NCBI RefSeq assembly: GCF_009663775.1
Contig: NZ_RDBR01000009.1
Span: 1-51,782 of the forward strand
DNA from: Lactobacillus sp. 0.1XD8-4
GTDB taxonomy: Bacteria > Bacillota > Bacilli > Lactobacillales > Lactobacillaceae
Direction of reading: 5' to 3'
DNA: 51,782 bases
Below the pieces are notes generated by a model, which worked only from the letters and a program-made list of their open reading frames with translations, was not told the origin of the DNA and made no database searches. Shown in pieces: positions 1 through 51,782 of the stretch. The first letter of the stretch is position 1. Each line of letters starts with the position of its first letter. The translations under genes and the position numbers were made by a program.

Positions 1-82
1 TTTCACAAATAAAATCCTAATATAATAGGAAGAAACTAGTTGCTTGTGTACCATTTGTTCAAATCTTGTAATTCCGACTATT

Positions 83-128
83 AAAAAGCCTATTGTAGTT
101 TATTGATGACAACTACAATAGGCTTTTT
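83..128. terminator. Bidirectional intrinsic terminator
   Basis: An 18-bp perfect inverted repeat (83-100 and 111-128) encloses a 10-base loop, with A-runs on one side and T-runs on the other, so it can end transcription in both directions. It lies just downstream of the minus-strand hydrolase stop and presumably also ends a plus-strand gene outside the window. Bases 1-82 hold no gene I can see; a TATAAT at 21-26 could be a -10, but its -35 region would fall off the window. Confidence 0.93.
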
Positions 129-154
129 GCATAATTAATTTTTAACAGTGTTGC

Positions 155-1111
155 TTAAATGAAGCTATCTTTGAAAAATACATCGATTAAATCAAATGGT
201 ATTTTTTCGATCTTATCGTACAAGTCAATATGTTCACAGTCTTCAACCACTAACTTTTGTTTTGGTTGATTTGCAAGATAGTAAGCCCGTTCAGAGTATG
301 GTCGTGAATGAGCCTTGTCGCCGTAAACAAATAAGATTGGTCGTGGAGAAATTTCTTTAATATAATCTAAGGCTGAAAATTCTAACATCGCGAGGTTGGA
401 TGTAGTTGTTGCAGAGCCACGGCCATTGGGGTGGAAGCCACGTTTAAGAGCATAGAAGCGTAGCCACTCATTTGTTAACGCATCTTGGTTAGGTAAATCA
501 TTAAGGTCATCAAATGGTGTTTCAGGGAAATTCGGATGGTATTCAGGCTGTCCATTTTCAAAATCAATCCACCGTTGCTTTGATAATTGATCTTTTAATT
601 GGAAAAGTTGTTCTGGTGCAAGGTTTGCCATTTCTCGAATATCAGTCATATCGTACATTGACACAGTTGCAATTGCTTTAATTCTAGTATCAACTGCTGT
701 GGCGCTAAGGCCAAAACCAGCTCCCCCGCTGATGCCGATTACCCCGATTTGATCGCGATTAACATGAGCTGCTTTTGTGCCAAGATAGTCAACCGCCGCA
801 CTGAAAGACTCAGCATAAAGGTCAGGCGAAGCAACATGCCGCGGTTCACCTGCAGATTCGCCCATATAGACTTGATCAAATGTTAATGTAACATATCCTA
901 ATTGGGCGAATTGATTTGCGTAGACAGAAGCAGATTGTTCTTTTGTACTTCCGTAAGGGGCGCCAACAATTAGTGCTGGAAGAAGCTGGTCATCTTTTAA
1001 ATTTTTTGGTGTATAAATGTCAGCAGCGATTGCTATCCCGTAGCGATTATTATAGCGAACGTGCTGGCGTTCGACGTTTTCATCTAGCTTGGTGATATAT
1101 CCATAAGCCAT
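155..1111 (-). CDS. Alpha/beta hydrolase (serine hydrolase)
   Basis: The 318-residue protein is a cytosolic alpha/beta-hydrolase fold enzyme with no signal peptide or membrane segment. The nucleophile elbow GISGG places Ser at about residue 128, Asp in YGDKAH at about 265 and His in CEHIDLY at about 294, giving a complete Ser-Asp-His triad. It resembles the dienelactone-hydrolase / Xaa-Pro-peptidase-like hydrolases found singly in lactobacilli; the substrate cannot be told from sequence. The ATG at 1111 is preferred over the upstream in-frame GTG because an AAAGGAG site lies at the right distance before it. The gene is monocistronic, divergent from adhP, and ends at the terminator at 83-128. 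Confidence 0.85.
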   Translation of the reverse strand: MAYGYITKLDENVERQHVRYNNRYGIAIAADIYTPKNLKDDQLLPALIVGAPYGSTKEQSASVYANQFAQLGYVTLTFDQVYMGESAGEPRHVASPDLYAESFSAAVDYLGTKAAHVNRDQIGVIGISGGAGFGLSATAVDTRIKAIATVSMYDMTDIREMANLAPEQLFQLKDQLSKQRWIDFENGQPEYHPNFPETPFDDLNDLPNQDALTNEWLRFYALKRGFHPNGRGSATTTSNLAMLEFSALDYIKEISPRPILFVYGDKAHSRPYSERAYYLANQPKQKLVVEDCEHIDLYDKIEKIPFDLIDVFFKDSFI

Positions 1112-1331
1112 TAATATCACTCCTTTGAATGGTTAGTTAAATTATAACATTCATCTCGCGGTGGAAGCGGAAAGTTTAATGAGTAAATTTTTAGTTAGAA
1201 AAAGGAAGTGATTTACTGTACAAAAGTATTTTAATTGGTTTGTCGTTATAACTTACTGGTAAGATTACGATTTGATGTTGAAATAAGACTAATGGTATTG
1301 AATTATATTTATTAAATGTGCAAAATTTCAC

Positions 1332-1360
1332 TTTAAATTTGTGTAGTAGTTTGGTACTAT
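1332..1360 (+). promoter_or_regulatory. Putative adhP promoter
   Basis: TTTAAA at 1332-1337 and TACTAT at 1355-1360 are 17 bases apart, and the -10 is preceded by TGg (extended -10). The start codon is 45 bases downstream. The rest of the gap from 1112 is AT-rich with no gene and no clear operator. Confidence 0.5.
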
Positions 1361-1405
1361 AAGCATTGTAAAAAGTAATTTGTTTATTAAAGGAGATCTT
1401 ACCTT

Positions 1406-2434
1406 ATGAAGGCTGCTGTAATTAATGATCCAGTAGATGGATACGTTACTGTTAAAGATGTTCAACTTCGGGATTTAAAGCCAGGTGAAGCATTAGTTGA
1501 CATGGAATATTGTGGTTTATGTCACACTGATCTGCACTGTGCTGCTGGTGACTTTGGCAAAAAGCCAGGTCGAATTATTGGTCACGAAGGTGTTGGCCGT
1601 GTATCAAAGGTTGCCCCAGGTGTTACTTCCTTGAAGGTTGGCGATCGTGTATCAATCGCATGGTTCTTTAAGGGCTGTGGACACTGTGAATATTGTTTGA
1701 CAGGTCGTGAAACACTTTGTCGGAACGTTCTTAATGCTGGTTACACTGCTGATGGTGCCATGGCTGAACAATGTATCGTTCCGGCTGATTACGCTGTTAA
1801 GGTTCCAGAAGGCCTTGATCCAGTTGAAGCTACTTCATTAACTTGTGCTGGGGTTACGATGTACAAGGCATTGAAGGTTGCTGATATCAAGCCTGGTCAA
1901 TGGGTATCAATTGTTGGTGCTGGTGGTTTAGGTAACTTGGGTATTCAATTTGCCCACAACGTATTTGGTGCCCATGTTATTGCCGTTGATGGTAACCCTG
2001 ACAAGCTTCAAGCTGCTAAGGAAAACGGTGCTGAAATTTTGATTAACCGTCATGATGGTGACGTTGATCAACAAATTCAAGAAAAAGTTGGCGGTGTTCA
2101 CGCAGCTGTTGTTACTGCTGTTACTACTGCTGCCTTTGATCAAGCAGTTGATTCTCTTCGTCCAGATGGGAAGCTTGTTGCAGTTGCTCTTCCACAAGGT
2201 GACATGAAGTTGAACATTGCTAAGACAGTTCTTGATGGTATTATCGTAGCAGGTTCATTAGTTGGTACTCGTCAAGACTTAGCTGAATGTTTCCAATTTG
2301 GTGCAGAAGGTAAGGTTCACCCAATCGTTCATACTCGTAAGTTAAGCGAAATCAATGATATGATTCAAGAACTTAAGGATAATAAGGTTGTTGGTCGTAA
2401 TGTTGTTGATTTTGTTCACAATGATAACGATTAA
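1406..2434 (+). CDS. adhP: Zinc-dependent alcohol dehydrogenase
   Basis: This is a medium-chain zinc alcohol dehydrogenase of 342 residues that interconverts alcohols and aldehydes with NAD(H), probably ethanol/acetaldehyde. Catalytic zinc ligands are visible as Cys39 (GLCHTD), His60-Glu61 (GHE) and Cys147. The structural zinc site is Cys91, Cys94, Cys97 and Cys105. The Rossmann motif GAGGLG is at 171-176. Length and motif spacing match AdhP/AdhA enzymes. The gene has an AAAGGAG ribosome site, its own promoter, and a strong terminator just after the stop, so it is monocistronic. Heterofermentative lactobacilli use such enzymes to reoxidise NADH; this is family knowledge, not shown by the DNA. 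Confidence 0.93.
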
Positions 2435-2459
2435 TAAAAATAATTCATATTAATTCTCC

Positions 2460-2504
2460 AATGAAGCTAGGAAAAGCAAAAATTTTCCTAGCTTCATTAT
2501 TTTT
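2460..2504 (+). terminator. Intrinsic terminator after adhP
   Basis: A 16-bp perfect stem (2460-2475 with 2483-2498) and 7-base loop are followed by ATTTTT, 26 bases after the adhP stop codon. Confidence 0.93.
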
Positions 2505-2543
2505 AATTGGTAATCTTGAAAGTAGGCGATGAATAGAAAAATG

Positions 2544-2572
2544 TGGTAAAATAATGGTCAAGATTAGTCAAA
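2544..2572 (+). promoter_or_regulatory. ctsR promoter with CtsR operator
   Basis: The extended -10 TGgTAAAAT ends at 2552; no good -35 is present at 17 bases. Starting four bases later is GGTCAAG-att-AGTCAAA (2556-2572), a heptamer direct repeat with 3-base spacing that matches the CtsR box (RGTCAAA-N3-RGTCAAA) except for the last base of the first heptamer. It overlaps the expected transcription start and lies 16 bases before the ctsR ATG, as expected for autorepression. Confidence 0.88.
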
Positions 2573-2588
2573 AAGCCGAGGTGATATA

Positions 2589-3056
2589 ATGGAGAATAAG
2601 AGTATTTCAGATATTATCGAAGCATATTTAAAAGAGATTCTTGGTGACTCAGCACATATTGAGATTCGCCGTTCTGAGATAGCAAATCACTTTGATGTTG
2701 TACCTTCTCAGATTAATTATGTAATTAAGACTAGATTTACCATTCAAAATGGTTACTTGGTAAAAAGCAAACGTGGTGGCGGTGGCTATATTAGAATCGA
2801 ACGTGTTAATTTACTTGATGATGTAAGTGTGCTAAACTCACTTATCCAAGCAATTGGCGACTCAGTTCGTGAACGAGATGCATTTGATATCGTTCGGACT
2901 TTATATGAAGAAAAAGTAATTACCAGACGTGAAGGTGATTTAATGTTAGTTGCACTTTCCAAGCAGACTTTAGCACTTGATGATAATGCAATTGAAGATC
3001 AGCTTCGTGCTCGTATATTAATATCATTTTTGAATCGCTTGCGTTATGAGAGTTAG
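2589..3056 (+). CDS. ctsR: Class III stress-gene repressor CtsR
   Basis: CtsR is a dimeric winged-helix repressor that binds heptamer direct repeats upstream of clp genes and releases them on heat shock. The 155-residue protein has the N-terminal helix-turn-helix region and the thermosensing wing R-G-G-G-G-Y at residues 62-67, with the conserved Arg62. The C-terminal half is the usual dimerisation domain. A CtsR box overlaps its own promoter, and clpC follows after 14 bases, so the two form one autoregulated operon. Unlike Bacillus subtilis, mcsA and mcsB are absent between them, as in other lactobacilli. Confidence 0.96.
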   Translation: MENKSISDIIEAYLKEILGDSAHIEIRRSEIANHFDVVPSQINYVIKTRFTIQNGYLVKSKRGGGGYIRIERVNLLDDVSVLNSLIQAIGDSVRERDAFDIVRTLYEEKVITRREGDLMLVALSKQTLALDDNAIEDQLRARILISFLNRLRYES

Positions 3057-3070
3057 AAGGGGGAATGTAC

Positions 3071-5560
3071 ATGGATAATATGTTCACACCAAGTGCAAAG
3101 CACGTTTTAGCAATTGCACAAGAACAAGCAAAGTATTTTAAGCATCAAGCTGTAGGAACAGAACACCTTTTACTTGCTCTTTCAATGGATAAAGATGGGA
3201 TTGCAAATAAAATTTTTGAACAATTTTCAGTGACAAGCGATGATATTCGTGAAGAAATTGAACGGCTGATTGGGTACGGTACAATGGAAAACTTAGGTGT
3301 ATCTGATTATTTACCATACTCACCTAAAGCTAAACAAGTCTTATCATTAGCTGGTCGGGAAGCGCAGCAAATGCATGCGTTAAAAATTGGGACCGAGCAT
3401 TTATTGTTAGCATTAATTGCTGACGAAAGCGTGCTATCTTCGCGCATTCTATATAGCTTGGATATCGTTCCTCGTCAAATGAGAAAGGTTATTTTGCGGC
3501 GATTAGGGGTAGCTGATAACCAGCAGCGTTCTAATAATCGTCAACAAAACCGTCATAATTCCAAGACAGGGACGCCGACATTAGATAAGCTTGCTCGTGA
3601 CATGACCGAGCTTGCCCGTAATGGCCGGTTAGATCCGGTTATTGGACGAGACAAAGAAGTTAAACGTGTTGAACAAATCCTTAGTCGCCGAACAAAAAAT
3701 AATCCTGTTTTAATTGGTGAACCAGGAGTAGGTAAAACGGCAATTGCAGAAGGGTTAGCTCAACGGATGGTGGAAGGAAAAGTTCCAGCAGAGTTAGCTA
3801 ATAAACGGTTGATGATGCTTGATATGGGTTCATTAGTAGCTGGGACCAAATATCGTGGAGAGTTTGAAGATCGCCTTAAGAAAGTTATTGATGAAATTCA
3901 AACAGATGGTCATGTTATCTTATTTATTGACGAGCTTCACACGTTAATTGGTGCTGGTGGTGCAGAAGGAGCAATTGATGCGTCCAACATCTTAAAGCCA
4001 GCACTGGCCCGTGGTGAATTGCAAACGATTGGGGCGACTACCCTTGATGAATATCAAAAGTATATCGAATCTGATGCGGCTCTTGAGCGACGGTTTGCAA
4101 CTGTTCAAGTTGATGAACCGACAACTGATCAAACACTGCAAATCTTGCGTGGATTACGACCAAAATATGAAGAACATCACCATGCTAAGATTACTGATGA
4201 GGCCCTAGAACAAGCAGTTAAATTATCGGATCGTTATATCGCCGATCGGTTCTTGCCAGACAAAGCAATTGATCTTATTGACGAATCAGCAGCAATGGTG
4301 CGGATTGATGCAGAAGATAAGAAAAATCGGCAGCCATCATTAGCACATCAATTAGAAGAGCTGCGTGAACAAAAAGAAGAGGCAATCGATAATCAGGATT
4401 TTGATAGGGCAGCAACTTTACGCCAACAAGAATTAGTAGTAAAAGATAAGTTTGAGCGTAAAGAGCAACGTGATCAAAAAAAGGATTCCCATGATTATAA
4501 GCTTCAAGTTAGCGGGGAAAATATTGCCCAAGTTGTTGCTGAATGGACTGGTGTTCCGTTGACACAATTAAAAAAGAGTGAAAGCGAGCGGCTAGTAAAC
4601 CTTGAAAGAGTCCTTCACCAACGGGTAATTGGCCAGAATAAAGCAGTTTCGGTGGTAGCAAAGGCAATTCGTCGTGCAAGAAGCGGGTTAAAAGATCCGC
4701 GACGGCCAATTGGATCATTTATGTTTTTAGGTCCTACTGGAGTCGGTAAAACCGAACTAGCAAAGGCATTAGCTGCAGCTATCTTTGGATCAGAAGATAA
4801 TATGATTCGGATTGATATGTCTGAATATATGGAAAAGTATAGTACAAGTCGGTTAATTGGTGCTGCTCCTGGATATGTGGGTTATGATGAAGGAGGGCAG
4901 TTGACTGAAAAAGTTCGGCAACATCCATATTCTGTAGTATTATTAGATGAAGCGGAGAAAGCTCATCCGGATGTCTTTAATCTCTTGTTACAAGTATTAG
5001 ACGATGGCTATTTAACGGATGCTAAAGGCCGTAAAGTCGACTTTAGAAACACGATTATTATTATGACTTCTAACCTTGGTGCGACCCAGCTCCAAGACGA
5101 AAAAGAAGTTGGATTTGGCGCAAAAGATATGTCTCAAGATTATTCTGCGATGGTAGGAGCGATTAAACAACAAATGAAGCTTTATTTCCGTCCAGAATTT
5201 TTGAATCGGATTGACGAGACTATTATTTTCCACTCCCTACAAAAGAAGGAACTTCACCAAATAGTCAAATTAATGGTTGCTGACCTCAGTAAGCGGATAA
5301 GTGAACAAGGTATCAACCTAAAAGTTACGCCAGCAGCAATTGATTTAATTGCTAAGTTAGGTTATGATCCTGCTTATGGTGCAAGACCATTACGGCGTGC
5401 TCTTCAAGATCATGTTGAAGACGACTTGAGTACAGGTCTCCTTGATGGTGAGATAAATGTTGGTGATGATGTAACGGTAGGTGCTCGTCACGGCAAAATT
5501 ACTTTTAAGGTAAAAAAAGCTGATGCAGACAAAGCAGTTGAACTAAATTTGAATAAATAA
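3071..5560 (+). CDS. clpC: ATP-dependent Clp protease ATPase subunit ClpC
   Basis: ClpC is a hexameric AAA+ unfoldase that feeds proteins to ClpP. Domain order: two N-terminal Clp repeats (about 5-145), first AAA+ module with Walker A GEPGVGKT at 216-223, a UVR/coiled-coil middle region (about 425-460), second AAA+ module with GPTGVGKT at about 554-561, and a C-terminal D2 domain. The 829-residue length is typical. I chose the ATG at 3071 because the GGGGG ribosome site ends only one base before the alternative ATG at 3065. It is cotranscribed with ctsR. Without McsB in the operon, targeting must rely on other adaptors; that is inference. Confidence 0.96.
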
Positions 5561-5562
5561 TC

Positions 5563-5608
5563 ATAAAGCAGTAGTTACTCGTTTTATATAGGGTGATTAC
5601 TGCTTTAT
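5563..5608 (+). terminator. Probable terminator after clpC
   Basis: A 16-bp stem with two G-T pairs (5563-5578 with 5593-5608) starts two bases after the clpC stop codon. The trailing T-run is short (TTTATTG), so termination may be incomplete. Confidence 0.7.
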
Positions 5609-5771
5609 TGTATGGATACGGTAAGTAAAACATGAATTAGTCTGTGATGGGATGTGTTGTTTTTTCAAAATGAAATAAACATTTTTACAAAACTTGTTCT
5701 CTACTGATAACGTGAAAATTATATTGGAAAATATTCGTTTATCACATTTTGCGATTATTTTTCCAAAAGAG

Positions 5772-5816
5772 TTGTCAAAAGATAAGCTATAGTTTTATAA
5801 TGTGTTTATCAGATAA
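5772..5816 (+). promoter_or_regulatory. tetR-family gene promoter and candidate operator
   Basis: TTGTCA (5772-5777) and TATAAT (5796-5801) are 18 bases apart. The 11-base palindrome TTATCAGATAA at 5806-5816 overlaps the expected transcription start. Related GATAA or TTATC half-sites occur at 5705, 5736 and 5780. That pattern suggests autorepression by the TetR protein. The remainder of the 5609-5847 gap shows no gene. Confidence 0.6.
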
Positions 5817-5847
5817 TTAATAACAAAAAATAGGGGATGAACATTAA

Positions 5848-6450
5848 ATGAAGCGTGCGGAACAATTAGAAAAAACAAGACAAGCAATTTTAAAAACCGC
5901 AACAAAATTATTTTTACAAAAAGGCTTTGGTGAAACTTCAACTCGTGATATTGCAAAACAAATTGGAATAACCCAGCCAGCCTTGTACCACCACTTCAGC
6001 GACAAGGAAGTTCTGTACCTTGATGTTATGACTAACTTATGTGGCAAAGTGCGTCAAGATATCAATAAGGTAATGAGAAAACATGACTTGACACCTAACG
6101 AACAATTATGGCAAATTACAAAAGCATTGAAAAAACATCATCCGTTGAGTATTTATGATCAATATAACCAGGCGATGCGGTTACTATCAAAAAGTGCCCA
6201 ACAGAAGCTTAATATGATTTTTACGATGGATTATTTAGAACCGATTGCAGCCTTTTTCCGTCAACCGGAAGTTGAGCTACGTCTGGATATTCTTCCTAAA
6301 GAAGCTGCCGAATTATTTATTGCTGGTTTAACACCAATTTTTGGTACTTCCCAATTAATTGGGGGGCATTCAATTACCCCAGAACAGCGTGACCAATTAA
6401 TCCTAGACTGCATTATTAATGGTTTGTCAAATTGGGGCGGAAAAGGATAA
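5848..6450 (+). CDS. TetR/AcrR family transcriptional regulator
   Basis: This is a 200-residue one-component repressor. The N-terminal helix-turn-helix (about residues 26-55, with TRDIAKQIGI and QPALYHHF) is the classic TetR DNA-binding signature. The remaining helical region would bind an unknown ligand and dimerise. It stands alone between clpC and rpoB, with no adjacent transporter or enzyme that would suggest a ligand. A GGGGATGA ribosome site precedes the ATG. The promoter region carries a palindrome likely to be its own operator. The strong rpoB promoter begins 20 bases after its stop, with no terminator of its own in between. Confidence 0.9.
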   Translation: MKRAEQLEKTRQAILKTATKLFLQKGFGETSTRDIAKQIGITQPALYHHFSDKEVLYLDVMTNLCGKVRQDINKVMRKHDLTPNEQLWQITKALKKHHPLSIYDQYNQAMRLLSKSAQQKLNMIFTMDYLEPIAAFFRQPEVELRLDILPKEAAELFIAGLTPIFGTSQLIGGHSITPEQRDQLILDCIINGLSNWGGKG

Positions 6451-6469
6451 AAAACTTTTATAAAAAGTA

Positions 6470-6498
6470 TTGACAAAATTTAATAGAACTTATATACT
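6470..6498 (+). promoter_or_regulatory. Strong rpoB promoter P1
   Basis: TTGACA (6470-6475), a 17-base spacer and TATACT (6493-6498) make a near-consensus sigma-A promoter. Transcription should begin near 6505, leaving a leader of about 184 bases before rpoB. Confidence 0.88.
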
Positions 6499-6504
6499 TA
6501 AATA

Positions 6505-6688
6505 GTATGTAATTGTGAGTTCATTTGAATCTGGTGATCTATTGTCCATCAGATTCTGCATAAAAAGCCAAAGACAGTTAATTAACTGTTTTTGGATTTT
6601 TTTTGCTCAAAAGTTGCTTTTTTGGCAAATTGTAACCAAAATGTAACATTTAAATGTGCTCGCGGAATAAATTAGAGAGGTGAACAGT
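6505..6688 (+). ncRNA. rpoB leader RNA (candidate Lacto-rpoB motif) with attenuator
   Basis: Two hairpins are visible. The first pairs GAATCTGGTG (6527-6536) with CATCAGATTC (6547-6556). The second (6568-6580 with 6583-6595) is a 13-bp stem followed by eight T residues and looks like an intrinsic terminator inside the leader. Position and host group fit the Rfam Lacto-rpoB motif described upstream of rpoB in lactic acid bacteria; I could not run a covariance search. A second weaker promoter (TTGGCA 6622-6627, TAACAT 6644-6649, spacer 16) lies after the terminator. Confidence 0.65.
6568..6604 (+). terminator. Intrinsic terminator within the rpoB leader
   Basis: A 13-bp stem with one G-T pair is followed by a T8 run (6597-6604). 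It sits between promoter P1 and rpoB, so it either attenuates rpoBC or ends read-through from the tetR gene. Confidence 0.82.
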
Positions 6689-9600
6689 TTGGCTGGACAT
6701 TTAGTTAAATACGGTAAGCACCGTACCCGTCGTAGCTACTCGCGAATTAAAGAAGTTCTCGAATTGCCTAACCTTATTGAAATTCAAACCGATTCTTACA
6801 ATTGGTTTATGGATAAAGGTTTACGGGAAATGTTTGATGACATTATGCCAATTGATGATTTTCAAGGTAAGCTTTCCTTGGAATTCGTTGACTATCAACT
6901 TTTAGAACCTAAGTACACTGTTGACGAAGCTCGTGAACACGATGCTAATTACTCAGCACCACTTCATGTTACTTTACGGTTAACTAACCATGAGACTGGT
7001 GAAATTAAGTCCCAAGATGTATTCTTTGGTGATTTCCCACTAATGACTGACCAAGGTACTTTCATTATTAATGGGGCTGAACGAGTTATTGTTTCACAAT
7101 TAGTTCGTTCACCTGGTGTCTACTATAGTGAAGAAGATGACAAAAATGGTCGGCCAAACTACGGTGCTACTTTTATTCCTAACCGTGGTGCATGGCTAGA
7201 ATACGAAACCGATGCTAAGAATGTATCATACGTACGGATTGACCGGACCCGTAAGTTACCAATGACTGAATTAATTCGTGCATTGGGCTTTGGATCTGAT
7301 GACGAGATTATTGATATGTTTGGTGGCGATAGCGAAACGTTATCATTAACTTTAGATAAGGATGTTCACAAGAATACTGAAGACTCACGGGTTGAAGAAG
7401 CATTAAAGGACATCTATGAACGTCTTCGTCCAGGTGAACCAAAGACTGCTGATTCTGCACGAAGTCTTTTGACGGCACGGTTCTTTGATCCTAAGCGTTA
7501 TGATATGGCCCCAGTTGGTCGTTACAAGACTAATAAGAAGTTAATGCTGAAGTACCGTTTACTTGGTGAAACTTTGGCTGAGACTTTGGCTGATCCTGAT
7601 ACTGGTGAAGTTTTGGCACAAAAGGGCGACACAGTTACTAAGGAACTCCTTAAAAAACTAGAACCTTATCTTGATCGTGATGACTTTAAGACTATTACTT
7701 ATACACCATCTGATGAAGCTGTAGTTACTGAACCAGTTAAGCTTCAAAAGATTTTAGTATATTCTAAGACTGATCCTGATCGTGTTGTGCCAATCATTGG
7801 TAATGGTCACATTCCATTAGAATACAAGCATATTGAACCTGCTGATATCCTTGCATCATTAAACTACTTCTTTAACTTGCAAGAAGGTATTGGTACTACT
7901 GATGATATTGACCACTTGGGTAACCGTCGTATTCGTTCAGTTGGTGAATTACTTCAAAACCAATTCCGGATTGGCCTTGCCCGGATGGAACGTGTTGTTC
8001 GTGAACGGATGTCAATTCAAGATCCGGATACCGTTACCCCACAACAATTAATTAATATTAGGCCGGTAGTTGCTTCTATTAAAGAATTCTTTGGTTCATC
8101 GCAACTTTCCCAGTTCATGGATCAAACGAATCCATTAGGTGAATTAACTCATAAACGGCGTCTTTCTGCCCTTGGACCTGGTGGTTTAACTCGTGACCGT
8201 GCCGGATATGAAGTGCGGGACGTTCACTATACCCACTATGGACGGATGTGCCCAATTGAAACTCCTGAAGGGCCGAACATTGGGTTGATCAACAGTTTAT
8301 CCTCATATGCTCGGGTAAATAAGTACGGTTTCATTGAAACACCATACCGGCGTGTCTCCTGGAAAGACCACAAAGTTACTGATAAGATCGACTACTTAAC
8401 TGCCGATGAAGAAGATAACTTCATTATCGCTCAGGCTAACACCCCATTAAATGATGATGGTTCCTTTGTTGATGACCAGGTTATGGCTCGTGATAAGGAT
8501 GACTACATCGAAACTAGCGTGGAAAACATTGACTACATGGATGTTTCTCCTAAGCAAGTTGTTTCTGTTGCCTCTGCTTGTATCCCATTCCTTGAAAACG
8601 ATGACTCCAACCGTGCATTAATGGGTGCTAACATGCAGCGTCAAGCAGTCCCATTGATTAATCCGCATGCTCCATTAGTAAGTACTGGTATTGATTACAA
8701 AGCTGCCCATGACTCTGGAGTTGCTATGATTGCCAAGAAACCTGGGACGGTTGAATATGTGGATGCTCGTGAAGTTCGTGTTCGTGAGGAAGATGGTACT
8801 TTAGATACTTACAAGTTGATGAAGTTCCGTCGGTCAAACGGTGGTAAGAACTATAACCAACGGCCAATTGTTAAGGTTGGTGAACATGTTGATGCCGATG
8901 ATGTATTAGCAGATGGTCCGTCAATGGAACAAGGTGAATTAGCCCTTGGACAAAATCCATTGATTGCTTTCATGACTTGGCAAGGATACAACTTCGAAGA
9001 TGCCATTGCTATTAATGAACGGTTAGTTAAGGATGATGTTTATACATCTATCCATATCGAATCTTACGAATCTGAAGCACGTGAAACCAAGCTTGGACCT
9101 GAAGAAATGACTCGGGAAATTCCAAACGTTGGTGATGACGCGTTGAAAGACCTTGACGAAAATGGGATTGTACGTGTTGGTGCTGAAGTTCATGATGGAG
9201 ATATTCTAGTTGGTAAGGTTACGCCAAAGGGAATGACTGAATTATCCGCAGAAGAACGGTTGCTTCATGCAATTTTTGGTGAAAAGTCGCGTGAGGTTCG
9301 TGATACATCCTTGCGTGTTCCTCATGGTGGCGGCGGTATTATTCAGGATGTTAAGGTATTCACTCGTGAAAACGGTGATGAATTAGCTCCTGGTGTAAAC
9401 ACAATGGTTCGGGTATATATTGCTCAAAAACGTAAGATCCAAGTTGGGGATAAGATGTCTGGACGTCATGGTAATAAAGGTACTGTTTCAATTGTGGTTC
9501 CTGAAGAAGATATGCCATACATGCCAGATGGTACTCCTATCGACATTATGCTTAGTCCCATGGGTGTGCCTAGTCGTATGAATATTGGACAGCTTCTTGA

Positions 9601-10294
9601 ATTGCACTTGGGGATGGCTGCCCGTCGTCTTGGCATCCATATGGCTACTCCAGTATTTGATGGTGCTTCGGATAAAGATGTTTGGGATGCTGTTAGAGAA
9701 TCAGGATTCCCAGAAGATGGTAAGACGATTCTTTATGATGGCCGTACTGGTGAACCATTTGAAAATCGGATTGCCGTTGGTTCAATGCATTACCTTAAAT
9801 TAGCCCACATGGTTGATGATAAGATTCATGCTCGTTCAACTGGACCTTACTCACTTGTTACTCAACAGCCATTAGGTGGTAAGGCACAATTTGGTGGACA
9901 GCGGTTTGGTGAAATGGAAGTTTGGGCTCTTGAAGCATATGGTGCTGCTTACACCCTTCAAGAAATCCTTACTTACAAGTCAGATGATACTGTTGGCCGT
10001 GTTCGGACTTACGATGCAATTATCAATGGTCAACCAATTCCTAAGCCAGGTGTTCCAGAATCATTCCGTGTTCTTGTTAAAGAATTACAAGCATTAGGTC
10101 TTGATATGAAAGTTCTTGATGGAAATAATAAGGAAATTCAACTAAAGAACATGGACGAAGATGATGATGAAGTTGTTAATGTTGATGCTTTGGCTAAGTA
10201 TGCAGAGCAACACAAGACAGATGAAAAGAATAATGAAGAAGATAAGTCTGAAACAACTTCTACAACTACCGATGACAAGACTAATCAAAATTAA
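6689..10294 (+). CDS. rpoB: DNA-directed RNA polymerase subunit beta
   Basis: RpoB forms one jaw and much of the catalytic cleft of RNA polymerase. The 1201-residue protein shows the rifampicin pocket (about 467-505) with wild-type-looking Gln, Asp, His and Ser at the usual resistance positions. The conserved C-terminal switch region has [17 protein letters not shown] near residue 1070. The TTG at 6689 is the better start: GAGAGGTG ends seven bases before it and itself contains the upstream in-frame GTG at 6680. The last 50 or so residues form an acidic, Thr/Ser/Asn-rich tail that looks disordered. rpoC follows after 43 bases, so the two are cotranscribed. Confidence 0.97.
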
Positions 10295-10337
10295 TATTTA
10301 GGTTGCTACGGTTTACTGAAATAAGGAGGAACATCCT

Positions 10338-13300
10338 TTGATTGATGTCAATAAATTTGAAAGTATGCAGATCGGTCTGGCATCTCCAGATAAGATCCGT
10401 AGTTGGTCATATGGTGAAGTAAAGAAGCCTGAAACGATTAACTATCGGACATTGAAGCCAGAAAAGCAAGGTCTGTTTGACGAACGAATCTTTGGCCCAA
10501 CCAAGGATTACGAATGTGCTTGTGGAAAGTACAAACGTATCCGTTACAAAGGTCGTGTTTGTGACCGTTGTGGTGTTGAAGTTACAAGTGCAAAAGTTCG
10601 TCGTGAACGAATGGGACACATTGAGTTAGCTGCTCCTGTATCTCATATTTGGTACTTTAAGGGAATCCCAAGTCGAATGGGACTTGTATTAGATATGAGT
10701 CCACGTTCACTTGAAGAAGTTATTTACTTTGCTTCATACGTTGTTCTTGATCCGGGTGATACACCACTCGAAAAGAAGCAACTTTTAACAGAAGCAGAAT
10801 ATCGTGATAAAAAGGCAGAATACGGCGACCGGTTTAAAGCTGAAATGGGTGCTGCTGCCATTCAAAAACTTTTAGCAGACGTTGACTTGGATAAAGAAGC
10901 TGCTGAATTAAAAGAAGAACTAAAAGAAGCTACTGGTCAAAAGCGGACGCGCGCTATTCGCCGTCTTGATATTCTTGAAGCATTCATTAAATCAGGAAAT
11001 AAGCCTGAATGGATGGTAATGGATGTAATTCCAGTTATGCCACCGGACTTACGGCCAATGGTTCAACTTGAAGGTGGACGGTTTGCAACATCTGATTTGA
11101 ACGACTTGTACCGGCGGGTAATCAACCGTAATAACCGGTTAAAGCGGCTTCTTAAGTTGCAAGCGCCTGGAATTATTGTTCAAAATGAAAAACGGATGTT
11201 ACAAGAAGCAGTTGATGCTTTGATTGATAATGGACGGCGCGGTCGTCCGGTTGCTGGACCTGGTAATCGTCCATTGAAGTCTCTTTCACACTTGCTTAAA
11301 GGTAAGCAAGGACGTTTCCGTCAAAACTTGCTTGGTAAGCGGGTTGATTACTCTGGTCGTTCAGTTATTGATGTTGGTCCATCACTTAAATTGAACCAAA
11401 TGGGACTACCAGTACCAATGGCTCTTGAGTTATTTAAGCCATTTATTATGCACGAATTGGTTAAGCGGGGTCTTTCTGCCAACGTTAAAGCAGCTAAGCG
11501 TAAGATTGACCGCAGTGATGATGATGTCTTTGATGTATTAGAAGATGTTATTAAAGAACACCCAGTTCTCTTAAATCGGGCACCTACTCTGCACCGTTTA
11601 GGAATCCAAGCCTTTGAACCAATTTTGGTTTCTGGTAAATCAATGCGTCTTCACCCACTAGTATGTTCAGCTTACAATGCCGACTTTGATGGGGACCAGA
11701 TGGCTATTCACGTTCCATTATCGGACGAAGCCCAAGCAGAAGCACGGTTATTGATGCTTGCTGCTCACCACATCCTTAGTCCTCGTGATGGTGAACCAAT
11801 TGTTTCGCCATCACAGGATATGGTTATCGGTAACTACTACATGACTACTGAAGATAAGGGTCGTGAAGGTGAGGGAATGATCTTTAAGGATACTGATGAA
11901 GCTGAACTCGCATACCGTAATGACTATGTTTCATTACAAACACGGGTAGGGGTTCAAGTATCGGCATTCCCTGATAAGCCATTTACTGATGAGCAACGTA
12001 ATAAGATTATGGTAACAACTGTTGGGAAACTTCTTTTCAACCGGATCATGCCAGAAGATTTTGCTTACATTAATGAACCTACTGATGCTAATATTCAAAA
12101 TGGGGTTGATGATCGGTTCTTCTTAGATCCTGGTGAAGATATTCATGAGTATTTAGAAAATGCTCCATTAGTTCCACCATTTAAGAAAGGCTTCTTGTCA
12201 GACCTTATTGCGGAAGTATACAAGCGGTACAAGGTTACAAAGACATCCCAATTCTTAGACCGAATCAAAGATTTAGGATACTATGAATCAACAATTTCTG
12301 GGTTAACAACTGCTATGTCTGATATTCATGACTTGCCAGAAAAACCAGAAATTCTTGAAAAAGCACAAAAACAAGTAGCTCTTATTACTAAACAGTTCCG
12401 TCGTGGTTTAATTACTGATGATGAACGATACGAACGAGTAATTGGCGCTTGGAACGATGCTAAAGATGAAGTTCAAAACAAGCTAATTGAGCACATGGAC
12501 ATCCATAATCCAATTAACATGATGTCTGACTCTGGTGCTCGTGGTAACATTTCAAACTTTACGCAGTTAGCTGGTATGCGGGGATTGATGGCATCACCAA
12601 ATGGTAAGATTATGGAATTGCCGGTTAAGTCAAACTTCTATGAAGGACTTTCTGTGTTGGAAATGTTTATTTCATCACACGGTGCTCGTAAGGGTATGAC
12701 TGATACTGCCTTGAAGACTGCCAACTCAGGTTACCTAACTCGTCGACTTGTTGATGTTGCCCAAGACGTTGTTGTTCGTGAAAAAGACTGTGGAACTGAT
12801 CGTGGCCTTGAAGTTACTGCTATTACTAACGGTAACGAAATGATTGAACCACTTTATGATCGGATTATGGGTCGTTACACGATGAAGTCTGTCTTTGATC
12901 CTAAGACTGGGGAAAAGATTGTTGACAAGAACGTGCTTATTGATGAAGCAATGGCCCAAAAGATTGTTGATGCTGGTGTTAAGAAGGTAACTATTCGTTC
13001 AGCATTTACTTGTAACACTGAACATGGTGTTTGTGAACGTTGTTACGGCCGAAATGCTGCGACTGGTGACCGGGTAGAAGCTGGTGAAGCTGTTGGTACT
13101 GTTGCTGCCCAATCAATTGGGGAACCTGGTACACAGTTAACCCTTCGGAACTTCCACACTGGTGGGGTTGCTGGTAATGATGATATTACCCAAGGTCTTC
13201 CACGTATCCAGGAAATTGTTGAAGCTCGTAATCCTAAGGGTCGTGCTACAATTACTGAAGTTACTGGTGAAGTGGTATCAGTTGAAGAAAATCCAGCTGA

Positions 13301-13973
13301 ACGGACCAAAGATGTCACTATTAAAGGTGAGACTGACACTCGGACATATACATTACCTATTACTGCACGGATGAAAGTTGCTGAAGGTGACTTTATTCAC
13401 CGTGGTGCACCACTGAATGAAGGTTCAATTGATCCTAAGGAATTAATTCAAGTTCGTGATGTACTTTCAACAGAAACTTACCTCTTAGCGCAAGTTCAAG
13501 GGGTTTACCGTATGCAGGGTATCGACTTGCTGGATAAGCACGTTGAAATTATGATTCGTCAAATGATGCGGAAAGTACGGGTAATGGATCCTGGTGATAC
13601 AGATCTCTTACCGGGTCAATTGATGGATATTAGTCAATTCCGTGATGCTAATAAGGATACGTTGATTGCTGGAAATATTCCAGCTACCGCACGTCCAGTT
13701 ATTCTTGGTATTACTAAGGCTGCCCTTGAAACAAATAGTTTCCTATCAGCCGCTTCATTCCAAGAAACAACACGGGTATTAACTGATGCTGCTATTCGTG
13801 GTAAGAATGATCCATTAGTTGGATTGAAAGAAAATGTTATTATTGGTAAGATTATTCCTGCAGGTACTGGTATGAGTGCTTACCGGAATATCAAGCCAAA
13901 GGAAGTTAGTGTTGCTGCCTACTCAATTAAAGACATTGAGGCAAAATTAAAAGAAGAAGACAAGCAAAACTAA
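10338..13973 (+). CDS. rpoC: DNA-directed RNA polymerase subunit beta'
   Basis: RpoC carries the RNA polymerase active site. The catalytic Mg-binding motif NADFDGDQ lies at about residues 447-454. The N-terminal zinc ribbon (CACGKYK and CDRCG) is at about 60-80 and the second zinc site ([13 protein letters not shown]) at about 892-904. The 1211-residue length is normal for Firmicutes. It starts with TTG after an AAGGAGG site and follows rpoB in the same transcription unit. A clear terminator follows the stop codon, closing the rpoBC operon. Confidence 0.97.
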
Positions 13974-13982
13974 GTTATTATA

Positions 13983-14022
13983 AAAAAGGCAATGGTTGAC
14001 CGGTTTGGTACCATTGCTTTTT
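13983..14022 (+). terminator. Intrinsic terminator of rpoBC
   Basis: GCAATGGT (13989-13996) pairs with ACCATTGC (14010-14017), flanked by A-rich and T-rich arms. It ends about 20 bases before the next start codon, so some read-through or an embedded promoter must serve the downstream gene. Confidence 0.88.
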
Positions 14023-14041
14023 ATTTAGATGAGGTGATTAC

Positions 14042-15214
14042 TTGGCAAAAAAATATCAAATAGAGATTCCGGAGTCAGCGTTTGAAAAAACGGATTTTTC
14101 TACAAATGAAGAATTGTCTCTTAGTGTGAATCACAAACAAATAAATATTCGACCAGTAAAAGTAAGTGAGCAGTTACCTAAGATTAATATTTTTTGGTAT
14201 ATTACACCAGCAATTATTTTATCGGTTGTATTCCTAGTATTTGTTAGTCTACAGAAGATTACTACCATTCCAATAACTGGTAGTGACTATTCCATTGCTA
14301 ATGGAGCATTACTATTGGGAGTTTGCAGTGGGGTGCTGTCATTTTTAGTGACCTTTATCGTTACCAAAATTTTAGGTAAGGGACCTAGTAAAGATTTTTA
14401 TTGGCGTAGTTTGCCAACAATTACTATTGCTTGTGGCCTTATTATCGCTTTTTCTTTTTCAGCAATATTTTGGCTTTTTGAACAAATGTTTAAAGGTGCT
14501 CGCTTTGATATTTATACTGCAACTTGCTTTATTTTTGTAATATTAGCGGTATTAAATTATATTATGATAAATTTAGCGTTAACTCTGTCATCAGGGGTGA
14601 TAACTAATTTACTTACGATTATGATTATTAGCGGAATGCTGTTCTCAATGTTGACAAATTCTTCTCGTGATTGGTGGCGGTATAATTTTAGCTTTCTTGG
14701 AACAGCTAAAAATTCAACAAGTTTCCAGTTTAATATAACTTTGATTTTTACAGGATTATTAATGATTGCGCTAGTTGATTATTTATTTGTCAGTATTCAA
14801 CGACGATATCATGGTTACAAAATTCAGGTTTTACGTTGGTTATTAATTATGCTAGCTATCTGTATTGCGTCTATTGGTGTTTTTCCTAATAATCCCCAAT
14901 TTCATGTATTGCATGATCGGATTTCAATGTGGCTTGTTTATATTATGCTTATTTTGATCGTAGTGATTAAGTGGGTTTTACCAGAAGTAACTAAACAATT
15001 TTTAACGGTTTCTTATACTATTGGAATAGTGATGAGTGTTGAATATATTGTTTTTAAGCTTACCGATTACCTATCGTTAACGGCATTTGAATTATTTGAG
15101 TTCGGATTAGCTTTTTCTTGGTTATTGTTATTATTGCAAAACATTGAAAACCTAGCCCAGTTTGGGCAAAACCTTTTTGTAATAAAGATAAAACCAATTA
15201 ACAAAAAAGAATAA
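14042..15214 (+). CDS. Multi-pass membrane protein, probable DUF998 family
   Basis: This is a 390-residue integral membrane protein with a hydrophilic N-terminus of about 50 residues and roughly ten hydrophobic segments, ending in a short basic tail. The stretch SRDWWRYNFSFLGT near the centre recalls the N-x-S-x-LG motif of DUF998 membrane proteins, many of which lie near rpoC in lactobacilli. Family assignment is by eye and function is unknown. The start is TTG after GATGAGGTGA. It lies 20 bases after the rpoBC terminator and is convergent with the prepilin peptidase. No partner gene is adjacent that would hint at a substrate. Confidence 0.75.
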   Translation: MAKKYQIEIPESAFEKTDFSTNEELSLSVNHKQINIRPVKVSEQLPKINIFWYITPAIILSVVFLVFVSLQKITTIPITGSDYSIANGALLLGVCSGVLSFLVTFIVTKILGKGPSKDFYWRSLPTITIACGLIIAFSFSAIFWLFEQMFKGARFDIYTATCFIFVILAVLNYIMINLALTLSSGVITNLLTIMIISGMLFSMLTNSSRDWWRYNFSFLGTAKNSTSFQFNITLIFTGLLMIALVDYLFVSIQRRYHGYKIQVLRWLLIMLAICIASIGVFPNNPQFHVLHDRISMWLVYIMLILIVVIKWVLPEVTKQFLTVSYTIGIVMSVEYIVFKLTDYLSLTAFELFEFGLAFSWLLLLLQNIENLAQFGQNLFVIKIKPINKKE

Positions 15215-15222
15215 TCAGCGTT

Positions 15223-15264
15223 AAAAACTTCTCACGGATATTTAGTTTTATGTGAGAAGTTTTT
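15223..15264. terminator. Bidirectional terminator between convergent genes
   Basis: AAAAACTTCTCAC (15223-15235) pairs perfectly with 15252-15264, with A-runs and T-runs on opposite sides. It serves both the plus-strand membrane protein and the minus-strand peptidase, whose stop codon overlaps the right arm. Confidence 0.9.
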
Positions 15265-15941
15265 TAGCATCCTTGTAAAAAAAGGCTAAGTAAGGTACTT
15301 AATGATAAAGCAGGGATAAGAGGTAACTTTTTCTCGTGTGTATATAGGAAAAAGAAAAGCATAACTAACGAGCTTGCTTGAATAATCAAAAGAGTTTGCT
15401 GCCATCCCCAGATAATACAGACAAAAAATAAAAATTCAATATCACCACTGCCGAGTGCGCCAGTAAAATTTGAAAATAATAGTAAGGAAATAGCGATAGT
15501 ACTAGCAGCTATAAGGTTATGAAAATAGTTTTGAGGAATTGATAAAAAAGTTATAGGCAGTAGTCCCAATAATGCAATCGAATATATGATATTAGCAAAG
15601 AAATCAGTCGACGTTAAAAAGATAAGACTCATAATAAAGAGAAGAATTATTGAATCATGTAAAAGGTCCAAATTTGCTAAGCTTACAAAAGCAGTTCCAG
15701 AGATAAGTTCAGCAATTGGTAAGTATATGTTAATTTTATGGTTACAGAAAAAGCAACGGCCCTGAAGAAAAATAAAACTAAGAATCGGGATGAGTTGCCA
15801 CCAAGGTAAAATGTGCGAACAATTATTACAACAAGATCGGTAAGGCGTAATTAGCGACTTTTGCTCTACTAAGCGCTGACTACAAGATACAATAAATGAA
15901 GCTAGACAAGAAGCGAATATAAATAAGATAAGAAATAGCAT
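15264..15941 (-). CDS. comC: Type IV prepilin leader peptidase (A24 family)
   Basis: This polytopic membrane aspartyl protease cleaves and N-methylates type-IV-like prepilins; in Gram-positive bacteria it processes the ComG competence pseudopilins. The 225-residue protein has the two CxxC pairs of the N-terminal cytoplasmic loop (Cys38/41 and Cys63/66) and both catalytic aspartates, in STD (Asp113) and in the G-x-G-D motif GSGD (Asp167). The ATG at 15941 is chosen because GGGAGGT precedes it at a good distance; an in-frame TTG at 15956 lies inside that ribosome site. No other competence gene is nearby, so its substrates are encoded elsewhere. Confidence 0.9.
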   Translation of the reverse strand: MLFLILFIFASCLASFIVSCSQRLVEQKSLITPYRSCCNNCSHILPWWQLIPILSFIFLQGRCFFCNHKINIYLPIAELISGTAFVSLANLDLLHDSIILLFIMSLIFLTSTDFFANIIYSIALLGLLPITFLSIPQNYFHNLIAASTIAISLLLFSNFTGALGSGDIEFLFFVCIIWGWQQTLLIIQASSLVMLFFFLYTHEKKLPLIPALSLSTLLSLFLQGC

Positions 15942-15990
15942 TATAATACCTCCCAATTATATAAATACGTATTTTTGGGGAAAATGCACT

Positions 15991-16015
15991 TAATAAATTT
16001 AAAAAGAATTTATTA
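15991..16015. repeat. AT-rich inverted repeat upstream of the rpsL promoter
   Basis: TAATAAATT (15991-15999) and AATTTATTA (16007-16015) form a perfect 9-bp inverted repeat with a 7-base loop, ending nine bases before the rpsL -35. It could act as an UP-element-like sequence or operator. No T-run follows, so it is not a terminator. Confidence 0.5.
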
Positions 16016-16023
16016 GGGAGTCG

Positions 16024-16052
16024 TTGACAATCAAATGAGAGCGTGATAGTCT
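16024..16052 (+). promoter_or_regulatory. rpsL promoter
   Basis: A consensus -35 TTGACA (16024-16029) is separated by 17 bases from TAGTCT (16047-16052), which matches four of six -10 positions. The transcript would start near 16059 and carry a leader of about 146 bases. Confidence 0.7.
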
Positions 16053-16058
16053 ATTTAA

Positions 16059-16204
16059 GGTGCTTTTTTAGCAACGGAGTGTCTGTCGTTGGGCAGATGC
16101 GTCAACGAAGGCACGTAAATTGTATAACATATGCAGGAATTTTTTTATTCATTAAAAAGAACCGCCTGGATGTGTGGACTTAACTTAAGGAAGGGGAAAG
16201 AATA
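16059..16204 (+). ncRNA. Structured leader of the rpsL-rpsG transcript
   Basis: CGTTG at 16087-16091 can pair with CAACG at 16072-16076, or (as TCGTTG) with CAACGA at 16103-16108. These are mutually exclusive hairpins, as in many ribosomal-protein leaders. There is no terminator in the leader, so any control would act on translation of S12. The family is not assigned. Confidence 0.45.
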
Positions 16205-16624
16205 ATGCCAACCATTAACCAATTGGTACGTAAAGGCCGTAAGAGCCACAAGGGTAAGTCAAAGTCACCAGCCCTTGGTTATGTTTACAACACTTTCAAG
16301 AAAGAAGAAATTAAGACTCCATCACCACAAAAGCGTGGGGTTGCTACTCGTGTGGGTACTATGACTCCTAAGAAGCCTAACTCAGCTTTACGGAAGTACG
16401 CCCGTGTACGTCTTTCAAACTTAATCGAAGTTACTGCTTATATTCCTGGTATTGGTCACAACCTCCAAGAACACTCGGTTGTTTTAATTCGTGGTGGTCG
16501 TGTTAAGGATTTACCTGGGGTTCGTTACCACATCATCCGTGGTACTCTAGATACTGCTGGTGTTGAAGGCCGTATGCAATCACGTTCTAAGTACGGTGCT
16601 AAGAAACCTAAGGACAAGAAATAA
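16205..16624 (+). CDS. rpsL: 30S ribosomal protein S12
   Basis: S12 sits at the decoding centre of the 30S subunit and monitors codon-anticodon pairing. The 139-residue protein has the conserved [11 protein letters not shown] block and the [13 protein letters not shown] block. The lysines whose mutation gives streptomycin resistance are both unchanged, so the genotype looks streptomycin-sensitive at this locus. It is the first gene of the str group, has an AAGGAAGGGG ribosome site, and is followed by rpsG after 20 bases. Confidence 0.98.
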
Positions 16625-16644
16625 TTTTAAGGAGGAGTTAAGTA

Positions 16645-17115
16645 ATGCCACGTAAAGGACATGTACAAAAGCGTGAAATTTTACCAGATCCAATGTACAA
16701 CTCAAAGTTGGTTACTAGCTTAATTGATCACTTGATGATTGATGGTAAGCGTGGAACTGCAACTAAGATTTTATACGCAGCTTTTGATGAAATTAAGAAC
16801 GAAACTGGTAACGATCCAGTTGAAGTATTCCAACAAGCTATGGAAAATGTAATGCCTGTTTTGGAAGTTAAGGCTCGTCGTGTTGGTGGTTCTAACTACC
16901 AAGTTCCGATTGAAGTTCGTCCAGACCGTCGTACTACATTAGGTCTTCGTTGGATTGTTCAATACGCACGTTTGCGTGGAGAACACACAATGGTTGAACG
17001 GCTTGCACGGGAAATTATTGATGCTTCAAACAATACTGGAGCTTCAGTTAAGAAGCGTGAAGATACGCACCGTATGGCAGAAGCCAACCGTGCATTCGCA
17101 CACTACCGCTGGTAA
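16645..17115 (+). CDS. rpsG: 30S ribosomal protein S7
   Basis: S7 nucleates assembly of the 30S head and contacts the E-site tRNA. The 156-residue protein begins PRKGHVQKR and ends in the usual basic AHYRW tail; length is standard. It is cotranscribed with rpsL, with an AAGGAGG site before the ATG. A strong terminator follows, so unlike the Escherichia coli str operon the fusA gene is separated from rpsL-rpsG. In E. coli S7 represses its own operon by binding between rpsL and rpsG; the 20-base gap here leaves little room for that. Confidence 0.98.
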
Positions 17116-17159
17116 TAATCACTGTCAATTGATACTGGTTATTTAACTAGTTTCAGTAA

Positions 17160-17199
17160 AGGGTGACGTAAATTATGTATAGACGTCACCCTCTTTTTT
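17160..17199 (+). terminator. Intrinsic terminator after rpsG
   Basis: A 10-bp perfect GC-containing stem (17160-17169 with 17183-17192) and a 13-base loop are followed by CTTTTTT. It separates rpsL-rpsG from fusA. Confidence 0.93.
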
Positions 17200-17207
17200 G
17201 AAAATAA

Positions 17208-17216
17208 TGCTAAAAT
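17208..17216 (+). promoter_or_regulatory. fusA extended -10 promoter
   Basis: TGcTAAAAT is a TGn-extended -10, immediately downstream of the rpsG terminator and 38 bases before the fusA ATG. No good -35 is present, since that region is the terminator stem. Confidence 0.55.
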
Positions 17217-17254
17217 AAGTATGACCATATTTTGGAAGGAGATACTCTTTTAAG

Positions 17255-19342
17255 ATGGCTAATAAACGTGAATACCCACTTGCTAAGACTCGTAACATCG
17301 GTATCATGGCACACATCGATGCCGGTAAAACGACTGCAACTGAGCGGATTCTTTACTACACTGGTAAGATTCACAAGATTGGTGAAACCCATGATGGTGC
17401 TTCACAAATGGACTGGATGGATGAAGAAAAGGAACGTGGTATTACTATTACGTCCGCAGCTACTACTGCTGTTTGGAAAGATAACCGAATCAACATCATT
17501 GATACCCCAGGACACGTGGACTTTACTGTCGAAGTTGAACGTGCGTTGCGGGTTCTTGATGGTGCCGTAACCGTTCTTGATGCACAAGCTGGTGTTGAAC
17601 CACAAACTGAAACTGTTTGGCGTCAAGCTGACCAATTTAACGTTCCACGGATTGTTTTTGCTAACAAGATGGATAAGATTGGTGCTAACTTTGACTATTC
17701 AGTTCAAACTATTAAGGATCGTTTGAATGTTACACCATTACCTATTCAAATGCCAATTGGTGCTGAAGATGATTTCATTGGTTTGATTGACTTAGTAAAG
17801 ATGGTTGCCTATGTTTATGATGAAGACAAATTAGGTACCAACTGGGACACTGTTGATATTCCTGATGATATGAAGGAAGAAGCTCAAAAGCGTCACGATG
17901 AAATGATTGAAACGTTAGCGGACATTGATGATAGTCTTATGGAAAAATACCTTGAAGGTGAAGAAATTTCAGTAGACGAAATCAAGGCTGCTATTCGGAA
18001 GGGTACTTTGGAAGAACAAATTTTCCCTGTATTAGCTGGTTCAGCTTACAAGGATAAGGGTATCCAAATGATGCTTGACGCTGTTATTGACTACCTCCCA
18101 TCACCACTTGATGTTAAGCCATTTGTTGCTCATGATGCTGAAGGTAATGAAATTGAATTGACTGCTGGTGATGATAAGCCATTCGCAGCATTAGCATTTA
18201 AGATTGCTACTGACCCATTCGTTGGTCGTTTGACATTCTTACGTGTATACACTGGTTCTCTTCAATCAGGTTCATATGTTCTTAATGCAACTAAGGACAA
18301 GCGTGAACGTATTGGTCGTTTGCTTCAAATGCACTCTAACCAACAACAAGAAATTCCAGAAGTATTCTCCGGTGATATTGCCGCCGCTATTGGTTTAAAG
18401 AATACTACTACTGGTGATTCATTAACTGATCCTGATCACCCGCTTCAACTTGAATCTATGGACTTCCCTGAACCAGTTATCCAAGTTTCAGTTGAACCTA
18501 AGTCAAAGGCTGATCAAGATAAGATGGATAAAGGTCTTCAAAAGTTAGCTGAAGAAGACCCTACCTTTAAGGCTGAAACAAATCCTGAAACTGGTGAAAC
18601 TTTAATTGCTGGTATGGGTGAACTTCACTTGGACATCATCGTTGAACGTCTTCGTCGGGAATTCCACGCTGAAGTAACTGTTGGTAAGCCACAAGTTTCT
18701 TACCGTGAAGCATTTACTAAGACTGCAAGCGCCCAAGGTAAGTTTGTTCGTCAATCTGGTGGTAAAGGTCAATACGGTGATGTATGGATCGAATTTACGC
18801 CACTTAAAGAAGGGGAAGGATTCGAATTTGAAGATGCCATCGTTGGTGGTGTTGTTCCTCGTGAATTTATCCCTGCTGTTGAACAAGGATTGAAAGAAGC
18901 AATGCAAAATGGTGTTCTTGCAGGATATCCACTTGTTGATATGCATGCTAAGCTCTATGATGGTAGTTACCACGAAGTCGATTCCAGTGAAGCTGCCTTC
19001 AAGGTTGCTGCATCATTAGCACTTAAGAACGCTGCTAAGAAAGCAGATCCTGTTATTCTTGAACCAATCATGAAGGTTGATATCGTTGTTCCACAAGACA
19101 ACATGGGTGACGTTATGGGTCAAGTAACTGCTCGTCGTGGTACCATCGATGGTATGGAAGAACGTGGAAATGCTCAACTTATTCACTCATTTGTTCCACT
19201 TTCAGAAATGTTTGGTTACGCTACTGCTTTACGTTCTGCTACTCAAGGACGTGGTACCTTCACAATGACTTTCGACCACTACTCAGCTGTTCCTAAGTCT
19301 GTTCAAGAAGATATTATTAAGAAAAACGGTGGCAATAACTAA
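17255..19342 (+). CDS. fusA: Elongation factor G
   Basis: EF-G is the GTPase that drives translocation of tRNA and mRNA and helps ribosome recycling. The 695-residue protein has the G1 motif AHIDAGKT at 19-26, the G3 motif DTPGH, the G4 motif NKMD, and domains II to V in normal order. Length is standard. It has its own extended -10 promoter after the rpsG terminator and its own strong terminator, so it is monocistronic. tuf, which follows fusA in many bacteria, is not here; the S10 cluster follows instead. Confidence 0.98.
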
Positions 19343-19370
19343 TTATTGATACCTAGATATCAAATCCATC

Positions 19371-19406
19371 AAAAAGGATTGTAGCTTGATTGCTACAATC
19401 CTTTTT
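19371..19406 (+). terminator. Intrinsic terminator after fusA
   Basis: A 15-bp perfect stem (19371-19385 with 19392-19406) and 6-base loop end in a T-run, 28 bases after the fusA stop codon. Confidence 0.94.
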
Positions 19407-19643
19407 CTTATAAAAGAAAGTATTATTGCTTACACTGTTAGGTAATTAAATTTATGACTATTTGATTAACCAAATACTAAAAATATAGAAATTTTAAGAG
19501 CAACAGTAAATTTTTAGCTTGCTTTTAGCTATGATCTAAAAGAATGAGCGTTGGCCTTTTGGATTTGAGAAACTCTTAAAATACTAAAAAGCACCACCAA
19601 AGTTTACAAAAATATTTCAATCGAAATTATTTTAATAATTCCC
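19407..19643. other. AT-rich non-coding gap with short repeats
   Basis: No gene, tRNA or clear element is seen. The 12-base direct repeat AAATACTAAAAA occurs at 19472-19483 and 19579-19590. Just inside it is the inverted pair ATTTTAAGAG (19491-19500) and CTCTTAAAAT (19573-19582). Chance in AT-rich DNA is a real possibility. Confidence 0.5.
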
Positions 19644-19672
19644 TTGAACTAATCCTATTTCTTTAGTATTAT
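19644..19672 (+). promoter_or_regulatory. S10 superoperon promoter
   Basis: TTGAAC (19644-19649), a 17-base spacer and TATTAT (19667-19672) each match the consensus at five of six positions. Transcription from about 19679 would drive the cluster from rpsJ onward. Confidence 0.83.
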
Positions 19673-19678
19673 GGATAG

Positions 19679-19839
19679 GTGCTTGAGCTTTGGAGGTATA
19701 TTTGCCTTACCCCCATAGTGTTTAAGCTGCGAAGCGTTGATGCGGAAGGTTGCGACACACCCGGCCGCTTTGCCACAGGATGTGGCGGTAATTTCCGCGG
19801 AGCTAGTCAAATTTCAAATCTGACGAAGGAGGGAACATA
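19679..19839 (+). ncRNA. Structured leader of the S10 operon
   Basis: The leader is GC-richer than its surroundings and folds into a closed multibranch shape. TTGAGCT (19683-19689) can pair with AGCT-ag-TCAA (19801-19810). CCGC (19765-19768) pairs with GCGG (19797-19800), enclosing the hairpin TGCCAC (19771-19776) with GTGGCG (19782-19787). The ribosome site of rpsJ lies just after the closing stem. No terminator is seen, so regulation by a ribosomal protein (L4 does this in E. coli) would act on translation; the ligand here is unknown. Confidence 0.6.
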
Positions 19840-20148
19840 ATGGCAAAACAAAAGATTCGTATTCGGTTAAAGGCTTATGAACACCGTATTTTAGACCAAT
19901 CTGCTGATAAGATTGTTGAAACCGCTAAGCGGACAGGTGCTCAAATTTCAGGTCCTATCCCGTTACCAACTGAACGGACTATTTACACTGTTATCCGTTC
20001 ACCACACAAATTCAAGAAGTCACGGGAGCAATTCGAAATGCGCACCCACAAGCGTTTGATCGATATTGTTGACCCAACACCAAAGACTGTTGATTCATTA
20101 ATGAAGCTCGATCTTCCTAGTGGTGTTGACATTGAAATTAAGCTTTAA
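19840..20148 (+). CDS. rpsJ: 30S ribosomal protein S10
   Basis: S10 (102 residues) belongs to the head of the 30S subunit and, as NusE, also pairs with NusB in transcription antitermination. The opening [19 protein letters not shown] and the [21 protein letters not shown] loop are diagnostic. It is the first gene of the long ribosomal cluster and follows a structured leader of about 160 bases. A GAAGGAGGG site precedes the ATG. Any leader-based control of the cluster would act first on this start. Confidence 0.98.
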
Positions 20149-20195
20149 TTACTAGATTAAGAATATACATAAAACATAAAATTGGAGGTGTACTC

Positions 20196-20855
20196 ATGAC
20201 CAAAGGAATCTTAGGTAAAAAGGTTGGAATGACTCAAGTATTCACTGATAATGGTGAATTAGTTCCAGTTACTGTTATTGATGTAACACCAAACGTTGTA
20301 ATGCAAATTAAGACCGTTGAAAATGATGGTTACAGTGCTGTACAACTTGGTTTCGATGACAAGCGGGAAGTTTTGAGCAACAAGCCTGAACAAGGTCATG
20401 CAGCAAAAGCAAACACGACCCCTAAGCGCTTCATCGGTGAAATCCGCGACGCTGAATTAGGGGACATTAAAGTCGGAGACGAAGTTAAGGCTGATGTTTT
20501 CGCAGAAGGTGAAACTGTCGACGTTACGGGTACTACCAAGGGTCATGGTTACCAAGGTAACATCCACAAGGATAACCAATCCCGTGGACCTATGGCGCAC
20601 GGTTCTCGTTACCACCGTCGTCCTGGTTCATTAGGTGCAATTATTAACCGGGTTTTCAAAGGTATGAAGCTCCCAGGACGTATGGGTGGCAAGACTGTTA
20701 CTATGCAACACTTACAAGTTGTTAAGGTAGATCTTGATAATAATGTATTACTCATTAAGGGTAATGTACCTGGTGCTAACAAGTCTTACGTAACTATTAA
20801 GAACTCTGTTAAGGCTAACACTAAGAAGAGTCTTAGCAAGCAACACAACAAATAA
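20196..20855 (+). CDS. rplC: 50S ribosomal protein L3
   Basis: L3 (219 residues) initiates 50S assembly, and its central extension reaches close to the peptidyl-transferase centre. The N-terminus [16 protein letters not shown] and the block [19 protein letters not shown] are typical. Residues in the extension are known sites of pleuromutilin and linezolid resistance; nothing unusual stands out here. An ATTGGAGGTG site lies upstream, and rplD follows after 21 bases. Confidence 0.98.
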
Positions 20856-20876
20856 TAAGAAAGGAGGAAGTTAATA

Positions 20877-21500
20877 ATGACTAGCGTTAATTTGTACAAG
20901 CAAGATGGTAGCCAAAACGGTACTATCGAATTAAATGCTACGGTATTTGGTATCGAACCAAACGAAAATGCTGTATTTGATGCAATTTTGCGTCAACGTG
21001 CCTCATTACGCCAAGGAACCCATGCTGTAAAGAACCGTTCTGCTGTTAGCGGTGGTGGTAAGAAGCCATGGCGTCAAAAGGGTACGGGACGTGCTCGTCA
21101 AGGTTCAATTCGTTCACCACAATTCCGTGGCGGTGGTATTGTTTTCGGACCTACTCCACGTTCATACAAGTACAGCCTTCCTCGCAAGGTTCGTCAACTT
21201 GCAATCAAGTCAGCCCTTTCTCAAAAGGTTCTTGATAACAGCTTTGTAGTAGTTGATGCATTAAACTTTGATGCACCAAAGACCAAGGAATTCGCTGATG
21301 TTATGAGTAACTTAAACGTTGCAGAAAAGACATTAGTTGTTGTTACTGATGACGACAAAAATGCTGCTTTATCAGCACGTAACTTAGCAAATGCTACTGT
21401 TGTTACTCCAGCAGGTGTTAACATCTTAAATGTTGTAGATAACCAAAAGATTGTTATCACTAAGTCAGCTCTTTCTCAAGTAGAGGAGGTGCTCGCATAA
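20877..21500 (+). CDS. rplD: 50S ribosomal protein L4
   Basis: L4 (207 residues) has a globular surface domain and a long loop that lines the nascent-peptide tunnel. The loop is visible as [19 protein letters not shown] at about 58-76, the region where macrolide-resistance changes arise; it looks wild type. In E. coli L4 represses the S10 operon through its leader, so it is the first candidate ligand for the leader upstream of rpsJ here. The stop codon overlaps the rplW start by one base (TAATG), implying translational coupling. Confidence 0.98.
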
Positions 21501-21796
21501 TGGAAGCACGTGACATTATTTTACGTCCAGTTGTTACTGAAGCTTCAATGGCTGGCATGGACGATAAGCGTTACACTTTTGATGTTGATTTACGAGCAAC
21601 TAAGACACAAGTTAAAAATGCGGTTGAAGAAATTTTTGACGTTAAGGTTGTTAAAGTAAACATCATGAATGTAAAAGGTAAGTTAAAGCGCCAAGGTCGT
21701 TACGTTGGATACACTAAACGTCGTCGTAAGGCCATTGTTACTTTATCTGCTGATTCAAATGAAATTAAGCTGTTTAACGATAACAGCGAAAACTAA
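21500..21796 (+). CDS. rplW: 50S ribosomal protein L23
   Basis: L23 (98 residues) sits at the exit of the peptide tunnel and is the docking site for trigger factor and the signal recognition particle. It shows the usual N-terminal [13 protein letters not shown] and the basic loop [20 protein letters not shown]. Its ATG overlaps the rplD stop codon, and its ribosome site (GAGGAGGTG) lies inside the rplD coding end. Length is normal. Confidence 0.98.
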
Positions 21797-21821
21797 TCAC
21801 TAAAAAAAGGAGGAATAAACA

Positions 21822-22667
21822 GTGGGAATTCGTAAATACAAAGCAACCACTAACGGACGCCGTAATATGAACGGTTATGACTTCGCCGAAATCACGAAGA
21901 CTACACCTGAAAAATCATTGTTGGCTCCGTTAAAGCATACTGCTGGTCGTAACAGTTACGGTCATATTACTGTTCGTCACCGTGGTGGTGGTACTAAGCG
22001 TCAATACCGGATTATTGACTTTAAGCGGATTAAGGATGATGTTCCAGCAACTGTTAAGGCAATCGAATACGATCCAAATCGTACTGCCAACATTGCTTTA
22101 CTTGTTTATGCTGATGGCACTAAGTCATACATCATTGCACCAAAAGGCTTAAAAGTTGGTATGACTGTTCAATCTGGTCCTGATGCTGATATCAAGGTTG
22201 GTAATGCTCTTCCATTAAAGAACATTCCAGTTGGTACTGTTATTCATAACATTGAATTAAAGCCAGGTAAGGGTGGTCAACTTGCTCGTTCAGCTGGTGC
22301 CTCAGCTCAATTACTTGGTAAAGAAGAAAAATACGTTTTAGTACGTCTTTCTTCTGGTGAAGTTCGTATGGTTCTTGCTACTTGCCGTGCTACTATCGGT
22401 ACTGTTGGTAATGACGAACACGCTTTAATTATCAAAGGTAAGGCTGGTCGTACACGTTACGCTGGTCAACGTCCACATGTTCGTGGTTCTGTAATGAACC
22501 CTAACGATCACCCACATGGTGGTGGTGAAGGTAAGCAACCTGTTGGTTTACCATCTCCTCTTTCTCCATGGGGTAAGAAGACTGTTGGTAAGAAGACACG
22601 TTCACACAAAGCTCGTTCAAACAAGTTTATTGTTCGTGGTCGGAAGCGCGGTCCACATACTCGTTAA
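21822..22667 (+). CDS. rplB: 50S ribosomal protein L2
   Basis: L2 (281 residues) is needed for subunit association and peptidyl-transferase activity. The C-terminal block [18 protein letters not shown] contains the conserved histidines around the position corresponding to His229 of E. coli, and the tail is strongly basic. The start is GTG after an AAAGGAGG site. It lies between rplW and rpsS in the canonical S10 order. Confidence 0.98.
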
Positions 22668-22707
22668 TATTTATATACGTTCTAATACCCGAGAGGAGGT
22701 ACACTAA

Positions 22708-22986
22708 ATGGGTCGTAGTTTGAAGAAAGGACCTTTCGCTGATGCTTCATTACTGAAGAAGGTTAAGGAGCAGGAAGGTTCTGAAAAGAAGACTGTCATC
22801 AAGACATGGTCACGTCGCTCTACCATTTTCCCAAGCTTTATTGGTTACACATTTGCAGTATACGATGGTCGGAAGCACGTTCCAGTTTACGTACAAGAAG
22901 ACATGGTTGGTCACAAGTTAGGTGAATTTGTTCCTACTCGTACATTCCATGGTCACGCTGCTGATGACAAGAAGACAGGTAAGTAA
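22708..22986 (+). CDS. rpsS: 30S ribosomal protein S19
   Basis: S19 (92 residues) forms a complex with S13 in the 30S head and touches the A-site t[15 protein letters not shown] at the start and the [16 protein letters not shown] block are diagnostic. The ribosome site GAGAGGAGG is strong. rplV begins 17 bases after the stop, in the usual order. Confidence 0.98.
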
Positions 22987-23003
22987 GGAGGGTGAAGTAA
23001 GAC

Positions 23004-23351
23004 ATGGCTGAAAACATTACGTCAGCTAAGGCCACTGCTAAGATGGTACGAGTTTCCGCTCGTAAGGTTCGTCTTGTATTAGATGCCATTCGTGGCAAGA
23101 GTGTTGCCGAAGCATTTGCTATTTTGAAGTTCACCCCTCGTGGTGCCGCTTCAGATGTTGAAAAAGTATTAAAATCTGCTGTTGCAAACGCTGAAAACAA
23201 TTTCGATTTAGACCGTGCTTCATTGGTTGTAAGTGAAGCCTTTGCTAATGAAGGACCAACTCTTAAACGGTTCCGTCCCCGTGCTAAAGGTTCTGCTTCT
23301 CCAATTAACAAGCGGACTAGTCATATTACAGTGGTTGTTACAGAACGATAG
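23004..23351 (+). CDS. rplV: 50S ribosomal protein L22
   Basis: L22 (115 residues) has a beta-hairpin that, together with L4, makes the constriction of the exit tunnel. The hairpin is visible near residues 81-97 ([18 protein letters not shown]), the region where macrolide-resistance changes occur; it looks normal. The start [21 protein letters not shown] is typical of lactobacilli. An AAGGAGGGTG site precedes the ATG and rpsC follows after 12 bases. Confidence 0.98.
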
Positions 23352-23363
23352 GAGGAATGAATA

Positions 23364-24029
23364 GTGGGTCAAAAGATCAATCCTAATGGTTTTCGTGTTG
23401 GGGTCATTCGTGATTGGACTGCAAAGTGGTACGCAGATAAGGACTTTGCTGATTACCTTAACGAAGACCTTCGGATCCGTAAGTATATTGAAAAGCGACT
23501 TGCTGATGCCTCTGTATCAACCGTTGAAATTGAACGTGCTGCTAACCGCGTAAACGTATCAATTCACACAGCCAAGCCAGGTATGGTTATTGGTAAGGGT
23601 GGTTCAGAAGTTGAAGCACTTCGTAAAGAACTTAACAAATTAACTGGTAAACGTGTCCACATCAATATTGTGGAAATTAAGAAGCCAGATTTAGATGCAC
23701 ACCTTGTTGGTGAAAGCATCGCACGTCAATTGGAAGCTCGTATTGCTTTCCGTCGTGCAATGCGTGGAGCTATGCAACGTGCTATGCGGGCTGGTGCTAA
23801 GGGTATTAAGACTCAAGTTGCTGGTCGTTTGAATGGTGCTGATATGTCACGGGTAGAATCATACTCTGATGGTACTGTTCCATTGCATACTCTTCGTGCT
23901 GATATTGATTATTCTTGGGACGAAGCTAACACTACATACGGTGTCCTTGGTGTAAAGACTTGGATTTACCGTGGGGAAGTTCTTCCTACCAAGAAGAACA
24001 CAAACAATGATGAACAAGGAGGGAAGTAA
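23364..24029 (+). CDS. rpsC: 30S ribosomal protein S3
   Basis: S3 (221 residues) lines the mRNA entry channel of the 30S subunit and contributes to mRNA unwinding. The KH domain carries the motif [12 protein letters not shown] at about 73-84, and the C-terminal half holds the S3 signature. The start is GTG after GATAGGAGG. rplP begins three bases after the stop, and its ribosome site AAGGAGG is within the rpsC end, so the two are closely coupled. Confidence 0.98.
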
Positions 24030-24032
24030 CAC

Positions 24033-24467
24033 ATGTTAGTACCAAAACGTGTAAAGCACCGTAAGGTTCAACGTGGCCACATGCGCGGTGAAGCCAAGGG
24101 TGGTAAAACAGTTACTTTTGGTGAATTTGGTTTACAAGCTCTTGATTCACATTGGATTAGCAACCGTCAAATCGAAGCTGCTCGTATCGCTATGACGCGT
24201 TACATGAAGCGTGGTGGGAAAGTTTGGATTAAGATCTTCCCACAACTCTCATACACAAGTAAAGGTGTTGGGGTCCGGATGGGTAACGGTAAAGGTGCTC
24301 CTGAAGGATGGGTTGCTCCAGTTAAACGAGGCAAGGTAATGTTTGAAGTAGGGGGCGTTTCTGAAGAAGTCGCTCGTGAAGCTTTACGTCTTGCCGGTCA
24401 CAAGTTGCCAGTTCGCACTAAGATCGTACAACGTGAGGAAGTAGGTGGACAATCTAATGAAAAGTAA
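24033..24467 (+). CDS. rplP: 50S ribosomal protein L16
   Basis: L16 (144 residues) helps position the A-site tRNA in the 50S subunit and is a late assembly protein. The N-terminus [19 protein letters not shown] and the block [23 protein letters not shown] are diagnostic. The end of the gene contains the start of rpmC, an 11-base overlap. Confidence 0.98.
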
Positions 24468-24663
24468 AGATTACGTACAAGAACTGAATGGATTAACCAC
24501 TGATAAGCTACTTGACCGTGAAAAGGAATTGAAGGAACAATTGTTTAACTTACGTTTCCAATTAGCAACCGGCCAGTTGGAAAATACCGCAAGTCTTAAG
24601 CAAGTACGCAAGGATATTGCACGGGTTAAGACAGTTCTTCGTCAACAACAATTAAACAAATAA
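24457..24663 (+). CDS. rpmC: 50S ribosomal protein L29
   Basis: L29 (68 residues) is a small two-helix protein near the tunnel exit next to L23. The sequence [14 protein letters not shown] and the [24 protein letters not shown] block match the family. I chose the ATG at 24457 rather than the in-frame GTG at 24445, because the AGGTGG ribosome site overlaps the latter and lies at a proper distance from the former. The start lies inside the 3' end of rplP. Confidence 0.97.
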
Positions 24664-24687
24664 GAATACGAAAAGGAGGATTAGCGC

Positions 24688-24954
24688 ATGAGTGAAGAAC
24701 GTAATGCACGTAAGGTTTACCAAGGCCGTGTTGTTTCTGACAAAATGGATAAGACCATCACTGTTGTAATTGATACTTACAAGAGTGCGCCTATCTATGG
24801 TAAGCGTGTTAAGTACTCAAAGAAGTATTATGCACATGACGAAAACAACGAGGCTAAGACCGGCGACACTGTACAAATTATGGAAACTCGGCCATTATCA
24901 GCTAAGAAGCGTTTCCGTCTTGTAAAGATTGTCGAAAAAGCTGCTACCCTATAA
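24688..24954 (+). CDS. rpsQ: 30S ribosomal protein S17
   Basis: S17 (88 residues) is an OB-fold protein that binds 16S rRNA early in 30S assembly. Blocks [19 protein letters not shown] and [20 protein letters not shown] are typical. It is preceded by AAAAGGAGG. The gap of 67 bases to rplN is AT-rich and shows no promoter I would trust. Confidence 0.98.
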
Positions 24955-25021
24955 TTAGCAGAAAACTCTATATATATTCGTATTCTAATTCTTATTTGTA
25001 GATGGAAGGAGGACATTAACC

Positions 25022-25390
25022 GTGATTCAACAAGAAAGTCGGTTGAAGGTCGCTGATAACTCCGGTGCACGTGAAATCTTAGTTATCAAGATTTTAGGTG
25101 GTTCTCGGGTTAAGACAGGTAATATTGGTGACATCATTGTTGCTACTGTAAAACAGGCAACACCAGGTGGCGTTGTCAAAAAGGGTGACGTTGTAAAAGC
25201 TGTAGTTGTACGGACTAAGCAAGGTATTCACCGTAAGGATGGTTCATACATTAAGTTTGATGAAAATGCCGCTGTTTTAATTAACAACGACAAGAGCCCT
25301 AAGGGTACCCGTATTTTTGGCCCAATCGCTCGTGAGCTTCGTGGAGACGACTTCATGAAGATCGTTTCATTAGCTCCAGAAGTTCTCTAA
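25022..25390 (+). CDS. rplN: 50S ribosomal protein L14
   Basis: L14 (122 residues) is part of an intersubunit bridge and the binding site of the silencing factor RsfS. The start [19 protein letters not shown] is diagnostic, and [11 protein letters not shown] near the end is standard. The start codon is GTG after GGAAGGAGG. It opens the segment equivalent to the spc operon of E. coli. Confidence 0.98.
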
Positions 25391-25424
25391 GATTTAACCG
25401 AAAATAAGGAGGTGCACAATCAAC

Positions 25425-25733
25425 ATGTTCATTAAAACAGGTGACAAAGTTCGCGTTATCGCTGGTAAAGATAAGGGCAAGGAAGGTACTGTAAAAAGTG
25501 TACTTGCTTCTCAAAACCGCGTTATCGTTGAAGGCGTAAATATGGTTAAGAAACACCAAAAGCCAAGCAACTCAAATCCTAATGGTGGCGTTATTGATAC
25601 AGAAGCTGCAATTCATGCTTCAAATGTAATGCTGATTGATCCTTCAACAAATGAACCAACTCGTGTCGGTTACAAGTTCGTTGATGGTAAAAAGGTTCGT
25701 GTTGCAAAGAAGTCAGGTAAAACACTTGACTAA
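25425..25733 (+). CDS. rplX: 50S ribosomal protein L24
   Basis: L24 (102 residues) is one of the two assembly initiators of the 50S subunit. The N-terminal KOW motif [18 protein letters not shown] at residues 6-23 is clear, followed by the [10 protein letters not shown] block. The ATG is preceded by AAGGAGGTG. Length is normal. Confidence 0.98.
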
Positions 25734-25761
25734 TTTATAATGAAAGGAGGAATAACTTCTA

Positions 25762-26304
25762 ATGGAAAACCGTTTGAAAGCTAAATACGAAAATGAAATT
25801 CGTCCTGCATTAATCGAAAAGTTTAACTACTCTTCAATTATGCAAGCACCTAAAATTGATAAGATTGTATTGAACATGGGTGTTGGTGATGCAACTACCA
25901 ACTCAAAGAATCTTGATGAAGCCGTTGAAGAACTTGGCTTGATTTCTGGTCAAAAGCCTTTAATTACTAAGGCTAAGAAGTCAATTGCTGGTTTCCGTCT
26001 TCGTGAAGGTATGTCAATTGGTGCTAAGGTAACTTTACGTGGTGAACGTATGTATGATTTCTTGGACAAATTAGTAAATGTTGCTCTTCCACGGGTTCGT
26101 GATTTCCACGGTGTAAGTAACAAAGCCTTTGATGGTCGTGGTAACTACACTCTCGGTATCCGTGAACAATTAATTTTCCCAGAAATCGATTATGATAAAG
26201 TTAACCGGGTTCGTGGTTTAGATGTTGTAATTGTTACAACTGCTCAAACTGATGAAGAATCACACGAATTACTTGCAAAACTCGGTATGCCGTTTGCTAA
26301 ATAA
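25762..26304 (+). CDS. rplE: 50S ribosomal protein L5
   Basis: L5 (180 residues) binds 5S rRNA and contacts the P-site tRNA across the subunit interface. [34 protein letters not shown] and the C-terminal [13 protein letters not shown] blocks are as expected. An AAAGGAGG site lies upstream. The gene ends 15 bases before rpsN, whose ribosome site directly follows the stop codon. Confidence 0.98.
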
Positions 26305-26319
26305 AGGAGGTTCCACAAA

Positions 26320-26505
26320 TTGGCTAAAAAATCAATGATTGCTAAGTGCAACCGTCCAGCTAAGTTCTCAAGTCGTGAATACACGCGTTGTGCACGTTGT
26401 GGACGTCCGCACTCAGTTTACCGTAAATTCCACCTATGCCGGATTTGCTTACGAGAACTTGCCCACAAAGGACAAATTCCTGGTTTGAAGAAGGCTAGCT
26501 GGTAA
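26320..26505 (+). CDS. rpsN: 30S ribosomal protein S14, zinc type
   Basis: This is the short 61-residue, zinc-binding form of S14 (type Z). Cys24, Cys27, Cys40 and Cys43 form the zinc ribbon. S14 lies in the 30S head next to S3 and S10. Lactobacilli often keep a second, zinc-free S14 elsewhere for zinc limitation; none is in this window. The start is TTG, supported by AAAGGAGGT eight bases upstream. Confidence 0.97.
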
Positions 26506-26537
26506 ACAAAAAAACCGACAAAAGGAGGAAAACATCG

Positions 26538-26936
26538 ATGTCTATGAGTGATCCAATTGCAGATTTCTTAACTCGTATTCGTAATGCTAACATGGCTCAA
26601 CACGAATCTGTTGAAGCACCTGCATCAAAGATGAAGAAGGACATTGCTGAAATCTTAAAGAACGAAGGTTTCATTCGCGATGTTGAATACGTTGATGATA
26701 ACAAGCAAGGCATCATCCGTGTATTCTTGAAGTACGGTAATGATGGTCAGCGTGTTATTTCTGGCTTAAAGCGTATTTCTAAACCAGGTTTACGTACATA
26801 CGTTAAGTCTGATGCTGTTCCTAAGGTTCTTAATGGATTAGGAATTGCTATCATCTCAACATCTGAAGGTGTTGTTACTGATAAAGTTGCTCGCGCCAAG
26901 AAAATTGGTGGCGAAGTTATTGCTTACGTTTGGTAA
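26538..26936 (+). CDS. rpsH: 30S ribosomal protein S8
   Basis: S8 (132 residues) binds 16S rRNA helix 21 early in 30S assembly. In E. coli it is the translational repressor of the spc operon, binding near rplE; I see no clear copy of that site here. [18 protein letters not shown] and the C-terminal [26 protein letters not shown] blocks are standard. A second ATG lies two codons in, but the AAAGGAGG spacing favours the first. Confidence 0.98.
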
Positions 26937-26965
26937 TAAATTATTATTAGATAGGAGGTGCAAAG

Positions 26966-27502
26966 ATGAGTCGTATTGGTTACAAAGAAATTGATTTACC
27001 AAGTAATGTTGAAATTTCTCAAGATGGTAATGTTGTTACTGTAAAAGGACCAAAGGGAACTTTATCTCGTGAAATCTCACCATTAATCAAGATGACTGTT
27101 GATGGCAATGTCATTAAATTTGAACGTGATGCTGATACTAACAAGTTAAAGATGTTACACGGTACTACTCGTGCTAACGTTAATAACATGGTTGAAGGTG
27201 TTGTTAATGGTTATAAAAAAGTTCTTAAACTTGTTGGTGTTGGTTACCGTGCTCAATTTAAAGGCAACAAATTGATTTTAACTGTTGGTTACTCTAACCC
27301 AGTTGAAATGAACAAGCCTGAGGATGTTGACATTAACGTTCCTGATAACACTACTATTGAATTAAGCTCAATTAACAAGGAACACCTTGGTAATTTTGCT
27401 GCTGAAGTTCGTGCCGTACGTTCACCAGAACCATACAAAGGTAAGGGTATTCGTTACGAAAACGAACACATTATCCGTAAGGAAGGTAAGACTGGTAAGT
27501 AA
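26966..27502 (+). CDS. rplF: 50S ribosomal protein L6
   Basis: L6 (178 residues) has two related domains and lies near the GTPase-associated region of the 50S subunit. [17 protein letters not shown] and the C-terminal [16 protein letters not shown] block match the family. The ATG follows ATAGGAGGTG. The 56-base gap to rplR is AT-rich with no distinct signal. Confidence 0.98.
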
Positions 27503-27567
27503 TCTAAAAGGATTATTTAACCTTCTTACATATACAATATATATTATAAAAATAAGAGGTGACTGTT

Positions 27568-27924
27568 GTGATTTCTAAACCAGATAAGAACAAGATCCGT
27601 CAACGTCGTCATTTACGCGTTCGCGGTAAGGTTTCTGGTACTGCGGAGCGCCCACGCTTAAGTGTTTACCGTTCAAACAAAAACATTTACGCTCAATTAA
27701 TTGATGACGTAAAGGGTGTGACGCTCGCAAGTGCCTCCACAAATGATAGTGAAGTAAGTGGAAAGACTAAGACTGAACAAGCTAGTGGTGTTGGTGTTCT
27801 AATCGCTAAACGTGCTAGTGAAAAGAACATTACTGAAGTTGTATTTGATCGTGGTGGATATCTCTACCATGGACGTGTTCAAGCCTTAGCTGAAGCTGCT
27901 CGTGAAAACGGACTTAAATTCTAG
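27568..27924 (+). CDS. rplR: 50S ribosomal protein L18
   Basis: L18 (119 residues) binds 5S rRNA in the central protuberance. [22 protein letters not shown] and the C-terminal [20 protein letters not shown] block are diagnostic. The GTG at 27568 is preferred over an in-frame GTG at 27559, because AAGAGGTG overlaps the upstream one and lies seven bases before the chosen start. The resulting N-terminus MISKPDKNK aligns with the family. Confidence 0.96.
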
Positions 27925-27945
27925 AAAAAGGAGGAATTACCTGCA

Positions 27946-28455
27946 ATGGCATCATCAGAATTCATTGATCCAGCAAAGTTGGATTTGGACGATCAAGTTG
28001 TAGCCATCAACCGAATTACTAAGGTTGTAAAGGGTGGACGTCGGATGCGTTTCGCTGCCTTAGTTATCGTTGGAGACCGTAAAGGTCATGTTGGCTTTGG
28101 TACTGGTAAAGCTCAAGAAGTTCCAGAAGCTATCCGTAAGGCTCAAGCTGCTGCTGAAAAGAACTTGATTACTGTTCCTATTGTTGGAACTACTATTCCA
28201 CACGAAGTTATTGGTGTATACGGCGGTGGAAAGATCATGTTAAAGCCGGCTGTTGAAGGTTCTGGAGTTGCAGCCGGTGGTGCGGTTCGTAACGTTATGG
28301 ACCTTGCCGGTGTTGCTGATGTTACTTCAAAACGTCTTGGTTCTAATACACCAGTAAATGTTGTTCGTGCAACATTTGAAGGTTTGAAGCAATTAAAGAA
28401 CGCTGACGAAGTTGCAAAGTTACGTGGTGTTTCAGTAGACCACTTAGCAGAGTAA
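27946..28455 (+). CDS. rpsE: 30S ribosomal protein S5
   Basis: S5 (169 residues) lines the mRNA entry tunnel and affects decoding accuracy. The double-stranded RNA-binding N-domain contains [18 protein letters not shown], the loop that carries spectinomycin-resistance changes; it looks wild type. The C-domain has [20 protein letters not shown]. It is preceded by AAAAGGAGG. Confidence 0.98.
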
Positions 28456-28470
28456 GGAGGGCACTAAATT

Positions 28471-28653
28471 ATGGCTCAAGTAAAAGTTACCTTAATTCAC
28501 AGTGTTGCCCACCGTCAACCTACTCAACGCCGGACTGTTAAGGCTTTGGGATTAGGTAAGATTAATAGCTCAGTTATCCTACCAGATAACGCGGCAACAC
28601 GCGGTCAAATCTTTAAGATCGCTCACTTGGTTTCTGTTGAAGAAGTTAAGTAA
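28471..28653 (+). CDS. rpmD: 50S ribosomal protein L30
   Basis: L30 (60 residues) is a small 50S protein near the 5S rRNA region. [31 protein letters not shown] matches the family signature. The ATG follows TAAGGAGGG that overlaps the rpsE stop codon region, so the two are coupled. Confidence 0.97.
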
Positions 28654-28684
28654 TTAAAATTAAATAATAAGGAGGTGCCTACCA

Positions 28685-29119
28685 ATGAAGTTAAATGAAT
28701 TGAAGCCAGCTGCTGGTTCTCGTTCTAAACGTCTTCGTAAGGGTCGTGGACTTTCATCAGGCCATGGTTTTACATCAGGACGTGGTACTAAGGGACAAAA
28801 GGCTCATGGAAAGACCCGTTTAGGATTTGAAGGGGGTCAAATGCCTCTTTACCGGCAAATTCCAAAGCGTGGATTTACTAATATCAACCGTAAGGAATAT
28901 GCAATTGTTAACTTAGCATCATTAAACAAGTTTGATGATGGGACCGAAGTTACTCCACAATTATTGATGGAAAGTGGCTTAGTCAAGAACATGAAGAGTG
29001 GCATTAAAGTTCTTGGTAGCGGTAAGCTTGAAAAGAAATTAACTGTTAAGGCTAATAAGTTTTCTGCTTCTGCGGTTTCAGCAATTGAAGCTGCCGGTGG
29101 TAAAACTGAGGTGATGTAG
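28685..29119 (+). CDS. rplO: 50S ribosomal protein L15
   Basis: L15 (144 residues) joins late in 50S assembly and contacts many rRNA domains through its extended glycine- and lysine-rich N-terminus, visible as [26 protein letters not shown]. The gene ends with GTG ATG TAG one base before the secY start, so the secY ribosome site GAGGTGAT lies within rplO. Confidence 0.98.
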
Positions 29120-29120
29120 T

Positions 29121-31096
<1,976 letters not shown>

Positions 31097-31110
31097 ATAA
31101 TAGTTATATC

Positions 31111-31139
31111 TTGCGTAGATTGAAAACTTATGCTAAACT
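31111..31139 (+). promoter_or_regulatory. Internal promoter upstream of infA
   Basis: TTGCGT (31111-31116), 17 bases, then TAAACT (31134-31139) preceded by TGc (extended -10). It lies 14 bases after adk and would supply infA-rpmJ-rpsM-rpsK-rpoA-rplQ separately from the S10 promoter. Confidence 0.6.
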
Positions 31140-31163
31140 ATGCAAGGTTTATCTATCTGAGTA

Positions 31164-31193
31164 GTGGAAAGTTGTCTACTTTCCACCATTTTT
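31164..31193 (+). terminator. Hairpin terminator/attenuator before infA
   Basis: GTGGAAAGT (31164-31172) pairs perfectly with ACTTTCCAC (31178-31186) around a 5-base loop, followed by CA and TTTTT. It lies about 25 bases after the predicted start of the internal promoter. It could end transcripts from secY-adk, attenuate infA, or both. Confidence 0.75.
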
Positions 31194-31229
31194 ACGTAAT
31201 ATCTAGAATAGGTAAGGAGGTATTATTTC

Positions 31230-31448
31230 GTGGCAAAAGCCGATGTGATTGAAGTTGAAGGTAAAGTAACAGAAACTTTGCCTAATGCAATGTTTAAAGT
31301 TGAATTGGAAAATGGTGCAGAAATTTTAGCACACGTTTCTGGTAAGATCCGCATGCACTACATTAAGATTTTACCAGGTGACCGTGTAAAAGTTGAAATG
31401 TCTCCATATGACCTTACTAAAGGTCGCATCACTTTCCGATTCAAGTAG
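31230..31448 (+). CDS. infA: Translation initiation factor IF-1
   Basis: IF-1 (72 residues) is an OB-fold protein that blocks the A site during initiation. [20 protein letters not shown] and the C-terminal [15 protein letters not shown] are diagnostic. The start is GTG after AAGGAGG. It follows a promoter and hairpin in the adk-infA gap, so its level may be set independently of the upstream ribosomal genes. Confidence 0.98.
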
Positions 31449-31484
31449 TTATTGATCAATTACTCTCATAGGAGGATTTATATA

Positions 31485-31604
31485 ATGAAAGTAAGACCAT
31501 CTGTTAAAAAGATGTGTGAGCACTGCAAGATCGTTAAACGTAATGGTCGTGTTATGGTTATTTGCTCTGCTAACCCTAAGCATAAGCAACGTCAAGGTAA
31601 GTAA
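31485..31604 (+). CDS. rpmJ: 50S ribosomal protein L36
   Basis: This 39-residue protein begins [14 protein letters not shown]. Cys11, Cys14, Cys27 and His33 form the zinc site of the zinc-containing L36 type. L36 stabilises rRNA near the GTPase-associated region. An ATAGGAGG site precedes the ATG, and the gene sits between infA and rpsM as in other Firmicutes. Confidence 0.97.
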
Positions 31605-31635
31605 TTTATTATTTAAAGAAATGGAGGTGTAGCCC

Positions 31636-32001
31636 ATGGCTCGTATTGCAGGTGTCGATTTACCTCGTGACAAGCGAATCGTAATCGGCTTGACATATAT
31701 TTTCGGAATTGGTGATTCTACTGCTAAGAAGATTCTTGAAAACGCTGGTGTATCAGAAGATATTCGTGTTCGTGATTTAACTCCGGACCAAGAAGAAAAG
31801 ATTCGTGCACAAGTTGACCAAATCCAAGTGGAAGGTGACTTGCGTCGTGAAGTTTCTATGAACATTAAGCGTCTTCAAGAAATCGGATCTTACCGTGGTA
31901 TGCGTCATCGTCGTGGTTTACCAGTTCGTGGTCAGCATACAAAGAATAATGCTCGTACACGGAAAGGTAAAGCTGTGGCAATCGCTAACAAGAAGAAGTA
32001 A
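31636..32001 (+). CDS. rpsM: 30S ribosomal protein S13
   Basis: S13 (121 residues) forms intersubunit bridges and contacts the P-site tRNA through its basic C-terminal tail. [14 protein letters not shown] and [28 protein letters not shown] are diagnostic. The ATG follows ATGGAGGTG. It opens the alpha-operon segment with rpsK, rpoA and rplQ; rpsD, which belongs here in E. coli, is absent. Confidence 0.98.
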
Positions 32002-32035
32002 TTTACTATAATAAAAAAGGAGGTTAGTACTAGAT

Positions 32036-32425
32036 ATGGCAACCAAAAAGGGTACGCGTAAGCGTCGTGCAAAAAAGAATGTTGAAACTGGTGTTGCACA
32101 CATTCACTCAACATTTAACAACACTTTGATTATGATTACCGATGTTCAAGGTAATGCTGTAGCATGGTCATCAGCTGGTGTTTTAGGCTTTAAGGGAAGT
32201 CGGAAGTCTACCCCATTTGCTGCTCAAATGGCATCAGAAGCTGCTGCTAAGCAAGCTATGGAACACGGTATGAAGACTGTTGAAGTTGAAGTTAAGGGTC
32301 CAGGTTCAGGTCGTGAAGCTGCTATCCGTGCACTTCAAGCAACTGGTTTGGAAGTTACTGCTATTCGTGATGTAACACCTGTTCCTCACAATGGTTCTCG
32401 TCCTCCAAAGCGTCGTCGTGTTTAA
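32036..32425 (+). CDS. rpsK: 30S ribosomal protein S11
   Basis: S11 (129 residues) lies on the 30S platform close to the codon-anticodon helix of the E and P sites. [18 protein letters not shown] and the C-terminal [18 protein letters not shown] blocks are diagnostic. It follows rpsM after 34 bases with an AAAAGGAGG site. A gap of 85 bases with hairpin potential separates it from rpoA. Confidence 0.98.
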
Positions 32426-32510
32426 TTGACATTGCTGGAGACAATTATTTCCATCAATTGCCTTTTCGTCTCAAATACGAACCACGTTTTGAAAGGGGTA
32501 CAAAGATAGA

Positions 32511-33455
32511 ATGATCGAATTTGAAAAGCCAAATATTCACAAAGTTGAAGAAACAGATAACTACGGTAAGTTTGTCGTAGAACCACTTGAGCGCGGTTAT
32601 GGAACCACTCTCGGTAACTCGTTAAGACGTGTTTTGATTGCATCATTACCAGGTGCCGCAATTACGAGTATGCAAATTGATGGTGTTTTACATGAATTTA
32701 GCACTGTTGAAGGTGTAACTGAGGATGTTACGCAGATTATCTTGAATCTAAAAAAAGTTTCCTTAAAAATTGATTCTGAGGATCAAAAGGACCTTGAATT
32801 AGATGTTAAAGGACCTGCTGAAGTAACTGCAAGTGATATCCAGGGTGATAATGAAGTTACAATTTTAAATCCTGATCTGCATATTGCAACTGTTGCTGAT
32901 GGCGCAGAATTACACATCAAGTTAACTGCTGATAAGGGTCGCGGTTACCTTTCTGCTAACGATAATAAGGCCCGGATGGATGATCTTGCAATTGGTGTTT
33001 TACCAATTGATTCCATCTATACCCCAATCGAACGTGTAAACTACACTGTTGAAAATGCACGGGTTGGTCAACGTAACGATTATGACAAGTTAACGTTGGA
33101 CGTTTGGACTGATGGTTCATTGACACCAACTGAGGCAGTTAGTTTAGGTGCAAAGATTTTAACTGAGCACTTGGCTATGTTTGTTGATTTAACTGAAACA
33201 GCACAAAATGCTCAAGTAATGGTTGAAAAGGAAGAAACACATAAAGAAAAGATGCTTGAAATGACAATTGAAGAGCTAGATCTTTCTGTACGTTCCTACA
33301 ACTGTTTAAAGAGAGCTGGTATTAATACTGTTAAAGAATTAACAGATAGAACAGTGTCTGATATGATGAAAGTTCGGAACTTAGGACAAAAGTCGTTAGA
33401 AGAAATTAAACTTAAGTTAAACGATCTTGGTGTTTCATTCCGCCAAGATGACTAA
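32511..33455 (+). CDS. rpoA: DNA-directed RNA polymerase subunit alpha
   Basis: RpoA (314 residues) dimerises to start RNA polymerase assembly. The N-terminal domain carries [26 protein letters not shown], and the C-terminal domain (about 250-314) holds the helix-hairpin region for UP-elements and activators, with [14 protein letters not shown] and [11 protein letters not shown]. Length is typical of Firmicutes. It lies between rpsK and rplQ, as in the alpha operon, with a GAAAGGGG ribosome site. Confidence 0.98.
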
Positions 33456-33489
33456 TTAACATACCAAACGCAAAGGAGGGAACCACTTT

Positions 33490-33873
33490 ATGAGTTACCG
33501 TAAATTAGGACGTACAAGTTCACAACGTAAGGCTTTATTACGTGATTTAACTACAGATTTAATCGTTAATGGTCGCATTACAACTACTGAAGCACGTGCA
33601 AAGGAAGTTCGTAAGACTGCTGATAAGATGATTACACTTGCTAAGCATGGTGATTTAGCATCTCGCCGTAAGGCAGCTGCATTCGTTCGTAATGTTGTTG
33701 CTGATGTTAAGGAAGATGGCGATAATATTCGTGTACAATCTGCTCTTCAAAACCTTTTTGAAGAACTTGCTCCAAAGTATGCAGATCGTAACGGTGGTTA
33801 CACACGCATCTTGAAGACCATGCCTCGTCGTGGTGATGGTGCACCAATGGTTATTCTTGAATTAGTGGACTAA
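33490..33873 (+). CDS. rplQ: 50S ribosomal protein L17
   Basis: L17 (127 residues) lies near the peptide tunnel exit. [20 protein letters not shown] and the C-terminal [23 protein letters not shown] are typical. It is the last gene of the ribosomal cluster. A structured element with a terminator follows, matching the known downstream element of L17 genes in Lactobacillales. Confidence 0.98.
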
Positions 33874-33904
33874 TAATCTGTTCATATAATTTTAAATACG
33901 TAAT

Positions 33905-34016
33905 AAAGAATCACTATCATTGATAGTATAGAGCGTTACGATGGTGGGGCTATCCCCTAGTCTAGCTTGAATGCGGGAAACCCTCGCGCACTTCGATGGT
34001 AAGTGATTTTTTATTT
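33905..34016 (+). ncRNA. Candidate L17 downstream element (L17DE) with terminator
   Basis: A structured element starts about 30 bases after the rplQ stop codon. AATCACT (33909-33915) pairs with AGTGATT (34002-34008), followed by a T-rich run, forming the closing terminator stem. Inside are ACTATC-att-GATAGT (33913-33927), GGGG-ctat-CCCC (33946-33957) and TGCG (33972-33975) with CGCA (33987-33990). The first hairpin shares bases with the closing stem, so the two compete. Position and host group fit the Rfam L17DE motif; not confirmed by covariance search. Confidence 0.72.
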
Positions 34017-34048
34017 TTAAATTTTTTTATAGATAATTTTACTGACTT

Positions 34049-34057
34049 TGCTAAAAT
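34049..34057 (+). promoter_or_regulatory. Extended -10 promoter of ecfA1
   Basis: TGcTAAAAT, 36 bases before the GTG start, with a weak -35. It would drive ecfA1-ecfA2-ecfT-truA after the end of the ribosomal cluster. Confidence 0.5.
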
Positions 34058-34093
34058 ATACTTATTAACTACATAAAAAAGAGAGGAAATGCC

Positions 34094-34921
34094 GTGGCTG
34101 GGATTAAAGTGCGAAATATTACATTCAAATATCCAGATAGTGAGGCACCTGTTTTAAAAAATATTAGTTTTGATATAAGACCAGCTTCGTGGACCGCAAT
34201 AATAGGTCATAATGGAAGTGGTAAAAGTACCCTTGCTCGTTTGATTGATGGTTTGCTTATTCCTACCACAGGTTCGATTGAAATCGATGGCGTTCGTGTT
34301 GATGAGACAACCTTAGGAATAATTCATCAGCAAATAGGTTTTGTATTTCAAAATCCTGAGAATCAATTTGTTGGCGCAACAGTAGCGGATGATGTAGCAT
34401 TTGGGTTAGAAAACCGACAAATTGCTCCGAAAGAAATGGAAAAAAGAATCGATAGTGCTTTAGAAATGGTAGGAATGACTAAATATAAAGATGTCGAACC
34501 AATCAATCTTTCTGGTGGTCAGAAGCAGCGTGTTGCTCTTGCAGGAATTTTAGCGCTGATGCCTGAAGTAATCATTCTTGATGAAGCAACTAGTATGTTA
34601 GATCCATTGGCGCGTAAAGAGATTCTTACTTTATTAAAAAAATTGAAAGATGAACAAAACATTTCGATCATCTCTATTACCCATGATCTTAATGAAATTG
34701 AATTGGCAGATAATACTATTGTGATAAATAATGCACAGATAGTAAAAGATGGGCCAACCGCTGATGTTTTGAAAAATAAAAAACTATTAACTGAAATTGG
34801 CGTCGGCATTCCAGTTAGTCAGCAATTACAATCATTATTGGCGGCACGTGGGATAAATCTACCAAATAAGTATTTAAATTTAGAGGAGTTAAAATATTGG
34901 CTAAGTCAGCAGTTACAGTAA
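34094..34921 (+). CDS. ecfA1: ECF transporter ATPase EcfA1
   Basis: EcfA1 (275 residues) is one of two ABC ATPases that power energy-coupling-factor importers for vitamins and metals. Walker A GHNGSGKST is at 38-46; the signature LSGGQKQR and Walker B VIILDEATS are present. It starts with GTG after AGAGGAAAT. The 3' end overlaps ecfA2 by 25 bases and ecfT follows, giving the complete shared energising module. Substrate-binding S components are encoded elsewhere. Confidence 0.96.
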   Translation: MAGIKVRNITFKYPDSEAPVLKNISFDIRPASWTAIIGHNGSGKSTLARLIDGLLIPTTGSIEIDGVRVDETTLGIIHQQIGFVFQNPENQFVGATVADDVAFGLENRQIAPKEMEKRIDSALEMVGMTKYKDVEPINLSGGQKQRVALAGILALMPEVIILDEATSMLDPLARKEILTLLKKLKDEQNISIISITHDLNEIELADNTIVINNAQIVKDGPTADVLKNKKLLTEIGVGIPVSQQLQSLLAARGINLPNKYLNLEELKYWLSQQLQ

Positions 34922-35760
34922 CAAACCTCCACTATACATATCCAAATACAACTAAAGAAGCTTTAGCTGGAGTTTCGCTAACGATTCAAGAGCAGGACTT
35001 TGTTGCAATTGTTGGTCAAACTGGTAGTGGTAAGTCAACGTTAGTGTCATTAATTGATGGATTACTTCAGCCGGTTAGCGGCCAACTTAAGATTGCGGGC
35101 CTAACTATTGACGCAAGTACTAAGGCTGATCAACTAAGTAAGATTCACCACCATGTTGGTTTTGTTTTTCAATTTCCGGAGCAACAGCTATTTGCAGAAA
35201 CAGTTGCTGAGGACATTTCTTTTGGACCACATAATTTAGGATGGTCGGAAAGAAAAATACAAGAAGCAATCGATGAAGCACTAATGAGGGTTGGATTGCC
35301 GTTAGAATTGAAAACGCGATCGCCATTTGCGCTTTCCGGCGGTCAAATGCGAAGAGTGGCGATTGCGGGTGTATTGGCAATGCAGCCGGGCATCTTAATC
35401 CTTGATGAACCTACTGCTGGCTTAGATACCCAAGCAACCAATGAATTACTTGCGTTAATAAAAAAACTAAATGACAATGGTACGACAATCATAATGGTAA
35501 CTCATCAAATGGAACAAGTTGCTCGTTATGCTAATCGTGTAATTGCGATGAACGAAGGAGCAATTGTTGCTGATACAACTCCCCAACAATTGTTTAGTTA
35601 TCCAGATAAATTGACAAAGCTATCTTTAACTTTACCGGCTTCTGTTGAGATTGCTCAGTTTCTCAATAATAATGGAGCAAAATTAGAAAATACGGAGCCG
35701 TTGACCCTTGAAGAATTAGCTAATGAAATAGTTAAAGCGATGGAGAAAAATAATGACTAA
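34897..35760 (+). CDS. ecfA2: ECF transporter ATPase EcfA2
   Basis: EcfA2 (287 residues) pairs with EcfA1 to form the ATPase heterodimer of ECF transporters. Walker A GQTGSGKST is at 40-48; the signature appears as LSGGQMRR and Walker B as ILILDEPTAGLD. The start is TTG with GAGGAG upstream, inside the last 25 bases of ecfA1. Its end overlaps ecfT by eight bases. Overlaps imply fixed stoichiometry through translational coupling. Confidence 0.96.
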   Translation: MAKSAVTVTNLHYTYPNTTKEALAGVSLTIQEQDFVAIVGQTGSGKSTLVSLIDGLLQPVSGQLKIAGLTIDASTKADQLSKIHHHVGFVFQFPEQQLFAETVAEDISFGPHNLGWSERKIQEAIDEALMRVGLPLELKTRSPFALSGGQMRRVAIAGVLAMQPGILILDEPTAGLDTQATNELLALIKKLNDNGTTIIMVTHQMEQVARYANRVIAMNEGAIVADTTPQQLFSYPDKLTKLSLTLPASVEIAQFLNNNGAKLENTEPLTLEELANEIVKAMEKNND

Positions 35761-36556
35761 TAAAATTGTCTTTGGAAGCTATGTCCCTGTAGAATCGATC
35801 CTTCACCGTCTCGACCCCCGTATTAAACTGATAATGTGTATTGCTTTTGTTATTTTAATCTTTTTTGTCAACAGTGTGTTAACAGCAGTATGGCTTTTTG
35901 TGGCGCTATCTATCGCTATTAAATTAAGCAATGTTGGCTTTAAACAATATTGGCAGGGAATAAAGCCGCTTTTCTTGATAATCTTAATTACAGTTGCTTT
36001 TCAGATTTTATTTAGTAGTGGTGGTAAAACATATTGGCATTGGGGAATTATGGCGATTACTTATGATGGGTTAATTAATTCTTTAATTATTTTTTACCGT
36101 TTTATTGTTATTATTACAGCATCTACGGTTCTCACTGCCACAACTCCTACATTTCAGATTGCTGATGCTTTAGCATGGCTTATGAAGCCGCTACGAGTAA
36201 TTAGAGTTCCGGTAAACCAAATTACGTTAATGCTTTCAATAGCATTACGTTTTGTACCAACCATTATGGATGAAACAAGTAAAATTATGAAAGCACAGCG
36301 GGCACGGGGAATGAATTTTAATGACGGTAGTATTTTAACTCGGATCAAACATCTTGTCCCCATTCTTATTCCGCTCTTTGTTAATTCTTTTAAGCGGGCA
36401 GAGGAACTCGCAACAGCAATGGAAGCACGTGGTTATGACCCTAATGCCGCCCGGACCCACTATCGACAATTGCTATGGCATGCGCGTGATGCGTGGGCTG
36501 GCATAGATATGATGATAGTAACAGTAGGCTTATTTTGCATACGGATATTTTTTTAG
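35753..36556 (+). CDS. ecfT: ECF transporter transmembrane protein EcfT
   Basis: EcfT (267 residues) is the membrane scaffold that links the ATPase pair to exchangeable S components. Several transmembrane segments fill the N-terminal half. The two coupling helices each carry an Ala-Arg-Gly motif (184-186 and 225-227), diagnostic of the family. It overlaps ecfA2 by eight bases, and truA follows after 14 bases. Confidence 0.96.
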   Translation: MTNKIVFGSYVPVESILHRLDPRIKLIMCIAFVILIFFVNSVLTAVWLFVALSIAIKLSNVGFKQYWQGIKPLFLIILITVAFQILFSSGGKTYWHWGIMAITYDGLINSLIIFYRFIVIITASTVLTATTPTFQIADALAWLMKPLRVIRVPVNQITLMLSIALRFVPTIMDETSKIMKAQRARGMNFNDGSILTRIKHLVPILIPLFVNSFKRAEELATAMEARGYDPNAARTHYRQLLWHARDAWAGIDMMIVTVGLFCIRIFF

Positions 36557-36570
36557 TAAGGAAGTAAATA

Positions 36571-37341
36571 ATGTATCGTTATAAAATAACTTTTGCTTAC
36601 GACGGAACTAACTTTTCTGGGTTTCAAATTCAGCCTAATAAACGGACTGTTGAGCAAACGCTAAAAAATGCAGTAAACAAAATTGCTAAGCATCCTGAGC
36701 CGGCAATCTCAGTAATTGGGTCTGGTCGGACTGATGCAGGGGTACATGCAATTAATCAAGTAGCTCATTTTGATATTCCATATCATTTGAGTAACGACTC
36801 CATGCGTAAAGCGCTAAATAGTATTTTGCCGTTAGATATTTTGATCAAAAAGGCAGAATTAGTAGATAATGATTTTCATGCTCGTTATAGTGCCCACCGG
36901 AAAACCTACCGTTACCGAGTAGATCAAGGGGAGTTTGTTAATCCCTTTAAGCGAAATTATACAGCCCACTTTAAGTATCCCGTTGACTTGAATAAAATGC
37001 GTCAAGCAGCACGCGGCTTAATTGGAACACATGACTTTACGAGTTTTGTTGCTTCAGGAAGCCAGGCTAAAAGTAATGTGCGAACAATTGAAAATATTTC
37101 AATCAGTCGTGATGAACTGCGCAATGAAGTCGTCTTTGATTTTACAGGAAATGGCTTTTTATATAATCAAGTTCGGATTATGGTTGCCTTTTTACTTGAG
37201 GTTGGTGCTGGTCAACGTCCGATAGATGATGTTGAACGTGTATTAGCTGCCAAAGATCGGACCCAAGCAAGAATGACAGCTCCTGCTAGTGGTTTATACT
37301 TAGTTAACGTTGATTATGGAACAAATGATGAAAAGGATTGA
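36571..37341 (+). CDS. truA: tRNA pseudouridine synthase A
   Basis: TruA (256 residues) isomerises uridines 38-40 in the tRNA anticodon stem. The catalytic Asp55 lies in SGRTDAGVHA, and the GNGFLYNQVRIMV block is typical. It is cotranscribed with ecfA1A2T, a common arrangement in Firmicutes. Its last codons hold the promoter of rplM-rpsI. An AAGGAAG site precedes the ATG. Confidence 0.97.
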   Translation: MYRYKITFAYDGTNFSGFQIQPNKRTVEQTLKNAVNKIAKHPEPAISVIGSGRTDAGVHAINQVAHFDIPYHLSNDSMRKALNSILPLDILIKKAELVDNDFHARYSAHRKTYRYRVDQGEFVNPFKRNYTAHFKYPVDLNKMRQAARGLIGTHDFTSFVASGSQAKSNVRTIENISISRDELRNEVVFDFTGNGFLYNQVRIMVAFLLEVGAGQRPIDDVERVLAAKDRTQARMTAPASGLYLVNVDYGTNDEKD

Positions 37342-37366
37342 CGTAGCGGTCAGAAGAAAGTATACT
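37338..37366 (+). promoter_or_regulatory. rplM-rpsI promoter
   Basis: TTGACG (37338-37343), a 17-base spacer and TATACT (37361-37366) form a strong promoter. The -35 overlaps the truA stop codon. A leader of about 75 bases precedes rplM, where an L13 leader-type control could act; I could not recognise its structure. Confidence 0.8.
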
Positions 37367-37446
37367 AGTCAATGGTATTTCTTTTCCATCTAATAACTCG
37401 GTACACTATTATATGCAAAAGAAAAACAAAATTGGAGGACTTAATC

Positions 37447-37890
37447 GTGAGAACGACATACATCGCAAAACCTGGTGAAGTTGATCGCAAGTGGTACGTT
37501 GTTGATGCTAAGGATGTCCCAATGGGTCGTTTAGCATCTGCAGTAGCATCAATTTTGCGTGGTAAGAACAAGCCAACATTTACTCCACACGTTGATACTG
37601 GTGATTACGTTATCGTTATCAACGCTGCGCAAGTTAAGTTAACTGGTAAAAAGGCATCTCAAAAGATGTACTACCGTCACTCAAACTACCCTGGTGGTTT
37701 GAAGCAACGGACTGCTGGTGACTTCCGTGCAAAGGAACCAGAAAAGTTATTGGAAACTGCTATTAAAGGTATGCTTCCACACAACTCTCTTGGTCACAAG
37801 CAAGGTTTGAAGTTACATGTTTATGCTGGTGAAGACCACAAGCATGCTGCACAAAACCCAGAAGTTTTAGACATTACTAACTTAATCTAA
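37447..37890 (+). CDS. rplM: 50S ribosomal protein L13
   Basis: L13 (147 residues) is an early assembly protein of the 50S subunit. [21 protein letters not shown] and [20 protein letters not shown] are diagnostic. The GTG at 37447 follows TTGGAGGA; the longer frame from 37372 begins inside the leader, adds 25 unrelated residues and is rejected. rpsI follows after 13 bases, a universal pairing. Confidence 0.97.
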
Positions 37891-37903
37891 GGAGGGAATG
37901 GAA

Positions 37904-38299
37904 TTGGCTCAACAAGTACAATACAGTGGTACTGGTCGGCGTAAAGATGCAACCGCACGTGTTCGCTTAGTACCAGGTTCAGGCAAGATTACGATGAACG
38001 GCAAGGCAATTGAAGACTACATTCCATTTGCCAACTTACGTGCTATCGTTAACCAACCATTTGGTGTTACTAAAACAGAAGGTCAATACGATGTTTTAGC
38101 TAACGTTAATGGTGGTGGATTCTCTGGTCAAGCAGGTGCAGTTCGTCACGGTATCGCCCGTGCACTTCTCGCCGTTGATCCAGACTTCCGTGACGCTTTA
38201 AAGAAGGCTGGTCTCTTAACTCGTGACCCTCGTATGAAGGAACGTCGTAAGCCAGGTCTTAAGAAAGCTCGTAAGGCTGCTCAATTCAGTAAGCGTTAA
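37904..38299 (+). CDS. rpsI: 30S ribosomal protein S9
   Basis: S9 (131 residues) has a basic C-terminal tail reaching the P-site tRNA, visible as [13 protein letters not shown]. The central [20 protein letters not shown] block is typical. The TTG at 37904 is chosen over the ATG at 37898, because GGAGGG is too close to the ATG and well spaced from the TTG. A terminator follows, closing rplM-rpsI. Confidence 0.95.
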
Positions 38300-38319
38300 T
38301 ATTTTCGATTATCGCTTCC

Positions 38320-38352
38320 AAAAAGTATCAGTATTATGCTGGTGCTTTTTTT
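38320..38352 (+). terminator. Intrinsic terminator after rpsI
   Basis: A 12-bp stem with two T-G pairs (38320-38331 with 38339-38350) ends in a T-run, 20 bases after the rpsI stop codon. Confidence 0.87.
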
Positions 38353-38355
38353 ATT

Positions 38356-38383
38356 TTTAAACATAGTTAATCTAGGATATAAT
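38356..38383 (+). promoter_or_regulatory. butA promoter
   Basis: A perfect TATAAT (38378-38383) lies 16 bases after TTTAAA (38356-38361). The ATG is 32 bases downstream and AAGGAGG lies between. Confidence 0.65.
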
Positions 38384-38411
38384 ACTGAGTAGATACTTTA
38401 AGGAGGTCTAA

Positions 38412-39188
<777 letters not shown>

Positions 39189-39213
39189 AATCTTAAGAAA
39201 TTATAGTTTTAGA

Positions 39214-39249
39214 AAGGATCATGGCAGTTGGTTGTCACGATCCTTTTTA
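39214..39249 (+). terminator. Intrinsic terminator after butA
   Basis: AAGGATCATG pairs with CACGATCCTT with one mismatch around a 13-base loop, followed by TTT, about 25 bases after the stop codon. Confidence 0.78.
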
Positions 39250-39297
39250 ACTTCTTCTAAAAATCTTGCGATAAATTAACCCAAATTGAATGGATTT

Positions 39298-39306
39298 TGC
39301 TACAAT
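39298..39306 (+). promoter_or_regulatory. Extended -10 promoter of the glucosaminidase gene
   Basis: TGcTACAAT ends 32 bases before the GTG start; no good -35 is seen. It would drive the glucosaminidase, xpt and the PurK-like gene. Confidence 0.55.
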
Positions 39307-39338
39307 TAATAACTAGTAGAAATGAGGAGGCAAAGCTT

Positions 39339-40557
<1,219 letters not shown>

Positions 40558-40573
40558 TAAGGGGAGTGATCTA

Positions 40574-41707
40574 ATGGGCAGAAATGCTATTTACCCAGGT
40601 AGTACTTTAGGAATTATTGGGATTAATCGAAACGGAGCCGCATTAATTGCTACTGCCAAAAAAGCGGGCTTTAATGTTGGCGTTTATGTTGATCGTTCAC
40701 AACCATCGGTAACAAAGATGGCTGACTTTACAATGGTAGGGGCCTTAAATGATCGGGTGAAGTTAACACAGTTTGGTGAAGCTTGTGACGCAATCATTTA
40801 TCAAACACCAAATGTTGACTCACGTGTCCTACACTATTTAAGCAAGTATGCTGTAATTCCACAGGGGATTAATGCTTTAGAAATCGTTCAAGACCGCTTA
40901 ATGGAACGGGCATTTTTAGACCAAGTGAACATTAATATTGCACCATATGTAACTGTCGTAAGCTTGGATGATGTCTACCAATCAATTGATTCAATTGGTT
41001 ATCCTGCTTTATTAAAGCCAATTCAGCGGGGAATTGGTGAAAATTCAATGTTGATTGAGCGACAATCTGATATTACTCGGGCAGCTGACTTTATTGATAC
41101 TGGTACATATCTTCTTGAATCATGGATTGATCATACAAATGAATATACAATGACGGCGGCTACTAACGGTAAAGATACGGAAATCTTTCCGTTAGCTCAG
41201 TTACAGTACAATAAAGACCGGCAATTAATTTCAGTTGCCACGCCGGCGAGCGTTCATGATGATATGTTAAAAGAAATGCAACGGATCGTAAAAAGCGTGG
41301 CTGCCTCGCTTGAGTATAAGGGTGTATTTTCAATTAACTTCTATGTAACATCGACAGGAACTTTATACGTGAAAAATATTGAACCAGGATTGACTTCAAT
41401 CGCCAATGTTTATGATGCAACTGCCAATGTTAATCAATATGAAGAACAATTAAGAAGTGCTGTTGGCATGCCCCTTCACGTTATTGCACCACTTCAGACC
41501 GGGTTATTAATGGTTATTCGGAATTATCAATCCCGCGCAATTCAACGTCAATGGCTGCTTAAAGATAATTGGCAATTTAGGTTCTTTAATGATGTGGGGG
41601 ATGATGATCAAGCAATTTTGGGATTTGTCTGGGTCACGGGCAGTGATAATTTAGCAGCATTGAAGAATCAAGTAGACGATACCGAGGTATGGAAAGATCA
41701 AGCATAA
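40574..41707 (+). CDS. PurK-like ATP-grasp protein, probably not a true PurK
   Basis: The 377-residue protein follows the PurK (carboxyaminoimidazole ribonucleotide synthase) layout: preATP-grasp domain, ATP-grasp core and C-terminal domain. IVQDRLMERAFL and the central block VATPASV are recognisable. Key motifs are altered. The N-terminal GGGQLG-type motif reads GINRNG. The metal-binding Glu expected in the ELFV-type motif is Asn255 (SINFYV), and the NE of the NEIAPRPHNSGH motif is Lys267-Asn268 (VKNIEPG). It lies outside a purine operon, after xpt and before a terminator. It is likely a divergent paralog with a changed or lost activity; function unknown. Confidence 0.8.
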   Translation: MGRNAIYPGSTLGIIGINRNGAALIATAKKAGFNVGVYVDRSQPSVTKMADFTMVGALNDRVKLTQFGEACDAIIYQTPNVDSRVLHYLSKYAVIPQGINALEIVQDRLMERAFLDQVNINIAPYVTVVSLDDVYQSIDSIGYPALLKPIQRGIGENSMLIERQSDITRAADFIDTGTYLLESWIDHTNEYTMTAATNGKDTEIFPLAQLQYNKDRQLISVATPASVHDDMLKEMQRIVKSVAASLEYKGVFSINFYVTSTGTLYVKNIEPGLTSIANVYDATANVNQYEEQLRSAVGMPLHVIAPLQTGLLMVIRNYQSRAIQRQWLLKDNWQFRFFNDVGDDDQAILGFVWVTGSDNLAALKNQVDDTEVWKDQA

Positions 41708-41733
41708 GTTTGTTAAGTAATTATTATCTATTT

Positions 41734-41774
41734 AGAGGGACTGGGGACAGGTGCTGCAGTCTCTTTAATTTTTC
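41734..41774 (+). terminator. Intrinsic terminator after the PurK-like gene
   Basis: A 10-bp stem with two G-T pairs (41734-41743 with 41757-41766) is followed by AATTTTTCC. Confidence 0.75.
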
Positions 41775-41815
41775 CTAACATATGTTCGATTTTATCCCCG
41801 AATAATGTTCTAATT

Positions 41816-41824
41816 TGGTATAAT
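41816..41824 (+). promoter_or_regulatory. Extended -10 promoter of pcrA
   Basis: TGgTATAAT is a perfect extended -10, 35 bases before the GTG start. The -35 region is not consensus, as usual for extended -10 promoters. Confidence 0.7.
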
Positions 41825-41859
41825 ATTAGCCGATGAAAATTTAGAGAGGATGGAATAGC

Positions 41860-44136
41860 GTGAACAACGGTCAAGCATTATTAGAAGGAATGAACGATAA
41901 GCAATCCGAGGCGGTTTTGACTACTGAGGGACCGCTTTTAGTAATGGCGGGAGCTGGTTCAGGAAAGACACGGGTACTAACACACCGCGTGGCATACTTA
42001 ATCGAAGAAAACGGGGTATTGCCGTGGAATATTTTAGCGATTACTTTTACTAACAAGGCCGCTCGTGAGATGAAAGAACGGGTTGGTAAGCTGTTGGGAG
42101 AGAGTGCTAATGAGATTTGGGTATCTACATTCCACGCCTTGTGTGTCCGAATTTTACGGCGCGATATTGAAAAAATTGGTTATAATCGTGCATTTACAAT
42201 TGCTGATACTAGTGAGCAACGAACATTAATGAAACGAATCTGTGCCGAATTAAATATTGATACTAAAAAGTTTGATCCGCGAAGTATTTTAAGCGCAATC
42301 TCTAATGCTAAAAACGCTTTGATGACGCCAGATGACTATAGTAAAGAAGCAAATAGCATGTTTGAGAATATGGTGGCACGCGCATATAAGCTTTATCAGC
42401 AAGAATTAGAAGCTAACCAAGCGCTAGATTTCGATGATTTAATTATGAAAACGATTGAATTATTAGAAAGTGACCAAGAAACGCTTGAGTTTTATCAAGA
42501 TAAGTTCCATTACATCCACGTTGATGAATATCAGGATACTAATGATGCTCAGTATCGCCTAGTTAACTTACTAGCACAAAAATATCAGAATTTATGTGTA
42601 GTCGGGGATGCTGATCAGAGTATCTATGGATGGCGTGGAGCCAACATGAATAACATCCTAAACTTTGAACATGATTATCCGCAAGCTAAGACAGTAATGC
42701 TTGAACAAAATTACCGGTCCACGCAAACCATCTTAAATGCTGCTAATGAGGTTATCGCGAATAACCTATACCGAAAGAAGAAAAATCTTTGGACGGAAAA
42801 TGGGCAAGGTGATAAGATTTCATATTATCGTGCGCAAAACGAGCATGATGAAGCCCAATTTATTGTTTCCAAGATCAAGGAAGAACAAGAAAAAAACGGC
42901 TATCATTTTAATGATTTTGCCGTTCTTTACCGGACTAATGCCCAATCACGGATGATTGAAGAAACCTTCTTAAAGAGCAGTGTCCCTTATACGATGGTCG
43001 GGGGTCACAAGTTCTATGATCGGCGTGAAATTCGTGATATCCTTGCATACTTAACATTAATTGTTAATCCGGCTGATTCAATGAGTTTTGAACGGGTTGT
43101 TAATACGCCTAAGCGTGGAATTGGTTTGACTAGTGTTGAACACTTACGGAACTTTGCAAACGATAATGGCTGGACGCTCCTTAAAGCTGCTCAAAATGTT
43201 GATACAGCTAACGAGATTACCGCACGGACACGCAGCAAGATTGATGAATTTGGTCAATTGATGGCTAACTTGACCAAACAGGCGGAATACCTTAATCTAA
43301 CTGATTTAACAGAACAAATTCTTGAATTAAGCGGTTATAACAAGATGCTTAACGATGATCGCAGCCTTGAAGCTCAAGCCCGGCGAGAAAACTTAGATGA
43401 ATTTAAATCAGTTACCCAAGAGTACGATGAACAGCATAAGGATGACGATGATTCGAATGTACAAAAGGTTATCAACTTCTTAGCAGATCTTGCGCTGGTT
43501 TCTGACCAGGATGATGTTGATGAACAAGCGCCAGCGGTTACTTTAATGACCCTCCATGCCGCCAAGGGACTTGAATTTCCGGTTGTCTTTCTTGTAGGGA
43601 TGGAAGAGGGGATTTTTCCGTTATCCCGTGCCCTAATGGAAGATGATGAGCTTGAAGAAGAACGACGCTTAGCCTACGTTGGGATTACGCGGGCAAAAAA
43701 GAAGCTTTATCTAACGAATGCCTTTTCTCGGTTACTATATGGTCGTGTGCAACGAAACCAGCCTTCTCGCTTTGTCGAAGAAATCGATTCTGATTTATTA
43801 CAATTTGAGAATAATCCGTCTGGAGGTGTTCTCAGTGATCGAGACTTACCTTTTGGCAAGGCGGCAGCTACCGCATCAACTTACCGCGATCAACGGGCAA
43901 AACGAACTTATCGAAGTGCGGGAAAGCGTGTAAAGCCAATTACTAATACTGGTACTGGAGCGGATAAAGTTGGTTGGAAAACAGGTGACAAGGTTGAACA
44001 TAAAAAATGGGGCCAAGGCACTGTTGTGAAGGTAAATGGTACAGGAAATGATATGGAGTTAGATATTGCATTTCCAAGTCAAGGCGTAAAGCGACTACTC
44101 GCTAGCTTTGCTCCAATTACTAAAGTACAAAAATAA
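41860..44136 (+). CDS. pcrA: ATP-dependent DNA helicase PcrA (UvrD family)
   Basis: PcrA (758 residues) is the essential 3'-to-5' superfamily 1 helicase of Gram-positive bacteria, active in repair and in clearing RecA or polymerase from DNA. Walker A AGAGSGKT is at 30-37, and the DEYQDTN and QNYRST motifs are clear. A C-terminal Tudor-like segment (WKTGDKVEHKKWGQGTVV) binds RNA polymerase in the family. The start is GTG after GAGAGGAT. ligA follows after 20 bases, and pcrA-ligA-camS is a conserved operon. Confidence 0.97.
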   Translation: MNNGQALLEGMNDKQSEAVLTTEGPLLVMAGAGSGKTRVLTHRVAYLIEENGVLPWNILAITFTNKAAREMKERVGKLLGESANEIWVSTFHALCVRILRRDIEKIGYNRAFTIADTSEQRTLMKRICAELNIDTKKFDPRSILSAISNAKNALMTPDDYSKEANSMFENMVARAYKLYQQELEANQALDFDDLIMKTIELLESDQETLEFYQDKFHYIHVDEYQDTNDAQYRLVNLLAQKYQNLCVVGDADQSIYGWRGANMNNILNFEHDYPQAKTVMLEQNYRSTQTILNAANEVIANNLYRKKKNLWTENGQGDKISYYRAQNEHDEAQFIVSKIKEEQEKNGYHFNDFAVLYRTNAQSRMIEETFLKSSVPYTMVGGHKFYDRREIRDILAYLTLIVNPADSMSFERVVNTPKRGIGLTSVEHLRNFANDNGWTLLKAAQNVDTANEITARTRSKIDEFGQLMANLTKQAEYLNLTDLTEQILELSGYNKMLNDDRSLEAQARRENLDEFKSVTQEYDEQHKDDDDSNVQKVINFLADLALVSDQDDVDEQAPAVTLMTLHAAKGLEFPVVFLVGMEEGIFPLSRALMEDDELEEERRLAYVGITRAKKKLYLTNAFSRLLYGRVQRNQPSRFVEEIDSDLLQFENNPSGGVLSDRDLPFGKAAATASTYRDQRAKRTYRSAGKRVKPITNTGTGADKVGWKTGDKVEHKKWGQGTVVKVNGTGNDMELDIAFPSQGVKRLLASFAPITKVQK

Positions 44137-44144
44137 TGAAATGA

Positions 44145-46199
<2,055 letters not shown>

Positions 46200-46202
46200 A
46201 TC

Positions 46203-47318
46203 GTGAAGCGAAAGGTAAAGAAAATAGCCATTAGTGTTGCCGTTCTGATGTGTACTGTGTTACTCGCATCATGTGGCTTTGGTGGTAAGTCATCTTCTAA
46301 AAACTATTCGACAACTGGTTCAGGAAATGGCTCTTACCAAGGGGTTATAAAGAACGGTCGCTATCGGACTAGTAAAGCACGCGGTGTAAATGTTGCACAA
46401 AACGATAACCAATATAATCTTAAAAGTTTTGAAACAGGGTTAACCCAAGTTTCAAAACGAGTATTTTCAACTAAAAGCTATATTTTCCAAGAAGGACAGT
46501 ACTTAAGTAGTGGTACAGTCGAAAACTGGCTTGGGCGGAAAACTAAGAACAATCCGGAAGGGCTTAACCCTGCTCAGGGCAAGAAGGGTAATCCTAATCC
46601 TATCTATGTTCAGCAACTGGAAGAACAAGATTATATGCAAGAAAGTGGTAACTCAATGAAGTTACGGGGGATTACAATTGGTATTGGGTTAAACTCAGAA
46701 TATAATTATCAAAAGAAGACTGGCGGACCAACCTTGACAAAGAAGATTAGCGATAGCGAACTTCGTGAACAGGGCGAGATTGCGGCTCAAAAAGTTTTAC
46801 AACGGGTTAGAAAGAAGCCGGGAGTTGGCAATGTGCCAATTGTAATTGCATTGTATAAGCAAGCTCCCGATGATAGCCTTGTGGGTGGAACATTCTTTGC
46901 ATACAGCAAGAATAGTGGCAATAAGATCAGTGGCTGGAAGAAGCTTGACTACAAGAATGTTGTTCTTCCAAAGGCTAGTGCATCAACCACTAATAGTTCT
47001 GATCAGACTGATGATGACAGTTTCTCTAACTTCAAGAGTCAGATCCAGAGTTTCTTCCCGAACTTAAGCGGGGTTACAGCTCAGGCTCAGTACGAAAATG
47101 GAACGTTATCTGGTATGCATATTACGGTGACAACCCAGTTCTATAGTCAAACTGAAATTACTAGTTTTACTCAATACATTACTCGAGCGGCTAAGAAGTA
47201 CTTGCCAAACGGAATCCCAATTGATATTAAGATTCAATCTGATTCGGAAATTCAGGCAGTTGTATATCGGAATGCAGGTTCGGATAATTTCCAATCACAC
47301 ATTTTTAACTCATACTAA
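46203..47318 (+). CDS. camS: CamS family sex-pheromone-type lipoprotein
   Basis: This 371-residue protein is a membrane lipoprotein of the CamS/YerH family. The signal peptide ends in the lipobox LASC, with the lipidated Cys at residue 24, then a serine- and glycine-rich linker. In enterococci and staphylococci, the cleaved signal peptide yields a plasmid sex pheromone; whether that happens here is not known. The start is GTG, with GAAGGAGG inside the ligA end. It closes the pcrA-ligA-camS operon. Confidence 0.93.
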   Translation: MKRKVKKIAISVAVLMCTVLLASCGFGGKSSSKNYSTTGSGNGSYQGVIKNGRYRTSKARGVNVAQNDNQYNLKSFETGLTQVSKRVFSTKSYIFQEGQYLSSGTVENWLGRKTKNNPEGLNPAQGKKGNPNPIYVQQLEEQDYMQESGNSMKLRGITIGIGLNSEYNYQKKTGGPTLTKKISDSELREQGEIAAQKVLQRVRKKPGVGNVPIVIALYKQAPDDSLVGGTFFAYSKNSGNKISGWKKLDYKNVVLPKASASTTNSSDQTDDDSFSNFKSQIQSFFPNLSGVTAQAQYENGTLSGMHITVTTQFYSQTEITSFTQYITRAAKKYLPNGIPIDIKIQSDSEIQAVVYRNAGSDNFQSHIFNSY

Positions 47319-47325
47319 TATTTAG

Positions 47326-47378
47326 AAAAGGGAGCGAAAGGTCAATTCGTCATTAATGAAGTGATTAGCTCCTTTTTT
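47326..47378 (+). terminator. Intrinsic terminator after camS
   Basis: AAAAGGGAGC (47326-47335) pairs with GCTCCTTTTT (47368-47377) with one G-T pair, closing a 32-base loop, and continues into a T-run. Confidence 0.75.
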
Positions 47379-47413
47379 ATTTTCCTCCAATGATGAAATG
47401 GGGGCCTATTCTG

Positions 47414-47422
47414 TGCTAAAAT
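47414..47422 (+). promoter_or_regulatory. Extended -10 promoter of gatC
   Basis: TGcTAAAAT lies 48 bases before the gatC ATG; no convincing -35. It would drive gatC-gatA-gatB and the kinase gene. Confidence 0.55.
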
Positions 47423-47470
47423 TGTTAAATGTATATGTAGATTTAAATTACTGGAAAAGAGGTAGAGAGA

Positions 47471-47788
47471 ATGGCCAGTAAAATCACTGAGCAACAAGTA
47501 GAACACGTTGCTGAACTTGCTAAGCTTGAATTCCCTAAAGACGAGCTGGGCAAGTTTACCACTCAATTAGGAAACATTATTGATATGTTTGAGGACCTCG
47601 AAGCGGTTGATACTGATGGCGTTGAACCAATGACCTCGGCAACCGATCGGGTAAATGTAATGCGCGAAGACAAGGCAGTTAAGAGTTCTAAAGAAGAACA
47701 AGAAGCCTTGCTTAAAAATGCTCCCGAGACTGATGGTGGTTACATCAAGGTTCCGGCAATTATTGACGAAAGTGAGGATGGCGAATAA
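47471..47788 (+). CDS. gatC: Glutamyl/aspartyl-tRNA amidotransferase subunit C
   Basis: GatC (105 residues) is the small clamp that holds GatA and GatB together. The complex turns Glu-tRNA(Gln) into Gln-tRNA(Gln), and likewise Asp-tRNA(Asn). The N-terminal [14 protein letters not shown] and the MREDKA block are typical. The stop codon overlaps the gatA start by one base, so translation is coupled. An AGAGGTAGAGAG site precedes the ATG. Confidence 0.97.
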
Positions 47789-49260
47789 TGGATTTTTACC
47801 AAACAAGCTTGAGTCAATTGCACGATGACTTGGTAAATAAAAAAATTAGTGCAACTGAATTAACTAAGGAAACCTTTGACCATATTAAGAAAAATGAAGA
47901 TCAAGTTAAGGCGTTTATTACCCTAAATGAGGAAGAAGCAATGAAGCGGGCAGCTGCGATTGATGCTCAAGGAATTGCAGCTGACCAATTAACGTCAGGG
48001 GTACCGCTTGCAGTTAAAGATAATATTCTGACAAAAGGTTTGACGACTACTGCGGCTTCAAAGATGCTTGAAAACTTTAATCCAGTTTATGATGCAACTG
48101 TTGTGGAAAAGCTTAATGCCGCAGGATACATCAACGTTGGTAAGACTAACCTAGATGAATTTGCGATGGGTTCATCAACAGAAAACTCCGCATTCTTCAC
48201 CTCTCATAATCCATGGGATCTTACGCGGGTGCCTGGTGGTTCTTCTGGTGGATCAGCGGCTGCTGTTGCTGCTGGAGATGTTCTTGGTGCCCTTGGTACT
48301 GATACTGGTGGTTCAATTCGGATGCCAGCCTCATTTAACGGGGTTGTCGGTATGAAGCCAACGTATGGCCGGGTATCACGTTGGGGAATTATTGCTTTTG
48401 GTTCTAGCTTTGACCAAGTTGGTTGGTTGACCCAAAATGTAAAGGATAATGCTCTATTAACAGCTTTGATTAGCGGTAATGATGAACATGATATGACCTC
48501 TTCACTCAAAGAGGTACCAAATTGGGCTGCTAATTTGAATGAAAATACTAACGTTAAGGGCTTGCGGATTGCGGTACCAAAAGAATACTTTGATGGATTA
48601 GATGACGATGTTCAAGCAGTAATCAAGGCAGCCTTAGATCACTTAGAATCATTAGGCGCAATTGTTGATGAAGTTAGCTTGCCGCACACTAAGTATGGGG
48701 TTCCTGCTTATTATATTTTGGCCTCATCAGAAGCCTCATCAAACTTACAACGTTATGACGGTATTCGGTACGGGTTCCGTGCAGATGATGTAAAGAACTT
48801 GGAAGACGTTTACGTTCGTTCCCGTTCTGAAGGATTTGGTGAAGAAGTAAAGCGGCGGATTATGTTGGGAACATTCTCTCTTTCTGCTGGTTTCTACGAT
48901 GCTTACTTTAACAAGGCGGCGAAGGTTCGTCGTCTGATTGCGCAAGATTTTGAAGAAGTATTTAAGGATCATGATGTTATTGTTGGTGCTACTGGCGCAA
49001 CAACGGCCTTTAAGATTGGTGCAGAAATTGATGATCCTAAGAAGATGTACATGAATGATGTATTGACTGTTCCTGTTAATATGGCTGGCTTGCCTGCAAT
49101 GTCTGTTCCGGCTGGTTTTTCTGCCAAGAACGGCATGCCAGTGGGGCTTCAAATTATTGGTAAGGCCTTTGACGAACAAACAATCTACAACACTGGTTAT
49201 GTTTTTGAACAGACTACTGATTTCCATAAAAAGACACCACAGTTAGGAGGTCAAAACTAA
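47788..49260 (+). CDS. gatA: Glutamyl/aspartyl-tRNA amidotransferase subunit A
   Basis: GatA (490 residues) releases ammonia from glutamine for the amidation by GatB. The amidase-signature triad is visible: Lys77 (AVKDN), cis-Ser152 in GGSSGGS, and nucleophile Ser176 in DTGGSIRMP. Length is normal. It overlaps gatC by one base, and gatB begins one base after its stop codon, with AGGAGG inside the gatA end. Confidence 0.97.
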
Positions 49261-49261
49261 G

Positions 49262-50686
49262 ATGAACTTTCAAACAACCATTGGACTAGAAGTCCACGTT
49301 GAGTTAAAGACTAATTCAAAAATCTACAGTCCATCCCCCGTTGAATACGGTGACCAGCCTAACGCCAACACCAATGTTATTGATTGGGGATATCCCGGTG
49401 TATTGCCAAGCTTAAACAAGGGGGTAGTTCGCGATGGAATTATGGCTGGGCTAGCTCTTCATGCGCAAATTGCCCACCATATGCATTTTGATCGGAAAAA
49501 CTACTTCTATCCAGATAACCCGAAAGCTTACCAAATTACCCAATCTGATACACCAATTGCTCATGATGGATGGATTGAAATTGAAGTAGATGGCAAGAAG
49601 AAAAAAATTGGTATCAAGGAAATGCATATTGAAGAAGATGCTGGTAAAAATACGCATACCAGCAAGTATTCATATGTTGACTTGAACCGGCAAGGAACGC
49701 CCCTCATTGAAATTGTTTCTAAACCAGATATTGCTTCGCCGGAAGAAGCAGTTGCTTATTTGGAAGCATTACGTCAACGGATTCAGTTTACCGGAATTTC
49801 TGACGTGAAGATGGAAGAAGGGTCAATGCGGGTTGATACTAACATCTCGATTCGGCCAATTGGTTCGGATAAGTTTGGGACTAAGACTGAAATGAAGAAC
49901 ATTAACAGTTTTAACTATGTTCGGAAGGCCTTAGCATTTGAAGAGCAACGTCACCAAAAAGTTCTAATGGCCGGTGGACAGATTGCCCAAGAAACACGGC
50001 GTTATGATGAACCAACGGGAACAACGGTTTCGATGCGGTCAAAGGAAGGGGCTGACGATTATCGTTACTTCCCAGAACCAGATTTACCGCCAGTTAGCGT
50101 TAGTGATGAATGGATTAACCAAATTGAAAGCGAAATGCCGGAAATGCCTGGTGAACGTCGTGAACACTATGTTAAGGATCTTGGCCTTAGCGATTATGAT
50201 GCGATGGTGCTTACCCAAACGAAGGAAATGTCCGATTTCTTTGAAGAAGCGGTTAAGGATGGGGGAGATCCAAAGCGGATTGCTAACTACTTGATGAACG
50301 ATGTAAACTCCTACCTTAACGACCAACATATTGACTTACCAGACACGAAGTTAACACCAGCTAACCTGGCGGGGATGGTTAAGTTGATTGAAGATGGGAC
50401 GATTTCTTCAAAGATGGCTAAGAAGGTCTTCAAGGGGATCTTAAATGGTGAAGAACCAAATGCTTATGCCAAAGAACATGGCCTTGTTCAGTTATCTGAC
50501 CCAGCTCAATTACAGCCAATTGTTGATGAAGTGCTTGATAATAATGAACAATCAATTGAAGACTTTAAGAACGGTAAAGATCGGGCTGTTGGTTACTTAA
50601 TGGGTCAAATCATGAAACAAACCCGTGGTAAGGCTAACCCACAAGTTGTTACTCAATTATTGATGAAGTCCTTAAAGACTAAGTAG
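49262..50686 (+). CDS. gatB: Glutamyl/aspartyl-tRNA amidotransferase subunit B
   Basis: GatB (474 residues) binds the mischarged tRNA and amidates its amino acid after activation by ATP. The catalytic cradle begins [13 protein letters not shown] and includes [12 protein letters not shown] and [13 protein letters not shown]. The C-terminal tail domain (about 400-474) is the YqeY-like tRNA-binding part. It is third in gatCAB, and the lipid kinase gene follows after 15 bases. Confidence 0.97.
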
Positions 50687-50701
50687 TTAGGAGGAATGAC
50701 C

Positions 50702-51736
50702 GTGCGAAAACGAGCTCGGATAATTTATAATCCTACATCTGGCCGGGAGACATTGCGGAGTGACCTTGTTGATATCTTAGCTATTTATGAAAAAGCGGGT
50801 TATGAGACAAGCGCTTTTGCCACGACTCCGGCCCCTAACTCAGCTAAAAATGAAGCAACACGGGCAGCTAAAGATGGTTTTGATTTAATTATCGCTGCCG
50901 GTGGGGATGGTACCCTTAATGAAGTAGTCAACGGGATTGCCGGCTTAGAGCACCGACCAGCGTTAGCGATTATTCCAGCTGGAACGACGAATGATTACGC
51001 GCGTGCCTTACGGATTCCGCGTGATGATCCGATTGCCGCTGCTAAGTTGATTTTGAAGAAAAATAAAAAATTCAAGATTGACATTGGTCGGGCTGGTGAA
51101 AACTACTTCATGAACATTGCTGCTGGTGGGACGATGACAGAAGTGACCTATGAAGTTCCGTCACAAATGAAATCACTTTTTGGCTATGCTGCTTACTTTG
51201 CTAAGGGTGCTGAACTGATTCCACGGATTAAGCCGATTGAAATGTCGATTAAGTATGATGGACATGAATATCGGGGTAACGCAACTATGTTTATGATTGC
51301 TCTTACTAATTCAGTTGGCGGCTTTGAACAGATTGTGCCCGATGCTTCGCTTGATGATGGAAAATTTACCATGATTATTGTGAAGAAGAGTAATGTTATT
51401 GATATGCTAAGTTTGATGGCTAAGGCCTTGCAAGGTAAGCACCTTGATGATCCGCGGATTATTTATGCCAAAGCCACTGATATTGAAGTGATTCCATTGA
51501 ATAAGGATGACCGGTTAATGGTTAATCTTGATGGTGAATATGGTGGTGACGCGCCAATGAAATTCCATAATTTAAAGCAGCACTTAGAAGTAATTGCTAA
51601 CTTGGACGAGATTCCTGAAGATGCGATTACAACTTCGGCTGACTTTAAGCGGGTTGAAAAAGACTTTATGGATGGAATTGACGATTATAAGGACCACGAG
51701 AATAAAGGATATCTGTCAACTGGTATGGTTGACTAA
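50702..51736 (+). CDS. dagK: Diacylglycerol kinase (lipid kinase)
   Basis: This 344-residue soluble lipid kinase recycles diacylglycerol to phosphatidic acid, needed when lipoteichoic acid synthesis releases diacylglycerol. The catalytic motif GGDGT is at 67-71, with IIPAGTTNDYARAL after it and the conserved C-terminal DGE motif. The GTG at 50702 is preferred over the ATG at 50696, because TAGGAGG is almost adjacent to the ATG and seven bases from the GTG. It is the last gene of the gatCAB operon, an arrangement conserved in lactobacilli. Confidence 0.93.
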   Translation: MRKRARIIYNPTSGRETLRSDLVDILAIYEKAGYETSAFATTPAPNSAKNEATRAAKDGFDLIIAAGGDGTLNEVVNGIAGLEHRPALAIIPAGTTNDYARALRIPRDDPIAAAKLILKKNKKFKIDIGRAGENYFMNIAAGGTMTEVTYEVPSQMKSLFGYAAYFAKGAELIPRIKPIEMSIKYDGHEYRGNATMFMIALTNSVGGFEQIVPDASLDDGKFTMIIVKKSNVIDMLSLMAKALQGKHLDDPRIIYAKATDIEVIPLNKDDRLMVNLDGEYGGDAPMKFHNLKQHLEVIANLDEIPEDAITTSADFKRVEKDFMDGIDDYKDHENKGYLSTGMVD

Positions 51737-51773
51737 AAATACTTCCTACAAAAATGTAGGGGGTATTTTTTTT
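51735..51773 (+). terminator. Intrinsic terminator after dagK
   Basis: A 16-bp stem with two T-G pairs (51735-51750 with 51755-51770) ends in a T-run at the right edge of the window. Confidence 0.88.
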
Positions 51774-51782
51774 ACGAAAAAA

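Follow-up and report, generated by a model that had tools for sequence, protein, structure and literature searches.

What determines the amount of RNA polymerase in bacteria has long been an open question. It is raised anew by the DNA ahead of rpoB in Lactobacillus sp. 0.1XD8-4, within a window (the whole stretch of DNA that was analyzed) of 51,782 nucleotides from contig NZ_RDBR01000009.1. Which signals separate rpoB from the gene upstream, how widely are they kept, and could they control the supply of polymerase? The features on which the argument rests are as follows.

5848-6450: TetR-type regulator gene, upstream
6470-6498, + strand: promoter P1, TTGACA-17-TATACT, 11 of 12 consensus matches
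about 6504-6505, + strand: predicted transcription start of P1, placed by spacing
6516-6574, + strand: Lacto-rpoB (RF01709) match from the Rfam covariance search
6527-6536 paired with 6547-6556, + strand: 10-bp hairpin, from covariation and model R1
6537-6546, + strand: near-invariant decaloop AUCUAUUGUC
6568-6604, + strand: intrinsic terminator, with a 12-bp stem (6568-6595), one A, then T8 (6597-6604)
6622-6649: supposed second promoter TTGGCA-16-TAACAT, 9 of 12 matches, of chance quality and overlapped by the WalR-like box
6631-6647, + strand: WalR/VicR-type box TGTAAC-CAAAA-TGTAAC, from sequence and conservation
6674-6682, + strand: ribosome-binding site AGAGAGGTG, read from the sequence
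6689-10294, + strand: rpoB, with TTG as its likely start codon

Leaders compared

The window was set beside loci L001-L170, giving 171 leaders. The RF01709 search supplied 30 loci and a further 60 (more places among the RF01709 matches listed), while 80 were fetched by the rpoB protein alone and were hence chosen independently of the letters TTGTC in the loop. Across the order, RF01709 matches at E 0.001 in 154 of 395 genomes, 114 of them above the cut-off. In total 168 leaders were counted, three with rpoB starts placed by hand. L168 was dropped, as its fetched stretch holds no rpoB start, and so were L024 and L026, whose loops lie more than 300 nt from rpoB. In these two Streptococcus-like loci several hundred bases separate the leader from rpoB (1712-2068 in L024), the distance from loop to start being about 790 and 920 nt, respectively, and the L024 spacer holds two copies of a 149-nt repeat. 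“Streptococcus-like” here denotes a group of 37 leaders whose terminator is of the CAGTTAAAT type, a label given by inference only. The comparison leaders contain 124 distinct hairpins.

The N-terminus of rpoB is up to 99% identical to those of Limosilactobacillus species, and the window is taken on this ground to come from that genus. A GTG at 6680 falls within the ribosome-binding site. A caller that favors the best ribosome-binding site puts the start at a TTG in every one of the 168 counted leaders, and an ATG or GTG start is apparently used in L265, L270, and L285. Such a start codon, weak yet conserved, may provide further control of rpoB at translation.

Promoter P1 and the start of the leader RNA

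The near-consensus promoter proposed in the sequence-only reading has stood up well to comparison. At the place of P1, a promoter with at least 9 of 12 matches is kept in 166 of 167 leaders (one leader being too short upstream) as compared with 115 of 501 shuffles, and one with at least 10 of 12 matches in 150 of 167 as compared with 17 of 501. Pattern counts do not set these signals apart, since the 2-kb region holds seven promoter-like sites where 8.1 are expected, and two terminator-like sites where 1.3 are expected; it is strength, conservation, and folding that make P1 and the terminator distinct. The first bases of the predicted RNA (6504-6520; GUAUGUAAUUGUGAG in many Limosilactobacillus) look similar within genera by eye, and in many Limosilactobacillus they contain an AUG-UAA start-stop pair. 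A leader peptide was considered and set aside, the short start-stop readings near the 5′ end varying between genera by eye.

The Lacto-rpoB hairpin and its loop

The agreement with the Lacto-rpoB motif noted from the sequence is borne out by the covariance model, marginally: RF01709 scores 40.4 bits, 0.4 bits above its gathering score of 40 (E 0.0025). It is the window's sole gathering-level Rfam match, and the matches of other Rfam families at the same place are all far under their cut-offs. Model R1, which describes the hairpin, gives 44.5 bits at 6523-6560, the window being among the sequences from which R1 was built. The claim of a structured leader also holds: positions 6504-6605 fold with a z-score of -5.2, and the hairpin stem covaries. 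In 73 non-redundant sequences each of the 10 stem pairs shows changes on both sides, 91.6% of stem cells are paired, and the covariation score is 0.989, against 0.267 after shuffling and no more than 0.278 after sliding. The innermost pair covaries too, being G-C in 117 and A-U in 7 of the 124 distinct hairpins.

The ten-base loop hardly changes over the same hairpins. Only five variants occur among the 124, namely AUCUAUUGUC (61), AAAUAUUGUC (45), AUAUAUUGUC (9), AUCUCUUGUC (6), and AAAUCUUGUC (3), and L283 and L284 carry a sixth. In loci fetched with the RNA model the invariance of TTGTC is partly by construction, because the core was located by those letters; in the loci fetched by the rpoB protein, the loop core is present in 80 of 80, with 6-10 of the 10 stem pairs. 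This near-invariant loop, known from sequence comparison, argues for a factor that reads it. A possible pairing between the loop and a GGACA in the first codons of rpoB was examined by eye and set aside, because leaders whose rpoB lacks GGACA (L146, L283) retain the loop.

Within the family, R1 matches 184 of 251 genomes at E 0.01, in 37 of 40 genera, each match being counted whether or not rpoB follows. Of the genomes missed by R1, 22 were queried for rpoB (20 of 67 such genomes in the family, and two genomes of the order from the class search), and 21 gave a match. Loop and terminator are visible by eye in 21 of these 21 extra leaders, whose ungapped stem counts are 4-8 of 10 in 19 and 10 in two. 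Outside the order, R1 gave eight weak matches in 398 genomes of the class, none of which precedes an rpoB start by eye over 420 nt. Two second R1 matches inside Lactobacillales genomes were inspected (G893 and G121), and neither lies before rpoB. The 168 counted leaders of Lactobacillales share one predicted architecture: a promoter, a covarying hairpin, and a terminator-like hairpin.

The motif was described in 2010, and Table 1 of that work rates it as certain to be an RNA, as likely to be cis-regulatory, and as unlikely to be a riboswitch (PMC2864571). The window shares with it the hairpin, the loop, the position before rpoB, and the occurrence in Lactobacillales. However, the Rfam model ends in the first bases of the 5′ arm of the terminator, and the window's terminator and WalR-type box lie beyond it. 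In the literature found under its name or accession, in the portions available, no mechanism is given for Lacto-rpoB.

An intrinsic terminator between loop and rpoB

Directly after the Lacto-rpoB hairpin comes a second one followed by a T run. A 13-bp terminator with T8 had been read here; the terminator and its T8 are confirmed, while the stem is 12 bp long. Its folding energy is -14.6 kcal/mol (z-score -5.8), and 0 of 200 shuffles are equally stable. All 168 leaders have a terminator-like hairpin with a T run between the loop and rpoB, on a lenient scan that also yields something in 232 of 504 shuffled stretches. Stricter measures separate the two clearly: a terminator score of at least 15 is reached by 152 of 168 leaders against 9 of 504 shuffles, and the 5′ arm begins 11-27 nt past the loop core in 162 of 168 leaders against 35 of 504. 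In the remaining six leaders the scan picked another hairpin, and the expected terminator is visible by eye. The arms pair far better within their own leader (-13.3) than when swapped between leaders (-6.6; 0 of 30 swaps as strong). The terminator's sequence varies by lineage (CAAAAG and CAGCAGTTAAATC types, plus two more among L283-L286); since a terminator is nevertheless retained in each leader examined, selection appears to act on termination as such. Right after the T run (6605-6612), GCCnAAAA or GCTCAAAA recurs by eye in many Lactobacillaceae leaders, an element that exceeds what a terminator needs.

The earlier proposal that polymerase synthesis is attenuated here fits this order-wide conservation of promoter, hairpin, and terminator. 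We think that the leader is probably a premature-termination attenuator limiting rpoBC, with the loop as a docking site and a WalR-type box downstream. A terminator near Lacto-rpoB is not wholly new, because promoter and terminator signals are noted to accompany this and other families in Streptococcus agalactiae, in the part of that report available (PMC6064168). In the accessible text of an Enterococcus faecium transcript map, Lacto-rpoB stands in an expressed 5′UTR, and an early 3′ end is not given; that of a Streptococcus pneumoniae map of early terminators does not name rpoB. A further parallel is found in Escherichia coli, where read-through of an attenuator before rpoBC is held responsible for the response to rifampicin in the passages available (PMC6181997, PMC4670729). 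Both would be attenuators before rpoBC that uncouple polymerase from upstream transcription, but the E. coli one (rplL-rpoB) lies inside the rplKAJL-rpoBC operon, whereas in the window rpoB is preceded by a predicted promoter of its own and by a structured leader. The likeness is one of working, and kinship is not claimed.

Must such an attenuator be regulated? The terminator could instead set a constant, low ratio of rpoBC transcription to initiation at P1, with the hairpin merely stabilizing or shielding the 5′ end. The presence of the terminator in all counted leaders speaks for this, as does the want of support for an antiterminator (see below), and the sequence data are also compatible with an unregulated terminator whose strength is constant. 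But a stem that only stabilizes would not need a loop restricted to five variants in 124 hairpins, and we consider fixed attenuation rather unlikely.

A WalR-type box in place of a second promoter

Between the terminator and the ribosome-binding site, the sequence-only reading had placed a second, weaker promoter. Its letters are indeed present, but they are of chance quality and the -35 is not conserved; what is conserved is the overlapping box. It consists of two TGTAAY half-sites 11 bp apart, starts 58 nt ahead of the rpoB start codon, and agrees exactly with TGTWAH-N5-TGTWAH, the consensus given for WalR/VicR in the available text (PMC4168254) and shared with the WalR/VicR regulon (PMC4168254, PMC10746227). 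The ChIP-based WalR motif of Staphylococcus aureus is looser than this pattern, as far as that paper is accessible (PMC10746227).

Of 94 Lactobacillaceae leaders, 88 carry the exact box (0.06 expected), as do 16 of the 37 leaders from six further families that are not Streptococcus-like, which makes 104 of 131 in all; no Streptococcus-like leader has it (0 of 37). If one mismatch is allowed, these numbers become 92 of 94, 35 of 37, and only 16 of 37. The same is seen once redundancy is removed: outside the Streptococcus-like group 32 of 46 leaders carry the exact box (0.10 expected) and 44 of 46 carry it with at most one mismatch (2.24 expected), and in the Streptococcus-like group the latter count is 5 of 9 (0.36 expected). 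Among the 21 extra leaders, 14 have the exact box, five have one mismatch, and two have four. Spacing is also kept, the half-sites of the 46 non-redundant leaders being five bases apart in 32, three in two, six in one, and none at 4 or 7-10. In several leaders of families f3 and f5, half-sites stand by eye at about 0, 11, 20, and 31, as if two boxes lay in tandem.

Over this whole genome the pattern is not enriched, with 24 copies against 27 for the reversed control; 9 of the 24 are intergenic in a rough ORF scan. Besides the rpoB copy, four boxes precede two NlpC/P60 genes and one glucosaminidase gene, on the strand opposite to the gene, and such genes are the classical kind of WalR target. 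A LysM-NlpC/P60 gene of this genome (L183/L184, around 1500) has overlapping TGTWAH half-sites some 160 nt upstream, three of them in phase. All 18 genomes queried encode WalR (NF040534 above cut-off). They include the genomes of L285 and L286, whose boxes have one mismatch, and those of L283 and L284, which with four mismatches have no box; in these cases the lack of a box is not matched by a lack of WalR.

As WalR boxes can overlap promoters, for example at gtfC in the text available (PMC4168254), rpoB might be transcribed mainly from a local promoter at the box, with the P1 RNA as a separate short RNA and the terminator insulating both. The distance of 58 nt from box to start codon would suit such an arrangement. 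However, in a search for a -35 at 16-18 bp from the TAAYAT of the box, the mean best match over the 88 exact-box leaders of Lactobacillaceae was 2.93 of 6 as compared with 2.48 in shuffles, and by eye no consistent -10 follows the box. A local promoter as the main source of rpoB is thus improbable.

WalR control of rpoBC, which the putative site suggests, is a proposal drawn from sequence. In the sections available, the direct targets of WalR in S. aureus include rplK, prs, dnaA, and further genes for growth, among them essential ones such as rplK (PMC10746227). The window differs from this regulon in that its putative site lies downstream of a terminator, before rpoB. Among the matches listed from a library with few subscription journals, no title or abstract opening dealt with a WalR box before rpoB.

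How read-through might be set

The predicted product of P1, of about 100 nt, has a hairpin, an exposed conserved loop, and a terminator, and could be imagined as a small RNA acting in trans with the loop as its seed; since the full complement of the ten-base loop occurs at only three other sites in the genome as compared with two for the reversed control, this is very unlikely.

A cis antiterminator was sought by comparing duplex energies between segments of the same leader (native) and of different leaders (swapped), using 55 non-redundant leaders out of 162 usable ones, the six with a mis-chosen terminator being excluded. The known stems behave as expected. In native leaders the 5′ end pairs less well with the terminator 5′ arm than it does after swapping (-2.58 vs. 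-3.26), and so does the loop (-2.74 vs. -3.04); for both pairings, every one of the 30 swaps gives a duplex of at least equal strength. Weak native excess is seen for the terminator 3′ arm with the 5′ end (2 of 30 swaps as strong) and with the stem 5′ arm (1 of 30), and for the terminator 5′ arm with the stem 3′ arm (4 of 30), figures that base composition shared within families can shift. A mutually exclusive antiterminator is not supported by these energies. A classical riboswitch-like attenuator built on one, although the layout resembles it and the three weak excesses point its way, is the least likely reading of all, given the 30 of 30 swaps on each of the two pairings with the terminator 5′ arm and the rating of Lacto-rpoB as probably not a riboswitch in the available 2010 description (PMC2864571).

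Without support for a cis antiterminator, regulated read-through would need a factor acting in trans on the hairpin, and because the two hairpins do not compete, the loop is most likely the docking site. A model of the regulated attenuator can be proposed on this basis. RNA started at P1 would promptly fold the Lacto-rpoB hairpin, and the terminator would form about 1-17 bases after it (11 in the window), the two being independent modules and not competing folds. A share of the P1 transcripts would end before rpoB. A trans-acting protein may dock on the ten-base loop beside the RNA exit channel and set read-through; RNA polymerase and NusA/NusG, in line with the idea put forward in the sequence-only reading, are candidates, as would be another factor. 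Polymerases that pass the terminator would then reach the WalR-type box shortly upstream of the ribosome-binding site. WalR bound there could serve as a roadblock to them or influence a weak local promoter, with either sign of control conceivable. We tentatively suggest, at less than even confidence, that two stacked locks are at work, namely a loop-dependent attenuator sensing the transcription machinery, and a WalR box that couples rpoBC to cell-wall status via WalRK and is doubled into four half-sites in some families.

Concluding remarks

With its order-wide terminator, Lacto-rpoB can be tested as an attenuator. A direct route from cell-wall sensing to polymerase supply is suggested by the WalR-type box, and would parallel the direct control of rplK in S. 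aureus described in the available text (PMC10746227). In these bacteria the supply of polymerase may therefore be under two separate controls, the attenuator and the WalR-type site.
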